Source: Gilliamella sp. ESL0405
GTDB lineage: Bacteria; Pseudomonadota; Gammaproteobacteria; Enterobacterales; Orbaceae
DNA length: 64,000 bases
Assembly: GCF_019469205.1 (NCBI RefSeq)
Contig: NZ_CP048265.1
Coordinates: forward strand, 2,480,001-2,544,000
Direction of reading: 5' to 3'
Part shown: in pieces, positions 1 to 64,000 of the stretch
How the letters are laid out: every line of letters begins with the position of its first letter
How positions within the stretch are numbered: the first letter of the stretch is position 1
Program-made: the position numbers and the translations under genes
The notes under the pieces: model-generated
What the model was told of the DNA's origin: nothing
Databases searched by the model: none
Seen by the model: the letters and a program-made list of their open reading frames with translations, nothing else

Positions 1-17
1 ATTTAAGTTAGCGAAGA

Positions 18-3000
18 TTACTCTTCGTCTAACTCGATATTAATACCTAACGAACGAATCTCTTTTAATAATACATTAAACGATTCTGGGATCGCAGGTT
101 CCATACGATGATCACCATCTACAATATTTTTATACATCTTAGTACGACCGTTCACGTCATCTGACTTAACAGTTAACATTTCTTGTAAGGTGTAAGCTGC
201 ACCATATGCTTCAAGTGCCCACACTTCCATCTCACCGAAACGTTGTCCACCAAATTGAGCTTTACCGCCCAATGGTTGTTGAGTAACAAGACTATATGAA
301 CCAGTAGAACGAGCATGCATTTTGTCATCAACTAAATGATTTAACTTAAGCATGTACATGTAACCAACGGTAACCGGGCGTTCAAATTGTTCACCAGTTC
401 GGCCATCATACAATGTAATTTGACCTGAAGTTGGTAAATCGCCCAGCTCAAGTAATGACTTGATTTCTTGCTCTTTTGCACCGTCAAACACTGGTGTAGC
501 AAGTGGCATACCATTACGTAAGTTTTGTGCTAAAGTCATCACTTCTTGATCGGTAAATTCAGCTACATTGACTTTTTGTGCCGCACCTAGACCAAGATCA
601 TAAGCTTTTTGGATAAATTCACGTAACTTAGCTAACTCTTGTTGCTCTTTTAGCATGGTATCAATTTTTTGACCAATACCTTTAGCAGCCATACCTAAGT
701 GAGTTTCCAGGATCTGTCCAATATTCATACGAGACGGAACCCCTAGTGGGTTTAACACGATATCAACTGGACGGCCTTTGTCATCATATGGCATATCTTC
801 AATTGGGTTAATTTTCGAAATAACCCCTTTGTTACCATGACGACCCGCCATTTTATCACCCGGTTGGATTTGGCGTTTAACCGCTAAGTAAACTTTAACA
901 ATTTTAAGCACACCAGGTTGTAGATCATCACCTTGTGTGATCTTCATGCGCTTAGCTTCAAGTTTCTTGTTAAACTCAGCTTTGATCTCTTCGTGCTGCT
1001 CAGCAAGTTGCTCTAATTGCTCTTGCTTGCTTTCGTTTGAGATACCAATTGTTAGCCATTTTTCACGTGGTAGTGCATCTAATTTTTCTGCCTTAATTCC
1101 ACCTGAAATTAACACATCACGAATACGAGCAAATAATGCTGCTTCTAAGATCTTAAGCTCTTCAGTCAGATCTTTTCGTGCTTGTTTAAGTTGCATATCT
1201 TCAATTTCAAGTGCACGTTTATCTTTTTGTACACCGTCACGAGTGAAGACTTGAACATCAATAACCGTACCGGAAACACCATTTGGTACGCGTAATGAAG
1301 TATCTTTAACATCAGATGCTTTTTCACCGAAAATAGCACGTAGTAATTTCTCTTCTGGTGTTAATTGCGTTTCGCCTTTAGGCGTTACTTTACCAACCAG
1401 AATATCACCACCTTTTACTTCAGCGCCGATATAAACAATACCTGATTCATCTAATTTAGATAGTGCTGCTTCACCCACATTAGGAATATCGGCAGTAATC
1501 TCTTCCGCACCTAATTTAGTGTCACGAGATACACAAGATAGCTCTTGAATATGAATCGATGTAAAACGGTCATCTTGTACCACTTTTTCAGAAACTAAAA
1601 TAGAATCCTCGAAGTTATAACCATTCCATGGCATAAATGCCACGCGCATATTTTGACCAAGTGCTAACTCACCTAAATCGGTTGATGGACCGTCTGCAAG
1701 TACATCGCCACGTTCAACTTTTTCGCCTAATTCCACGCATGGAATTTGGTTAATACAAGTATTTTGGTTAGAACGGGTATATTTAGTTAAGTTGTAAATA
1801 TCAATACCTGTTTCACCGGCATACATTTCATCATCGTTAACGTTAATAACAATACGTGAAGCATCAACATATTGTACTGTACCGCCACGACGAGCAACCG
1901 CTGTTACACCTGAGTCAACCGCAACCGCACGTTCCATACCCGTACCAACAAATGGTTTTTCAGCTTTTAACGTCGGCACAGCTTGACGTTGCATGTTCGC
2001 ACCCATCAAGGCACGGTTCGCATCATCGTGCTCAAGGAATGGGATTAATGAAGCACCAACAGAAACGATTTGTTGTGTTGATACGTCCATATAATGAACT
2101 TGTTCCGGGCTGTATAAACCAGATTCACCATTTAAACGACAAGTCACTAAATCTTCTTTAAAGCGACCATTGTCATCAAGGTTTGAGTTAGCCTGTGCGA
2201 TAACAAATTCACTTTCGTCAATTGCTGATAAATAGTTAATTTCATCAGTTACAATACCGTCAATCACTCGGCGGTACGGCGTTTCTAAGAATCCGTATTC
2301 ATTGGTACGTGAATAAACCGCTAATGAGTTAATCAAACCGATATTTGGACCTTCCGGCGTTTCAATCGGACAGACACGACCATAATGAGTTGGATGTACG
2401 TCACGCACCTCAAAGCCTGCACGTTCACGAGTTAAACCACCCGGACCTAACGCCGAAATACGACGTTTATGTGTTATTTCAGATAATGGATTGTTTTGAT
2501 CCATAAACTGTGATAACTGGCTAGAGCCAAAGAACTCACGGATTGCCGCTGAGATTGGTTTAGCATTAATCATATCTTGTGGCATTAATGAATCAAGATC
2601 GCCTAAAGATAGACGCTCTTTCACAGCTCGTTCTACACGAACTAAACCAATACGGAATTGGTTTTCTGCCATTTCCCCGACGCTACGAATACGACGATTA
2701 CCTAAATGGTCGATATCATCCACTTCGCCATGGCCATTACGGATAGCGATAAGTTTCTTCATAACATCAACGATATCACCTTTCGTTAAGACGCTTTCGC
2801 CTTCAATATCGTCACGTCCTAAAGAACGGTTGAACTTCATTCGTCCAACAGCAGAGAGATCATAACGCTCGTCAGAGAAGAATAAGTTGTCAAATAACGC
2901 TTCGGCAGCCTCTTTTGTTGGTGGCTCGCCCGGACGCATCATTCGATAAATTTCAACTAATGCACCTAAACGATCACGAGTTGAATCGACATTCAATGTT

Positions 3001-4046
3001 TCAGAAATGAATGGACCATGATCTAAGTCATTAGTGAATAAGGTTTCAATTTTCTTGTGACCTGCGTTGGTTAATTCCAATAATAGTTCTAATGAAATTG
3101 GTGTATTAGCAGCGGCAATAATTTCGCCTGTTGCTTCATTGACATAATTTTTTGCCAGAACTTTATTAACGATATATTCAACAGGTACATCAATTTTAGT
3201 AACTTTGTCTTTTTCCAGTTCACGGATATGACGCGCAGTAATTCGACGACCTTTTTCAGCATAAACTTTGCCTTTAGATTCAATATCAAATAGCGCTGTT
3301 TCACCACGTAAACGCTCCGGAACAAGATCCATTTTTAATTTTGATTTGCCAACTTCAAAAATGGTCTTTTCAAAGAATATATCTAAAATTTCTTCAGTTT
3401 CATAACCTAACGCACGTAGAATGATTGTTGCTGGTAGTTTACGACGACGGTCAATACGAGCAAAAAGATTATCTTTTGGATCAAATTCGAAATCAAGCCA
3501 AGAGCCACGATAAGGAATAATCCGAGCATTATATAAAACTTTACCAGAAGAGTGTGTTTTACCTTTATCACTATCAAAGAACACACCAGGACTACGATGT
3601 AATTGTGATACGATTACACGTTCTGTACCGTTGATCACAAATGTTCCGTTGTCCGTCATTAAAGGAATTTCGCCCATGTAGACGTCTTGCTCTTTAATAT
3701 CTTTTACTGTTCCTTCTGGCGCATCTTTATCATAAATAACTAAACGTAATTTTACGCGCAACGGTGCTGAGTAAGTGATCCCTCTAATTTGACATTCTTT
3801 AACATCAAACACAGGTTCGCCCATTTTAAAGCTCACGTATTGTAACTCAGCGTTACCACTATAACTTTTTATCGGAAATATTGAACGAAAAGCGGCTTCT
3901 AGACCATATTGACCTTCCGGGTCTTGCTCAATAAATTTCTGGAACGAATCAAGTTGAATAGAAAGAAGATACGGTATATCCAAGACTTGTGGACGCTTAC
4001 CAAAATTCTTACGAATTCGTTTTTTCTCGGTATAAGAGTAAACCAT
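18..4046 (-). CDS. rpoB: RNA polymerase beta subunit
   Basis: Encodes the 1342-residue beta subunit of DNA-directed RNA polymerase, which forms one jaw of the catalytic centre together with beta-prime. The length equals that of the E. coli protein, and the N-terminus ([17 protein letters not shown]) is typical of the family. The rifampicin-binding cluster near residue 510-530 reads [20 protein letters not shown] followed by [11 protein letters not shown], the drug-sensitive form. The C-terminal region with [20 protein letters not shown] is also intact. The gene is last in a minus-strand series rplK-rplA-rplJ-rplL-rpoB. rpoC would be expected just beyond position 1, outside the window. Identification is certain from overall similarity. 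Confidence 0.99.
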
Positions 4047-4242
4047 TAGTTCCTCAACTTGCTTATCTGCTATTTTAGCATGATTAAATATTCATCAGGG
4101 GGTACTACCTTTAAATAATAACGCCTGACACCTCATCGAAAATATCTATAAATATCAATTGATTAGGCTTAATAAATATACTATTTCTTTATTACTTCTT
4201 ATTGATAATCTTAAAATAAAATTCTTTGACTTATTACAGCGC

Positions 4243-4272
4243 AAAAAGGCTGGAGGTAAAAAACCCCCAGCC
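4243..4272 (-). terminator. rplL-rpoB attenuator hairpin
   Basis: Read on the minus strand, arms at 4263-4272 and 4248-4257 form a 10-bp stem (one G-U pair) with a short T-rich loop, followed by five T residues. It lies between rplL and rpoB, where enterobacteria have a partial terminator that sets the ratio of ribosomal protein to polymerase transcripts. Because rpoB still depends on read-through, I expect attenuation rather than full termination. Confidence 0.75.
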
Positions 4273-4294
4273 ATTTAGCTTGCTTTTGATAAAC

Positions 4295-4663
4295 TTATTT
4301 AAGTTCGACAACTGCACCAGATTCTTCAAGTGCCTTTTTAAGTTCATCTGCATCAGCTTTGCTAACGCCTTCTTTAACTGTTGCTGGAGCTGATTCAACA
4401 AGATCTTTAGCTTCTTTTAAGCCTAAACCAGTTGCACCACGAACGGCTTTGATAACCGCTACTTTGTTAGCGCCAACATCTTTTAAGATTACATCAAATT
4501 CAGATTTTTCTTCTGCTGCTTCAGCTGGACCAGCTGCTGCAACTGCTACAGCTGCTGCTGCAGAAACGCCAAATTTTTCTTCCATCATTGATACAAGTTC
4601 AACAACGTCCATTACAGACATTTCAGCAACTGCATCTAAAATTTGTTCTTTAGTGATAGACAT
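4295..4663 (-). CDS. rplL: 50S ribosomal protein L7/L12
   Basis: Encodes the stalk protein L7/L12, which recruits translation factors to the large ribosomal subunit. I start it at the ATG giving [12 protein letters not shown] (122 residues), rather than five codons upstream, because that matches the family N-terminus and length. The order is typical: N-terminal dimerisation helices, an Ala-rich hinge ([19 protein letters not shown]) near residues 36-54, then the C-terminal factor-binding domain ending in a GAVVELK-type tail. It follows rplJ by about 60 bp and shares its L10-controlled transcript. Confidence 0.98.
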
Positions 4664-4721
4664 AATATAGTTTCCCAAATTTACATTTTTTTAATTGATA
4701 AAATTCACAATCACAGCGCTA

Positions 4722-5219
4722 TTAAGCAGCTTGTTTTTGATCGCGAACCGCTGCAAGAGTACGAACCAATTTGCCAGCTGCGGCTTCTTTCATGGTTGAC
4801 ATCAAGCGAGCTAATGCTTCTTCATAAGTAGGTAATGTTGCTAAGCGATCAATGTTCGCTGCGGTAATCAACTCACCTTCAAAGGCTGCGGCTTTAATCT
4901 CAAAATTATCATTTTCTTTAGCGAACGCTTTAAAAATACGCGCTGCGGCACCTGGGTGCTCGTTTGAAAATGCAATTAGAGTAGGACCAACAAACGTATC
5001 TTTTAAACACTCATATTGAGTGTCCTCTACAACACGGCGTAATAGCGTATTACGAACAACACGCATATAAACACCAGCTTCACGAGCAGATTTACGTAAT
5101 GCAGTCATTTTTTCTACAGTTACGCCACGAGAGTCAGCAACAACTGCAGATAGCGCACCTTTGGCGATTTCGTTAACTTCAGCAACAATTTCTTGTTTAT
5201 TTTGAAGATTTAGTGCCAT
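4722..5219 (-). CDS. rplJ: 50S ribosomal protein L10
   Basis: Encodes L10 (165 residues), which anchors L7/L12 dimers to the 23S rRNA and, as the L10-(L12)4 complex, represses its own messenger. The start [15 protein letters not shown] and the core motif [18 protein letters not shown] are characteristic. The C-terminal helix that binds L12 is present ([20 protein letters not shown]). An L10-type leader precedes it, so autogenous control is expected. It is cotranscribed with rplL. Confidence 0.98.
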
Positions 5220-5234
5220 TGGTATTGCTCCTGG

Positions 5235-5425
5235 ATTAAACTAGGCAAAGCCTAGACTGATTTTAACTAGTTACACACGTAACTAGCATAACCACGATGA
5301 GCAGAATTCCTGTATTATATCTTATCAGGTTCTGTCACCGTCTACGTAGAAAAATTAAGTAATCAAATATCAATTACACCTACGGTCTTGGACGGGGTCT
5401 GGTTAAGGCCAGACACCAACCGATT
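5235..5425 (-). promoter_or_regulatory. L10 leader (autoregulatory 5' UTR of rplJL)
   Basis: The rplA-rplJ gap of about 230 bp holds, on the minus strand, the block CCGTCCAAGACCGTAGGTG (5377-5395), next to a GTCTGG/CCAGAC hairpin (5397-5414). Both resemble the enterobacterial L10 leader where the L10-L12 complex binds. Further dyads, such as the ACTAGTTACACACGTAACTAG stretch near 5267, lie closer to rplJ. The boundaries are approximate. A covariance search with the L10_leader family would settle them. Confidence 0.8.
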
Positions 5426-5450
5426 TTTTGTTTAACTGGCTAACAGCTAA

Positions 5451-6152
5451 TTAAACAGTTGCATTTAATGTTGCTTGATCGATAGCAACACCAGCGCCCA
5501 TTGTTGTAGAAAGGCTTACTTTCTTAATAAATACGCCTTTTGATGAAGCTGGTTTTGCACGTTTTAATGCAACAAGTAATGCTTCTAAATTCTCTTTAAG
5601 CTTATCTGCATCAAAATCAGCTTTACCGATAGTAGTATGGATAATACCATTTTTATCATTACGGTAACGGATTTGACCAGCTTTAGCGTTTTTCACTGCT
5701 TCAGCAACGTTAGGTGTTACAGTACCGACTTTAGGGTTTGGCATTAAACCACGTGGCCCTAAAATTTGACCTAATTGACCAACAACACGCATAGCGTCTG
5801 GAGATGCAATAACAACATCAAAATCCATTTCGCCTTTTTTGATTTGATCAGCAAGATCGTCCATACCAACTAATTCAGCACCAGCTTCTTTAGCGGCTTC
5901 AGCATTTGCGCCTTGTGTGAACACAGCAACACGAACACTACGTCCGGTACCATGTGGAAGCACGATTGCGCCACGAACGTTTTGATCTGATTTACGTGAA
6001 TCGATACCTAAATTAACAGCAACGTCAACGCTTTCAGTAAATTTAGCAGTAGCAAGCTCTTTTAATAAAGCGATTGCTTCATTGATTTCATATTGTTTAG
6101 TCGCATTCACTTTTTCGCGGATAAGTTTAGCTTTCTTAGATAATTTAGCCAT
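5451..6152 (-). CDS. rplA: 50S ribosomal protein L1
   Basis: Encodes L1 (233 residues), the mobile-stalk protein that helps release deacylated tRNA and represses translation of its own operon. Family motifs include [21 protein letters not shown] near residue 47 and the [18 protein letters not shown] block near residue 130. It begins three bases downstream of the rplK stop, so the two genes are translationally coupled as in other bacteria. Confidence 0.99.
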
Positions 6153-6155
6153 GAA

Positions 6156-6584
6156 TTAACCCTCCACTTCCAAGCCCATTGAACGTGCAGTTCCTTCGAT
6201 AGAACGCATCATCGTTTCAATGGTAGCACCATTCATATCTGCAGCTTTTAATTCAGCGATTTCGCGAATTTGCGCACTCGTTACTTTACCAACTTTTTTC
6301 TTGTTAGGTTCGCCAGAACCAGACTTGATTTTTGCAGCTTTTTTCAATAATACAGCTGCTGGTGGGGTTTTAGTAACAAAAGTAAATGAACGGTCAGAAT
6401 ATACTGTAATAACAACAGGAATAGGTAGACCTTTTTCCATGCTTTCTGTTTTAGCGTTAAATGCTTTACAGAATTCCATGATGTTAACACCATGTTGACC
6501 AAGTGCTGGACCAACTGGTGGACTAGGATTTGCTGCACCAGCTGCAACTTGCAACTTGATGTAGGCTTGTACTTTCTTTGCCAT
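6156..6584 (-). CDS. rplK: 50S ribosomal protein L11
   Basis: Encodes L11 (142 residues when started at [12 protein letters not shown]), part of the GTPase-associated centre of the ribosome. An upstream in-frame start would add 15 residues with no family match. The chosen ATG is preceded by AAAAGGAACC, and the length equals that of E. coli L11. The Pro-rich [20 protein letters not shown] segment marks the N-terminal domain. The 5' neighbours are fbaA and pgk rather than secE-nusG, so this operon must start in the roughly 190 bp above it. Confidence 0.98.
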
Positions 6585-6724
6585 TTTAGGTTCCTTTTCT
6601 CGGGTGCAAACGCCTCTATTAATAACCAATATTAATAAATAGACAGCTCCCCTAAGTTAAATGAGGGCAGAATTATCCTACAACAAATAAAAAAATGCAA
6701 GTTTTATTTATTAAAGGATAAACC

Positions 6725-6748
6725 AAAAGCAGGGCTATCACCCTGCCT
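6725..6748 (-). terminator. fbaA terminator
   Basis: On the minus strand GCAGGG and CCCTGC (arms 6741-6746 and 6729-6734, extendable by two pairs) close a 6-nt loop and are followed by TTTT. It lies just past the fbaA stop and separates the glycolytic genes from the ribosomal-protein operon. Confidence 0.65.
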
Positions 6749-6775
6749 TAAGTTAATATGTTTAAAAACAATAAG

Positions 6776-7855
6776 TTAAAGTACGTTTACTGCATTAAGC
6801 TCTTTAAATGCAAGTTCTAAACGTGAAACTAAAGACTCTTGACCTTTACGTAACCATACGCGTGGATCATAGTATTTTTTATTTGGCGCATCGGCACCTT
6901 CAGGGTTACCTAATTGACCCTGTAAGTAAGCTTCGTTCGCTTTATAATATTCTAAGATACCTGCCCAGTTAGCCCATTGAGTATCAGTATCAATGTTCAT
7001 TTTAACAACACCGTAACTTACTGCTTCAGCAATCTCTTCTGGTGTAGAGCCAGAACCGCCATGGAATACGAAGTTTAGTGATTTTTCAGGTAAATTGAAT
7101 TTTTCTGATATAAATTTTTGAGAGTTATCAAGAATTTTTGGCGTTAATTTAACATTACCTGGTTTATAAACACCATGTACGTTACCGAATGCAGCCGCAA
7201 TGGTAAAACGTGGGCTAATTGCGCTTAAACGTTCATAAGCGTAAGCAACGTCTTCTGGTTGAGTATAAAGTGCTGAACTATCCATATGGCTATTGTCAAC
7301 ACCGTCTTCTTCACCACCAGTACAACCTAATTCAAGTTCTAATGTCATTTTCATTGCAGACATACGAGCAAGATATTGACAACAAATATCAATATTATCT
7401 TTTAATGTCTCTTCAGATAGATCGATCATATGTGAAGAAAATAGTGGTTTACCGGTTTTAGCAAAATGCGTTTCGCCAGCATCAAGTAATCCATCAACCC
7501 ATGGTAATAATTTTTTTGCACAATGGTCAGTATGAACAATAACAGGCACGCCATATTTTTCAGCCATAAGGTGAACATGTTTAGCACCAGAAATCGCACC
7601 TAAAACAGCAGCTTCTTGCCCATCTAATTTCAATCCTTTACCTGCGATAAATTGAGCGCCACCGTTAGAGAATTGAACGATAACAGCAGAACCAACTTTA
7701 GCCGCAGTTTCAATTACTGCATTAATTGTATTAGTGTCAACACAGTTAACAGCGGGTAATGCAAAATTATTTTCACGAGCAACTTGAAACACTTTTTGAA
7801 CATCATCACCGGTTACAACACCAGGTTTAACGACATCAGAAATCTTTGTAGCCAT
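6776..7855 (-). CDS. fbaA: Class II fructose-bisphosphate aldolase
   Basis: Encodes the zinc-dependent aldolase that splits fructose 1,6-bisphosphate into dihydroxyacetone phosphate and glyceraldehyde 3-phosphate in the cytosol. The 359-residue length equals E. coli FbaA. The metal and catalytic motifs are visible: HTDHCAKK around residue 108, LELELGCTGGEEDGVDN near 172, the FGNVHGVYKPG loop, and VFHGGSGS near 263. It follows pgk in the same direction with a hairpin in the gap. The gapA-like epd gene that often starts this cluster is absent. Confidence 0.98.
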   Translation of the reverse strand: MATKISDVVKPGVVTGDDVQKVFQVARENNFALPAVNCVDTNTINAVIETAAKVGSAVIVQFSNGGAQFIAGKGLKLDGQEAAVLGAISGAKHVHLMAEKYGVPVIVHTDHCAKKLLPWVDGLLDAGETHFAKTGKPLFSSHMIDLSEETLKDNIDICCQYLARMSAMKMTLELELGCTGGEEDGVDNSHMDSSALYTQPEDVAYAYERLSAISPRFTIAAAFGNVHGVYKPGNVKLTPKILDNSQKFISEKFNLPEKSLNFVFHGGSGSTPEEIAEAVSYGVVKMNIDTDTQWANWAGILEYYKANEAYLQGQLGNPEGADAPNKKYYDPRVWLRKGQESLVSRLELAFKELNAVNVL

Positions 7856-7889
7856 TTTAATACCTATAAATTTATTTATATAAAAATTA

Positions 7890-7914
7890 AAGGATGAGTG
7901 ATTGACTCATCCTT
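7890..7914 (-). terminator. pgk-fbaA intercistronic hairpin
   Basis: Perfect 10-bp inverted repeat (AAGGATGAGT at 7890-7899 against 7905-7914) with a 5-nt loop, followed on the minus strand by TAATTTTTAT. It may be a partial terminator or an mRNA-stabilising stem between pgk and fbaA. Confidence 0.5.
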
Positions 7915-7928
7915 CATATAGAAAACTA

Positions 7929-9092
7929 TTACGCTTTTGCTCTCTCTTCTAGCATTGCAACAGCAGGAAGTTTTTTACCTTCTACAAACTCTAGGAAGGC
8001 ACCGCCACCAGTTGAAATATAAGAGATTTTATCTTCAATACCAAATAAATCAATCGCAGCTAATGTATCACCACCACCAGCAATTGAGAAGCCATCGCTA
8101 TCAGCAATTGCTTTAGCAACAATCTCAGTACCACGACGGAAATTAGGGAACTCAAATACGCCTACAGGGCCATTCCATAAGATCGTTTTGGCTTTTTTGA
8201 TAATGTCGGCTAATGCTTCAGCTGATTTGTCGCCTAAATCAAGAATTTGATCATTTTCTTTAACATCGGCAACTGATTTTTCAGTCGCTGTTGCTGTTTC
8301 GCTAAATTCAGTTGCAACACGCACATCAGTCGGGACAGGAATATGGCAGTTAGCCATTAATTTTTTCGCTTCAGGGATTAAATCAGCTTCATAAAGTGAT
8401 TTACCAACATTGTAGCCTTCTGCTGCGATGAAAGTATTAGCAATACCACCACCAACGATAATTTGATCGGCAATTTTTGATAAAGAATCAAGTACAGTTA
8501 ATTTAGTTGATACTTTTGAACCGGCAACAATTGCAACCATTGGGCGAGCTGGATTATCTAGCGCTTTACCTAACGCATCAAGTTCGGCGGCTAATAAAGG
8601 ACCGGCACAAGCGATCGGGGCAAATTTACCAACACCATGAGTTGAAGCTTGCGCACGGTGAGCAGTACCAAATGCATCCATGACATAGATATCACAAAGT
8701 GCCGCATATTTTTTTGATAAAGCTTCGTCATCTTTACCTTCACCCACATTAAAACGAACGTTTTCAAGCACAACAAGTTCGCCTTCTTTAACATCAACAC
8801 CGTTTAAGTAATCTTTAACTAAACGTACAGGGAAAGAAACATGCTCTTTTAAGTAATCAACTACAGGTTGTAATGAAAACTCTGGGTTATATTCACCTTC
8901 CGTTGGACGCCCAATGTGTGAAGTAACCATTACTTTAGCGCCTTTTTTAATTGCTTCTTCAATAGTTGGTAATGATGCTTTAATACGAGCATCAGAGGTT
9001 ACCTTACCATTTTTGACTGGCACATTAAGATCTGAGCGAATAAATAAGCGTTTTCCTTTTAGATCAAGATCTTGCATTCTAATAATAGACAT
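7929..9092 (-). CDS. pgk: Phosphoglycerate kinase
   Basis: Encodes the kinase that transfers phosphate from 1,3-bisphosphoglycerate to ADP (387 residues, the usual bacterial length). The N-terminal substrate motif [19 protein letters not shown], the HIGRP loop, and the C-terminal nucleotide motif [13 protein letters not shown] and [11 protein letters not shown] are all present. It is the first gene of the pgk-fbaA pair and is divergent from rpsT. Confidence 0.98.
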
Positions 9093-9242
9093 GAGACTTC
9101 CTCTTATAAATATAGATATAATAAAATTTTCACTATTCTAACATAAAATTTCTAATTAGGTTATAGCCATTATTGGCTGAATAGTAAACATTTATCATAA
9201 TGATAAAAAATAGCAATTCTTAATTTTTTTTGTACAACGCCA

Positions 9243-9271
9243 TTGACAATAGGCAGAAAATCAGGCATATT
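9243..9271 (+). promoter_or_regulatory. Predicted rpsT promoter
   Basis: TTGACA at 9243-9248 is separated by 17 bp from CATATT at 9266-9271, about 50 bp ahead of the rpsT start. The -35 is a perfect consensus and the spacing is optimal, as expected for a strongly expressed ribosomal protein gene. Confidence 0.6.
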
Positions 9272-9319
9272 TTGCCGCCTTATTAATATGTAATTTTTTT
9301 CTAAACTTGGGAGTTGACT

Positions 9320-9583
9320 TTGGCTAATATCAAATCAGCTAAGAAACGTGCGGTTCAATCTGAAAAACGCCGTAAACATAATGCTAGTAACCGTTCAATG
9401 ATGCGTACTTATATTAAAAAAGTTTACGCAGCTGTTGCAGCTGGTGATAAACAAACAGCTGAAGTAGCATTCAAAGACATGCAAGCAGTTGTTGACCGTC
9501 AAGCAGCTCGTGGCTTAATCCACAAAAATAAAGCTGCACGTCATAAAGCGAATTTAGTTAAACAGATTAAAGCATTAGCGTAA
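9320..9583 (+). CDS. rpsT: 30S ribosomal protein S20
   Basis: Encodes S20 (87 residues), a primary 16S rRNA-binding protein of the small subunit. I choose the TTG at 9320 (mature [19 protein letters not shown]) rather than the TTG six bases upstream. GGGAG at 9309-9313 lies six bases before 9320 but would abut the earlier codon, and E. coli rpsT also starts with UUG. A UUG start is linked to autoregulation by S20 in E. coli. A strong terminator follows. Confidence 0.96.
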
Positions 9584-9624
9584 TGTTTTATTGATCTGTT
9601 AACTATTAAAGTTAAAGAAAATTA

Positions 9625-9652
9625 AAAAAAAGTGGTGTAAGCCACTTTTTTT
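9625..9652 (+). terminator. rpsT rho-independent terminator
   Basis: A stem of seven A-T pairs plus GTGG/CCAC (9625-9635 against 9642-9652) with a TGTAAG loop ends in a run of seven T residues. This is a textbook terminator directly after rpsT. Confidence 0.9.
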
Positions 9653-9705
9653 ATTTGTAAACTACTCATCTAATAATTATTAACTAAAATACAAGAGAGT
9701 ATATT

Positions 9706-10320
9706 GTGGTTCAGCGTGATTATGTGAGAAAAAAAAAGCGCCAAACAAAAAAAAATAAATCACAAAGCTTTTCCGGTTTAATGATTTTTCTTGCAATCAT
9801 TATTATTGCGCTATTTTCTGCTATTTTATATTTTGTTTCGAATAATCATCCCAACAAACCCGTTGAGCCACCTAAAGTAAAAACGGAACCACCGGCGATA
9901 ACCTTGCCAGAAAAACCGCAAGAACGCTGGACGTATCTCAAAGAGTTAGAGACACCAAACGCTAATCCTGGTACTAACGCAATTGCCAGTGAAAGACAAC
10001 AGATCTTAGACAGTTTTGTGAATAATTCCCGTAATGTTCCAACAACGTCATCACAGCCAAAACCACCGACTACGTCTTCTCAATCAGCAACAGATAGTAA
10101 GGATGCAAATAAATGGTTATTACAATGCGGAGCCTTTAAAGAAAAAGCGAATGCTGATACCTTAAAAGCAAAACTTGCTATGATTGGAATAAGTGGTAAT
10201 ATTGCCTCTGGACAGTTGTATCGTGTTACCGTCGGCCCATATACCAGTAAAAGTAACGCAGAGAAAGCACTAAATTCATTAAAAGGTAATGGGATCAATA
10301 ATTGTATTATTTCTAACTAA
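9706..10320 (+). CDS. ftsN: Cell division protein FtsN (SPOR domain)
   Basis: A 204-residue single-pass inner-membrane protein that triggers septal peptidoglycan synthesis. It starts with GTG and reads MVQRDYVRKKKR, close to the FtsN N-terminus that contacts FtsA. A Lys-rich cytoplasmic segment is followed by a membrane helix at about residues 24-44, a Pro/Thr/Ser-rich periplasmic linker, and a SPOR domain at about 135-204 (WLLQCGAFKEKANADTL ... YRVTVGPYTSKSNAEKAL). It is clearly shorter than E. coli FtsN (319 residues), mainly in the linker. Family membership is clear; equivalence to FtsN rests on the N-terminus and layout. Confidence 0.88.
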   Translation: MVQRDYVRKKKRQTKKNKSQSFSGLMIFLAIIIIALFSAILYFVSNNHPNKPVEPPKVKTEPPAITLPEKPQERWTYLKELETPNANPGTNAIASERQQILDSFVNNSRNVPTTSSQPKPPTTSSQSATDSKDANKWLLQCGAFKEKANADTLKAKLAMIGISGNIASGQLYRVTVGPYTSKSNAEKALNSLKGNGINNCIISN

Positions 10321-10331
10321 TAAGAAATTAT

Positions 10332-11174
10332 ATGAATATACTCAAACAAATACAGTCCTTTTCGATGATGTTGTGGTCTCGCCTTAATCATGACCGCTTG
10401 ACCACTTCAGCAGCCGGGCTTGCTTACACTACGATTTTGGCTTTAGTTCCGCTTATCACTGTCATCTTTTCTTTGCTTTCTGCTTTCCCAATGTTTGATG
10501 AAATAAGCCTTTCATTAAAAAAATTAATTTACAGTAACCTTGTCCCTACCGCCAGTGATACGATACAAAATTATCTTGAACAGTTTATCGCCAACACCAA
10601 AAAGATGACCTTTGCTGGGGTCATTGGCTTAATAGTCACTTCGTTATTATTAATCAACACTATTAATACAGCACTTAACCATATTTGGAAAACTAAGCGT
10701 AAACGCTCGTTTATGTACAACTTAACCATGTACTGGACGATTTTAACATTGGGGCCGATTTTAGTCGGATCAAGTGTGGCAGTAAGTTATTATATATTTT
10801 CACTTAAATGGTTATCTGTCGCTGCCACCGGTAATATTTTACTGAGTATATTACCGTTTTTGATTTCTGTGGTTGGATTTTGGTTACTTTATAGCATTAT
10901 TCCGACCGAATCGGTACCACTTAAAGAGTCGATGATTGGCGCAATTGTGGCAGCAATACTTTTCGAATTAGGAAAGCGCGCATTTGCACTTTATGTGACC
11001 TCCTTCCCAACTTATCAACTTATTTACGGTGTTGTTTCGTCGATTCCTATCATGCTGGTTTGGATTTACTGCTCCTGGTGCATTGTACTTTTTGGCGCAG
11101 AATTTGCCGCAACATTGACAGAATTTAATCGACAAAAAAAGCAGCCCCTTGAAAACCAGCCTCAACCGGAGTAA
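10332..11174 (+). CDS. yihY: YihY family inner membrane protein
   Basis: A 280-residue polytopic protein of the YihY/BrkB family, formerly described as ribonuclease BN; its function is not firmly established. The family signature [25 protein letters not shown] is near residues 29-53, and six hydrophobic segments can be counted. It starts 11 bp after ftsN and ends 8 bp before dtd; yihY-dtd is also an E. coli gene pair. Confidence 0.9.
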
Positions 11175-11182
11175 ATCGTATT

Positions 11183-11617
11183 ATGATCGCCTTAATTCAA
11201 CGTGTTAAACAAGCTTCTGTTACTATCGATGATCACATTGTTGGACAGATTAAGCATGGCTTACTTATTTTACTTGGCGTTGAACAAGGCGATGACGAAC
11301 AAAAAGCCAAACGTTTATGTGAAAAAGTGCTGGGATATCGGGTTTTCAGTGATAGTGACGGTAAAATGAATTTGAATGTCAGTCAAGTAAATGGCGAAGT
11401 GTTAGTGGTTTCCCAATTTACTTTAGCGGCCGATACCCAAAAAGGGATGCGTCCGAGCTTTACTAAAGGCGCTAACCCACAACTAGCCAACCAACTCTAT
11501 CAATTTTTTGTAGAACAATGCCAAAAACAGATAAACACCCAAACCGGTCAATTTGCCGCCGATATGCAAGTGGCATTAATTAACGACGGCCCGGTCACTT
11601 TTTGGCTACAAGTGTGA
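11183..11617 (+). CDS. dtd: D-aminoacyl-tRNA deacylase
   Basis: Hydrolyses D-amino acids mischarged onto tRNA, recycling the tRNA. The 144-residue protein starts [17 protein letters not shown]. It carries the two conserved active-site motifs SQFTLAAD (near residue 77) and [11 protein letters not shown] at the C-terminus, the GPVT cross-subunit motif. It is tightly linked to yihY. Confidence 0.97.
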
Positions 11618-11770
11618 TCATCTGATTAAAACGCCTTAAATCTTACCAATAGTTAAAAATCCACCCATTAAAAACCAACACTGATAGAATAACGTGTTGG
11701 TTAGGCAACATTATCTTTCTGTCACAAAATTTAGCTAAACGGTGACAAAACCGCTTTGGCAGCGGTCAAA

Positions 11771-13150
11771 TCATTGCAAATTTTGTAACATTTTCATCAT
11801 ATTTTGGTTTTGCATTAACCCCAATTTATTGAGCTTGTCGGTATAAAACTGTTTAACCTCATCCCAACGATAGTAAGGATAATTGACGGTGCTAATTGGC
11901 AGATGAACTTCTCGCTCATTTAATAATACCTTCACCAGTATCGGTTGGTTAGCCTGCTCGCTACGATAAAAAATCCATTGAATATTGGCGCCCATGGGGA
12001 CAATTTTATCGGCTCGCCAAACGTTTGGATAATCAAAAATTGATGCAGCCACCGTTGCCGCCCCTTCGATTTCTAGTAATGTGGCTAACGGCGAGACAGT
12101 TTCAGCGTGAGCAAAGCGTAAATTGGCATCAATATGACCATTTTCAATGGCTTTATCAGCACTTGTTAACATATCCCATAATAGCGGCGCAGCGATTTTA
12201 ATTTGAATACCATTTGCATCCCACGCCGGACCAATTTGCAGATAGTTTTTAGCTGTGACAACGGTATTAAGCCATGCGTTATCATCTACTGAAAAATAAT
12301 CATCAAAATCAAGTTGATTATCGACTAATACCTGTGAAGGTAATGCTAACAACTCTTGATAAAGTTGGAAAAGCGCAATCACAAAATCTTCCGTCTTAAT
12401 CGGCGATTTATCATTAATTGAGATACCTTCATTTAACTGTGATAAAAACGCATCAGTAAAGATTTTTTTGCCTACCGTTCGACTAATTTCAATCGTTTTT
12501 GGGTCATGCTCAAGTGATGTTAATGCCTGTTTAACAAGACCGCTTTTTTTATATTCATCGTAAGCCGGCGCATAGTTAAAAAAGCGCAATAAAAATTGCT
12601 GTTCTTCCGGCTGAGTGGCTATTTCAATATCAGGATATAGGTCTTGAAAAGCTTGCATAAAAATTTGAGCGGTCTGTTTTGCTCTTGATGACGTTGAGCT
12701 GAGCACCTCGATCTTCTGCCCTTTAAATACGGTTGGATTATTGGCTAGCATGCGCTTGCTAATTAACGCAATATCGTTGCGACCAAGATCGGTCAGCTCA
12801 CCATAGTGCTTATTATTGAGCTGTTTAATAGCAGCAACTTGAGTAATTAACGCTTTACCTGCTGGGGTTAGCTGGTTATTTTTTTCTGCCAATATTAAAA
12901 CACTATAGGCAATATCTTCATATTTTGCTTTACTGATATAGCGTGAACCATGCCGACCAACATGATCGATATAAAATGCACTATAGCCTTTTGGTGCCGG
13001 CGTTAGCATTTGCAGATTATCATATTGATAAGCCGATTTTGAGCCAGCTAATTGCGCAAGCGCAAACACCGATGAAGATAAAGCTAGTAACATAATTAAT
13101 CCTATCGCTTTAAATGAATGTTTAAAAAATTGCTGCTTTGCAAACACCAT
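11771..13150 (-). CDS. Exported histidine acid phosphatase, MINPP-like
   Basis: A 459-residue protein of histidine phosphatase branch 2. Residues 1-31 look like a signal peptide, so it is probably periplasmic. The nucleophile motif is DHVGRHGSRY (RHG with flanking residues) near residue 63 and the proton-donor motif is FAHAETVSPL; HAE in place of HD is typical of multiple inositol-polyphosphate phosphatases. Release of phosphate from phytate-like substrates is therefore the best guess but not proven. The start is supported by GGAG six bases upstream. It is transcribed away from the SulP gene and has no operon partner. Confidence 0.8.
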   Translation of the reverse strand: MVFAKQQFFKHSFKAIGLIMLLALSSSVFALAQLAGSKSAYQYDNLQMLTPAPKGYSAFYIDHVGRHGSRYISKAKYEDIAYSVLILAEKNNQLTPAGKALITQVAAIKQLNNKHYGELTDLGRNDIALISKRMLANNPTVFKGQKIEVLSSTSSRAKQTAQIFMQAFQDLYPDIEIATQPEEQQFLLRFFNYAPAYDEYKKSGLVKQALTSLEHDPKTIEISRTVGKKIFTDAFLSQLNEGISINDKSPIKTEDFVIALFQLYQELLALPSQVLVDNQLDFDDYFSVDDNAWLNTVVTAKNYLQIGPAWDANGIQIKIAAPLLWDMLTSADKAIENGHIDANLRFAHAETVSPLATLLEIEGAATVAASIFDYPNVWRADKIVPMGANIQWIFYRSEQANQPILVKVLLNEREVHLPISTVNYPYYRWDEVKQFYTDKLNKLGLMQNQNMMKMLQNLQ

Positions 13151-13508
13151 AAATCGCTCCTACAAATCATGCAAGACAAGTGATAAAAAGAGAGGGTAGT
13201 TTTTATTTTTTAATAGTGGCGAGTAAAGAAAGTACTCAGTAATAGATTAAAGCGAAAAGTGGCGCTAAACAAGCGATTTAATAAAACAATATTATTTACC
13301 ACGGCTGATTGATTCATTAAATTAAACGGCAAATAGTTTTAATCAAATACCATTTTGCTAACCCTAAACTTTTTCCACGCCAAAGCTAAATTTATTCACT
13401 TTATTTAATTACAAAATAGATTTTATTTTCACAACACTCTTTTAATTTTTTTAAAAAAGATTATCTTATTAGTATTCAAGTTATACCTCACTAATTGATT
13501 AAAAGATA
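13151..13508. other. Divergent intergenic region
   Basis: A 358-bp AT-rich gap between the divergent phosphatase and SulP genes. It must hold both promoters. I see no gene, no strong terminator and no convincing operator in it. Confidence 0.5.
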
Positions 13509-15182
13509 ATGAAATTATATGGCTTTTCCGGAACGCTAATTAGCAGTGCATTAATATCATCATGTATTAAAACCCCTTATACCACAACACGTTTTTTTAA
13601 AGACTTAATTGCAGGCATTACTGTTGGTATTATTGCTATACCGCTCGCCATGGCGTTAGCTATCGCTAGTGGTGTTCCCCCTCAACACGGTCTATATACG
13701 GCAATTGTTGCAGGATTTGTTATTGCCATAACTGGCGGTTCACGCTTTAGTGTTTCAGGCCCGACTGCGGCATTTGTGGTTATTTTATATCCGGTTTCGT
13801 TGCAGTATGGCTTATCCGGACTCTTAGTTGCCACCTTGCTTTCCGGTTTTTTTCTTATTTTAATGGGGATAATTCGTTTAGGGCGCTTAATTGAATATAT
13901 TCCTTTGCCAGTGGTATTAGGTTTTACTTCCGGAATTGCAATCACCATTGCCACCATGCAGATCAAAGATTTTTTTGGATTAACCCTTGAGCATATGCCG
14001 GAAAGCTATGTCGGCAAAGTGATCGAACTGGTTAAAACTTTTCCAACAATTAATCTGGCTGATACTTTAGTCGGTTTAGTGACATTAGTTGTGTTAATTG
14101 TATGGCCAAAACTGAGGGTAAAAATTTCCGGTCACTTACCGGCATTGGTTGCCGGCATGATAGTGATGTTTATTTTAAATCAATTTAATTGTCATATTGA
14201 AACAATAGGATCTAAATTTAGCTATACTTTACCGGACAACACTATCGGTCATGGTATACCGTCTGTGTTACCGGAATTAATCTTACCTTGGCAACATGCC
14301 GATTTTAAATGGGATTGGTCAACGATTTCTGCCCTTACGCCAATCGCTTTAACAATGGCAATGCTTTGTGCGATCGAATCACTACTTTGCGCAGTTGTGT
14401 TAGATGAGATGACCCACACCAAACACCACTCAAATAGTGAGCTAATTGGTCAAGGTTTGGGCAACATTATTGCACCATTTTTTGGTGGCATTTCAGCAAC
14501 CGCCGCAATTGCACGCTCAGCGGCAAATGTAAAAGCGGGTGCGACATCACCAATTGCGGCCGTATTGCATTCAGTCATTGTATTGCTGGCGCTGGTCTGT
14601 TTTGCGACAGTATTGTCGTTTATACCCCTTTCGGCAATGGCGGCTTTACTGTTAATTGTGGCATGGAACATGAGCGCTGTTCAGCGAGTAATTTATATTA
14701 TCAAACGTGCGCCTAAAGATGATATATTAATCATGCTTATCTGCATGTCATTGACGGTATTGTTTGATATGGTCATTGCTATAACATTAGGCATTGTGCT
14801 TGCTTCAATTCTCTTTATGCGTCGCATTGCCAGCATGACTCGCTTAGTTGAACTTAACCGAAGTGATGATAAAACCTTAGTTCTTCGTATTAGTGGTCCA
14901 CTATTTTTTGCGGCTGCTGAGCGAACATTTTTGGAACTGTACCAAAAAATAAATGGATACGAAAATATCGTATTACAATGGGATGCGGTGCCAATACTCG
15001 ATGCAGGTGGACTTAATGCATTAATACATTTTATCGATGAACTGCCCGAACAGGTAAATTTATCGATTTGTGAATTACAATTTCAACCGTTAAAAACGTT
15101 GGCACGCGCCAAAATTTTACCTATTCCCAATAAATTAATGTTTTACTCAACACTAGATGAAGCACTGAAAGATAAAAATTAA
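13509..15182 (+). CDS. dauA: SulP family anion transporter, DauA-like
   Basis: A 557-residue inner-membrane transporter. The N-terminus has the SulP signature ([20 protein letters not shown] with [18 protein letters not shown]) and about 12 membrane segments follow. A cytoplasmic STAS domain covers about residues 445-550. Length and architecture fit E. coli DauA (YchM), a C4-dicarboxylate transporter, but other SulP members carry sulfate or bicarbonate, so the substrate is inferred. The STAS loop reads [10 protein letters not shown], with Gly where many members have a phosphorylatable Ser. The ribosome-binding site before the chosen ATG is weak. Confidence 0.8.
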
Positions 15183-15372
15183 TTTTACAATTCGCTTTAT
15201 TATGCTGAGTGATTTTTGTACAATTTAAATGCACTTAATCTTGCTATTTATCGTGTCTTTACGTTATCAATTAGTATTTTTCAATTCAGATTCAAGGCGT
15301 AACAACGTTAAATATGAAATGAAAAATACTGTTATTAACAACCATAAATCAATTATAAAATAGGAAATTAAC

Positions 15373-15921
15373 ATGATATCAAACACAAATAGTATTGAAG
15401 AGCTTAAACAAAAATCAGGCTGGTTTATTGTTATTGGTATAATTTTAATGATATTAGGTGCCTTAGCCTTAGGCTACCAGTTTATTGCAACCGTTTTTTC
15501 CGTCTATTTTATTGGAACTTTAATTTTAATTGCCGGTATTGCCCAAGCAGTCCATGCGTTTACGGTTAAAGGTTTCGGACAATCTGCGCTATGGGCAATA
15601 ATGGGGATTTTATACATCTTTATTGGTGTAATGTCTTATTTCCAACCGGTGGCAGTATCTTCTGCATTAACGTTAGTTATCTCAATCTTATTAATTATGA
15701 GTGGTTTTACCCAAATATTTGCTGCCATGAATAACCGCCACTTACCAAGTTGGGGTTGGGTGTTAACCTCAGGTATCATTACACTAATTTTAGGCGTGAT
15801 GATTATCGTCGGTTGGCCATATGATAGTCTTTGGGTGTTAGGCATGTTCTTAGGAATAGACTTAATATTTCAAGGTTGGGCATATGTGGCTATTGGTATT
15901 GCTCTGAAAAAACGCCCATAA
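15373..15921 (+). CDS. hdeD: HdeD/DUF308 family membrane protein
   Basis: A 182-residue hydrophobic protein with six predicted membrane helices in three pairs, the HdeD layout. In E. coli HdeD is tied to acid resistance at high cell density. Family motifs such as GILYIFIGVMSYFQPVASS-like and LTSGIITLILGVMIIVGWP are visible. The gene stands alone, about 190 bp after the SulP gene and convergent with rsgA. A role in acid stress is taken from the family only. Confidence 0.8.
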   Translation: MISNTNSIEELKQKSGWFIVIGIILMILGALALGYQFIATVFSVYFIGTLILIAGIAQAVHAFTVKGFGQSALWAIMGILYIFIGVMSYFQPVAVSSALTLVISILLIMSGFTQIFAAMNNRHLPSWGWVLTSGIITLILGVMIIVGWPYDSLWVLGMFLGIDLIFQGWAYVAIGIALKKRP

Positions 15922-15937
15922 GAGAATAGATTAACTT

Positions 15938-15974
15938 GTTGCCCACCATTTATCACTGGTAGTTTGTGGGCAAC
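15938..15974 (+). terminator. Hairpin between hdeD and rsgA
   Basis: Inverted repeat GTTGCCCAC (15938-15946) with GTGGGCAAC (15966-15974), with an inner ACCA/TGGT pairing. It lies after hdeD in a convergent gap. No T-run follows, so termination is uncertain. Confidence 0.4.
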
Positions 15975-16060
15975 AGTCCATGATAGCCATTCCCCCTCAC
16001 CGCTTTAATCACCCGACAGTCAAACTCTGGCTAGCGCAACAATCGCTGATTTATAGCTAG

Positions 16061-17095
16061 CTATTTATAGCTTTTACTGGTTTTTGCTTTGACTTCTTTC
16101 ATCGATTGTAAAATGCGATGATAATTATCTAATCTTGATGAAGCAATTTTCCCTTCAGCGACGGCTTGTTGCAGTAAACAACCGGGCGTATTTAAGTGAT
16201 TACAATCACGGAACTGACAGCCCCCTAAATAGTCACCAAATTCAATAAAACCGGCTATCACTTGTTCCGGCTCCAAATGCCACAAACCAAATTCACGTAT
16301 ACCGGGTGAATCAATAATATCACCGCCATTAGGTAGATGATAAAGTCGGGTTGCTGTAGTGGTATGTTGCCCAAGTCCGGATATTTGTGATACATCACCT
16401 GTCATGGCCGATTGCGTTTGATGCGGTAACAATCGATTAATAATACTCGATTTCCCCACCCCCGATTGCCCAACTAAAATTGAGATTTTACCTTGCAAAG
16501 CGGCTTGTAAAGGTGCAATACCCTGTTGATTTTGGCAAGATACATACAGCACTTGATAGCCAATTTTACTATAAATAGCTAACTGTTTTTCAACAGATGC
16601 TCGCTCATCGGTATTGAGCAAGTCGATCTTGTTTAACACGATAATCGGGCGAATGTCGGTTGCTTCACAAGCAACTAAGTATCTGTCAATAATATTTAAT
16701 GATAACTCGGGTAATACGGCTGAAATAATAACAATTTGATCGACATTGGCGGCAACCGGTTTAACGCCGTCATAAAAATCCGGACGAACCAGCTCCGAAT
16801 GGCGAGGATGTACCGCCTCGATGATGCCATTGGTATTAGGCTCGAGGCTTTCACGCCACAAAACTCTATCGCCGGTCACCAGTGAAGGTAATGTACGCCG
16901 AATACTGCAACGGTAGATAAGCCCGGCATCGTTTTCAACGTCAGCAGATTTACCATATCGACTCACCACCACACCTTCGTAAGGCGATGAAAAGTTGGAC
17001 AAGTTCTCATCTTGCTTTGTTGCTAAACGTTGTTGGTGCTTAGCTGCCACTCGCCGTTTCTGATTTTTTGATAGTTGGATTTTTGCCACAGTCAT
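16061..17095 (-). CDS. rsgA: Ribosome small-subunit GTPase RsgA
   Basis: A circularly permuted GTPase that assists late 30S maturation. The permuted order is visible: an N-terminal OB fold, then G4 (NKIDLL), G1 (GQSGVGKSS) and G3 ([11 protein letters not shown]). A C-terminal zinc knuckle follows ([14 protein letters not shown]). The length is 344 residues. It is divergent from orn, a neighbour it also has in E. coli. Confidence 0.97.
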
Positions 17096-17169
17096 TAATT
17101 TTGCTAAAACAGAGATTGACAGTTATGCTACACTAATGAGCACTAAAAAGAAAATTTCTGACGCAAATT

Positions 17170-17733
17170 ATGACTAAACCATCACAAGCAAATAGTAATA
17201 ATCTTATCTGGATTGACCTTGAAATGACCGGACTTAATCCGGCGGTTGATCGCATTATCGAAATTGCCACTATCGTTACCGACACAAACCTCAACATTCT
17301 TGCAGAAGGGCCGGTAATTGCTGTTCATCAATCAGATGAACAATTAGCATTAATGGATGATTGGAATAAAAAGACTCATGGAAACTCGGGACTTATTGAT
17401 CGAGTGCGTCAAAGTAAAATTAATGAACAACAAGCAGAGCTTCAAACACTGGCATTTTTAAAACAGTGGGTACCGGAAAATTGCTCACCGATTTGCGGTA
17501 ATACCATTGGTCAAGACCGCCGATTTTTATTCAACTACATGCCCGATTTAGAGCGCTATTTTCACTATCGTTATTTAGATGTCAGCACGGTGAAAGAATT
17601 AGCAAAACGTTGGAAACCGGAAATTTTAAAAGGCATCAGCAAAAAGAGTTCACATCAAGCGCTCGATGATATTCGTGATTCCATTGCTGAGCTAGTTTAT
17701 TATCGCCAACATTTTTTTAACTTATCTCATTAA
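17170..17733 (+). CDS. orn: Oligoribonuclease
   Basis: A 3'-5' exoribonuclease that finishes RNA decay by degrading two-to-five-nucleotide oligomers. The 187-residue protein has the DEDDh exonuclease residues: [10 protein letters not shown] near residue 16, [12 protein letters not shown] near 110, and [11 protein letters not shown] near 159. It starts 74 bp from the divergent rsgA and ends 5 bp before waaA. Confidence 0.97.
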
Positions 17734-17738
17734 TTGCT

Positions 17739-19004
17739 ATGCAAATTTTATACACTGTTTTACTCTATCTTATTCAGCCGTTGGTATGGTTAAGGCTACT
17801 TTGGCGTAGCCGAAAAGCACCGGCTTATCGTCAACGTTGGCTTGAGCGCTATGGCTTTTGTCAAAATAAAGTCAAGGCCGGTGGCATTTTAGTGCATGCC
17901 GTATCAGTGGGCGAAACCATTGCGGCTGTGCCACTAATTAACGCGTTAAAACAGCAATATCCACATTTACCTATTACTATCACCACAATGACACCAACCG
18001 GCTCCGAACGGGTAAAATCACTGCTCAAAGATAGCGTTAATCATGTTTATTTACCTTATGACCTACCTTGTGCGCTTCGTCGTTTTTTAAACACTGTTCA
18101 ACCAAAGCTGGTGATAATTATGGAGACAGAACTATGGCCAAATTTTATCAACCAGTGTTATAAACGGCATATTCCTTTAATTGTCGCTAATGCCCGACTC
18201 TCTGAGCGTTCGGCGAAACGGTACAGTAAACTTGGCTCAGCTATTAGCCACCTACTGCGTAAAATCAATGTTGTTGCTGCACAAAATCAGCAAGACGGCG
18301 AACGATTTATCCAGTTAGGTTTACCGGCAGATCACTTAGCCATTACCGGTAGTATAAAATTTGATATTGATTTAACCGCTAAACAACATCAGCGCATTGC
18401 TGAGTTGAAACAGCAATGGCAATTAAATCGGCCGGTATTGATAGCAGCCAGCACCCACAGCGGTGAAGATGAAATTATTTTATCGGCATTTAAACGCTTA
18501 GCCCAAAACCACCCGAGTCTGTTATTAATTATAGTGCCTCGCCACCCGGAGCGTTTTAAAACAGTAGAAAAATTGATTATCGATAACCGATTGCGCTATA
18601 TTAAGCGTAGCGCTGATCAAACGCCAAACGATCAAACGCAAGTGATATTAGGTGATACCATGGGTGAATTACTTGAGCTTTATGGCGTTGCAGATATTGC
18701 CTTAATCGGTGGCAGTTTAATTGAGCACGGCGGTCATAATCCATTAGAGCCGGCTTTGCATCATATACCGATTATTATTGGCGAGCACTTTTTCAATTTT
18801 AAGGTTATTTGTGAACAACTAAAGGCAGCCAATGGACTGCTTGTTTGCCATAACTCAGTAGATGAACTCTATTTAATCGTAGATGATCTGTTAAATCACC
18901 CAACTAAACGTAAACAGATTGGCGAAAATGCGTATCAAGTCTTAAAACAAAATCAAGGAGCATTAGATCGGCTTCTTGCCATTATTAACCGATATCTTAG
19001 CTAA
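17739..19004 (+). CDS. waaA: 3-deoxy-D-manno-octulosonic acid transferase
   Basis: Transfers Kdo residues from CMP-Kdo to lipid A precursor at the inner membrane. The 421-residue protein has an N-terminal membrane anchor, then the acceptor motif HAVSVGETIAAVPLI, and a donor-binding C-terminal half (IIVPRHPERF, GGSLIEHGGHNPLEPA). It follows orn by 5 bp and precedes hemH by 15 bp, suggesting one transcript orn-waaA-hemH. Confidence 0.96.
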   Translation: MQILYTVLLYLIQPLVWLRLLWRSRKAPAYRQRWLERYGFCQNKVKAGGILVHAVSVGETIAAVPLINALKQQYPHLPITITTMTPTGSERVKSLLKDSVNHVYLPYDLPCALRRFLNTVQPKLVIIMETELWPNFINQCYKRHIPLIVANARLSERSAKRYSKLGSAISHLLRKINVVAAQNQQDGERFIQLGLPADHLAITGSIKFDIDLTAKQHQRIAELKQQWQLNRPVLIAASTHSGEDEIILSAFKRLAQNHPSLLLIIVPRHPERFKTVEKLIIDNRLRYIKRSADQTPNDQTQVILGDTMGELLELYGVADIALIGGSLIEHGGHNPLEPALHHIPIIIGEHFFNFKVICEQLKAANGLLVCHNSVDELYLIVDDLLNHPTKRKQIGENAYQVLKQNQGALDRLLAIINRYLS

Positions 19005-19019
19005 ATATAAGGATTGCTT

Positions 19020-20006
19020 GTGAATAAAAAGCATGGTTTATTACTAGTTAATTTAGGCACCCCTAGCGCCGCAACACCGGATGCAATAAAACAGTATTTA
19101 ACTGAGTTTTTATTGGATCGGCATGTGGTGGATCTACCGGCCTTTTTTTGGTATCCACTACTAAAATATATCGTGTTACCTAAACGAGTGCCGTATATCA
19201 TCAACCATTATCAAAAAATTTGGATCGACGGCTCATCACCTTTACTGCATTACAGCCGCTTACTGTGCGACAAACTACAATCGCAATTAACTGATGTGCA
19301 GTGCGAGCTTGCCATGACGTATGGTCAACCAGATATCCAATCCGCATTCAATAAACTTAAGGCGTGTAAAAAAATTACTGTATTGCCGCTGTTTCCACAA
19401 TATTCCACAACCACCACATTGGCGGTTTTAGATAAATTAAGACAGATTGTGGCTAGCGAAAAAAGCAAACAAAAAATCCACTATATTCGTGATTATGCCG
19501 ATCATCCAAGTTATATCCAAGCCCTATATCTACAAATAAAACAGGCTTTCAATGAGCATGGTCAGCCACAAGCGCTTTTACTTTCTTATCACGGCATTCC
19601 GGAGCGATATATCCGCCAACGTCAGGATGATTATATAGAGCGGTGTGAACTGACCACGTTACTCCTTATTGAAAAATGTCAAGCAAAGGGTATCACTGTA
19701 CCGATACATATGGCTTATCAATCGGAATTTGGTAAAGGAAAATGGGTCAAACCTAAAACCTGCGATATGTTGCAAGAAATGGCAAAAAAACAGATACATA
19801 ATGTGCATGTTATCAGCCCGGGATTTTCGGTTGATTGTCTTGAAACGATTTATGAAATCGATCAAGAAAATCGGCAACTGTTTTTCGATGCCGGCGGTAA
19901 GCAATTTCATTATATTCCGGCACTTAATGACGAACAATTACAGGTAGATTTAATCAAAGATTTAATTAATTATACTAAAACATATAATGTTTCTGAAACT
20001 TCTTGA
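19020..20006 (+). CDS. hemH: Ferrochelatase with repeat-encoded C-terminus
   Basis: Inserts ferrous iron into protoporphyrin IX, the last step of protoheme synthesis. I start it at GTG 19020, six bases after AAGGA; a TTG two codons earlier overlaps that site. The metal-binding His is in LLSYHGIPERYIRQRQDDY and the conserved Glu in SPGFSVDCLETIYEI. The last eleven codons (YTKTYNVSETS and stop) are supplied by a copy of the dispersed motif seen in the arrays near 27 and 60 kb. The native 3' end was therefore probably replaced or overrun, but both active-site regions are intact. Confidence 0.94.
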   Translation: MNKKHGLLLVNLGTPSAATPDAIKQYLTEFLLDRHVVDLPAFFWYPLLKYIVLPKRVPYIINHYQKIWIDGSSPLLHYSRLLCDKLQSQLTDVQCELAMTYGQPDIQSAFNKLKACKKITVLPLFPQYSTTTTLAVLDKLRQIVASEKSKQKIHYIRDYADHPSYIQALYLQIKQAFNEHGQPQALLLSYHGIPERYIRQRQDDYIERCELTTLLLIEKCQAKGITVPIHMAYQSEFGKGKWVKPKTCDMLQEMAKKQIHNVHVISPGFSVDCLETIYEIDQENRQLFFDAGGKQFHYIPALNDEQLQVDLIKDLINYTKTYNVSETS

Positions 20007-20009
20007 CAA
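19968..20009 (+). repeat. Single dispersed motif copy in the hemH 3' end
   Basis: The stretch has the head TATACTAAAACATATAATG and the tail TTTCTGAAACTTCTTGACAA, almost the same as the motif in the 163-bp array at 26.6-27.1 kb. It sits across the hemH stop codon: TGA of TTGACA is the stop. It is the only isolated copy I found in the window. Confidence 0.85.
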
Positions 20010-20125
20010 AATCGGTTACTATCAACATCAATTCAAACTATTTAATAGTCAGTTAATATTAGCTTAGCGTGAAACAGACAGGTTAAATTGACTAATAAAG
20101 ATACCAAATCTTCATCAAAGTTAAC

Positions 20126-20168
20126 CATAGGTTATAACCTATGATAGGATGATAGATAAGATTCTATC
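20126..20168. promoter_or_regulatory. Palindromic operator candidate before the flavoprotein gene
   Basis: A perfect 18-bp palindrome, CATAGGTTATAACCTATG, lies at 20126-20143. A second dyad, GATAGA-N6-TCTATC, follows at 20151-20168, ending 22 bp before the start codon at 20191. The position suggests binding of a repressor or redox regulator. The regulator is unknown and none is encoded next door. Confidence 0.5.
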
Positions 20169-20190
20169 TGAGCACTAAGGAGAATAATAG

Positions 20191-21522
20191 ATGAAAATAA
20201 TCATTATTGGCGCTCAAGCTGCCGGAGCAAGTGCTGCGGCAAAAGCCAAACGGATGGCTCAAAATGCAACAATTCGTATTTATGAAAAGTCTGATATTGT
20301 ATCGTTTGGAGCTTGTGGATTGCCTTACTTTATTGGCGAGCATTTTAACGATGACAACGAAATGATTTCCCGCACACCTGAACAGTTCGAAAAAGACGGT
20401 ATTGAAATCAAAACTCGCCATGAAGTGATTGCTATTGATGCCCAAGCTAAAAAAGTGACGGTGAAAGATCTTAGCACCGGTCATAGTTTTGATGACAATT
20501 ACGATCAACTACTACTTGCCGTTGGCGCAAGTCCAATTATGCCAAATTTTTCAAATAGTCATCTAAAAAATATCTTTACTCTACGTGATCTTCACGACGG
20601 TCAAGCCATTAAACAAGCGCTATCTAACCCTAACGTTACAAATGTGATTGTGGTTGGTGCTGGCTATATCGGGCTTGAGATTGCCGAATCGTTGGTCGCT
20701 TTAAAGAAAAAAGTCAAACTGATCCAACTCGATGACAGAGTATTAGTCGATGCATTTGATAGCGAAATGACGGCAATTATTCAAGACAATATCAAACAGC
20801 ACTGCGATTTACATTTGCAAGAGCGAGTACAAGGCTTTGAAGGTGAACACGCTGTCACCGGTGTCATAACCGATAAAGGACAATATCGAGCTGATCTGGT
20901 CATTATCGCCACCGGAGTTAAGCCAAATAGCCACATTTATCAGCACCTTGGCATGAATATGCTGGGCAATGGCGCCATTATTACCGACAGTTTCGGGCGA
21001 ACAAACATTGCCAATATTTATGCAGCAGGCGATTGCGCCGCAATCGAGCATCGAGTAAGCCAATCAACCGTCTATATCCCTTTAGCAACCAGCGCCAATA
21101 AACTGGGCAAAGTCGTTGGGGAAAACTTAGCCGGCGGAAATGCCCAATTCCCGGGCACGTTAGGCACCTCAGCGCTCAGAGTATTTGATAGTGAAGCCGG
21201 GCGAACAGGTCTGAGCGAAAATGAAGCGATAAAAGCACAAATTCCCTATAAAACGGTTATGGTTAAAGATAAAAACCACAGTAATTATGTCGCCGGACAA
21301 ACCACGATTGTGGCTAAATTGATTTATCACGCCGATACCCGAGTGATTTTAGGCGGACAAATTGCCGGCGGCCATGGCGCTGCATTAAGGGTTAATGTGC
21401 TGGCTTGCGCTATATGGGCAAAAATGAAAATCGATGAATTATCCATGATGGACTTTTTATATGCCCCCCCATTTTCCAGACCATGGGACATTTTAAATAT
21501 TGCAGGTTCGATCGCAAAATAG
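20191..21522 (+). CDS. FAD-dependent CoA-disulfide reductase / NADH oxidase-like protein
   Basis: A 443-residue single-cysteine flavoprotein disulfide reductase. The FAD site is IIIGAQAAGASAA at the N-terminus and the NAD(P)H site is VVGAGYIGLEIAESL near residue 150. Cys42 lies in FGACGLPYF, matching the redox Cys of CoA-disulfide reductases and water- or peroxide-forming NADH oxidases. IYAAGDCA marks the second FAD motif. The next gene is a cystine-type symporter, which suggests thiol-disulfide metabolism; NADH oxidase activity is the alternative. The enzyme reaction cannot be decided from sequence alone. Confidence 0.8.
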   Translation: MKIIIIGAQAAGASAAAKAKRMAQNATIRIYEKSDIVSFGACGLPYFIGEHFNDDNEMISRTPEQFEKDGIEIKTRHEVIAIDAQAKKVTVKDLSTGHSFDDNYDQLLLAVGASPIMPNFSNSHLKNIFTLRDLHDGQAIKQALSNPNVTNVIVVGAGYIGLEIAESLVALKKKVKLIQLDDRVLVDAFDSEMTAIIQDNIKQHCDLHLQERVQGFEGEHAVTGVITDKGQYRADLVIIATGVKPNSHIYQHLGMNMLGNGAIITDSFGRTNIANIYAAGDCAAIEHRVSQSTVYIPLATSANKLGKVVGENLAGGNAQFPGTLGTSALRVFDSEAGRTGLSENEAIKAQIPYKTVMVKDKNHSNYVAGQTTIVAKLIYHADTRVILGGQIAGGHGAALRVNVLACAIWAKMKIDELSMMDFLYAPPFSRPWDILNIAGSIAK

Positions 21523-21618
21523 AGAAGGTTACCGATAAACAGCAAATTGCGTTTATCCCCTTTTCGATTTTAAGACAAGTTATGAACATGCCGCTATCTT
21601 AACCAGATAGTTTCGCTC

Positions 21619-21655
21619 AATTAGTCTACATGTCATTCCAACAAATAGACTAATT
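21619..21655. promoter_or_regulatory. Inverted repeat before the symporter gene
   Basis: Perfect 10-bp arms AATTAGTCTA (21619-21628) and TAGACTAATT (21646-21655) with a 17-nt spacer, 52 bp before the symporter start. It has no T-run, so it is more likely an operator or leader stem than a terminator. Confidence 0.4.
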
Positions 21656-21707
21656 ATTAAATAGGATTATTAGATAATTAAATTTATCACTAAACGGCGG
21701 AGGTATT

Positions 21708-23126
21708 ATGTCAGAAGCCATTTTTCATGGAGTTTTTTTCGAAAAATTCCTATCGATTACCTACTATCAAACATTAATTGGTATAGGGTTACTACTCATC
21801 TGTTTTTTTGCGGTGTTAAAACCATTACAAAATAAAAAAGTCAGTTTTTCAATCCGCATGTTAGCGGGGTTAATCCTTGGTGCTGTGCTTGGCTTAGGCA
21901 TTCAAGCTATGGCGGGATTCCCAACGACCCCGAAGACATGGATGCAAGAAATCGCTAATTGGTACGGTCTTTTTGGGCGGGCTTTTATCGCCTTTATTCG
22001 CATGTTGGTTATTCCGCTCATTTTTGTCTCAATTGTCAAAGTGATTATTGATTTTTCCGGCAAAAAAAACCTGCCACAAATTGCCTTCCGTGGAATTTTT
22101 TGGTTACTCTTCACCACCGCTATCGCTTGTATTGTCGGCATTATTTTAGCCAACTTATTTGAACTGGGTGAAATGAGCTCAACATCGGTACATCATGCTG
22201 AAGCTAAACAATATACCAGCATCATTGATACTTTTGTTAATCTTATTCCTAGCAATATTATTGCATCAATGGTTAAAGAAAATATTGTTGGATTAGTTAT
22301 CTTTTCAGCACTGATGGGGCTGGCAGCTAATCGCATGGAAAAGAAAAACCCTCAACCTATTGCACTATTTAAAACCTTTATCGAGGCACTATATAAAATC
22401 GTCATGTCAATTGCCATGACAATCATCAAATACATGCCTTATGCGGTTGTTGCATTGCTGGCACGTACGATTATTTCAAATGGTATTCCTGCCATTATTG
22501 AAGTCTCAAGCTTTGTCGCAGCGGTCTATATTGCAATGCTCATTATGCTTGTTGTGCATATTGCCATTGTGATGCTACACGGTATCTCACCTGTTATGTT
22601 TATTAAAAAAGCACTGGGCACATGGCTGTTAGCTTTTACCAGTCGCTCATCGGTTGGCACTTTACCGATGACGATCTCAACGTTAACCGTGCGAATGGGT
22701 GTAAATAGTGGTACAGCTAACTTAGTTGGCTCGCTTGGCAGTACTATGGGGATGAACGGTTGTGCCGGCTTTTTCCCGGCGCTACTGGCGGTCATGGTGG
22801 CGCATATGGTAGGAATCGACACCAATTTTCAATTTTACATCATGTTAGTGATTGTTGTAGTCATTGGCTCAATTGGTATTGCCGGTATTCCAGGCACAGC
22901 AACGGTTGCTGCAACAGTGGTTTTATCCGGCATGGGTATGGCGCAGCACTTTGCACTTATCGGTATGGTACTGGCTGTTGATCCAATTATTGATATGGCA
23001 CGGACTTTAGCCAACGTATCGGGCGCTATGACAGCGGCTGTGGCAACCGACCGTGAGGTGGGAACAATGGATATGGACGTGTTTAACGATCCTAATGTCA
23101 TACTGGACAATGATAATTCCGCCTAA
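21708..23126 (+). CDS. tcyP: DAACS family cystine/dicarboxylate symporter, TcyP-like
   Basis: A 472-residue cation-coupled symporter of the dicarboxylate/amino acid:cation family. It has eight or so hydrophobic helices, a Ser-rich reentrant segment (SRSSVGTLPMTISTL near residue 310) and the NMDGTAL-region equivalent MGMNGCAGFFPALLAVM. The overall shape and the N-terminus resemble the E. coli cystine importer TcyP (YdjN) more than the glutamate carrier GltP. GGAGG lies five bases before the ATG. The upstream thiol-type flavoprotein fits cystine uptake followed by reduction, but that link is inferred. Confidence 0.72.
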   Translation: MSEAIFHGVFFEKFLSITYYQTLIGIGLLLICFFAVLKPLQNKKVSFSIRMLAGLILGAVLGLGIQAMAGFPTTPKTWMQEIANWYGLFGRAFIAFIRMLVIPLIFVSIVKVIIDFSGKKNLPQIAFRGIFWLLFTTAIACIVGIILANLFELGEMSSTSVHHAEAKQYTSIIDTFVNLIPSNIIASMVKENIVGLVIFSALMGLAANRMEKKNPQPIALFKTFIEALYKIVMSIAMTIIKYMPYAVVALLARTIISNGIPAIIEVSSFVAAVYIAMLIMLVVHIAIVMLHGISPVMFIKKALGTWLLAFTSRSSVGTLPMTISTLTVRMGVNSGTANLVGSLGSTMGMNGCAGFFPALLAVMVAHMVGIDTNFQFYIMLVIVVVIGSIGIAGIPGTATVAATVVLSGMGMAQHFALIGMVLAVDPIIDMARTLANVSGAMTAAVATDREVGTMDMDVFNDPNVILDNDNSA

Positions 23127-23141
23127 TTAAACGTAAGCCAC

Positions 23142-23172
23142 AAAAAAGGACGCCACGTTGCGTCCTTTTTTT
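23142..23172. terminator. Bidirectional terminator between symporter and galU
   Basis: AAAAAAGGACGC (23142-23153) pairs perfectly with GCGTCCTTTTTT (23160-23171) around a CACGTT loop, giving T-runs on both strands. It serves the convergent symporter gene and galU. Confidence 0.9.
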
Positions 23173-23208
23173 GGTTGTTACGCTCGTAACAACAGTCGTA
23201 TTAGGAGA

Positions 23209-24123
23209 TTAAAGCGTTTTTAACCAAGCTTTCACATCATCACCCAAACTTTTATGACGCATTGCGTATTGCACAAATGTTTGGACATAACCCAATTTAT
23301 TACCACAATCGTGGCTACGACCTTTAATGCAATAAGCATCAACCGGCTCTTCTTCAAGTAACATTGCGATAGCGTCAGTTAATTGAATTTCTCCGCCTGC
23401 ACCTAATGGCGTTTTCGCAAGCAACGGCCAAATTTTTTCAGATAAAACATAGCGTCCAACAACAGATTGATTGGAAGGCGCTTCTTCAATTGAAGGTTTT
23501 TCAACCACACTATACATTTGGGTAACATTACCGGCAGATAGCGCTTCACCACGACAATCAACAATACCGTAAGATGAAACCAACTCTTTAGGTACCGGCT
23601 CAACCATAATTTGACTGTGCTTTGTTTCATGATAGTTTTTGATCATCGCCGCTAAATTATCGGTGGCAAGATCACTGTCATACTCATCAATAATCACATC
23701 CGGTAAAACCACGGCAAATGGCTCATTACCAACTAAAGGATACGCACACATTACCGCATGCCCTAGCCCTTTAGCTAAACCTTGTCGAACACTGGCAATG
23801 GTCACATGTTTAGGTAGAATGCTTTGCACCTCTTGCAATAATTGACGTTTAACCCGAGCTTCTAGCATCGCTTCTAATTCAAAACTGGTATCAAAATGGT
23901 TTTCAATCGAGTTTTTAGAAGAGTGGGTAACAAAAATAATTTCGGTAATACCAGCAGCAATACACTCTTTTACGACATACTGAATAAGAGGCTTATCAAC
24001 CACCGGCAACATCTCTTTTGGAATTGCCTTGGTTGCAGGTAACATTCGCGTACCTAAACCGGCAACCGGAACAACTGCTTTTTTCACTTTTCCATTTAAA
24101 GAAGATTCAAAGTTTAATGACAT
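23209..24123 (-). CDS. galU: UTP-glucose-1-phosphate uridylyltransferase
   Basis: Makes UDP-glucose from UTP and glucose 1-phosphate for galactose use and envelope polysaccharides. The 304-residue protein has the nucleotidyltransferase signature [20 protein letters not shown] near residue 23. The catalytic region [20 protein letters not shown] and [10 protein letters not shown] are present. It is monocistronic. Confidence 0.97.
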
Positions 24124-24464
24124 TTTATTTCCTTAAAAACAAATTAACTAACAATACCGTTAATGCTTGGTACACAACCGCTACGATTAACTAAGGCATG
24201 TTTAACACGTATAAACTTTAGCATATAAGCTATCGAGATACACGCACCAACAACACTTCTTACTAAACTTTTATATTTTTTCTGACTGACTTAATTTACT
24301 CACTAATCGATATAATGATAAAACAATCTTTATACTATTTCGATAACAATCAATTTATTATTTATAGCTAAAAACAGATAGATTAAAAATGCACCACATT
24401 CCAAACGTTAACATCCATAAATCCAGCCCATTTTATTTCGCTTTGCTGACATTGTGCATTGAGC
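24124..24464. other. Intergenic region upstream of galU
   Basis: A 341-bp AT-rich gap that must contain the galU promoter and the end of the lipoprotein gene. I see no open reading frame, strong hairpin or repeat in it. Confidence 0.5.
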
Positions 24465-24968
24465 TTACTGAATAATTGAAACTTCCGGTGAAACAATGAG
24501 CTTTGGATTGTCACTATCTTCAGCTAAAGAATCAATCACGATATAAATAATTTGGCAATTTTGTAAAATGGCTTCCCTTGCCACAAATTTTGCTTTACGG
24601 TCACGTGCTGCTCGTTGCGCAGGGCTAATGTAGAGATCATCATAGCCATCATCATACAAAGATGCTCTTTCTAATAAACTTGGTGCCCGCCAAAATGTCT
24701 CTTTAGGATAATGACGAACGATAATATTACCGGTTAATTTACCTTTCATCCCGGCATAAGTTGCCGATAAGTGCCGACTGGATCGGCTAGGTGCGATATT
24801 GATGTGCTGATAACTGGTGATATTGGAAGAAAGTGGATTTAATTGAAATTGAATCTGATTAAGCGTGGCATAATGGCAGTTTTCCATAGTTAAAGGTGCA
24901 GTTCGAAAATTTAACGAACCGCACCCAACCAAAAAAAATAAACTAATACAAATAAGTATAAATCGCAT
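24465..24968 (-). CDS. Putative lipoprotein of unknown function
   Basis: I do not recognise this 167-residue protein. Residues 1-15 are a short lipoprotein signal ending in the lipobox LVGC (Cys16), so the mature protein should be lipid-anchored at the envelope. The mature part is mixed, with a tyrosine/aspartate-rich patch (ASLYDDGYDDLYISPAQR) and a C-terminal hydrophobic strand (NCQIIYIVIDSLAE). It lies between galU and the entericidin-like gene on the same strand. Confidence 0.7.
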   Translation of the reverse strand: MRFILICISLFFLVGCGSLNFRTAPLTMENCHYATLNQIQFQLNPLSSNITSYQHINIAPSRSSRHLSATYAGMKGKLTGNIIVRHYPKETFWRAPSLLERASLYDDGYDDLYISPAQRAARDRKAKFVAREAILQNCQIIYIVIDSLAEDSDNPKLIVSPEVSIIQ

Positions 24969-25024
24969 TTTTACGTATTATTTTTATAAATATGGGTTAT
25001 TTATAAAAATGGTTATCATCCTAA

Positions 25025-25174
25025 TTATAATTTATCGCTTACCGATTCAGCAGTATTTGTAATCGCTTTACCGCCTGATTGAACATCTTTACCAACACCA
25101 CTAAATGTATTACATCCAGTTACCAGCGTTGTCATGACAATCCCTAACACCAAAATTAATATTTTATGGAACAT
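25025..25174 (-). CDS. Entericidin-like small lipoprotein
   Basis: A 49-residue reading frame with a strong ribosome-binding site (AGAGGAG nine bases before the ATG). It has a hydrophobic signal (MFHKILILVLGIVMTTLVTG) and a lipobox ending at Cys21. The short mature tail NTFSGVGKDVQSGGKAITNT is very close to the entericidin pattern (CNTxxGxGxDxxxxGxxI). Entericidins EcnA/EcnB of E. coli act as a lipoprotein antidote/toxin pair; here only one member is visible. It lies between two minus-strand genes, the lipoprotein and the aminotransferase. Confidence 0.82.
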   Translation of the reverse strand: MFHKILILVLGIVMTTLVTGCNTFSGVGKDVQSGGKAITNTAESVSDKL

Positions 25175-25204
25175 ATTACATACTCCTCTATAATTAATAC
25201 ACGG

Positions 25205-26398
25205 TTAGTTTAAGGTAGCAAATGCCTCTGCTACGCGATGAATATTTTGGTGATTCAAACCTGCCACACACATCCTTCCACTGCCCACCAAATAAACAGC
25301 AAAATTATCTTTTAAATGTGTGACTTGTGCTGCTGAAAATCCGGTATAACTAAACATGCCACGCTGTTTGACTAAATAATCAAAATTTTGATTAGGCGCC
25401 GCTGTTTTCAGTAATTGAACTAAAGTTGAACGCATAGTCACAATACGTTTACGCATTGACTCGACTTCGTCAAACCATTGTGCTTTAAGCGCATCATTAT
25501 TTAATACGTAAGCCACTAACTGCGCACCATAGGCCGCAGGACTAGAATAATTTCGACGTACGGTCGCTTGAAGTTGACCAAGTACACGATTTGCTACTTC
25601 ACTATTATCACATAAAACAGATAGTCCACCAACTCGCTCGCCATATAACGAAAATGTTTTGGAAAATGAGTTACTTACAAAACCACATAAACCAACTTCT
25701 GCGGCTTTTCTAATGGCATAACTGTCATCTTCGATACTCTCGCCAAAGCCTTGATAAGCAATATCCATAAAAGGAATAAGATCACGAGCACGTAAAACAT
25801 CTATCACCGTATCCCACTGCGCTTTAGTCAAATCTGCGCCGGTCGGATTATGACAACACGGATGCAGCAATACAATGCTTTTAGCCGGTAACTGATTTAA
25901 TGTTTCAAGCATTGCATCAAAATTTACCCCACAAGTTTCAGAATCAAAATAGGGATATTTATTAACCTTAAAGCCTGCCCCGCTAAAAATAGCAATATGA
26001 TTTTCCCAGGTAGGATCGCTCACCCAAACTTGCGAATCTGGAAAATAGCGAAATAAAAAATCGGCACCGACTTTAAGCGCTCCTGATCCACCTAATGTTT
26101 GAATAGTTGCAATTCGTTTATCTTTATAGGCACTGTGCGTTTGACCAAATAATAACTTTTGAATTGCTTGACAATATTCCGGCATTCCACTCATTGGTAG
26201 GTATAACTGCGCACCTTGATTATGGTGATAAACATAATCACGAGCAGTCTTAACGCACTGTAATTGAGGTACCACACTATTATCATCATAATAATAACCG
26301 ATACTTAAGTTAACTTTGTTTTCACGGTTATCATGATTAAACTCTGTAACTAATGATAAAATTGGATCCCCGGCATACGGCTCTACTTTCTCAAACAT
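25205..26398 (-). CDS. tyrB: Aromatic/aspartate aminotransferase, TyrB-like
   Basis: A class I PLP-dependent aminotransferase of 397 residues when started at [14 protein letters not shown], which matches the family start; a start seven codons upstream is less likely. PLP lysine motif: [16 protein letters not shown]. Substrate motifs [12 protein letters not shown] and [13 protein letters not shown] are conserved. The opening resembles TyrB more than AspC. It may transfer amino groups between glutamate and tyrosine, phenylalanine or aspartate. A second paralogue lies at 61.7 kb. Confidence 0.85.
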
Positions 26399-26580
26399 AT
26401 TTGCAACCTGATTACACATAAACTGACAATCGATAATTGTAGATTATTACACCAACTTCATTGGCAATCAATCTCTAAATAGCAGTTTAACAACAAATCA
26501 TTTAATAAGATTTTAATTAATCGGGACAAGAGAATAAACATTATAATAAAGAGAAAGAAAATAACGGTTTTTCAACCGGA

Positions 26581-27114
26581 TTTTATACTCAAACACATAC
26601 ACTTTCTGAAACTTCTTGACAACAATTGGCATCTAATAATGCGATTAAATCTGTAAAATTGCCCTGTCGGTACTTACGTCTTCTTTAACTTTAGAATCTT
26701 TGGCGATTTAGCTTAGTTATTGGATAAATATTTTCAATTTAGCTTTTATACTTAAACGTATACATTTTCTGAAACTTCTTGACAAGCATTAACACCTAAT
26801 AATGAGATTAAATCTGTAAAATTGCCCTATCGGTGCTTACGTCTATTTGAACTTTGAAATCTTTGTCGATTTAGCTTAGTTATTGGATAAATATTTTCAA
26901 TTCAGATTTTATACTAAAACATATGCATTTTCTGAAACTTCTTGACAAGCATTAACACCTAATAATGAGATTATATCTGTAAATTTGCCCTGTCGGTACT
27001 TACGTCTTCTTTAACTTTGGAATCTTTGGCAATTTAGCTTAGTTAGTGGATAAATATTTTCAATTTAGCTTTTATACTTAAACGTATATATTTTCTGAAA
27101 CTTCTTGACAAGCA
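26581..27114 (+). repeat. Tandem 163-bp repeat array (array A)
   Basis: Three full 163-bp units and a partial fourth begin at 26581, 26744, 26907 and 27070, each time at TTTTATACT. Each unit starts with the dispersed motif (TTTTATACTTAAAC head, TTTCTGAAACTTCTTGACAA tail) and continues with a 119-bp AT-rich core (for example GATTTAGCTTAGTTATTGG). Units differ by scattered substitutions but not in length. 163 is not a multiple of three and no frame is kept, so it is not coding. The array fills most of the gap between the tyrB-like gene and ridA; I see nothing else in that 750-bp gap. Confidence 0.95.
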
Positions 27115-27135
27115 TTAGCACCATAACGGTGCTAA
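27115..27135 (-). terminator. Hairpin after ridA
   Basis: Perfect 8-bp stem TTAGCACC/GGTGCTAA (27115-27122, 27128-27135) with a 5-nt loop, just past the ridA stop on the minus strand and directly at the edge of the repeat array. It has no T-run. Confidence 0.45.
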
Positions 27136-27150
27136 CTGAAGTGAGATAAG

Positions 27151-27534
27151 TTACTTAGCGGCTATCACTTCTATTTCAACTTTGGCATCTTTTGGAATTC
27201 GGGCAACTTGAACACAAGAGCGAGCTGGGAAAGAGGCATTATTTTCGACGAAAAAGGCTTGATACACCTCATTAACGGCGGCAAAATCATTCATATCGGC
27301 TAAAAAGATAGTGGTTTTAACAATATCACTGACTTGATAACCGGCCGCTGTCACAATCGCTTTGACATTCGCTAAACTCTGTTTTGTTTGCTCTTTCACA
27401 CAAGCAGGCATTTCCCCGGTTGCCGGATCAAGCGGAATTTGCCCGGATGCAAATAACATATTACCTAAATTGATTGCCTGAACATATGGTCCAATCGCCG
27501 CAGGTGCTTTATCGGTATTAATTACTGTTGCCAT
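27151..27534 (-). CDS. ridA: Reactive enamine/imine deaminase RidA
   Basis: A 127-residue RidA (YjgF/YER057c/UK114) family protein. It hydrolyses reactive 2-aminoacrylate and related enamines made by PLP enzymes, protecting enzymes such as aminotransferases. The active-site Arg is in FPARSCVQVARIPKDAKVEIE, and the N-terminal TDKAPAAIGPYVQAI and FASGQIPLDPATGE motifs are intact. AAGGAGAG precedes the ATG. Confidence 0.96.
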   Translation of the reverse strand: MATVINTDKAPAAIGPYVQAINLGNMLFASGQIPLDPATGEMPACVKEQTKQSLANVKAIVTAAGYQVSDIVKTTIFLADMNDFAAVNEVYQAFFVENNASFPARSCVQVARIPKDAKVEIEVIAAK

Positions 27535-27721
27535 GTTCGATACTCTCCTTTTGATTTAACATTCAGTTAGATTGTAAAAATCTGAAATCATTCTACTTTT
27601 ATCTCTGCCCATTTCAACAGGAACACTATTGGGTGTCAAGCAAAGGGGTAACGATGATCATGGGACTTCTTTAAATTTTCTGATATGATAACCAAAATTT
27701 TTCCGTATATTGAGAGTTAAT

Positions 27722-29089
27722 ATGTTTGAGAATTTAACCGAACGTTTATCACAGACATTTCGCAATCTAAGTGGTCGTGGGCGTTTGTCTGAAGATAATA
27801 TTAAAGAAGCACTGCGTGAAGTGCGAATGGCACTGCTTGAAGCTGACGTTGCGCTACCGGTCGTCCGTGATTTTATCAATCAAGTAAAAGAAAAGGCCGT
27901 TGGATTAGATGTCAGCAAAAGCCTAACGCCGGGTCAAGAGTTTATCAAAATTGTGCAGGCTGAACTGACCGCCGCAATGGGCGAAGTCAACAGCTCGCTC
28001 AATCTGGCCACCCAACCACCTGCGGTTATTTTAATGGCAGGTTTACAAGGTGCCGGTAAAACCACCAGCGTTGCAAAATTAGCCAAATTTTTAAAAGAAA
28101 AACAGAAAAAGAAAGTATTAGTTGTTTCTGCCGACGTCTATCGTCCGGCGGCGATTAAACAGTTAGAAACGTTAGCCAAAGCTATCGATGTTGCGTTTTT
28201 CCCGTCTGATATTAAAGAAAAACCGATAAACATTGTTAACAATGCCATTTCGCATGCGAAATTACAATTTTTTGATGTGCTGATTGTCGATACTGCCGGT
28301 CGGTTACATATCGACGGTGAGATGATGGATGAAATCAAAGCCCTTCATCAAGCAATCAACCCAATTGAAACGCTATTTGTTGTCGATGCGATGACCGGGC
28401 AAGATGCCGCTAACACGGCTAAAGCCTTTAATGATGCGCTCCCTTTAACGGGTGTGATACTGACCAAAGTCGACGGTGATGCGCGTGGTGGTGCGGCATT
28501 ATCTATTCGCCACATTACCGGCAAACCGATTAAATTCTTAGGTATGGGTGAAAAAACCGATGCCTTAGAGCCATTCTATCCGGATCGCATTGCATCACGT
28601 ATTTTAGGCATGGGCGATGTTATCTCTCTGATTGAAGAGCTGCAAAATAATGTTGATCGTGAAAAAGCCGAGAAAATTGCCAAAAAGCTTAAAAAAGGCG
28701 ATAAATTTGACTTTAACGATTTCCAAGATCAGCTTAAACAGATGCGCAATATGGGCGGAATGGGCGCCATGCTGGCTAAATTGCCGGGTGTAGGTCAGCT
28801 TCCGGAGCATATCAAAGCACAAATGGATGATAAAATCACCATAAAAATGGAAGCGATTATCGGCTCAATGACATTAAAAGAGCGAGCCAATCCGGAGATC
28901 ATAAAAGGCTCACGTAAACGCCGAATCGCTGAAGGTTCCGGTACTCAAGTACAAGATGTCAACAAACTGCTTAAACAGTTTGAAGATATGCAAAAAATGA
29001 TGAAGAAGATGAAAGGCGGCGGCATGATGAAGATGATGCGCCAAATGAAAGGTCTTATGGGTGGCGGAATGGGATTACCCCGACGCTAA
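27722..29089 (+). CDS. ffh: Signal recognition particle protein Ffh
   Basis: The 54-kDa SRP GTPase that, with 4.5S RNA, delivers nascent membrane proteins to FtsY. I start it at the ATG of MFENLTERLSQTFRNL (455 residues), with GAGAG upstream. NG domain: GLQGAGKTTS (G1), DTAGRLHID (G3), TKVDGDARGG (G4). The Met-rich M domain follows from about residue 300 to a C-terminal MMKMMRQMKGLMGGGMG tail that binds signal sequences and RNA. Confidence 0.98.
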   Translation: MFENLTERLSQTFRNLSGRGRLSEDNIKEALREVRMALLEADVALPVVRDFINQVKEKAVGLDVSKSLTPGQEFIKIVQAELTAAMGEVNSSLNLATQPPAVILMAGLQGAGKTTSVAKLAKFLKEKQKKKVLVVSADVYRPAAIKQLETLAKAIDVAFFPSDIKEKPINIVNNAISHAKLQFFDVLIVDTAGRLHIDGEMMDEIKALHQAINPIETLFVVDAMTGQDAANTAKAFNDALPLTGVILTKVDGDARGGAALSIRHITGKPIKFLGMGEKTDALEPFYPDRIASRILGMGDVISLIEELQNNVDREKAEKIAKKLKKGDKFDFNDFQDQLKQMRNMGGMGAMLAKLPGVGQLPEHIKAQMDDKITIKMEAIIGSMTLKERANPEIIKGSRKRRIAEGSGTQVQDVNKLLKQFEDMQKMMKKMKGGGMMKMMRQMKGLMGGGMGLPRR

Positions 29090-29154
29090 ATTAGGCTAAT
29101 CTTATCGGCAAGCAAAAACCGCTTGCCACTCAACAATTAATCTATCTCAATTTT

Positions 29155-29190
29155 ACATCGCACTTTATTAATTTATAGTGCGATGTTTTT
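29155..29190 (+). terminator. ffh terminator
   Basis: ACATCGCACT (29155-29164) pairs with AGTGCGATGT (29177-29186) and is followed by TTTTT. It lies about 65 bp after ffh, in the convergent gap with the exporter gene. Confidence 0.8.
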
Positions 29191-29193
29191 ATT

Positions 29194-30081
29194 TTACTGC
29201 TGTTTAAGCGATTTGATTTTGGTAGGACGACTCATAGACAACACGGTACCAATTGAAGACAAGATAATCAACCCAATGGCTAACCACTGATAATGCGTTA
29301 ACTGCTCGTGTAACACAATCAATCCCGAAAAAGCGGCAAATACCGGCGAAAGGCTCATTAAAGTACTAAATGTTTGAGCAGGTAACCGTGGAAGCGCCAC
29401 CATATCTAACCCATACGGAATAGCAGACGCCAGCAACGAAACGAGAAAAATCAACGGCAAGAGCGAAATCGAAAACATCGCACTACCGCTTTGCCAAACA
29501 CCAATTGGAAATAACAGTATTGAAGCAATAATTGCGCCCAATGCCACACTTGACGAACCATGTATTGCGCCCGCTTTGCGCCCAAAAAGAATATAACATG
29601 CCCAACAAGCACCGGCAGTTAATGCCATTACTATACCGATTGGATCTAATTCGCTCGAGGCTTGATGAATAGGCAATAACATCCCCAGACCAACTACCGC
29701 AATACCCAACCAAATAAAATCAGCTAATCGCCGCCCGGAAAACATTGCCACCATAATCGGGCCGGTTAACTCAATGGCAACAGCAATTCCTAACGGAATG
29801 CGTGAGATAGCATTATAAAAACTTAAATTCATGCACCCCATTGCCAATCCGTATAAGATGATATACCGCAAAGCTTGCTTAGTTATCGCTTTGCGCCACG
29901 GCTTAAAGATCATCGCTAACATTACCGATGAAAAGGTTAAGCGCCATGCAGTCATACCTTCTGGCCCAAGAACGGGGAACAGGTATTTAGCAATAGAAGC
30001 ACTACCTTGAACCGAAATCATTGAAATAAAAATTAATAAAACTGGCCAAGATCTTTTAAACATAAATGATACCTTGTTCAA
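29194..30081 (-). CDS. rhtA: EamA/RhtA-type amino acid exporter
   Basis: A 295-residue inner-membrane exporter with ten predicted helices in two EamA halves. Several stretches match E. coli RhtA (threonine/homoserine exporter, also 295 residues), for example PLGIAVAIELTGPIMVALFS-like and AGACWACYILFGRKAGAIHG. It would export threonine, homoserine or similar amino acids; the substrate is by homology only. It is monocistronic and followed by ispB on the same strand upstream. Confidence 0.85.
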   Translation of the reverse strand: MNKVSFMFKRSWPVLLIFISMISVQGSASIAKYLFPVLGPEGMTAWRLTFSSVMLAMIFKPWRKAITKQALRYIILYGLAMGCMNLSFYNAISRIPLGIAVAIELTGPIMVAMFSGRRLADFIWLGIAVVGLGMLLPIHQASSELDPIGIVMALTAGACWACYILFGRKAGAIHGSSSVALGAIIASILLFPIGVWQSGSAMFSISLLPLIFLVSLLASAIPYGLDMVALPRLPAQTFSTLMSLSPVFAAFSGLIVLHEQLTHYQWLAIGLIILSSIGTVLSMSRPTKIKSLKQQ

Positions 30082-30235
30082 AAGGTACCGCCATTAAATA
30101 ACACACGCTGTGATAGTGTGTATAAATGACAGTACCAAAAAATAATTGATGAAAAGATTGATAACGCTGAGAAAGTAAAAGCAGTTAAATTAAATTGATA
30201 AACAGCACTTTTAAATCTTTAACGACACATAACAA

Positions 30236-31207
30236 CTAGTTATCCCTTTTAACCGATAACAACGCAAGATCCTGCAATGCTTTTTTATAAGGAGAGTCAA
30301 GTAGAATCGCAATTACATCAAATGCTTTTTTTGCCTCTTGCTGTGCCACTTCTAAGGTAAATGCCAATGAGCCGCAGGCATCCATGACCTGTAAAATACG
30401 ATCTAACAAATGGCGCCCATTACCTTGCTCAATCGCTTGACGAATCATTGCCCTGTCATCAGCATTTGGCGCATGATGCATGGCATGTAGTAATGGCAGT
30501 GTTGGTTTGCCTTCGTTTAAATCATCCCCCAAATTCTTTCCTAATTTTTGATTACTATCAGCGCTGTAATCAAGTAAATCATCAATAATTTGGAAAGCAG
30601 TGCCTAAATATTTGCCATATTGTTGTAAGGCATACTCTTGTTGCTCATTTGCCTCAGCCAACACCGCTGCCGAATGAGAAGTGGCTTCAAATAGTCGGGC
30701 TGTTTTACGATAAATCACCTCTAAATACTGCTCTTTAGTGATATTGGGATCATTGCAATTTATCAGTTGTTGTACTTCGCCTTCCGCAATGACATTTGTC
30801 GCTTCTGACATAATGGTTAACACTTTAAATGATCCAGTGCGCACCATCATTTGAAATGAGCGGGTATAGATATAGTCACCCACTAATACACTGGCGGCAT
30901 TACCAAACAGGGCGTTTGCTGTTGATTTGCCTCGTCTTAAATCGGATTCATCAACAACATCATCATGCAATAATGTTGCGGTATGAATAAATTCAATAAA
31001 CGCAGCGGTAATAATATGCTTATCACCTTGATAATTTAGTGCCTTTGCAACTAGCAAAGCAATAATTGGACGGATGCGCTTACCGCCACTGCTAATAATA
31101 TAATTGCCCAGTTGATTAATCAATGCCACATCAGAGTTAAGCTCTGCTTGGATTGCAGCATTAACTTTAACTAAGTCATCTTTTACAAGTTCAAGAATTT
31201 GATTCAT
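30236..31207 (-). CDS. ispB: Octaprenyl diphosphate synthase
   Basis: A trans-prenyltransferase that elongates farnesyl diphosphate to the side chain of ubiquinone/menaquinone. It has both Asp-rich motifs: LLHDDVVDESDLRRGK near residue 82 and IIDDLLDYSAD near 210. I start at MNQILELVKDD (323 residues, as in E. coli). Two in-frame starts 5 and 11 codons upstream are possible, and the ribosome-binding site does not decide between them. It is divergent from tonB. In E. coli ispB sits by rplU, so this context differs. Confidence 0.93.
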   Translation of the reverse strand: MNQILELVKDDLVKVNAAIQAELNSDVALINQLGNYIISSGGKRIRPIIALLVAKALNYQGDKHIITAAFIEFIHTATLLHDDVVDESDLRRGKSTANALFGNAASVLVGDYIYTRSFQMMVRTGSFKVLTIMSEATNVIAEGEVQQLINCNDPNITKEQYLEVIYRKTARLFEATSHSAAVLAEANEQQEYALQQYGKYLGTAFQIIDDLLDYSADSNQKLGKNLGDDLNEGKPTLPLLHAMHHAPNADDRAMIRQAIEQGNGRHLLDRILQVMDACGSLAFTLEVAQQEAKKAFDVIAILLDSPYKKALQDLALLSVKRDN

Positions 31208-31293
31208 TGATGGATCATTCATCCCTATAACCACTACCAATAATTACGATTTTGCTCTCTATTATCTGCTAAATATTTTTAAGCAACAAGTTA

Positions 31294-31340
31294 TTGGTAT
31301 ATCATATTTAAAAAATATGCTACAAATGATACGCATTTTC
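31294..31340 (+). promoter_or_regulatory. Predicted tonB promoter with Fur-box-like site
   Basis: TTGGTA (31294-31299) and TATGCT (31316-31321) are 16 bp apart. Immediately downstream, ACAAATGATACGCATTTTC (31322-31340) matches the 19-bp Fur consensus GATAATGATAATCATTATC at 13 positions by my count. It lies 40 bp before the tonB start. Iron repression of tonB is the norm, which supports the call. Confidence 0.5.
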
Positions 31341-31379
31341 ATTTAGAATAGCTAATTTAAGTTACAAATAAACACTGTT

Positions 31380-32222
31380 ATGAAGATCAACTTTAATATC
31401 GATATCAACACTGACAAAGCGCCCCAAGTACCTGCAATTAAAAAGCAAGGTGGCTATTTCTATACGTCACTTTCGGTCATCACGCACTTATGTTTATTGG
31501 GATTATTATTCAGTTCAGCGCTGTTTGCCAATGATATTGTTATTGATGAAGGGGATAACTCAATCAAAGCGGTAATGGTCGATCTTACCCAAATGGCAGC
31601 GCCGCAACAATCCTTAGTTGAAAACACGCCGGATATTAAAGGCGTTGAAGATAGTGAAATTATTGATAACAAACCTATTGAAGAGCCACCGGTTGAGCCA
31701 GTTAAAGAACCGGAAGTTGTCAAAGAACCTGAGCCTGTAGTTGATACGCCTATTCCCTTGCCGGAAAAAGAGGTAGTGGAAAAAAAAGAACCGAAGCCGG
31801 AGCCAAAACCGAAACCAAAGCCAAAACAAAAACCGAAACCAGAGTCGAAACCAACGCAACGATCGTCACGACAACAAGTTCGTCAGGAAGCAATCACTCA
31901 AAATATTGCCAATACCGCCGTTGCACCGCAAATTTCAGAAAACCGACAATATTCAGGCAATCCTTCGCCAATTAGTCGCAATCAACCCGAATACCCACGT
32001 CGAGCGCTGGATAGGCATTTAGAAGGTTATGTTATTGCACTATTTGATATCAACAGCAACGGACGAGTGGAAAATATCAGAATTATCGAAGCTCAGCCCA
32101 ATAACATCTTTAATCGTTCGGTTATCAATGCCATGAAAACATGGAAATATAAACCGATTGTGGCCAAAAATTTAAAAATCAAAATTGTCTTTAATCTAGA
32201 CCGTTCCATTAAATTAAATTAA
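31380..32222 (+). CDS. tonB: Energy transducer TonB
   Basis: A 280-residue protein that couples the inner-membrane proton gradient to outer-membrane receptors. It has an N-terminal anchor at about residues 27-50. An acidic/basic Pro-rich spacer follows: a run of Glu-Pro, then EPKPEPKPKPKPKPKQKPKP near residues 140-158. The C-terminal TonB domain (YPRRALDRHLEGYVIALFDI ... MKTWKYKP) covers about 205-280. No exbB/exbD are adjacent. An iron-type operator precedes it. Confidence 0.95.
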   Translation: MKINFNIDINTDKAPQVPAIKKQGGYFYTSLSVITHLCLLGLLFSSALFANDIVIDEGDNSIKAVMVDLTQMAAPQQSLVENTPDIKGVEDSEIIDNKPIEEPPVEPVKEPEVVKEPEPVVDTPIPLPEKEVVEKKEPKPEPKPKPKPKQKPKPESKPTQRSSRQQVRQEAITQNIANTAVAPQISENRQYSGNPSPISRNQPEYPRRALDRHLEGYVIALFDINSNGRVENIRIIEAQPNNIFNRSVINAMKTWKYKPIVAKNLKIKIVFNLDRSIKLN

Positions 32223-32272
32223 CGATCCGATTAACATCGCCCAACAAGTTATGCCCAAACAGTTCAGGCGTT

Positions 32273-32303
32273 CGCTATTATCAGCATTTTGCTGATAATA
32301 GCG
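32273..32303. terminator. Perfect 14-bp hairpin between tonB and pepP
   Basis: CGCTATTATCAGCA (32273-32286) pairs perfectly with TGCTGATAATAGCG (32290-32303) around a TTT loop in a convergent gap. The stem is strong but neither side has a T-run, so it may act as an mRNA 3'-end stabiliser for both genes. Confidence 0.5.
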
Positions 32304-32329
32304 ATACCAAAGCATTATTCCAAAAAACG

Positions 32330-33640
32330 TTAAATTGGCTTTTTCATCAAAGCTTCGATAGCTAAAGGATCTTTAGGCACCTTAGCCGTTAATACTTCGT
32401 TGCCTGACGGTGTAATTAAAATATTATCCTCAATACGAATACCAATCCCTTTATAATGTTCGGGTACATCAGCATCTTTGTTGATATACAGCCCCGGTTC
32501 AACGGTTAGCACCATGCCGGGTTGTAAAATGCAATCTCGCCCTTGCCCCACATCGTGCACATCTATCCCCAGCCAATGCCCTAAACCATGCATATAAAAT
32601 TCGCTATAAGCTTTATTGGCGATTAAACTATCGACATCGCCTTGCATAATTCCGAGCTTAACTAAACCTTCAACCATAATACGTACAACCAGTTCATTAA
32701 CAGCTAAAATGGTCGTTCCGGGTTTAAAGAGTTCAATTGCGTGATATTGTGCCGCCAGCACAATGTCGTAAATGTCTCGCTGAGCTTGACTAAACTCGCC
32801 ATTAATAGGAAATGTTCGGGTAATATCCCCGGCATAATATTGGTATTCACACCCTGCATCAATCAACACCAAATCGCCATTTTTCAATTGATCGCAATTG
32901 TTCTCATAATGCAATATACAACCATTATTACCACTGCCAACAATGGTATTGTAAGACGGAAAACGAGCGCCATGCCATGCAAATTCATGTAAGATTTCGG
33001 CTTCTAACTGATATTCATACAACAACGGCTGACATTTTTGCATCGCACGCACGTGCGCCTTTGCGCTAATGTCACACGCCTTGCGTAAAATCTGCAACTC
33101 ATACTCCGATTTAAACATTCGCATTTGATGAACAATTGGACGCCAGTCAATGACTGTACTTGGCGCAACGCGTTTAACGCGAGCGCCTTCTCTTAAGGTT
33201 ATCAGTGCTTGTTTAACAATAGTGTCGGCATAATCATAATGCTGATCAGCATGATAGATAGTGGTTTTGCCATCTAAGATATCGGGTAAAACAGTTACGA
33301 TGTCATCAAACAGGTAAGCTTCATCCACCAATACCGCTTCGAGCGCCGCTTGTTGTCCTAAACGATAACCTGTCCACGTTTCAGCCAGTGGGTCTTTTTT
33401 GCGATTAAACAGCACATATTTGGCATCATTAGATTGTTTAATGATTGCCAGTACCGCTTGTGGTTCACTAAACTGAGTAAAATACCAAAAATCACTATCT
33501 TGTCGATAAGGATAATGGGTATCATTACTGCGGGTCATTTCTGGCGCAGCAAAAAAGAGTGCCACACTATTTGGCACCATTTGAGCAAGCAGTTTCTCAC
33601 GACGGGCAAACAGCTCTGTTTTGATATCTGTGTTTGGCAT
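32330..33640 (-). CDS. pepP: Xaa-Pro aminopeptidase
   Basis: A 436-residue manganese metallopeptidase that removes N-terminal residues preceding proline. It has an N-terminal creatinase-like domain and a pita-bread catalytic domain. The metal ligands fall in LIDAGCEYQYYAGDITRTFP (two Asp), HGLGHWLGIDVHD (His), TVEPGLYI (Glu) and GIGIRIEDNIL (Glu). It follows ygfB by 27 bp on the same strand, as in E. coli (ygfB-pepP). Confidence 0.96.
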   Translation of the reverse strand: MPNTDIKTELFARREKLLAQMVPNSVALFFAAPEMTRSNDTHYPYRQDSDFWYFTQFSEPQAVLAIIKQSNDAKYVLFNRKKDPLAETWTGYRLGQQAALEAVLVDEAYLFDDIVTVLPDILDGKTTIYHADQHYDYADTIVKQALITLREGARVKRVAPSTVIDWRPIVHQMRMFKSEYELQILRKACDISAKAHVRAMQKCQPLLYEYQLEAEILHEFAWHGARFPSYNTIVGSGNNGCILHYENNCDQLKNGDLVLIDAGCEYQYYAGDITRTFPINGEFSQAQRDIYDIVLAAQYHAIELFKPGTTILAVNELVVRIMVEGLVKLGIMQGDVDSLIANKAYSEFYMHGLGHWLGIDVHDVGQGRDCILQPGMVLTVEPGLYINKDADVPEHYKGIGIRIEDNILITPSGNEVLTAKVPKDPLAIEALMKKPI

Positions 33641-33667
33641 GGTTATGACCTTAGCGATAAATAGAGA

Positions 33668-34210
33668 TTAATGGATAGTTGGCATAATATCAGGCTCGTT
33701 AAACTCTTCAAAGCAGAGCATCGCAGTAATGCGTACATACTCTTTGATCTCTTCAAAAGCAAAACCCAGCTCTTGCTGATCTTCATCTTCATCAAAACCT
33801 AACTTAGCAATTTCCCTTAAATCATAAATCGCTTCGCCAACATCGCCTTTTATGCGACTTAATTTTGGCTGAACAAGCCCAATCCCTAACAGAAAATGAT
33901 TAACCCAACCAACAAGATCATTGATTTGAGTAAACAGGTCTTGAGAGCTCAGTTGCAATTGGAACTCAAAATCTTCATCGGTTAACTGCTGCTTAGTTAA
34001 ATGATATAAATTTTCAATCTGCTTATTTAATGGCTGAGCAATAGCCTGCCCATTATTTAACATATCTTCAACTAAAGGACGCCAGCTCTCATCGAGATTA
34101 CCACCAGCTAATATGCCTGAAATAAAACCATGCAATTCGGCCGCACTTACCCCTATTTTATTTTGCATTAATTGGCGATTAAGTTCGTCATAATTGATCA
34201 TATCAGTCAT
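33668..34210 (-). CDS. ygfB: UPF0149 family protein YgfB
   Basis: A 180-residue YgfB/YecA family protein of unknown biochemical role. The signature AAELHGFISGILAGG is near residue 25, and the acidic block GWVNHFLLGIGLVQPKL followed by KLGFDEDEDQQELG is family-specific. I start at the ATG giving MTDMINYDEL; the GTG three codons earlier overlaps the likely ribosome-binding site AGGGTGGA. It is cotranscribed with pepP. Confidence 0.9.
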   Translation of the reverse strand: MTDMINYDELNRQLMQNKIGVSAAELHGFISGILAGGNLDESWRPLVEDMLNNGQAIAQPLNKQIENLYHLTKQQLTDEDFEFQLQLSSQDLFTQINDLVGWVNHFLLGIGLVQPKLSRIKGDVGEAIYDLREIAKLGFDEDEDQQELGFAFEEIKEYVRITAMLCFEEFNEPDIMPTIH

Positions 34211-34339
34211 TAAATCCACCCTGATTTTCAGTTATATCAGTAAAAAATACACCCCCTGCACTTTCACTGATTATTAGTATATAATTCGTACCCAGTTAAC
34301 AATAATAAACAGGTTACATTGCTTAATAAAGGAATTATT

Positions 34340-34684
34340 TTGAACATTTTAAGATTAGTTGTGAAATTTCCTCTACTATTATCACTGATTGCTTTATCAT
34401 TAACCGCTTGTAGTGCATGGTTTACCAATCAAGGCATCATTATTCTTGATGTGCAGAATAAAACTCATACCTATGTAAGTAGCCAGAATTTACCGAGAAA
34501 TTATCAATTGGGTAATGGCGAACAAGAGTTACAAAAATTTGAAACATTCTGCCGGGAAGAGATTAGAGCATCACAGCTTAACGGCAGTGAAGAGGTCGTC
34601 TTTGAAAATATCAAACATGGTATTCATGGGCAGGTTGAATTTAATAAATGTAGTGACAAAGTCACTCGAATTTACCGATATTAA
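34340..34684 (+). CDS. Small putative lipoprotein of unknown function
   Basis: I do not recognise this protein. From a TTG at 34340 (AAAGGA six bases upstream) it has 114 residues; a TTG seven codons earlier lacks a site. A signal of about 24 residues ends in the lipobox LTAC. The mature part has two further Cys residues (FCREEIRAS and NKCSDKV) that could form a disulfide in the periplasm. It precedes ptsH by 145 bp on the same strand without obvious functional link. Confidence 0.65.
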   Translation: MNILRLVVKFPLLLSLIALSLTACSAWFTNQGIIILDVQNKTHTYVSSQNLPRNYQLGNGEQELQKFETFCREEIRASQLNGSEEVVFENIKHGIHGQVEFNKCSDKVTRIYRY

Positions 34685-34828
34685 GATAATATCAGCTAGC
34701 TTTAGCAATAGAAGTGTAAATAAGATTGATTAATTGTAAAAGATCTATCAAATCTTACTAGCCTTTCTAGCTGTTTTTATTTATATTGGTTGTGTAAAAA
34801 TGAAAATATTTTTGGGAGTAAAAATACT

Positions 34829-35086
34829 ATGTACAAGCAAGATGTAACCATTACTGCATCTAACGGTCTTCATACCCGCCCTGCTGCACAATTTGTAAAA
34901 GAAGCAAAAAACTTTAACGCTGAAATTACCGTCACTTCAAACGGTAAAAGTGCCAGTGCTAAAAGTTTATTTAAATTGCAAACTTTAGGTTTAACACAAG
35001 GGACAACAATTACAATTTCTGCTGAAGGTGAAGACGAGAAAGAAGCAGTAAATCATTTAGTAAAATTAATTCCTGAATTGGAATAA
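34829..35086 (+). CDS. ptsH: Phosphocarrier protein HPr
   Basis: The 85-residue histidine phosphocarrier of the sugar phosphotransferase system. It accepts phosphate from enzyme I at His15 in [13 protein letters not shown] and passes it to sugar-specific IIA domains. The Ser46 region [11 protein letters not shown] is intact. I start at MYKQDVTI, with GGGAG upstream; an in-frame start 13 codons earlier is not supported. First of ptsH-ptsI-crr. Confidence 0.98.
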
Positions 35087-35137
35087 AACTCCCAATAAGC
35101 TATAAACGGTTTTAATATTGAATAAGGATTAAATGTT

Positions 35138-36865
35138 ATGGTATCAGGTATACTTGTTTCTCCGGGTATCGCTTTTGCAAAAGCGCTATTATTAAAAGAA
35201 GAACCTATTGTGATCAATAATAGGCCAATTCTTGATAACAAAATCGATGCTGAAATAGACCGCTTTAAACAAGCTCGTCAAAAATCAAGCGAGCAACTTA
35301 ATGCGATTATGGAACGAGCAAAAACGACTTTAGGCGAAGATAAAGCAGCCATATTTGAAGGTCATATTATGCTTCTTGAAGATGAAGATCTTGAGCAAGA
35401 AGTTATCTCTCGCATTAAAAGCAAACATTCAAGTGCTGATGCCGCAGTTCAAGCTGTATTTGAAACCCAAGCAAAAGAGCTAGAAAATTTAGATGACGAA
35501 TATTTAAAAGAGCGTGCAGCTGATATTCGTGATATTGGTAAGCGATTACTAAAAAATATTTTAGGCATTGAAATCGTTGATTTAAGTGCGATTAGCCAAC
35601 CATGTATTTTAGTGGCAACCGACTTAACACCGTCTGAAACAGCGCAACTTAATTTAGACATGGTATTAGGCTTTATTACTGATGCTGGTGGACGCACTTC
35701 GCACACCTCAATTATGGCACGTTCATTAGAAATTCCAGCCATTGTTGGTACATCAAATGCAACGCAAATGATTAAACAAGGTGACTTTGTTATTTTAGAT
35801 GCGATCAACAACGCAATTTATATTAACCCGGATCACGCCACTCAAGAAAAACTTAAACAAGTTCAAGCAAAATACATCAGTGATAAAGAAGAGTTAGCCA
35901 AATTAAAAGATCTCCCTGCGGTCACGCTTGATGGTCACCAAGTCGAAATTTGTGGCAACATCGGTACTGTTCGTGATATTGCCGGAGCTGAGCGTAACGG
36001 CTATGAAGGTGTGGGGCTTTATCGTACTGAATTTTTATTCATGGATCGTGATGCGTATCCAAATGAAGAAGAACAATTCAAAGCTTACAAAGAAGTGGCT
36101 GAAGCGGCTAAAGGTTTATCCGTCATTGTGCGTACAATGGATATCGGTGGTGACAAAGATGTCCCTTATATGCACCTGCCAAAAGAAGAGAATCCATTCT
36201 TAGGTTGGCGTGCAATCCGTATCTGTCTGGATCGTAAAGAGATTTTACATGCGCAGTTACGTGCTATTTTACGTGCTTCTGCATTTGGTAAATTACGTAT
36301 TATGTTCCCGATGATCATATCGGTTGAAGAAATCCGTATCTTAAAATCTGAAATTAATATTCTTAAAGAACAACTCACCGCTGAAGGTAAAGCGTTTGAT
36401 AAGGGTATTGAAATCGGTGTTATGATTGAAACCCCGGCTGCTGCGGTGATAGCTCGCCATTTAGCGAAAGAAGTTGACTTCTTTAGTATCGGAACTAACG
36501 ATTTAACCCAATACACCCTTGCTGTTGACCGTGGTAATGAGCTAATTTCTCACCTGTATAACCCACTGTCACCGTCAGTGTTAACATTAATTAAAAATGT
36601 TATTGATGCTTCTCACAAAGAAGGCAAATGGACGGGTATGTGTGGTGAACTTGCTGGCGATGAAAGAGCAACAGTTTTACTACTCGGTATGGGACTTGAT
36701 GAATTTAGTATGAGTGCGGTATCAATTCCAAAAATCAAAAAACTGATTCGTAACACCAATTACGAAGAAGCGAAGAAATTTGCTGAAAATGCATTAGAAA
36801 AAGCAACAGCGAAAGAAATTCTTGATTTAATTGAAAAATATACCGCTGAAAAACAAATCTGTTAG
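35138..36865 (+). CDS. ptsI: PTS enzyme I
   Basis: Phosphoenolpyruvate-protein phosphotransferase (575 residues) that starts the PTS phosphate relay. The phospho-His is in [18 protein letters not shown] near residue 189. The PEP-binding barrel contains [15 protein letters not shown] and the catalytic Cys motif [12 protein letters not shown] near 502. It lies 51 bp after ptsH and 9 bp before crr, so one operon. Confidence 0.98.
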
Positions 36866-36874
36866 GAGACAATA

Positions 36875-37378
36875 ATGGGTCTATTCGATAAAATTAAGCA
36901 ATTTGTGTCCGATGGTAGCAAAAATAGCATCGAAATTATTGCGCCACTAAGTGGAGAAATTGTCAAAATCGAAGATGTACCAGATGTGGTTTTTGCTGAA
37001 AAAATCGTTGGTGATGGCGTAGCTATCAAACCGTCTGGTAATAAAATTGTTGCACCATTAAATGGTAGAATTGGCAAGATTTTCGAGACAAATCATGCAT
37101 TTGCAATTGAATCTGACGAGGGTATCGAGCTATTTGTTCACTTTGGTATCGATACTGTTGAGCTTAAAGGTGAAGGCTTTACTCGTATTGCAGAAGAAGG
37201 GCAACAAGTAAAAATTGGCGATACAATTATTGAAATTGATCTGCCATTACTTGAGAGCAAAGCCAAATCAGTGTTAACACCAGTTGTGATATCTAATATG
37301 GAAACTGTTGTTGAACTGACTAAGTTATCTGGCTCTGTTGAGGCAGGTAAAACACCAATTATGCGTGTAAAAAAATAA
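36875..37378 (+). CDS. crr: PTS glucose-specific enzyme IIA
   Basis: EIIA-Glc (167 residues), which phosphorylates glucose-family IIBC components and controls adenylate cyclase and inducer exclusion. Active-site His residues are in [10 protein letters not shown] and [18 protein letters not shown]. The N-terminal membrane-binding helix [13 protein letters not shown] is present. Last gene of the pts operon, followed by a strong terminator. CRP-like sites elsewhere in the window suggest that catabolite control operates here. Confidence 0.98.
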
Positions 37379-37402
37379 CATCGCAAAAAGTTACTACTCA
37401 TA

Positions 37403-37434
37403 AAAAAACCTTCAGTTTTCGCTGAAGGTTTTTT
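37403..37434 (+). terminator. pts operon terminator
   Basis: AAAAAACCTTCAG (37403-37415) pairs perfectly with CTGAAGGTTTTTT (37422-37434) around TTTTCG. The A- and T-rich flanks let it work in both directions for the convergent crr and pgi. Confidence 0.9.
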
Positions 37435-37471
37435 GTTGCAAAAACTCAAACACAGAGTTCAAATAATTGGT

Positions 37472-39121
37472 TTAACGCCATTTTTTGTATTGATTAATCA
37501 AGCTGTTGGTTGACTGATCATGTGAGCTAACGGGTTTATCATCCGCAAGTTCAGGTAAAATTCGACCGGCTAACTGTTTACCTAATTCAACGCCCCACTG
37601 ATCAAAGCTAAAGATATTTAAAATAACGCCTTGCGTGAAGATTTTGTGCTCATACATCGCCACTAATGCACCTAAAGTATATGGCGTGATTTTTTTCACT
37701 AAAATAGAGTTGGTCGGTTTATTACCTTCAAAAACTTTAAATGGCACTATCGACTTAACGTCATCGAGTTTTTTACCGGCAGCAATAAACTCTTGTTCAA
37801 CTTGCTCAGCGGTTTTACCAAAGGCTAACGCTTCTGTTTGCGCAAAGAAGTTAGATAATAATTTAGGATGATGATCACCAACTGGGTTATGGCTGATTGC
37901 CGGTGCAATAAAATCACAAGGAATTAATTTTGTGCCTTGATGAATTAATTGATAAAAAGCATGTTGCCCGTTAGTACCCGGCTCACCCCAAATAATTGGG
38001 CCTGTGGTATACGTTGTTTTCTTACCATTACGATCAACGCTTTTACCATTTGACTCCATATTGCCTTGTTGGAAATAGGCAGCAAAACGGTGCATATACT
38101 GATCATAAGGTAAAATAGCCTCAGTTTCTGCGCCAAAAAAGTTGTTGTACCAAATACCAATTAAAGCAAGCAGCGTCGGAATATTTTTTTCAATCGGTGC
38201 ACTTTGGAAGTGCTTATCCATGGCATGACCACCCGCTAAAAACTGTTTAAAATTATCAAAGCCAATGGATAACACAATCGATAAACCGATTGCCGACCAA
38301 GAAGAGTAACGACCTCCAACCCAATCCCAGAACTCAAACATATTAGCGGTATCGATACCGAATTTTTCAACCTCTTTGGCGTTAGTTGAAAGCGCCACAA
38401 AGTGCAAGGCAACTGCTTTATCGTCTTTAGCAGCATCAAGCAACCAGTCACGTGCGGTTTGGGCATTGGTCATCGTTTCTTGTGTGGTAAACGTTTTAGA
38501 AGCAACTAAAAATAGGGTCGTTTCCGGATTTAAGCCCTTAAGTGCCTCAACAATATGTGTCCCGTCAACATTTGAAACAAAGTGCATGGTTAAATGATTT
38601 TTATAAGGGCGTAACGCTTCGGTAATCATCACCGGCCCCAAATCTGAACCGCCGATACCGATATTTACCACATCAGTAATTGCTTTACCGGTGTAACCTT
38701 TCCACTCACCGCTAATGACTTTTTTACTGAAAGATTCCATTTTTGCTAATACTGCATTGACCTCATCCATGACATTTTTACCGTCAACATAAATCGGCGT
38801 ACTAGACACATTTCTTAATGCTACATGCAAAACAGCACGATCTTCAGTGCGATTGATTTTTTCACCGCTGTACATCGCATTAATTGCGCCGTTTAAATCA
38901 CACTCATCAGCCAACTGATAAAGTTGCTTAAGGGTTGCTTGAGTAATACGGTTTTTAGACAGATCAACCAAAAACTCATCTTCAAAAGGGATACTGAGTT
39001 GTTCAACTCGGTTTGGCTCCTCTTTGAGGATTTGGGCAATGGTTTTATCTTTTTGTTGTTGATAGCTTGCTTGAAGGGATTTCCAAGAAGAGGTGGTAGT
39101 TGGATCAATTGACTTTAACAT
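37472..39121 (-). CDS. pgi: Glucose-6-phosphate isomerase
   Basis: Interconverts glucose 6-phosphate and fructose 6-phosphate. Started at [17 protein letters not shown] it has 549 residues, the E. coli length, and AAGGAAT lies six bases before that ATG; the longer frame upstream has no family match. Signatures [30 protein letters not shown] and [13 protein letters not shown] are present. It faces the pts operon tail to tail and is divergent from an IclR gene. Confidence 0.98.
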
Positions 39122-39379
39122 AAACTTATTCCTTAAATAATATTGCACTATTAACCATGATATAACTATGCATAACATGATGCAAGATAAGGATTTATCC
39201 TTCAAAATGAAGTAAGTAGAAAAAATAATAAAAGTTATTTTCTTTTCCTAATCAAATAACTTGAATATAATGTTAAAGATAAGATATTTGATACATTTAA
39301 CCTTTCAAAAAAAGATTTTCTAACGAATGATAACCAATAAAATAAATAAATTTCGTAGATTATTATATTAGGATATTTC

Positions 39380-40129
39380 ATGCCCAATATTCAGACGCTA
39401 GTACCAGCCTTAGATAAAATCGTTCGCATTTGTGATTATTTAGATAGTCATAAAGGTGCAACTTTTAGTCAAATATTTCAAGACCTTAGTTTACCTAAAA
39501 GCAGTACTTCAACACTACTTAATGCATTAGTTATGCATGGTATCTTACGTCAAGATCAAAATAAGTTTTATCTTGGATTAAAATTGCATCAATGGGGTGA
39601 TAAATCGTTGGAACAGTTCGATATCACCCAAATCGCTCAGCCATTGATGACTAAATTAAGAGATCAAACCAACTTAACTTGTCATCTAGGTGTTCTTGAC
39701 GGGCTCTATTCTGTCTATATTGCTAAAATTGAAAATGATCAGGCAATTGGCATTCGTACCTGGATTGGCAAAAAATTACCATTACATAGTTCAGGTATTG
39801 GTAAAGCCTTAATAGCTTGGTTACCGGATGAGAAAATCGACCAACTGATACCCGAAGACAAATTGCCCAAATATACCGACACCACCATAACCAGCAAAAA
39901 ACAGTTAAAAAAAGAGCTGGCTAAAATCCGGTCGCAAGGTTGGGCTTATGATAACCAGGAAGATGTAAAAGGCGTACATTGTATCGCAGCGCCGATATTT
40001 AATAAAAATCATGAACCAATTGCGGCGATAAGTATTTCCGGCGTTCTTTTTCAGCTACCGGTAGAGAAGATCGAAAAATACTCAGAGCTCGTCCGTAAAG
40101 CCTGCCAACAGCTAACCAATAAGTTTTAA
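39380..40129 (+). CDS. IclR family transcriptional regulator (cluster 1)
   Basis: A 249-residue regulator with an N-terminal winged helix (FSQIFQDLSLPKSSTSTLLNAL near residues 28-50) and a C-terminal IclR effector domain (GIRTWIGKKLPLHSSGIGKALIAWLP and GWAYDNQEDVKGVHCIAAPIF). It resembles regulators that sit with sugar-acid genes, such as YjhI/XynR/KdgR. It lies next to the dehydrogenase and the aldolase-MFS-dehydratase operon, which it probably controls in response to a sugar acid or its keto-deoxy product. Confidence 0.85.
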   Translation: MPNIQTLVPALDKIVRICDYLDSHKGATFSQIFQDLSLPKSSTSTLLNALVMHGILRQDQNKFYLGLKLHQWGDKSLEQFDITQIAQPLMTKLRDQTNLTCHLGVLDGLYSVYIAKIENDQAIGIRTWIGKKLPLHSSGIGKALIAWLPDEKIDQLIPEDKLPKYTDTTITSKKQLKKELAKIRSQGWAYDNQEDVKGVHCIAAPIFNKNHEPIAAISISGVLFQLPVEKIEKYSELVRKACQQLTNKF

Positions 40130-40184
40130 CAATATTGAATCATAACGATTCAATATTATTTTAACGCTTTTACTCAATACATTA

Positions 40185-41327
40185 TTAAGCGATCTGCTTA
40201 AATAGCTCAATCAGTTTTTGTTTATCAAAAAATACCGGATTGGCACCAGCACAGGCATCTTTCATTGAATTTTCAGCTAATAATTCAAAATCAGGATTAT
40301 TAACACCTAACTCCTTCAACGATTTAGGAATGCCGACTTCTTGCGCTAAATCTTCAATTCTTTTAATCACATAATCAACACACTCTTGATCACTTTTATC
40401 TTTTGTATCAAAACCAATGGTTTGTGCAATCACTCTAAATTTTTGCGGTGCATGTTTAGCATTTTCTTTCTCAACTACCGACAACAGCATCGCATTACAA
40501 ACACCATGCGGTAAATCATAAAGCCCGCCTAATTGATGCGCCATAGCATGCACATTGCCTAGCCCGGCATTACTAAAAGCGATACCATTTAAAAAGCAGG
40601 CATAGCTCATCTGCTCTCTGGCTTGAATATCATTACCATTTTTAACCGCTCTGGCTAAATATTTAAAGGTTTGAGCGATAGCATATAATGCTGTTGAATC
40701 AGTAACATCCATCGCCCCTTTAGCAACCACCGCTTCAATTGCATGAGTTAACGCATCCATACCGGTTGCAGCGGTTAAGTTGGCAGGTTTGGAAATCATT
40801 AAATCCGGATCGCTAACGGTTATTGATGCCAGCGTATTAGGATCGACCATAATCATTTTTACATGTCTACTTTCATCGGTAATAACATAATTAATGGTGA
40901 CTTCAGCAGAAGTGCCCGCTGTGGTTGCTATTGCCACAATAGGCAAACATTTTTGTTTACTTTTATGCATCCCTTCATAATCGGTAATTTTGCCACCGTT
41001 GGTCGCCAAAACCGCAACGGCTTTACCACAATCTTGTGGAGAACCGCCACCGATTGAGACGATAAAATCGCATGCCGATTCTTGACATAACTTGAGTGCA
41101 TTTTCAACATTGGCAACGGTTGGATTAGGTTTCACATCATAAAAAATAACTGATTCGATACCCTCTTTTTCTAAAATATCAACGACTTTATCGACCGTAC
41201 CATTACCAAATAAAAACTTATCGCTAACCACAAATGCCTTTTTGCAATTCAATTTTTTTACGGGTACACCTAATTCAGACAGGCAACCTTTGCCTAATAA
41301 ATTAACCGGCGGAATGTAATAAATCAT
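40185..41327 (-). CDS. Iron-containing (group III) alcohol dehydrogenase
   Basis: A 380-residue NAD(P)-dependent dehydrogenase of the Fe-ADH family. The coenzyme motif reads IGGGSPQDCGKAVAV, with Gln where many relatives have His. Metal ligands fall in GMDALTHAIEA (Asp, His), NVHAMAHQLGGLYDLPHG (two His). It is close in type to 1,3-propanediol dehydrogenase and YiaY. Next to two sugar-acid clusters it could reduce an aldehyde released by the aldolases, for example lactaldehyde or glycolaldehyde. That is inference. It is divergent from the aldolase operon, sharing a 220-bp control region. Confidence 0.85.
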   Translation of the reverse strand: MIYYIPPVNLLGKGCLSELGVPVKKLNCKKAFVVSDKFLFGNGTVDKVVDILEKEGIESVIFYDVKPNPTVANVENALKLCQESACDFIVSIGGGSPQDCGKAVAVLATNGGKITDYEGMHKSKQKCLPIVAIATTAGTSAEVTINYVITDESRHVKMIMVDPNTLASITVSDPDLMISKPANLTAATGMDALTHAIEAVVAKGAMDVTDSTALYAIAQTFKYLARAVKNGNDIQAREQMSYACFLNGIAFSNAGLGNVHAMAHQLGGLYDLPHGVCNAMLLSVVEKENAKHAPQKFRVIAQTIGFDTKDKSDQECVDYVIKRIEDLAQEVGIPKSLKELGVNNPDFELLAENSMKDACAGANPVFFDKQKLIELFKQIA

Positions 41328-41427
41328 ATTTACCTCTTAAATTAATAACATCTTAAATAATTCCTAGAAAAGAACTTAATTTCATTATACGGAAAAAATA
41401 AACATGCAAAAAAAATAATTTTTACAA

Positions 41428-41443
41428 TGAGAGGAGGATCACA
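41428..41443. promoter_or_regulatory. CRP-like site, cluster 1
   Basis: TGAGA-N6-TCACA at 41428-41443 matches the CRP core TGTGA-N6-TCACA at nine of ten positions. It lies in the divergent gap between the Fe-ADH gene and the aldolase operon, a place where catabolite control would be expected. Confidence 0.4.
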
Positions 41444-41459
41444 AAATTTGTTTTCTTTT

Positions 41460-41486
41460 AAATTTTCGGATTGCAATTGAAAATTT
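41460..41486. promoter_or_regulatory. Dyad operator candidate, cluster 1
   Basis: Arms AAATTTTC (41460-41467) and GAAAATTT (41479-41486) flank the perfect palindrome ATTGCAAT (41470-41477). The dyad lies 64 bp before the aldolase start and is a plausible site for the cluster's IclR regulator. Confidence 0.35.
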
Positions 41487-41549
41487 TTTCACCAATAATC
41501 CGTTCAAGACAAAGAAATAAAGTTCTATATGATGAACAAAGGAGAAAAA

Positions 41550-42467
41550 ATGAGTCTGGCAAAATTTAAAGGAATATTCCCACCCGTTCCGACAATCGTC
41601 GATAAACACGGGGATCTTGATAAAAAAGGGATGGCTAATTTATTAGATCATCTGATTAACAATGAAGCTGACGGAGTTTTGATTTTAGGTAGCGGTGGTG
41701 AGTTTTGTCATATGCCACCTAAACTCCGATTTGAAGTGGCTGAATTTGCGGTTAAGCATATCAAGCAACGTATTCCGGTCATGATTGGTATATCCAGCCC
41801 GAGTACCAAAGAAACAATTGAATACGGTCAACATGCAGCTCAAATCGGCGCTGATGCCGTTTTAGTTGTCAATCCTTATTATGCTTTATTGAATAGTGAG
41901 GCAATTTATCACCATTATAAAACTGTCGCTGAAAATATTAATATACCGATCCTACTTTACAATTTCCCCGCATTAACCGGTCAAGATATTGGTATAGATA
42001 TCATTACCCGATTGGCAAAGGATGTGCCAAATATTATCGGGCTAAAAGATACCATTGATAACATTAGCCATACACGGGAAGTGATCAACCAAGTGCATGC
42101 TTTCCGGCCTGATTTTATCATCTTCAGTGGATTTGACGAGTATATGCTAGATACGCTGATTTTAGGTGGTCATGGCGGTATTCCGGCTACATTTAACTTT
42201 GCCCCTAAAATTACCAAGGGAATTTATAAAGCGTTCAAGCAAAAGGATTATGAAACCGCATTTACATTACAACGTCAATTAGCAAAATTGATGCCTATTT
42301 ATGCAATTGAAACCCCATTTTTTGCTGTTATTAAACAAGCGATCAAACTCACCGGTATCGATATTTCAACTGAAGTTTTAGCGCCGGTAAAAAAACTACC
42401 AAACAACAAACAAGACTTATTAGTTGAACTATTAAAGTCGGCACAAATTCCTATTATCAATAAATAA
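41550..42467 (+). CDS. DapA-family 2-keto-3-deoxy sugar-acid aldolase
   Basis: A 305-residue class I aldolase started at MSLAKFKGIFPPVPT (AAAGGAG before the ATG). The Schiff-base lysine is in IIGLKDTIDNISH and the catalytic Tyr motif is YNFPALTGQDIG, the pattern of the YagE/YjhH 2-keto-3-deoxy-gluconate/pentonate aldolases. LILGSGGEF supports that group. It would cleave a 2-keto-3-deoxy acid to pyruvate and an aldehyde. First of an operon with the MFS carrier and dehydratase. Confidence 0.88.
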   Translation: MSLAKFKGIFPPVPTIVDKHGDLDKKGMANLLDHLINNEADGVLILGSGGEFCHMPPKLRFEVAEFAVKHIKQRIPVMIGISSPSTKETIEYGQHAAQIGADAVLVVNPYYALLNSEAIYHHYKTVAENINIPILLYNFPALTGQDIGIDIITRLAKDVPNIIGLKDTIDNISHTREVINQVHAFRPDFIIFSGFDEYMLDTLILGGHGGIPATFNFAPKITKGIYKAFKQKDYETAFTLQRQLAKLMPIYAIETPFFAVIKQAIKLTGIDISTEVLAPVKKLPNNKQDLLVELLKSAQIPIINK

Positions 42468-42481
42468 TTGGAGGGATCCAT

Positions 42482-43750
42482 ATGAATAATATTGAAAATA
42501 AAACCATTCCTAAAGGTCGTTGGAAACATATCATTCCAGCAACCATTTTGGTGTATATAGTGGCATACATGGACAGAACCAATATTGCCATTGGTATTGC
42601 AGGCGGAATGAATAAAGATTTAGGTATGACAGCATCGTTTGCCGGTCTTGTCGCAGGAATCTTTTTCATTGGTTATATCTTTTTACAAATTCCGGGTGGT
42701 CAAATAGCTGAACGATACAGCGCCAAAAAATTTATTGCATGGACGATTGTTGTTTGGGGAGGTTTTGCGGCGATAACAGGGTTTGTGCGTGATCCGATTC
42801 AACTACTAATCATCCGTTTTATATTGGGAGTTGCTGAAGGTGGCGTTTATCCGGCTATATTAGCATTAATTGGGCATTGGTTTCCTAACCATGAAAGAGC
42901 TAGAGCAATAGCGTTTTTCCAAATGAATTTAGCGGCAGCATCTATTATTACCGGTCCGTTATCTGGCTGGTTAATTGAAGTTTGGGGCTGGAGAGAGATG
43001 TTTATCATTGAAGGCATTATCTCGTTAGCATTGCTGTTTGTTTGGATGCCACTGGTTTGTGATTATCCACATCAAGCTAAATGGCTCGATCCAAAAGAAC
43101 TCGATTGGTTAAATCAACAATTTGCCAAAGATAAAGCGCTGATAAAATTAGATGATAAAGCCAGTGTCAAAACCGTATTAAGCAGTATCAACTTATGGAA
43201 ACTGGTGGCCATCTATTTCTTCTTCCAAATCGGTTTTTACGGTTTTGCCCTTTGGATGCCAATGTTAATTAAACAATTGACCGGTAGTGGTATGTCTATT
43301 GTAGGGCTATTAACCGCAGCGCCATACATTTTATGTATTTTCGGACAATATTATATTGCCAAATTATGTGACCAAACATTGAATCGTAGACTCTATACCG
43401 CCATTCCAATGATTGGATTTGCGATATGTTTAACGTTATCAATATTATTAGAAAATTACACTTGGCTGGCTTATGGAATGATGGTTTTATGTGGCTTTTT
43501 CCTACAAGCGTATGCCGGTCCATTTTGGACTTTACCCCCATTATTATTCCCGGCAAATGTGTTAGGCGGAGTACGAGGAACAATCAATGCGCTAGGTAAT
43601 CTAGGCGGATTTATCGGTCCATACCTTGTTGGTTTATTAACCGTAACTGTAAGTAAAAATGCAGGATTGTATACCTTAGTTGGGGCGTTAATTATGGCAA
43701 TACTGTTATTGTTCACGCTACCGGCTATCACCGCAAAACCAACAAAATAA
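42482..43750 (+). CDS. MFS sugar-acid transporter (ACS family)
   Basis: A 422-residue, 12-helix major facilitator of the anion:cation symporter family. Motifs [35 protein letters not shown] and [21 protein letters not shown] are typical of carriers for galactonate, glucarate and related acids. GGAGG lies seven bases before the ATG, 14 bp after the aldolase. It probably imports the substrate of the cluster. Confidence 0.87.
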
Positions 43751-43778
43751 AAAAATTAAAACTGCATTGGAGGATATT

Positions 43779-45491
43779 ATGCAACAGAAATGTAAATTTG
43801 CCAGGGATCTATGGTCACAATTAGACGCATTACGAATGGGAATGAATTATACCGTTGAAGATACTGAAAAACCACAAGTGCTAATTGACGACTGTTATGG
43901 AGAAAGCCACCCCGGAAGTTATCACCTCGATAGTTTAGGTTATGAAGTTATGCTTGGTGTACATGAGCGGGGTGGACGCTCTGTACGTAGTCATGTCACC
44001 GATATATGTGACGGCTGGGGGCAAGGTCACGACGGCATGAATTATATACTAGCATCAAGAGAAGCTATCGCAAATATGGTCGAAATTCATGGATCGGTCA
44101 TACCCTATGATGCCGCGGTACTTATTTCAAGTTGTGATAAATCTGTACCGGCTCATCTTATTGCCGCAGCACGACTTGATATACCATTAGTGCATGTTCC
44201 GGGCGGATCAATGCGCCCTGCTCCCAATATGACAACCTCAGACTTAGGCGGTGCCACTGCACAATATAAAAAAGGCGAGATTGATATTAAACAAATTCAA
44301 ACCTTACAAAGATGTGGTTGTCCTACCGCTGGGGCATGTCAATTTATGGGTACCGCAAGTACCATGCAATGTATGTCCGAAGCGCTGGGATTAGCCCTTC
44401 CGGGAAGTGCATTAGCGCCATCGACCATGTCTGAAATTCGAAGAATGGCCAGGTCGGCCGGACACCATGCCATGTATCTAGCCAAAGAAGGGATAACAGC
44501 AGGTAAAATCCTTACACCCGCAGCATTTGAAAATGCCATAAAAGTCCACGCAGCAATCAGTGGTAGTACCAATGCGCTCATTCACTTACCGGCAATTGCC
44601 CATGCAGCAGGCTTCGAGTTAACAGCAGATGTCTTTGATCGAATCAACAATACCGTACCTTACCTCACCAATGTACAACCTAGCGGACAATATGTCACCG
44701 AATTATTATGGTTCGCCGGCGGTATCCCTATGGTGCAATGGATGATTAAAGACTTACTTGATCTGGATGTCATGACCGTGACCGGACATTCATTAGGTGA
44801 TAATTTGGAAATGATGCAGCAAACCGGTTTCTTTGACCGAAATTTGGGCTATTTGCATAATTACAAATTACAACGAAATGATTTAATCCGCCAACCTAAC
44901 CAAGAAAAAATGGGATCTATCGCCGTCTTAAAAGGCAATATTGCTCCGGACGGTGCCGTTATCAAATACACGGCTTGTAGTGCTGATATGCATAAACATA
45001 CAGGACCGGCAAAAGTTTATAATTCTGAAGAAGCCGCTCAAGAAGCTATTATTAATAATCGGGTTAACCCTGGCGATGTTATTTTTATCTGTTATGAAGG
45101 ACCAAAAGGATCAGGTGCGCCAGAAATGCTAATGACCACGGATGCGATTGTCTTTGATAAACGTCTCAATGGAAGTGTTGCGTTGATCACTGACGGTCGT
45201 TTTTCAGGTGCGACACATGGGCCATGTATTGGTCATGTATCGCCGGAAGCGGCTGAAGGCGGTCCAATTGCCCTTGTTGAAGATAATGATATTGTCGAAA
45301 TTGATGTCCACGCAAGAAAACTCAATATTATTGGTATTAATGGCGAAATGAAATCTGCACAAGAAATTGCTGAAATATTTTCTCAACGAAAACAACAATG
45401 GACGCCACCGGATTATTCCAACCGAAAAGGCGTGTTTAAGCAATATACCCAAAAAGCTAAATCATTAATGGCGGGTGCATATATAGAATAA
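43779..45491 (+). CDS. IlvD/Edd-family sugar-acid dehydratase
   Basis: A 570-residue iron-sulfur dehydratase started at [20 protein letters not shown] overlaps an earlier in-frame TTG and sits five bases before this ATG. Cluster ligands fall in [12 protein letters not shown] and [18 protein letters not shown]. The C-terminal domain has [20 protein letters not shown]. It lacks the length of the YjhG/YagF xylonate dehydratases (about 655 residues) and is closer to IlvD-type aldonate dehydratases. With the aldolase it forms a non-phosphorylative aldonate pathway. The substrate is open: xylonate, arabinonate, gluconate or fuconate. Confidence 0.85.
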
Positions 45492-45500
45492 CAATAACAC

Positions 45501-45532
45501 AAAGTGCCACCTATCAACATTCGTGGCACTTT
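45501..45532 (+). terminator. Hairpin after cluster 1 operon
   Basis: AAAGTGCCAC (45501-45510) pairs perfectly with GTGGCACTTT (45523-45532) with a 12-nt loop, 10 bp past the dehydratase stop. The T-tail is short. Confidence 0.6.
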
Positions 45533-45793
45533 AAGTCAAGATCGTATTTACAGTAGGCAACAGCGATAAAATACCGCCCATAGCGATATAGAAGATCCTA
45601 TCGGCAAACAGATACTAAATAAATGCAGCGTATTGATACAAACTTTTTAAAACGGTTTAGCCGATAAAACCTTAAATAGAAACAGATCTACTAAAAATGA
45701 TCTTATTTGTTACCACTAAATCGATTCTAACTAAAACCAATTTAATTTAAGACAAAACACAAACAAAAAATTTAATCAATCAAACTTGCTGAA
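45533..45793. other. Intergenic region before rhmR operators
   Basis: AT-rich gap of about 260 bp between the cluster 1 hairpin and the first operator. No gene, repeat or clear promoter is visible in this part. Confidence 0.45.
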
Positions 45794-45839
45794 ATTCCTC
45801 TATATTGGAATAACAACAAAAATTCCAATATAGAGGAAT
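45794..45839. promoter_or_regulatory. Paired RhmR-type operators in an inverted repeat
   Basis: Two perfect inverted 18-bp copies, ATTCCTCTATATTGGAAT (45794-45811) and its complement (45822-45839), are 10 bp apart. Each copy also has its own dyad ATTCC-N8-GGAAT. A third related site occurs at 45930-45949. The repeated design before an IclR gene and its dehydratase points to cooperative regulator binding. Confidence 0.7.
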
Positions 45840-45864
45840 AACCATTTGTTAATTATAGATTTTT

Positions 45865-45880
45865 TATGATCAAGTTCACA
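45865..45880. promoter_or_regulatory. CRP-like site before rhmR
   Basis: TATGA-N6-TCACA matches the CRP core at nine of ten positions. It lies 90 bp before rhmR, between the operator pair and the promoter-proximal operator. Confidence 0.5.
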
Positions 45881-45929
45881 ATTATGCAATCAAATAGTTG
45901 TTCCGGAATTTGATAATCGTAAAATCGAC

Positions 45930-45968
45930 TTATCCAATATACAGGATAAAAGTACAATATATGGGAAT
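45930..45968. promoter_or_regulatory. Promoter-proximal RhmR-type operator
   Basis: TTATCCAATATACAGGATAA (45930-45949) repeats the pattern of the upstream pair (TCCAATATA core, GGA partner). A further half-like site, AATATATGGGAAT, reaches to 45968, just before the rhmR ATG at 45971. Such placement would allow self-repression. Confidence 0.6.
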
Positions 45969-45970
45969 GT

Positions 45971-46729
45971 ATGTCTAAAGTACCCGCTTTACAAAGAACA
46001 GTTAAAATTCTGACTTTAATCGCTTCTAAAGGAAAGTGTAGTGCCGCCGAAATAATCAGTAATCTACAAATACCTAAGAGCTCCGCTTATCTATTATTAG
46101 AAGAACTAAAATCGTATCAATTTATCAAACAAGATCAGAACGGTGATTATTTTTTATGGATAAAATTAGTTGAGTTAGGTGAACTGGCTTCAAATTGTTT
46201 TGATATAAGAGAAATAGCCAAAAAACATCTTGCCCGATTAACCAATCACACCGGGCTTTTAACTCATCTGGGCATTTTAGACAACAATACCGCTTACTAT
46301 ATTTTGAAATGTGAATCACACAGCACAATCAGTGTGCGTTCTTATGTCGGCAAACAAGTATCCCTTTATCGTTCCGGCGTCGGAAAATGCTTATTAGCAT
46401 TCCAACCTAGTGAAAAAATAGCCGAAATTGTTAAGCAACTGTCCTTCGAACAAAAAACCGCAAATACAATCATGACCACCAGCGCCTTACATACAGAATT
46501 AGCAAAGATTCGTCAACAAGGCTGTAGTTTTGATAATCAAGAGGATTATATCAATATAAGATGTATAGCTGCTCCCATATTTAATGCACAAAACAATATC
46601 GCAGCGGCCATATCTGCTGTAGGAACAACATTTCAAATAACCGATAAAGTCATACCGGAAATCACAACTAAAATTAAGGAGTGTGCAAAAGATATCTCAA
46701 AAGAGTTGGGCTGTCTTATGTACGAATAA
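45971..46729 (+). CDS. rhmR: IclR family regulator of the rhamnonate cluster
   Basis: A 252-residue IclR regulator with an N-terminal winged helix (CSAAEIISNLQIPKSSAYLL near residues 21-40) and a C-terminal effector domain (SVRSYVGKQVSLYRSGVGKCLLAF, DNQEDYINIRCIAAPIF). It occupies the position of E. coli rhmR (yfaX) beside rhmD, rhmT and rhmA. It shares many positions with the IclR protein at 39.4 kb, so the two clusters may have related effectors. The symbol is by context. Confidence 0.82.
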   Translation: MSKVPALQRTVKILTLIASKGKCSAAEIISNLQIPKSSAYLLLEELKSYQFIKQDQNGDYFLWIKLVELGELASNCFDIREIAKKHLARLTNHTGLLTHLGILDNNTAYYILKCESHSTISVRSYVGKQVSLYRSGVGKCLLAFQPSEKIAEIVKQLSFEQKTANTIMTTSALHTELAKIRQQGCSFDNQEDYINIRCIAAPIFNAQNNIAAAISAVGTTFQITDKVIPEITTKIKECAKDISKELGCLMYE

Positions 46730-46756
46730 TTTTTGTAACACAAAAGGAGAAAGTAG

Positions 46757-47962
46757 ATGAAACTACCTAAAATAAAAGAAATAAGGGCTTATTTTATGGG
46801 AGGAGCAACCGCCGAAAAAGGGAGCGGCGGGGCAGACTATCACGATCAGGGCGGCCACCACTGGATCGACGACCATATCGCCACGCCAATGAGTAAGTAT
46901 AAAGAGTATGAACAATCGCGTCAATCTTTTGGTATTAATGTCCTTGGCACACTGATTGTTGAAGTTGAAGCTGATAATGGTCAAACAGGATTTGCCGTAT
47001 CAACCGGCGGAGAAATGGGATGTTTTATTGTAGAAAAACACCTAAATCGATTTGTTGAAGGAAAATGTGTTTCTGATATCAAATTAATTCATGATCAAAT
47101 GCTCAACGCAACCATGTATTACGCCGGATCGGGTGGATTAGTGATGAACACCATATCGTGCGTTGATCTTGCCCTTTGGGATCTGTTTGGAAAAGTCACG
47201 GATCTGCCTGTATACAAGTTATTAGGCGGTGCCGTCCGTGATGAAATTCAATTTTATGCAACCGGCGCTCGTCCGGATTTAGCCAAATCAATGGGATTTA
47301 TTGGCGGTAAGATGCCAACGCATTGGGGACCGCATGACGGTGATCAAGGAATAGAGAAAGATGCGCAAATGGTTGCCCAAATGCGTAAAGCATGCGGTGA
47401 AGATTTTTGGTTAATGCTAGATTGCTGGATGAGTCAAGATGTCAACTATGCAACAAAACTCGCTCACGCATGTGCGCCTTATAACTTAAAATGGATCGAA
47501 GAGTGTTTACCTCCCCAACAATATGAAGGATACCGGGAATTAAAACGCAATGCCCCACCGGGAATGATGGTCACATCCGGTGAACATCATGGAACAATTC
47601 AATCATTTAGAACATTATCTGAAACAGGTATTGATATCATGCAACCCGATGTTGGCTGGTGTGGCGGTTTAACCACGTTACTGGAAATTGCAGCCATTGC
47701 AAAATCAAAAGGACAACTGGTTGTGCCTCATGGTTCATCGGTGTATTCCCACCATGCAGTAATAACATTTACCAATACCCCATTTAGTGAATTTTTAATG
47801 ACAAGCCCCGATTGTTCAACGCTACGCCCTCAATTTGATCCAATACTGATTGATGAGCCTGTTCCTGTGAATGGAAGAATTCATAAATCAGTGCTTGATA
47901 AACCGGGTTTTGGTGTTGAATTAAATCGTGAATGTAAATTCATTCGTCCTTATTCTCATTAA
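46757..47962 (+). CDS. rhmD: L-rhamnonate dehydratase
   Basis: A 401-residue enolase-superfamily (mandelate racemase group) enzyme that converts L-rhamnonate to 2-keto-3-deoxy-L-rhamnonate. It is very similar along its length to E. coli Rhm[19 protein letters not shown] at the N-terminus, metal ligands in [19 protein letters not shown] and TSGEHHG, and the His loop [14 protein letters not shown]. It lies 27 bp after rhmR with AAGGAGA before the ATG. Confidence 0.96.
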
Positions 47963-47964
47963 TG

Positions 47965-48054
47965 ATATGAAGAAAAAAACGATTGTTGATTAATGATTGC
48001 AGTTTTACAAAAACGTTAAAACTGCAATGTAAGATCCAATAATCTTCTTCATAT
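47965..48054 (+). other. Nested inverted repeats between rhmD and rhmT
   Basis: An inner stem of perfect 12-bp arms ATTGCAGTTTTA (47996-48007) and TAAAACTGCAAT (48017-48028) lies inside outer 10-bp arms ATATGAAGAA (47965-47974) and TTCTTCATAT (48045-48054). The structure precedes rhmT by about 45 bp. It has no T-run; it could stabilise or attenuate the transcript between enzyme and transporter genes. Confidence 0.6.
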
Positions 48055-48100
48055 GAACACTATCTACATCTCTATCATATGTATGGAGAGGGGGGTTTTT

Positions 48101-49366
48101 ATGTCTAATATTCTTGAAAAAGCGGTAAGTAAAACCCGTTTAAGACTTGTACCATTTATGTTAGTGCTTTATGTATTAGCTTTTTTAGATCGTGCAAATA
48201 TTGGTTTTGCTAAATCTGCCTATCAAATAGATACCGGACTAAGTAACGAAGCATTTGCGCTTGGCGCCGGAATATTCTTCGTCGCTTATGCTTTTTTAGG
48301 TGCACCGGCCAATTTATTAATGCGCAAATTTGGCGCCCGCTATTGGATTGGTGGAACAACTTTAGTATGGGGTTTTTTATCCGCAGCAATGGCTTATGCA
48401 GATTGTGAATGGAAATTCTTAGCGGTACGGGTACTACTGGGTATGGCTGAAGCGGGCTTCTTCCCCGGTATGATCTACTTAACTTCGCAATGGTTTCCGC
48501 AAAAGTATCGTGCCGGAATAATGGGGCTATTTTATATGGGAGCACCTTTAGCGCTCACATTTGGATCACCGCTATCCGGCGCTTTGTTAGAAATGCATGG
48601 CTTTTTAGATCGCCCGGGTTGGTACTGGATGTTTATTATCGAAGGCGTGCTTGCCGTGATAGCCGGTGTTATCACCTTCCTTTATCTTGATGACAACATC
48701 AGTGATGCCAGATTTCTCAATGAAAATGAAAAACAGGCATTACAAGCAAAATTATCATCCGAAGAAAGTGTAAAAACGACATCTAAAATAATCGATGCTA
48801 TCAGTAATATTACCGTTTGGCATCTGGCCATTATCTACATGATAATTCAAATAAGTGTTTATGGACTTATTTTCTTTTTACCCACTCAAGTTGCCCAATT
48901 AATGGGAACAACGGTTGGATTTAAAGCATCTTTAGTGGCAGCCATTCCATGGATTGCCGCACTATTTGGCACTTATTTTATTCCGCGATATTCTGACAAA
49001 GTAGGCGAACGACGAAATATCGCCGCAATAACCCTACTCATCGCCGGTTTAGGCATCGGGATTTCAGCCCTTGCCAGCCCTACCATTGCAATTATTGCGC
49101 TGTGTTTTGCCGCTATTGGTTTTATTGCCGTGCAACCTGTTTTTTGGACGATACCAACTAATCTGTTATCCGGCGCAGCGCTTGCCGCTGGTATCGGCTT
49201 TATCAACATGTTTGGTGCATTTGGTGGTTTTTTTGCGCCAATTATCCGTGTAAAAGCCGAAACAGTTTTTAATAACAATATGGCTGGTTTACTCACTTTG
49301 GCGTTAATCACGATAATCGGTACCTTAACCATATTTATGCTAAAACAGACTAACAAAAATAGTTAA
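48101..49366 (+). CDS. rhmT: MFS L-rhamnonate transporter
   Basis: A 421-residue, 12-helix MFS carrier closely resembling E. coli RhmT (YfaV): LYVLAFLDRANIGFAK, YQIDTGLSNEAFALGAGIFF and RLPFMLV-like N-terminal helix. I start at MSNILEKAVSKTRLR because AGAGGGGGG lies five bases before that ATG; the longer frame upstream is AT-rich leader. It should import L-rhamnonate for RhmD. Confidence 0.92.
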   Translation: MSNILEKAVSKTRLRLVPFMLVLYVLAFLDRANIGFAKSAYQIDTGLSNEAFALGAGIFFVAYAFLGAPANLLMRKFGARYWIGGTTLVWGFLSAAMAYADCEWKFLAVRVLLGMAEAGFFPGMIYLTSQWFPQKYRAGIMGLFYMGAPLALTFGSPLSGALLEMHGFLDRPGWYWMFIIEGVLAVIAGVITFLYLDDNISDARFLNENEKQALQAKLSSEESVKTTSKIIDAISNITVWHLAIIYMIIQISVYGLIFFLPTQVAQLMGTTVGFKASLVAAIPWIAALFGTYFIPRYSDKVGERRNIAAITLLIAGLGIGISALASPTIAIIALCFAAIGFIAVQPVFWTIPTNLLSGAALAAGIGFINMFGAFGGFFAPIIRVKAETVFNNNMAGLLTLALITIIGTLTIFMLKQTNKNS

Positions 49367-49420
49367 TAAACTGAGCTTATTGATTTTATCAATAAGCTCC
49401 TAAAAATTTGGAATAACACA

Positions 49421-50227
49421 ATGAAAAATTTATTGGAAAACGAATTTAAACAACAAATTACAAAGGGAAATTTACAAATTGGGCTTTGGTTATCGTCCGC
49501 AACATCCTATATGGCTGAAATTGCAGCCACATCACAATATGACTGGTTGCTTATTGACGGTGAGCATGCACCAAACACCGCACAAACACTACTGACACAA
49601 CTTCAAGCAATTGCTCCATATAAAGCGCATCCGGTCGTACGCCCTTTAGAAGGTCAGCAATCGAATATTAAACAGATTTTAGATATTGGCTCACAAACAT
49701 TATTAATTCCCATGGTCGAAACGGCCAAACAAGCTAAAGAAATCGTTTCAGCAACACGTTATCCGCCGGAAGGGATTCGCGGTGTTGGGGCGAGCGTGGC
49801 AAGAGCCGCCCGGTGGGGAAAAATTGAAAACTACATGCAAAAAGTGAACGATTCGCTTTGCCTGCTGGTGCAAGTAGAAAGTAAAAAAGCATTAGAAAAT
49901 CTCGATGAAATTGTGATGACTGACGGCATTGACGGGGTATTTATTGGTCCAGCCGATTTGTCCGCCTCCTTAGGTTATCCCGACAATGCAGGACATGAAG
50001 AAGTGCAAAAAATCATTGAAAAAACGATCAAAAGAATTAGGCAATTAGGTAAAGCGGCAGGATTTTTAGCGGTCGATATCGAAATGGCCAAAAAATGTAT
50101 TTCATGGGGAGCAAATTTCGTCGCCGTTGGTGTAGATACCATGCTGTATATGCAAGCGCTTGATGAAAGATTAAGCCACTTTAAACAGCTAGAAAAAACA
50201 AATCAATCATCTAATGTTTCTTATTAA
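49421..50227 (+). CDS. rhmA: 2-keto-3-deoxy-L-rhamnonate aldolase
   Basis: A 268-residue class II (metal-dependent) HpcH/HpaI-family aldolase that splits 2-keto-3-deoxy-L-rhamnonate to pyruvate and L-lactaldehyde. It matches E. coli RhmA (YfaU) along its length: the general base His in [13 protein letters not shown], metal ligands in [13 protein letters not shown] and [19 protein letters not shown]. Last gene of the rhm cluster. The lactaldehyde formed could be handled by the Fe-ADH at 40.2 kb. Confidence 0.95.
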
Positions 50228-50642
50228 TTAAGAAAGATAGCCAACTTACATAAAAAACAAAGAAAAAAAATAAACCCCAGTCCTATGGGTAAACTCGATT
50301 TTTTTAAATTTGAATAACCAAAAGGCGTCAGTGGGGTTTTTCCTAGGCTTTAACCGTTAATTTTGCTATGCAAATGTGCGAGTAGATCATGGCAGACAAG
50401 CTAAGCACAATTTACTAACACTCATCAACCGTTACGACACAATCGAAAAATAGTTATTGAGTAGCTAAACAACGGCAACAAGCATACAGCCGAAAATACC
50501 CAAATAGAACAATCGAAGTTAATCCAAAAAACCATAAAAATGTATCATTTACCTATGATAATAGCCCCGATATCAATAATGATATCAACGACTGTAACAG
50601 ATAAAATGATTGTGATTGAATAAATGTGAGTGTAAAAAAATA
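50228..50642. other. Intergenic region after rhmA
   Basis: A 415-bp gap. It begins with an AAACCCCA/TGGGGTTT pair (near 50273 and 50330) that could close a long loop. I see only short broken frames and no family I can name. No promoter or clean terminator is evident. Confidence 0.4.
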
Positions 50643-50963
50643 TTATTTAATTTTTTTATTTCTATTAAAAGGATGTCTTATTGTTTCCACCCAATTTGTT
50701 GCAAAAATAGCAGCTATGATAAAAAAGCAAGCTGAATAAAGAATAAAATAATTATCGATTGTGTAAAAAAAAATTTTACGTTCGCTACAAACTGTTATTT
50801 GAAAAAAAACCATTGCATATGTCAATATAATTGCAAATCGGCGTTTCCATCTCAAACTATTATTATATTTATAATCTTTTTCAGTAAAACGCCGAAAATA
50901 ATAACAAATCCAAAGAGTGGTGATTGATATAAAATAATAGATAAAAACAACAATTATTAGCAT
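50643..50963 (-). CDS. Small membrane protein of unknown function
   Basis: I do not recognise this protein of about 106 residues. It has three hydrophobic segments (LIIVVFIYYFISITTLWICY at the N-terminus, one near residues 45-60, one near 73-90), with basic loops and a Lys/Arg-rich C-terminus. The start is an ATG with AAGGA nine bases upstream; a TTG one codon earlier is equally possible. It follows the 75-residue frame by about 20 bp, so the two may be cotranscribed downstream of metA. Confidence 0.5.
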   Translation of the reverse strand: MLIIVVFIYYFISITTLWICYYFRRFTEKDYKYNNSLRWKRRFAIILTYAMVFFQITVCSERKIFFYTIDNYFILYSACFFIIAAIFATNWVETIRHPFNRNKKIK

Positions 50964-50982
50964 CAATAATCATCCTTAAAAT

Positions 50983-51210
50983 TTATTTAATCTCATATTG
51001 TTCACCATTTGGACTTATACAACGATAGTAATGTCCGGGTGCTTCTTCATTTTCATCAAATGTGAGTACGTGAACTATCACACAACTATCAACTAAATTA
51101 CCTACATTCGTGATTTTTTCCGGTTCAGATAGACTTAATAACGATTGATTTATACCTTTATCATAAACAAAAATATTTTTTAAATATCTTCTATTACGGA
51201 CTTTAGCCAA
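50983..51210 (-). CDS. Short ORF of unknown function, possibly a remnant
   Basis: A 75-residue frame that I do not recognise. It opens with TTG (no ATG is available), has no clear ribosome-binding site and has an in-frame stop three codons before the start. It is soluble and acidic in the middle (LTFDENEEAPGHYYRCISPN). It may be translated by coupling to metA, whose stop is 17 bp away, or it may be the tail of a broken gene. Confidence 0.35.
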   Translation of the reverse strand: MAKVRNRRYLKNIFVYDKGINQSLLSLSEPEKITNVGNLVDSCVIVHVLTFDENEEAPGHYYRCISPNGEQYEIK

Positions 51211-51226
51211 ACCATATCATTAAAAA

Positions 51227-52159
51227 TTAATCATCAATCGTCAAATTACGAGTGGTTAAATCAAACGGTGTCAATTGATACACATAGTAGTTAAGCCAGT
51301 TGCTAAAGAGTAAATAAGCATGGCTTCGCCATGTTGCTTTGGGGGTTAAATCGGGGTTATTTTCCGGAAAATAGTTATAAGGAATATCCGGATTTATTCC
51401 TGCTTTCAAATCCCGATAATACTCATTGGCTAAGGTAAACGAGTCATATTCCGGATGACCGGTGACAAATGCCATACGTTTATCGGCGGTTGCCATTAAA
51501 TAAGGCCCGGCTATATCTGATTCGGCCAAAATCATTAAATCGGTATAGTTTTTAATTTTATCAATCGGAAAATCGGCATACCTTGAATGTGGCGCTAAAA
51601 AAGCATCGTCAAAACCACGGGTTAAAATCGCATTAGGTTGTAAAATTTGGTGTTGATAAACGCCCGATAATTTATGGTTACGGGTGAATTTTGGCAAATC
51701 ATACAGCACATTTAATGCCGCTTGTACCGCCCAACAAACAAACATCGTTGAGGTCACATGCTCTTTTGCCCAAGCGATGATTTGAGCAAGCTTAGGCCAG
51801 TAAACCACATCAGAAAATGCGACTTTACCTAATGGTGCACCGGTAATAATCAATCCGTCAAAATTTTGCTGACAAATATCATCAAAATCACAATAAAAGC
51901 TATTTAAATGTTCAACCGGGGTATTTTTTGATTCACGTTGATCGATACGTAATAACTGGATATTGACTTGTAGTGAAGAGTTAGACAGTAACCGTAAAAA
52001 TTGATTTTCGGTCTCTATTTTTTTGGGCATTAAATTGAGGAACAGGAGCTTAAGCGGTCGAATTTCTTGGGTATTGGCACGAGACGACGTCATCACAAAT
52101 ACATTTTCATTACGAAGCACATCTACAGCAGGTAATGAATCAGGAATACATATTGGCAT
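51227..52159 (-). CDS. metA: Homoserine O-succinyltransferase
   Basis: First committed enzyme of methionine synthesis. Started at [15 protein letters not shown] it has 310 residues or one less, as in E. coli, and AGGAG lies before this ATG. Catalytic Cys is in [16 protein letters not shown], the His in [19 protein letters not shown]. The family block [20 protein letters not shown] is conserved. Tandem MetJ-type boxes precede it. Confidence 0.96.
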
Positions 52160-52204
52160 AACAAAACTCCTAAAAAACAATAAATAATTTTAAACCTCTA
52201 AAAT

Positions 52205-52249
52205 AGACGTCTAGAAATCTTTATAGCTAAATATAATGTGTTTTAGCAA
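52205..52249 (-). promoter_or_regulatory. metA promoter with MetJ boxes
   Basis: On the minus strand TTGCTA (52244-52249) and TATAAA (52220-52225) are 18 bp apart. Adjacent and overlapping the -10 are two 8-bp met boxes: AGATTTCT (52213-52220) and the perfect consensus AGACGTCT (52205-52212). MetJ needs at least two adjacent boxes, which is met here. Confidence 0.72.
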
Positions 52250-52438
52250 GTTTGTCGAGAATTTTATCAGATATATTCGGATAAGATATTTCAAACAAAA
52301 TCAGACAAATAGTCATGATTACTGATGATTATTCGCACGGATTAATCATGCTTATATTACGATATGATTTGACCGGTGAAACAGCGTAGTAAATAACGTA
52401 TTTAAGTGCATGTTAAAAAGAATGATTAAAAAATATGG

Positions 52439-53251
52439 TTAAAAAGCCCGTGTATCGGTACGCCAGGTATCGGCTGTCAATGCTTCACCAAAATAGCTAT
52501 TGATCAGCTTTTGGGTGATATCACTTAATGGCGAGGCTAATACTTCTGCGGTATTGCCGGATTCGACAAGATCGCCATTATGCATCACTAAAATTTCGTC
52601 GCTGATATGTTTCATCATGCCGATATCCTGAGTAACATACACATACGAGATATTTTGCTCAGCTTGCAGTGAAAGCATTAAATTGACAATCTGCGAACGC
52701 ATAGAGATATCTAAAGCGGCTAACGCCTCGTCGAGAATAATCACCTTAGGTTTTAAAATCAGTGCCCGAGCTAGTGCAACACGCTGTTTTTGCCCAGCGG
52801 CCATGACTGACGGATAATAAGAAGCATGTTCCGGCAATAGTCCGACTTGTTTTAATACGCCACTGATCATCTTTTCCCGTTCAAAAGCATCATACTGAGT
52901 ATTGCACTTTAACGGTATTTCGAGCAATTGACCAATGCGTAGCCTTGGATCGAACGAGCTTTCAACATGTTGGAAGATCATACGAATTAATTGAGAACGG
53001 GAACTGAAATCACCATACTCGACTTTGCTACCGTCGATCCATATATCACCGCTATCGGGTTTAATCATACCGACCAACATTTTAGCCAATGTTGATTTAC
53101 CGGAGCCATTTTGCCCAATAATGGCTAAGGTTTTGCCTTCGTTTAATGAGAAGGATATCGGTTTAACAGCATCGATATACAAATGCCCAAACAGACCTTT
53201 TGGGATCTTAAATCGCTTTGATAAGTTACGCACTTTTAATATTGGATTCAT
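52439..53251 (-). CDS. sapF: Peptide ABC transporter ATP-binding protein SapF
   Basis: A 270-residue ABC ATPase. Walker A is IIGQNGSGKSTLAK and Walker B VIILDEALAALD. The signature is MAAGQKQRVALARAL in place of LSGGQ, a deviation that SapF of enterobacteria shares. The C-terminus FGEALTADTWR is also SapF-specific. Partner of SapD in the Sap system, linked to antimicrobial-peptide resistance and K+ uptake by Trk. Last of sapB-C-D-F. Confidence 0.93.
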   Translation of the reverse strand: MNPILKVRNLSKRFKIPKGLFGHLYIDAVKPISFSLNEGKTLAIIGQNGSGKSTLAKMLVGMIKPDSGDIWIDGSKVEYGDFSSRSQLIRMIFQHVESSFDPRLRIGQLLEIPLKCNTQYDAFEREKMISGVLKQVGLLPEHASYYPSVMAAGQKQRVALARALILKPKVIILDEALAALDISMRSQIVNLMLSLQAEQNISYVYVTQDIGMMKHISDEILVMHNGDLVESGNTAEVLASPLSDITQKLINSYFGEALTADTWRTDTRAF

Positions 53252-53273
53252 GTTATCTTCCTACTATCTATGG

Positions 53274-54263
53274 TTACTCATCAATATTTAAAGGAAAGTG
53301 GCAAGCAACTGCATGATCTTTTATCGGAATAAGTTCGGGTGCTTGAATACATTTTTTTTGCGCATACGGACAACGAGGACCCAACCGACAACCGATCGGT
53401 AAATGTTCTAGTGAAGGAATAACACCGGGCAAAGTATTTAACGGACTTTTGTGCGGCATTGATTTACCAAAATCGGGGATCGCATAAATCAAAGCTTGAG
53501 TATAGGGGTGATAAGGCGACTTGATCAGATCTTCACTATCAGCAACTTCTACCGTTTGACCACAATAAAGGACATTAATGCGATCTGTCCACCTTGTTAC
53601 CATTTGTAGATCATGACTAATGAGCAAAATGGTGGTCCCCATATTTTGATTCATACTCGCCAATAACCGAAAGATTTGGGCTTCGGTTGTGGCTTCCATT
53701 GCGTTAGTTGGCTCATCGGCAATCAGTAATTTAGGCTGATTTGCCAGTGCAATGGCTATCATGACTTTTTGACATTCGCCTTCGGTTAGTTCAAATGGAT
53801 AAGATTTTAAGATCTCTTTATGATCTTTAATCCCAACCCGATGTAAAAGTTCGATCGCCCGATTTTTTCGCCAAAATAGGCGTTGCCAAAAGTGTCCTTT
53901 AAACGTTCGACGAGGAATCGCTTCAATTAATTGTTGCCCGATTTTCATGGAAGGATCTAAGCACGACTGAGGCTCTTGGAACACCATTGAGATATTGGCA
54001 CTGATCACTTTACGACGCTGTTTTGGCGTCAATTTGAGCAGATCAATATCATTAAAATAGAATCTATCGGCTGAAATTTTCCAATTATGATTGGTGACCC
54101 CTAAAATAGCTTTAGCAATCAGGCTCTTACCCGAACCAGACTCACCCACTAGCCCACGAATTTCACCTTCAGACAGTTTTAAATTGACCCGATCAATGGC
54201 ACGCAACAGACCGTCAGGCGTGATAAATTCTATGGTTAAATTTCGAATATCTAACAATGCCAT
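53274..54263 (-). CDS. sapD: Peptide ABC transporter ATP-binding protein SapD
   Basis: A 329-residue oligopeptide-type ABC ATPase. It has Walker [14 protein letters not shown], signature [19 protein letters not shown] (the SapD form) and Walker [15 protein letters not shown]-terminal Cys-rich region follows ([17 protein letters not shown]), seen in OppD/DppD relatives. In E. coli SapD alone supports Trk potassium uptake. It starts 2 bp after sapC. Confidence 0.94.
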
Positions 54264-54265
54264 AA

Positions 54266-55126
54266 TTATTGCCCTGCTCGTTGGCCATATAATCCATAAT
54301 TGAATAAATAAACCAGTGTAATTGTAGCAGAAACAGCCAATCCCGGCGCTAAAAATGCTAAAAAGTTGGTGTCGATAATATCTTTCATGGTATACATCAT
54401 CATCCCTAAATCAGGCCGTGAATAGTCATTGGCAAAGCCTAAAAAAGTGATAGTGGTCATCGCTAAGATAATTGACCCAAACAGTGAAACAATTTCCGTT
54501 AAATAAAGCGGTAAAATATTTGGCAAAATATAGTGATTTAAAATGGTAAAACGTGACAAGCCGTCTAGTCGATAGGCGGTAATGTATGTCTTATTCCACT
54601 CTTTTATCACTCGCTGATGAATATTATAAATAAAGCGTGGGGCATAAGATAAACCGATAATAATTAATACGTTGGTAATATCATCTCCCAGCAATAAACT
54701 GACAACAATGACCCCCAGCAGTGGCGGTACCACCATAAAGAATCGAAAGATAAAAAGAATGAATGGCCGTATAAAAGCGACAAAAAACATCAAATAATTA
54801 ATTATCCCGCCAATTACAACCACATAAAATACCGCTTTTAAAGTCATGGACATTGTGGAGCGATAACCGATTAATAGATAATCAAAAATATCTTGCCCTT
54901 GATGATTGGTGCCCAATATATGATTGATATCACCATTTGCCCACCATGCCGGCGGTAACGAAGCAACATAAATTGGATTTAAATGGGCATGGAAAAACCA
55001 TTTAGTCGACACTGCCACAAAGGTGATTGCTAATATGCCATAAAAGCCGACAATCGAGTAAAGATTACTATGAAGCTTATTAAAAAATAACTTAATGTTT
55101 TTTAATATATTAGCTGAGTTATACAT
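54266..55126 (-). CDS. sapC: Peptide ABC transporter permease SapC
   Basis: A 286-residue inner-membrane permease of the DppC/OppC group, started at [12 protein letters not shown]. That ATG overlaps the end of sapB by eight bases and AAGGAG lies inside the sapB tail. It has about six helices; the permease EAA-like loop is [19 protein letters not shown]. It is divergent from E. coli SapC in sequence but fits by position and size. Confidence 0.82.
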
Positions 55127-56048
55127 AATGCTCCTTACGGCGCAGTGGATAAATCGCAACAGCGGTTATTTCACCTAATAGGGTTAATAAACTAATCACT
55201 GTCCCACAAGCAAGAATAGCAATGGAGATAATAAAATAGTTGTGATGACGATATGCTATCATCACCCACTGCCCTAAGCCAACCCGATTAAAGAGAATTT
55301 CGATCACCATAGTTGAAAATAACAGTGTCGTGGTATTATAGGTCAACTGCGGTATCGTGTTCGGAATTGAATTAGGTAATAAATGACGTCGTAACACTCT
55401 AAAGGGTGAACGTTCCCGAATAATCGCCATTTTAATATAATTTTGCCGTGAGGTACTTTTGACATTTTGGCTAATTAATTGAATTGTCATAATACTTGGC
55501 TGAATGGCAAGTATAATTGTTGGCAGCATCAGATAATGGAGTTGATCAAGTATCGCACTTAGCTTATCTGTTCTTGATGAAGTAAAAATATCCAACAAAG
55601 AAACACCGGATACCGAAGGCGATACGTTATAGTTAATCAATACCGTCCAATTTGGTGATATTAAGTGCATCACCACCACAACCAGCATGACTATCGGGCA
55701 AGAATAAAATAGCAGACAGCTCAATCGAATCGAACTATTAAGCCAATTAATGTTACTAAGACCCAATAAAATACCGAGCGGTAAACCAATGAGTAACGCT
55801 ACGATTAACGCCAAAATACACAGCTCAAAAGTCGCTAATAAAGTGTGTAAAAATGGCACGGTTTCACCCGACATCAATCTAAATTGTCCTTGTAGCAATT
55901 GCTTGAAAAAAGCTATATAGGCATCGCTAAAATTCAGATTTTGAAAGGTGGAATGAGGAACAAAATAGACAAGACAAAAGCTAATCTGAGCCAGTACGCA
56001 GATAATAAATAAAAACGTTACTATTTTTTTAAATATATAGGTAATCAT
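55119..56048 (-). CDS. sapB: Peptide ABC transporter permease SapB
   Basis: A 309-residue DppB/OppB-type permease with a long N-terminal periplasmic loop and six helices. The loop RRHLLPNSIPNTIPQLTYNT is the cytoplasmic EAA-type motif. It is the first sap gene here. The substrate-binding protein gene sapA, normally directly upstream, is missing; the next gene upstream is rne. Confidence 0.85.
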   Translation of the reverse strand: MITYIFKKIVTFLFIICVLAQISFCLVYFVPHSTFQNLNFSDAYIAFFKQLLQGQFRLMSGETVPFLHTLLATFELCILALIVALLIGLPLGILLGLSNINWLNSSIRLSCLLFYSCPIVMLVVVVMHLISPNWTVLINYNVSPSVSGVSLLDIFTSSRTDKLSAILDQLHYLMLPTIILAIQPSIMTIQLISQNVKSTSRQNYIKMAIIRERSPFRVLRRHLLPNSIPNTIPQLTYNTTTLLFSTMVIEILFNRVGLGQWVMIAYRHHNYFIISIAILACGTVISLLTLLGEITAVAIYPLRRKEHYV

Positions 56049-56077
56049 TGTTTATCTTTATCGCTTTAGTGATTGAT

Positions 56078-56109
56078 AAAATAACGGTGAAGATTATCAC
56101 CGTTATTTT
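56078..56109 (-). terminator. rne terminator
   Basis: AAAATAACGGTGA (56078-56090) pairs perfectly with TCACCGTTATTTT (56097-56109) around a 6-nt loop, between rne and sapB. The T-tail is four residues long in each direction. Confidence 0.75.
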
Positions 56110-56123
56110 AGATGAAGTATCGA

Positions 56124-58895
56124 TTAGTCATCCGATACCATTGGTTTGCCTGCGGCGGCATAAGCATGGTCTTGAGCACTTAAACCACCAGCATTCCCTT
56201 TACCGGCATAATTATAATCTGACTCTTGTCGTGATTTTATTTCTGCTTCACTGACAACATAATCAGGCGCTGGCGCTTTGGTCATTGCTGAAGAGGCGCT
56301 ACCGGTTGATGAATGCGTGGTGTCAGTCGTTTGCTCAGTTTCAGTTTCAATTTTAGTTTCAGTCGCCGCTTCTTGCTCAGGCTCTGATACCAGTTCGAGT
56401 TGTTGCGGTACTTGTTGCTCAGACTTTTGCTCACTTGCCACAACGCTTTTTGTTGTTTGCGGCGCAACCGCTTCACTTACCTCAACTGTTTGCTCAACAG
56501 CATCCCCATTGCTACTCACTTCATCTTCCGGTTTAACAATAACCGGTAATAACAGTGAAGGGATCACAACTCGTGTTGGTGTATTTGATTGAGTTTGGCT
56601 GACCACTTGACTGTAGTCAATAGCAACCCGACCCAAAGCCAACTCTAACGATGCCGCAGCAAATGGTAATGGCATTGGTGAGGTTTTCAGCTCATTATTT
56701 TTCAACCGACGCTTATTACGTGGCCCATTCATACGTAAATGACGGGATGTACGACGTTGGCGTTTAGGTTGAGCGTCCGATGCGGCCGTTTGAGTCTCAT
56801 CACGCACAATTACCGGTAATAATAACGACGGAATAACAACACGCTCTTGCTGAGCAGGTGCGGTAGCTTCGCTATTTTTTACCCGAACACTTTTGGTTAA
56901 TGCACGTTGCTGACGTCTTGGTTTAACCTCTTTGACCTTCGGTTGCGGCGCTTCATTAACGGTTTTTTCTGCTTTAACATTGTTATTGGCATTGTTATTA
57001 GCATTAGCATTGTTGTTCGCATTATTGTTTTGTTTACTGCGACGATTATTGCTGCGAGTTGTCTCTTTTACTTCATCGCTCGCGGCATTATTGCTATTGT
57101 TCGCTGTATGATTATTTTTGTTGTTACGTCGACGATTATTCGAACGTTGGTTATCACGTTTACGGGTCGGTTTCGGTTTAACCTCTGGTTCCGGCTCCGG
57201 TTTTTTCGCAACAAATAGGTTACGAATTTTGCTAAACAGACCACCAAATAAACCGGTCGATTTTTCAACCTTCGGCTCGTTGTTCGCTTTGCCGGTACCA
57301 CACGCTTCAACTTTAGGACCGGATAAGACCGCTTGTTCAACCACAACTTCGGCAACTTGCTCTTCTTCTTCGTCTTCAAGTTCACGAATCAATTTCGGTA
57401 GATTGTAACTTAACACATCAGTTTCTTCGCCAGTACGCTTACGGATCACTTTATAAAGCGGTGTTTCCATTTCTTCATCAGCGGCAATGACGATTTTGAC
57501 ATCCGGATGCATTCTTTCAATATTGGTAATGGCTCGTCTTTTTTCGTTCAGCAAGTAACTGGCGATCGGCACCGGCACAATCACATCGATTTGAACAGTA
57601 TTATCTTTCATCGCTTCTTCTTGAATTAAACGAAGAATCGAGAGCGATAATGAATTGTTATCCCGTACCGTACCTGTACCTTGACAACGAGGACAAATAT
57701 GATGCGTTGCTTCACGTAACGACGGGCTTAATCGCTGGCGAGACATCTCAAGTAAACCAAAGCGAGAAATACGGGTTGTTTGTATTCTTGCTCTATCGGT
57801 TTTCATCGCCTCTTTTAAGCGGTTTTCAACTTCACGTTGATTACGTACCGGCGTCATATCGATAAAGTCGATAACAATTAAGCCACCTAAGTCACGTAAA
57901 CGTAACTGGCGGGCAATCTCTTCTGCCGCTTCTAAGTTAGTATTAAATGCGGTCTCTTCAATATCACTCCCCCGAATTGATTTAGCGGAGTTAATATCAA
58001 TTGCAGTTAATGCTTCTGTTGCATCAATCACAATCGAACCACCAGAAGGTAACCTGACTTCACGTTGGAAAGCCGATTCAATTTGCCCTTCAATTTGGAA
58101 ATGGTTAAATAAAGGCACATCACCGTCATACAATTTAAGACGATTAACATACTCAACCCGCCCTAAATCAACTAAACGTTTTTTAGCAATTTCGAGCACT
58201 TTCGGATTATCGATTAAAATATCACCAACATCATCACGTAAATAATCACGAAAAGCACGGGTGATAATATCACTTTCTTTATGAATCAAACTCGGTGCCG
58301 GGTGATTTTTAGCTTCGTTTTGAATGGCTGTCCAATAGGTAACCAGTGCATTTAAATCTTGTTGTAACTCTTCCTGACTTTTGCCCACACCAGCTGTTCT
58401 AGCGATAACGCCCATACCTTTTGGCTTTTCTAAGGCATCAATGATACGTTTTAAATCATCACGATCTTCACCTTCAATACGGCGTGATACACCGCCGGCA
58501 CGTGGATCGTTTGGCATTAAAACAAGATAACTACCGGCAAGGCTAATATAGGTTGTTAACGCCGCCCCTTTTTTGCCTCGAATCTCTTTTTCAATTTGAA
58601 TTAAAACTTCCTGACCTTCTTGTAAATGTTTAATACTACGACGACCAGAAATATTAGACGGGAAATAACTTTCAGCGATCTCTTTTAACGGTAGGAAACC
58701 ATCTCGCTCACCACCATAAGAGACAAAAGCGGCTTCTAAACTTGGATTGATTTTAGTGATTTTACCTTTGTATATATTGGCTTTTTTTTGCTCATGTCCA
58801 AGACTTTCGATATCTAAATCATACAAGCGTTGGCCATCAACAAGGGCAACACGCAGCTCTTCTTGCTGGGTTGCGTTGATCAGCATTCTTTTCAT
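56124..58895 (-). CDS. rne: Ribonuclease E
   Basis: A 923-residue endoribonuclease and degradosome scaffold. The N-terminus MKRMLINATQQEELRVALVDG matches E. coli. The catalytic half includes the S1 domain, 5' sensor, DNase I-like site (VIDATEALTAIDINSAKS, DFIDMTPVRNQREVE) and the zinc-link CPRCQGTG near residue 404. From about residue 510 it is a low-complexity scaffold rich in Arg, Asn and Glu. In it the segment RVVIPSLLLPVIV occurs twice (near residues 683 and 774). It is shorter than the E. coli protein (1061). Confidence 0.97.
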   Translation of the reverse strand: MKRMLINATQQEELRVALVDGQRLYDLDIESLGHEQKKANIYKGKITKINPSLEAAFVSYGGERDGFLPLKEIAESYFPSNISGRRSIKHLQEGQEVLIQIEKEIRGKKGAALTTYISLAGSYLVLMPNDPRAGGVSRRIEGEDRDDLKRIIDALEKPKGMGVIARTAGVGKSQEELQQDLNALVTYWTAIQNEAKNHPAPSLIHKESDIITRAFRDYLRDDVGDILIDNPKVLEIAKKRLVDLGRVEYVNRLKLYDGDVPLFNHFQIEGQIESAFQREVRLPSGGSIVIDATEALTAIDINSAKSIRGSDIEETAFNTNLEAAEEIARQLRLRDLGGLIVIDFIDMTPVRNQREVENRLKEAMKTDRARIQTTRISRFGLLEMSRQRLSPSLREATHHICPRCQGTGTVRDNNSLSLSILRLIQEEAMKDNTVQIDVIVPVPIASYLLNEKRRAITNIERMHPDVKIVIAADEEMETPLYKVIRKRTGEETDVLSYNLPKLIRELEDEEEEQVAEVVVEQAVLSGPKVEACGTGKANNEPKVEKSTGLFGGLFSKIRNLFVAKKPEPEPEVKPKPTRKRDNQRSNNRRRNNKNNHTANNSNNAASDEVKETTRSNNRRSKQNNNANNNANANNNANNNVKAEKTVNEAPQPKVKEVKPRRQQRALTKSVRVKNSEATAPAQQERVVIPSLLLPVIVRDETQTAASDAQPKRQRRTSRHLRMNGPRNKRRLKNNELKTSPMPLPFAAASLELALGRVAIDYSQVVSQTQSNTPTRVVIPSLLLPVIVKPEDEVSSNGDAVEQTVEVSEAVAPQTTKSVVASEQKSEQQVPQQLELVSEPEQEAATETKIETETEQTTDTTHSSTGSASSAMTKAPAPDYVVSEAEIKSRQESDYNYAGKGNAGGLSAQDHAYAAAGKPMVSDD

Positions 58896-59496
58896 TATTC
58901 TACACTCTTAATTAATCTTAATTAATTGTAGGTAGGATTTTATTATTAATAAATGCTTATTTTAACAATGATAAATAATGCTACTGACTAAATATTCTCG
59001 TATACGGCATTCATTATTTTATTTGTGTTATTTTTGTTATTATTTTATGTGAATCCTGTATAACGCAAACAATATCAATACGATACTTCACTTTAGAACT
59101 AATGGTTGCAAAAACTAACTTTTAATTCAAAAGATTGGTGCAATTTGTCAACACCATTAAACTTATTACTATTGATATTATTGCTATGATTAATTTGCAA
59201 ACTTCGGTTTGTAAGCGACTTTTGGCAAACCAATTAAATCTTTATATGATTGTTTAAAATAAACATATTATTTAATTATAATAATTCTACTTACGCTATT
59301 TTATTTTTTGATAAATTGTAATGTCTAACGCCATTGCTGCATTACACGGATAAAATTATCCCCGCTTATTATTCACGTTTCAGCGAAGGATAGCAAGTAA
59401 ATTAAACTTGCTATTTTATCGACAGTTAGCCAATCTTTTTTTAATTTTGCCAAGATACTATTGATAATATTAACAATATGGTTGTTATAGTGATAA
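58896..59496. other. rne upstream region
   Basis: A 600-bp AT-rich gap between rne and the repeat array. In enterobacteria rne has a long leader that RNase E itself recognises, and this gap could hold such a leader on the minus strand; GGTTTG/CAAACC (near 59205-59235) is one possible stem. The dyad GGATAA-AA-TTATCC lies near 59348. I see no gene. Confidence 0.45.
59390..59417 (+). terminator. Terminator-like hairpin before array B
   Basis: ATAGCAAGT (59390-59398) pairs perfectly with ACTTGCTAT (59406-59414) around a 7-nt loop and is followed by TTTTA on the plus strand. There is no plus-strand gene before it. Confidence 0.45.
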
Positions 59497-59590
59497 TTTT
59501 ATACTGAAACGTGGGTATTTTCTGAAAGTTCTTATCAAGATTTGGTGTTTTTTGCTTAAACACCTATGTTTTCTGAAACTTCTTGACAAG

Positions 59591-59954
59591 GTTTTTATTT
59601 CGTTAAAAGTTGCGGTTTTTTGGTTTGCAGGTTTCGGACGCTGTTGATTGGTTGATATTTTCATTACGGTGTCTGCGTCCGAATTAGGGGGATTTTATGC
59701 GAAATCCCCCTAATAACCCCCTCGCAGCACCACCCAAAGCGGTCTTCGACTGCCCTCCGCCTTCGTTCGGTCTTAACGCACCGGCGCTGATTTGTTCCGG
59801 ACAAAGCAGCGCCTCGCCAAACATCCCTGTTTGGCGTGCTAACCTCACTCAGTTGTCGGCGCTTTGTGAAGGTGCGGGTTGGTGCATTTGTTTGCTTTTG
59901 TGGAAGGTAAGGATTAGGGTTTGGGAATATTTTGGAAATATCTTAAACATTTGT
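59591..59954 (+). ncRNA. Core 1, candidate structured element
   Basis: A 364-bp core. Hairpins visible on the plus strand: TGCGG/TTGCA with two G-U pairs (59611-59629); TTCGGACGC/GCGTCCGAA (59633-59641, 59675-59683); TTAGGGGGATTT/AAATCCCCCTAA (59684-59713); GGCGCTG-TTTGT stem with TCCGG loop (59783-59813); and CGCCAAACA/TGTTTGGCG with TCCC loop (59815-59836). An 89-codon frame from the ATG in the loop at 59697 is open but probably accidental. Whether it is transcribed is unknown. Confidence 0.5.
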
Positions 59955-60048
59955 TTTTATACTTAAACATGGGTATTTTCTGAAAGTTCTTGTCAAGGGT
60001 TTGTGTTTTTTGCTTAAACGCCTATGTTTTCTGAAACTTTTTGACAAG

Positions 60049-60411
60049 GTTTTTATTTCGTTAAAAGTTGCGGTTTTTTGGTTTGCAGGTTTCGGACGTT
60101 GTTGATTGGTTGATATTTTCATTTTGGTGTCTGCGTCCGAATAGGGGGATTTTATGCGAAATCCCCCTAATAACCCCCTCGCAGCACCACCCAAAGCGGT
60201 CTTCGACTGCCCTCCGCCTTCGTTCGGTCTTAACGCACCGGCGCTGATTTGTTCCGGACAAAGCAGCGCCTTACTAAACATTCTTGTTTGGCGTGCTAAC
60301 CTCTCTCCGTTGTCGGCGATTTATGAAGGTGCGGTCTGGTGCACTTGTTTGCTTTTGTGGAAGGTAAGGATTAGGGGTTGGGAATATTTTGGAAATATCT
60401 TAAACTTTTGT
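60049..60411 (+). ncRNA. Core 2, candidate structured element
   Basis: Second copy, 363 bp. Compared with core 1, the outer stem reads TTCGGACGT against GCGTCCGAA (a U-G pair replaces C-G), and the last hairpin reads CTAAACA/TGTTTGG (U-G replacing C-G). The frame from ATG 60154 stays open, but several changes alter residues. Confidence 0.5.
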
Positions 60412-60505
60412 TTTTATACTTAAACATGGGTATTTTCTGAAAATTCTTGTCAACATTTCGTGTTTTTTGCTTAAACATCTATATTTTCTGAAAGTTTTTG
60501 ACAAG

Positions 60506-60869
60506 GTTTTTATTTCGTTAAAAGTTGCGGTTTTTTGGTTTGCAGGTTTCGGACGCTGTTGATTGGTTGATATTTTCATTATGGTGTCTGCGTCCGAATT
60601 AGGGGGATTTTTTGCGAAATCCCCCTAATAACCCCCTCGCAGCACCACCCAAAGCGGTCTTCGACTGCCCTCCGCCTTCGTTCGGTCTTAACGCACCGGC
60701 GCTGATTTGTTCCGGACAAAGCAGCGCCTTACTAAACATTCTTGTTTGGCGTGCTAACCTCTCTCCGTTGTCGGCGCTTTGTGAAGGTGCGGTCTGGTGC
60801 ACTTGTTTGTTTTTGTGGAAGGTAAGGATTAGGGTTTGGGAATATTTTGGAAATATCTTAAACTTTTGT
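60506..60869 (+). ncRNA. Core 3, candidate structured element
   Basis: Third copy, 364 bp. It has TTG in place of ATG in the loop of the TTAGGGGG hairpin. It keeps all hairpins seen in core 1, with the CTAAACA variant of the last stem. It is followed by the final motif pair of array B. Confidence 0.5.
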
Positions 60870-61064
60870 TTTTATACTGAAACATAGGTATTTTCTGAAA
60901 GTTCTTGTCAAGGGGTTGTGTTTTTTCTTAAACACCTATGTTTTCTGAAACTTCTTGACATTTTGGTGCACTTTATCATGATGCGAGAAAGATTATCGTG
61001 TATATCGCAATACAATCAGTATAATACGACAATAATATAGCAATAAAAGAGATTTAGATTGTTA

Positions 61065-61604
61065 ATGAGTGTTCCTGAAAAAAAAGCCTTAATTGATTTT
61101 ACCACACGCTGGATAAAGCAGTTTGACAACGCCCCTAAAAGTGAAGAGTTGCATGCCATACCTTCACCTTGCATAATCAAAACAGAGCAGCTAGCGGTAT
61201 ACTGGCAACCTTTTTTACTACAGCCGGCAAAAACGTTAGCTATTGCCGAACAACTGGTCGGCATTACCCTTCAACAAAGTGCCCATATTTTTTATGGCAC
61301 GCAATATGCCGGCAATATGTCTGCAAAATTTGAACAGACAAATTTAGTGTTGCTCCAAGCGTGGAATGATGATGACTTCTCTAATCTTGAACAAAATATA
61401 ATCGCCCATTTATTGCAACAAAAAAAATTAAGACGATTACCGACAATATTTATTGCCGCTACCGATGAAAGTACCGAAATTGTGGCATTAAATAACCTAA
61501 CTGGCGAAGTGGTAATTGAAGACCTGATTAGCGGTGAAGTACGCCCATTGGCAGAAAATTTAACTTGTTTTCTCAATAAGTTAACCGTTTTGCCAGCAGC
61601 GTAA
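61065..61604 (+). CDS. syd: SecY-interacting protein Syd
   Basis: A 179-residue acidic cytosolic protein that binds SecY and monitors translocase assembly. It matches E. coli Syd in several places: ALIDFTTRWIKQF, PSPCIIKTEQLAVYWQP, FYGTQYAGNMSAKFEQ and LLQAWNDDDFSNLEQNI. The ATG at 61065 aligns with the E. coli start. A TTG two codons upstream has better spacing to AAGAGA, so the true start may be 61059. It begins about 100 bp after array B and is followed by aspC. Confidence 0.92.
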   Translation: MSVPEKKALIDFTTRWIKQFDNAPKSEELHAIPSPCIIKTEQLAVYWQPFLLQPAKTLAIAEQLVGITLQQSAHIFYGTQYAGNMSAKFEQTNLVLLQAWNDDDFSNLEQNIIAHLLQQKKLRRLPTIFIAATDESTEIVALNNLTGEVVIEDLISGEVRPLAENLTCFLNKLTVLPAA

Positions 61605-61712
61605 GTTGACCCCTAAAAATTATTTATCGGTTTAACATCATTAACGAAATTGTAAAGTACAAAATAATGTGTTTATAATGCGTTGAGAGTCATTAAAGGA
61701 AATAGGTGAATT

Positions 61713-62888
61713 ATGTTTGAATATTTACTCCAAGCACCAGCTGATCCCATTTTAGGACTAGCGGATCTCTACAACAGTGATGAACGTACCAACAAAATAA
61801 ATCTTAGCGTTGGGGTTTATAAAGATGAAACCACCAAAACACCTATTTTAGAGAGTGTGAAAAAGGCAGAACGTCTATTATTAGACGAAGAAACAACAAA
61901 AAGTTATTTGCCTATTGATGGCGTCCCTCTATTCAACCTTGCAACTCAAAAACTGCTTTTCGGCAGTGAAATGGAGCGAGCACGTACCGCCCAAGCACCC
62001 GGCGGAACAGGCGCTTTACGCATCATGGCCGACTTTTTATCACGCCGCACAAAAGTAAAACGCATCTGGGTAAGCAACCCTTCATGGCCTAATCATCGCA
62101 GTGTTTTCCAAACCGCCGGACTTGAAGTGCGTGAATACCGTTATTACGATGCACAAAATCATGGACTTGATTTTGCCGGATTAATGGAAGATTTAAACCT
62201 TGTCACCGCTGGTGAAGCGGTACTATTTCATGGTTGTTGCCATAATCCAACCGGCATCGACCCTACACCAGAGCAGTGGCAAGCTATCTCTGAGCTAGCG
62301 CTAAAAAATGGCTGGCTACCGCTATTTGATTTAGCTTATCAAGGATTTGGACAAGGGATTGAAGAAGATGTCTATGGATTGCGACTTTTTGCTAATCATC
62401 ATCCTGAACTGTTGATTGCCAGCTCATATTCGAAAAACTTTGGACTTTACAATGAACGGGTTGGCGCATTTACCTTAATTGCTGCTGATGCTGAAATTGC
62501 CGATCGTAGCTTTAGTCAAGTTAAAACGATTATTCGAGCCAATTACTCTAATCCGCCGGCACATGGCGCTAAAATTGTCTCTTATATTTTAAACAATGAT
62601 GAACTAAAAGAAGAGTGGATCGACGAATTAACCAGTATGCGCCAACGTATACACCGTATGCGACAACTGTTTGTCAAAACACTGCAAGATAAAGGTGCCA
62701 ATCAAGACTTTAGTTTTATTGCAAAACAAAACGGTATGTTTTCTTTTAGCGGACTGAGTGAAGAACAAGTACTGAAATTACGTGATAATTATGGGATTTA
62801 CATTGTAAATTCCGGACGTATTAATGTTGCCGGTATGACGCTGGATAATATGTCCAGACTTTGTGAGTCGATCGTTGATGTATTATAA
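61713..62888 (+). CDS. aspC: Aspartate/aromatic aminotransferase, AspC-like
   Basis: A 391-residue class I PLP aminotransferase. The PLP lysine is in [16 protein letters not shown]. Conserved [32 protein letters not shown] and [13 protein letters not shown] are close to E. coli AspC, which makes aspartate from oxaloacetate and glutamate. It is a paralogue of the protein at 25.2-26.4 kb. It lies between arrays B and C. Confidence 0.9.
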
Positions 62889-62900
62889 ACCGTAGCTAGT

Positions 62901-62930
62901 GGCTTGATAATATTTTGATGTTATCAAGCC
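62901..62930 (+). terminator. Hairpin after aspC
   Basis: GGCTTGATAA (62901-62910) pairs perfectly with TTATCAAGCC (62921-62930) around a 10-nt loop, 12 bp past the aspC stop. No T-run follows. Confidence 0.5.
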
Positions 62931-63021
62931 GTAAAGATTACATCCTTTAAGATGCGTTATAGTTTAAAACCATACTGGTTTTATACTTAAACGTATATGT
63001 TTTCTGAAACTTTTTGACAAG

Positions 63022-63385
63022 GTTTTTATTTCTTTAAAAATTGCGGGTTTTTAGTCCGCAGGTTTCGGACGCTGTTAATCTGTCGATATTTTCATTATGG
63101 TGTCAGCGTCCGAATTAGGGGGATTTTTTGCGAAATCCCCCTAATAACCTCCTCGCAGCACCGCCCAAAGCGGTCTTCGACTGCCCTCCGCCTTCGTTCG
63201 GTCTTAACGCACCGGCGCTGATTTGTTCCGGACAAAGCAGCGCCTCGCCAAACATCCCTGTTTGGCGTGCTAACCTCGCTCAGTTGTCGGCGCTTTGTGA
63301 AGGTGCGGTCTGGTGCATTTGTTTGCTTTTGGGAAAGGTAACGGTATGGGTTTTGGGATATTTTGGAAATATCTAAAACTTTTGT
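63022..63385 (+). ncRNA. Core 4, candidate structured element
   Basis: A 364-bp core of the array C subtype. The first hairpin here is fully Watson-Crick (TGCGG at 63042-63046 with CCGCA at 63056-63060), where array B cores have two G-U pairs. Other stems match core 1, including CGCCAAACA/TGTTTGGCG. Confidence 0.5.
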
Positions 63386-63478
63386 TTTTATACTGAAACG
63401 TGGGTGTTTTCTGAAAGTTCTTGTCAGGGGGTTATGTTTTTGCTTAAACACCTATATTTTCTGAAACTTTTTGACAAG

Positions 63479-63839
63479 GTTTTTATTTCTTTAAAAATTG
63501 CGGGTTTTTAGTCCGCAGGTTTCGGACGCTGTTAATCTGTCGATATTTTCATTATGGTGCCTGCGTCCGAATAGGGGGATTTTATGCGAAATCCCCCTAT
63601 ACCCCCTCGCAGCACCACCCAAAGCGGTCTTCGACTGCCCTCCGCCTTCGTTCGGTCTTAACGCACCGACGCTGATTTGTTCCGGACAAAGCAGCGCCTC
63701 GCCAAACATCCCTGTTTGGCGTGCTAACCTCGCTCAGTTGTCGGCGCTTTGTGAAGGTGCGGTCTGGTGCATTTGTTTGCTTTTGGGAAAGGTAACGGTA
63801 TGGGTTTTGGGATATTTTGGAAATATCTAAAACTTTTGT
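63479..63839 (+). ncRNA. Core 5, candidate structured element
   Basis: A 361-bp core. Its AT-GGGGG hairpin reads ATAGGGGGATTT/AAATCCCCCTAT, a paired change from TTA/TAA in core 1. A net loss of two bases just after this stem breaks the reading frame that is open in cores 1-4. One stem (GACGCTG/CAGCGCC) has an A-C mismatch. Confidence 0.5.
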
Positions 63840-63932
63840 TTTTATACTGAAACGTGGGTGTTTTCTGAAAGTTCTTGTCAGGGGGTTGTGTTTTTGCTTA
63901 AACACCTATATTTTCTGAAACTTTTTGACAAG

Positions 63933-64000
63933 GTTTTTATTTCTTTAAAAATTGCGGGTTTTTAGTCCGCAGGTTTCGGACGCTGTTAATCTGTCGATAT
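63933..64000 (+). ncRNA. Core 6, truncated by window end
   Basis: Only the first 68 bp are present. They match cores 4 and 5 (TGCGGG...CCGCA hairpin, then GTTTCGGACGCTG), so the array continues with the same subtype. Confidence 0.45.

What the first reader, a model, noticed from the sequence alone, without database searches (positions are those of the whole stretch)
59497..64000. Motif-core repeat arrays flanking syd-aspC: candidate undescribed element
Seen: at least six near-identical cores of about 362 bp alternate with a roughly 40-bp motif, in two arrays in the same orientation (59497-60960 and 62979 to beyond 64000). The cores are GC-richer than the chromosome around them. Known families do not fit: there is no transposase, no terminal inverted repeats, no CRISPR spacing and no integrase. 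Inference: a structured repeat family amplified through recombination at the motif, possibly transcribed.
Basis: partly seen in the sequence, partly recalled or inferred. Interest (0 to 1): 0.8.

Follow-up and report, generated by a model that had tools for sequence, protein, structure and literature searches.

The report
CRISPR-stripped repeat cassettes in Gilliamella
The repeats beside syd and aspC look like emptied copies of a cassette that, elsewhere on this bee-gut bacterium's chromosome, carries CRISPR memory arrays and has been copied and scattered many times, which suggests a way for one bacterium to multiply its immune memory banks.

Summary
The arrays are real. The chromosome (2.81 Mb, one contig; genus inferred as Gilliamella) explains them. 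The ~365-bp core has 41 matches there: 18 are followed at 162-193 bp by a type I-F CRISPR array, one at 616 bp, 18 near-complete ones (all six of the window) by none, and four are fragments. There are 21 I-F arrays (133 spacers) and one complete cas operon. I read the window arrays as modules that lost leader and array, probably by recombination between repeat-like sequences. Arrays look independently active: shared spacers sit at the leader-distal end (13 of 21 last, 2 of 21 first positions), and 9 of 10 examined protospacer sites have the I-F CC PAM. The motif is a separate 43-bp intergenic repeat family (83 clusters) that also brackets tandem copies of local DNA; one copy sits at the orthologous rne-syd site in 16 of 29 relatives. 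Spread by recombination between motif copies is likely but unproved: four of seven testable module loci lack an ancestral motif, and some relatives scatter cores without it. The core has covariation-supported structure and no Rfam family. New variant of a known kind.

The parts
59498..59588 (+). motif pair A1 (59498-59537) and B1 (59549-59588), left edge of first array
59589..59954 (+). core 1, no CRISPR array
59956..60046 (+). motif pair A2/B2
60047..60411 (+). core 2 (search query)
60360..60400 (+). likely scar where leader and array were lost, followed by the tail hairpin (example in core 2)
   Evidence: junction comparison; inference
60413..60503 (+). motif pair A3/B3
60504..60869 (+). core 3
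60871..60960 (+). motif pair A4/B4, right edge of first array, upstream of syd
62980..63019 (+). single motif, left edge of second array, after the aminotransferase gene
63020..63385 (+). core 4
63387..63476 (+). motif pair
63477..63839 (+). core 5
63841..63930 (+). motif pair
63931..64000 (+). core 6, cut by the window end; complete at G000 2543931-2544296
26581..27122 (+). motif array of the second kind: four motif copies, 163-bp period, locus-specific spacer, no core
19969..20009 (+). solo motif copy (2 mismatches to the 41-base pattern)

Best explanation
The two window arrays are CRISPR-less copies of a dispersed module: motif A - motif B - structured core - CRISPR leader - type I-F array - tail hairpin - next motif A. 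SHOWN by sequence: 41 core matches and 21 I-F arrays with 133 spacers in the chromosome; 18 arrays with the core 162-193 bp upstream; one complete I-F cas operon; arrays at different loci that share leader-distal spacers; spacers that match other Gilliamella genomes, mostly inside phage-type genes, beside the I-F PAM; a 43-bp motif that is an independent intergenic repeat family and also brackets tandem copies of local DNA; one motif at the rne-syd site in many relatives. INFERRED: (1) modules reach new places and grow in tandem by homologous recombination between motif or module copies; (2) each array keeps acquiring spacers through the single Cas1/Cas2-3; (3) leader plus array can be lost by recombination between a repeat-like stretch upstream of the leader and the terminal degenerate repeat, leaving core-only units that still duplicate and move, as in the window.
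For: Core matches 41: 18 with an array 162-193 bp on, 1 with an array 616 bp on, 18 near-complete without, 4 fragments. A same-strand motif within 20 bp upstream of 36 of 41 cores, and a motif within 40 bp after 19 of 21 arrays. All 101 exact repeats of the genome lie in the fetched array loci. cas1f, cas2-3 and csy1-4 over curated cut-offs; csy3 once. Shared spacers: 13 of 21 last, 2 of 21 first, 10 of 112 non-last positions, Fisher p = 3.4e-7. CC directly 5' of the best protospacer in 9 of 10 fetched loci. Core-only junction made of the repeat-like stretch before the leader and the terminal repeat. Units at 2.411 Mb group with the rne-syd units, support 97/86. Single motif upstream of syd in 16 of 29 relatives at 5 mismatches or fewer; best of 20 shuffles per genome 6-9; likewise 2 of 2 for L011 and 3 of 3 for L028. 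Motif just upstream of 4 of 4 cores in the fetched G023 loci L250 and L251.
Against: No motif in the orthologous intervals of L013 (0 of 5), L020a (0 of 4), L020c (0 of 4) and L026 (0 of 1). In the fetched G005, G030, G013, G008 and G022 loci no motif was seen beside the cores, yet cores are scattered. The core-only label changes six times on the core tree (bootstrap 5-7; 1 of 500 shuffles as low), so loss is not a single event, and gain instead of loss is not excluded. Ten of 21 motif arrays show no clear resemblance of spacer edge to own flank, the window's array at 26581 among them. No strain comparison, RNA or experiment was available.
Confidence: 0.68

Rival explanations
1. The core-only unit is the older form, and leader plus array were captured by it later, once or more, and then spread with it.
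For: Core-only tandem units and solo cores occur in G005 and G030 apart from arrays; the tree does not make core-only units a derived clade.
Against: Core-only units keep what looks like the 3' part of the terminal degenerate repeat and its tail, and array-bearing units have a repeat-like stretch before the leader, as a deletion between the two predicts.
Confidence: 0.2
2. A dedicated, unidentified recombinase or transposase acts on the 43-bp motif and moves modules; homologous recombination is secondary.
For: Sharp edges and very high conservation of the motif over 232 copies; bipartite arms with a variable centre; modules at three ancestral motif sites in the same orientation.
Against: No enzyme was found linked to it; RAYT-type Y1 transposase (PF01797) is absent from G000; other enzyme families were not searched. 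The motif has no fold of its own (z = -0.10). Tandem duplication of local DNA needs no enzyme.
Confidence: 0.22
3. The core is a functional RNA or cis-element of the CRISPR system (long leader, regulator), and the window copies are extra copies kept by selection.
For: Two-sided changes in 13 of 42 pairs, 96.4% of cells paired against 34-45% in slid controls; fixed place upstream of the leader in 18 arrays.
Against: In G005 the core is on the strand opposite to the array, and in G030 and G023 many cores lie between other genes with no array. The single-copy fold is only z = -2.1; the count of further pair types does not exceed shuffles (30 against 30.9).
Confidence: 0.15

Closest known systems
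Type I-F CRISPR arrays served by one cas locus (multiple-array genomes; survey PMC12814883)
   Same: 28-bp I-F repeats, ~32-nt spacers, common leader, shared last spacers, CC PAM, one cas operon.
   Different: The survey gives I-F a median of two arrays and numbers up to about 10 as rare; here 21, most as tandem or scattered motif-core modules, with core-only derivatives. The window itself has no array.
Methanocaldococcus jannaschii long-repeat/short-repeat elements (recalled, not tested)
   Same: A conserved long segment of some 400 bp before short spaced repeats, at many loci.
   Different: Archaeal, other CRISPR type, no 43-bp motif pairs known to me; no sequence comparison made.
Dispersed intergenic repeats of the MIRU, BOX or REP kind (recalled)
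   Same: Short, intergenic, many loci, tandem growth at some loci.
   Different: No palindrome or fold, no RAYT gene in this genome; spacers are local DNA or a CRISPR module.
Integron cassette arrays (recalled)
   Same: Units in one orientation separated by a conserved site.
   Different: Units within an array are near-copies of one another, not different genes; integrase and attC were not searched for.

Membership tests
Type I-F CRISPR array (module family) | 28-bp I-F repeats with ~32-nt spacers | tested here: met
   21 arrays, 133 curated spacers, nearly all 31-33 nt; related G005 satellite repeats match Rfam CRISPR-DR4 in the two loci scanned
Type I-F CRISPR array (window arrays themselves) | 28-bp repeats and spacers | tested here: not met
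   no repeat in the window at 3 substitutions or fewer
Type I-F CRISPR-Cas | cas1f, cas2-3, csy1-4 | tested here: met
   csy1 was scored on the part in L025 (profile 87-382), its start lies in L239
Type I-F CRISPR-Cas | CC PAM 5' of protospacers | tested here: met
   9 of 10 fetched loci; 29 of 39 listed matches not examined
Type I-F CRISPR-Cas | crRNA made and interference from satellite arrays | not testable with these tools
   needs RNA and phage assays
REP/RAYT repeats | RAYT gene in the genome | tested here: not met
   PF01797: 0 in G000, 1 of 35 genomes
REP/RAYT repeats | palindromic, folding unit | tested here: not met
   one motif copy folded, z = -0.10
Rfam RNA families | match at gathering score | tested here: not met
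   none for motif or core
Integron | integrase and attC sites | not tested
   no search made
M. jannaschii LR-SR elements | homologous long repeat | not tested
   recalled analogy; one paper search with four terms found no paper

The most novel reading that the evidence does not exclude
Gilliamella carries a mobile memory-cassette system: 43-bp sites, possibly acted on by a dedicated recombinase, let modules of structured RNA plus type I-F array copy themselves into solo sites round the chromosome and expand in tandem, so that one cas operon feeds some twenty independently adapting memory banks, while array-less modules such as those of the window ride on the same spread.
Probability: 0.22. 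Interest if true: 0.9.

Novelty: new variant of a known kind. Interest (0 to 1): 0.72.

Why it matters
A 2026 survey (PMC12814883; abstract, sections 13 and 20 and passages seen) says that multiple arrays arise by duplication, transfer or splitting, and that their purpose and the behaviour of distant arrays remain uncertain. Here one genome shows tandem and scattered arrays whose common origin can be read from shared leader-distal spacers, a candidate physical means of spread (motif-bounded modules), and natural array-less counterparts. Array birth, dispersal, continued acquisition and loss become directly testable in a bee-gut symbiont. The motif family is also a clear case of a short intergenic repeat that brackets locus-specific tandem arrays.

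Tried and rejected
Rfam gave no family for core or motif; on seven further loci only an S15 leader, a tRNA and CRISPR-DR4 (G005) passed. DNA searches of the unit in phages and plasmids, and of core parts in phages and E. coli genomes, found nothing. A promoter or terminator role of the motif was dropped: of 48 solo clusters 17 lie with and 14 against two co-directional genes, 13 between divergent and 4 between convergent ones (genes called from ORFs of 100 aa or more). RAYT/REP was dropped. A protein-coding core was judged unlikely from indels between copies and the pair changes; no formal coding test was run. The arrays of L013 had no match among phages; those of L026 matched Vibrio phages, mostly ICP1 with its own CRISPR locus, and three Flavobacterium phages; I did not work out which pieces matched. 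A single origin of the core-only form was not supported. Papers: nine of ten searches used; mostly caught leadership studies and was useless;'s 40 papers 20 were listed. In these listings I saw no title or abstract on dispersed repeats or CRISPR modules in Gilliamella, but only PMC12814883 (abstract, two sections, passages) and PMC12586679 (passages) were opened, and most subscription papers are not in that library. Rows dropped before counts: 16 core hits in relatives without the anchor sequence were left out of the core set, and 21 of the 64 kept were aligned; one false terminal repeat of ARR10 was dropped.

Full report
OBSERVATION. The window is G000:C1:2480001-2544000 of a single-contig genome of 2,809,609 bases. 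Each unit is a core of 363-366 bp and each junction a pair of motif copies 50-51 bp apart; only the first motif of the second array is single. That array runs on to 2544387. Core G+C is 46-49%, the window's 38.7%. The neighbours are rne, syd and a class I aminotransferase; the gene after the second array is an adenylosuccinate lyase by TIGR00928. The species is not known to me.

THE MOTIF. A 32-base pattern has 241 matches at 3 mismatches or fewer (144 forward, 97 reverse), none for the reversed control. Over 232 copies the information is concentrated in about 43 bp and falls off on both sides. The shape is two direct CTDAAAC/CTGAAAS arms about 18 bp apart with a variable centre. In the fetched stretches 237 copies fall in 83 clusters, 48 solo and 35 arrays; they lie between genes, a few overlapping an ORF end by up to 56 bp. 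Twenty-one arrays have short locus-specific spacers of 63-246 bp; in 11 of them a spacer edge resembles the array's own flank beyond the 99th percentile of cross-array comparisons (8 by start, 5 by end). These look like tandem duplications of local DNA round a motif; for the other ten, including the window's array at 26581, the test was not decisive.

THE CORE AND CRISPR. The core has 41 matches in the fetched stretches; 36 have a same-strand motif within 20 bp upstream. At seven fetched loci the units are longer and the added DNA is a CRISPR leader and array. A repeat scan gave 21 arrays and, after dropping one false terminal repeat, 133 spacers. All 101 exact repeats counted genome-wide lie in fetched loci. 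Eighteen arrays have a core 162-193 bp upstream and the common leader end; ARR1 has 616 bp between core and array, ARR9 and ARR17 have no core near and no intact leader. Of the 41 cores 18 belong to those arrays, one to ARR1, 18 near-complete ones have no array (six of these are the window's), and four are fragments. Nineteen of 21 arrays are followed by a motif within 40 bp. The cas operon has cas1f, cas2-3 and csy1-4 (for its layout); csy3 occurs once.

ARE THE ARRAYS ALIVE? Between arrays 23 of 133 spacers have a partner at 75% similarity or more: 13 of 21 last positions, 2 of 21 first, 10 of 112 non-last (Fisher p = 3.4e-7; the highest of 5,000 comparisons with reversed spacers was 0.75). 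One terminal spacer family links arrays near 1.708 and 2.137 Mb, another those near 0.06 and 1.644-1.653 Mb. ARR14 and ARR15 share four spacers and differ at the leader-proximal one. Repeats are nearly uniform within arrays; eleven main variants occur over 20 arrays, so some arrays share one. A query of 73 spacers, 72 from arrays away from the cas genes, matched 20 of 34 other genomes of the genus at E <= 0.05 (39 rows). Ten rows came with fetched loci: best matches with 0-4 mismatches, eight distinct spacers, from ARR4, 13, 18, 19 and 21; CC lies directly 5' in 9 of 10, and the tenth has AT. Because nearly all spacers given were from satellite arrays, this does not compare them with the array at the cas genes. 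Of eight proteins at these sites seven match PHROGs (tail sheath twice, tail fibre J, helicase/primase, repressor, Rz-like spanin, an ATPase-like one) and one matches none.

WHY NO ARRAY IN THE WINDOW. Array-bearing units run from the core into a stretch like the 3' half of the repeat and then the leader. Core-only units follow that stretch to the same point and go on like the terminal degenerate repeat and tail. Recombination between the two would remove leader and array. On a tree of 36 cores the core-only label (18 rows) changes six times, so repeated loss or exchange between modules is needed. Units at 2.411 Mb include identical pairs and group with the rne-syd units (97/86), so core-only modules moved too. 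That arrays were gained instead is not excluded. The tail folds well in one array-bearing unit (z = -2.9) but not in the window's (z = -1.0).

ANCESTRY OF THE SITES. Upstream of syd 16 of 29 relatives carry one motif at 5 mismatches or fewer, same place and orientation; the best of 20 shuffles per genome was 6-9 (five further genomes of the genus gave no fetched locus). The same holds for L011 (2 of 2) and L028 (3 of 3). None was found for L013 (0 of 5), L020a (0 of 4), L020c (0 of 4) and L026 (0 of 1, a genome without exact motif matches). So three of seven testable module loci sit on an ancestral motif. At other module loci, and on the aspC side, synteny was not established.

THE CORE ITSELF. 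On 21 cores from seven genomes 96.4% of cells pair; 13 of 42 pairs have two-sided changes (shuffled mean 9.0, 3 of 500 as high); slid controls pair 34-45%; the number of further pair types does not exceed shuffles. A covariance model matched 27 of 295 genomes of the order at E <= 0.001: 13 of this genus, two of other genera of the family, 12 weaker ones elsewhere, where the match is mainly hairpins of the 3' half. In G005 cores lie beside three satellite I-F arrays, on the opposite strand. In G023 a diverged motif stands just upstream of 4 of 4 cores in L250 and L251.

MECHANISM. I favour homologous recombination among motif and module copies, giving tandem series and dispersal, with continued acquisition by the one Cas1/Cas2-3 and repeated loss of leader and array. 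Copying, acquisition and loss are inferred from sequence alone.

NOVELTY. The survey PMC12814883 gives I-F a median of two arrays and calls numbers near ten rare, with a maximum of 23 for a V-A locus. Nine searches of the open library listed no paper on such modules in Gilliamella. I file it as a new variant of a known kind.

Noticed in passing
L021 and L022 (G000 1668-1710 kb): Genes left of L021 and right of L022 are about 1.6 kb apart in G011 and G001 but about 42 kb apart here, with module arrays at both ends: the modules may bracket a larger insertion or rearrangement. In G029 the two genes are far apart.
   Followed up: partly
L013 (ARR4 spacer 4) and L020 (ARR10 spacer 7): Two arrays at different loci hold almost the same spacer (0.97) at non-corresponding positions, perhaps separate acquisitions from one target.
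   Followed up: no
L011, G000 59111-59488: Between core and damaged array ARR1 lies foreign-looking DNA with a 125-codon ORF on the other strand; it looks phage-like to me from memory, not tested.
   Followed up: no
L247, L248, L250, L251: In G030 and G023 cores alternate with tandem paralogous genes of about 460-490 codons for a secreted-looking protein; the one tested has no Pfam family.
   Followed up: partly
L289 and L296 (genomes G112 and G169): Weak core-model hits lie near an ORF with a sub-threshold Y1_Tnp match (RAYT-like by eye) and near an IS110-type transposase ORF.
   Followed up: partly
L241, L242, L244 (G005): Satellite I-F arrays use a repeat different from that of the array beside the cas genes, so two repeat types coexist with one csy3.
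   Followed up: no
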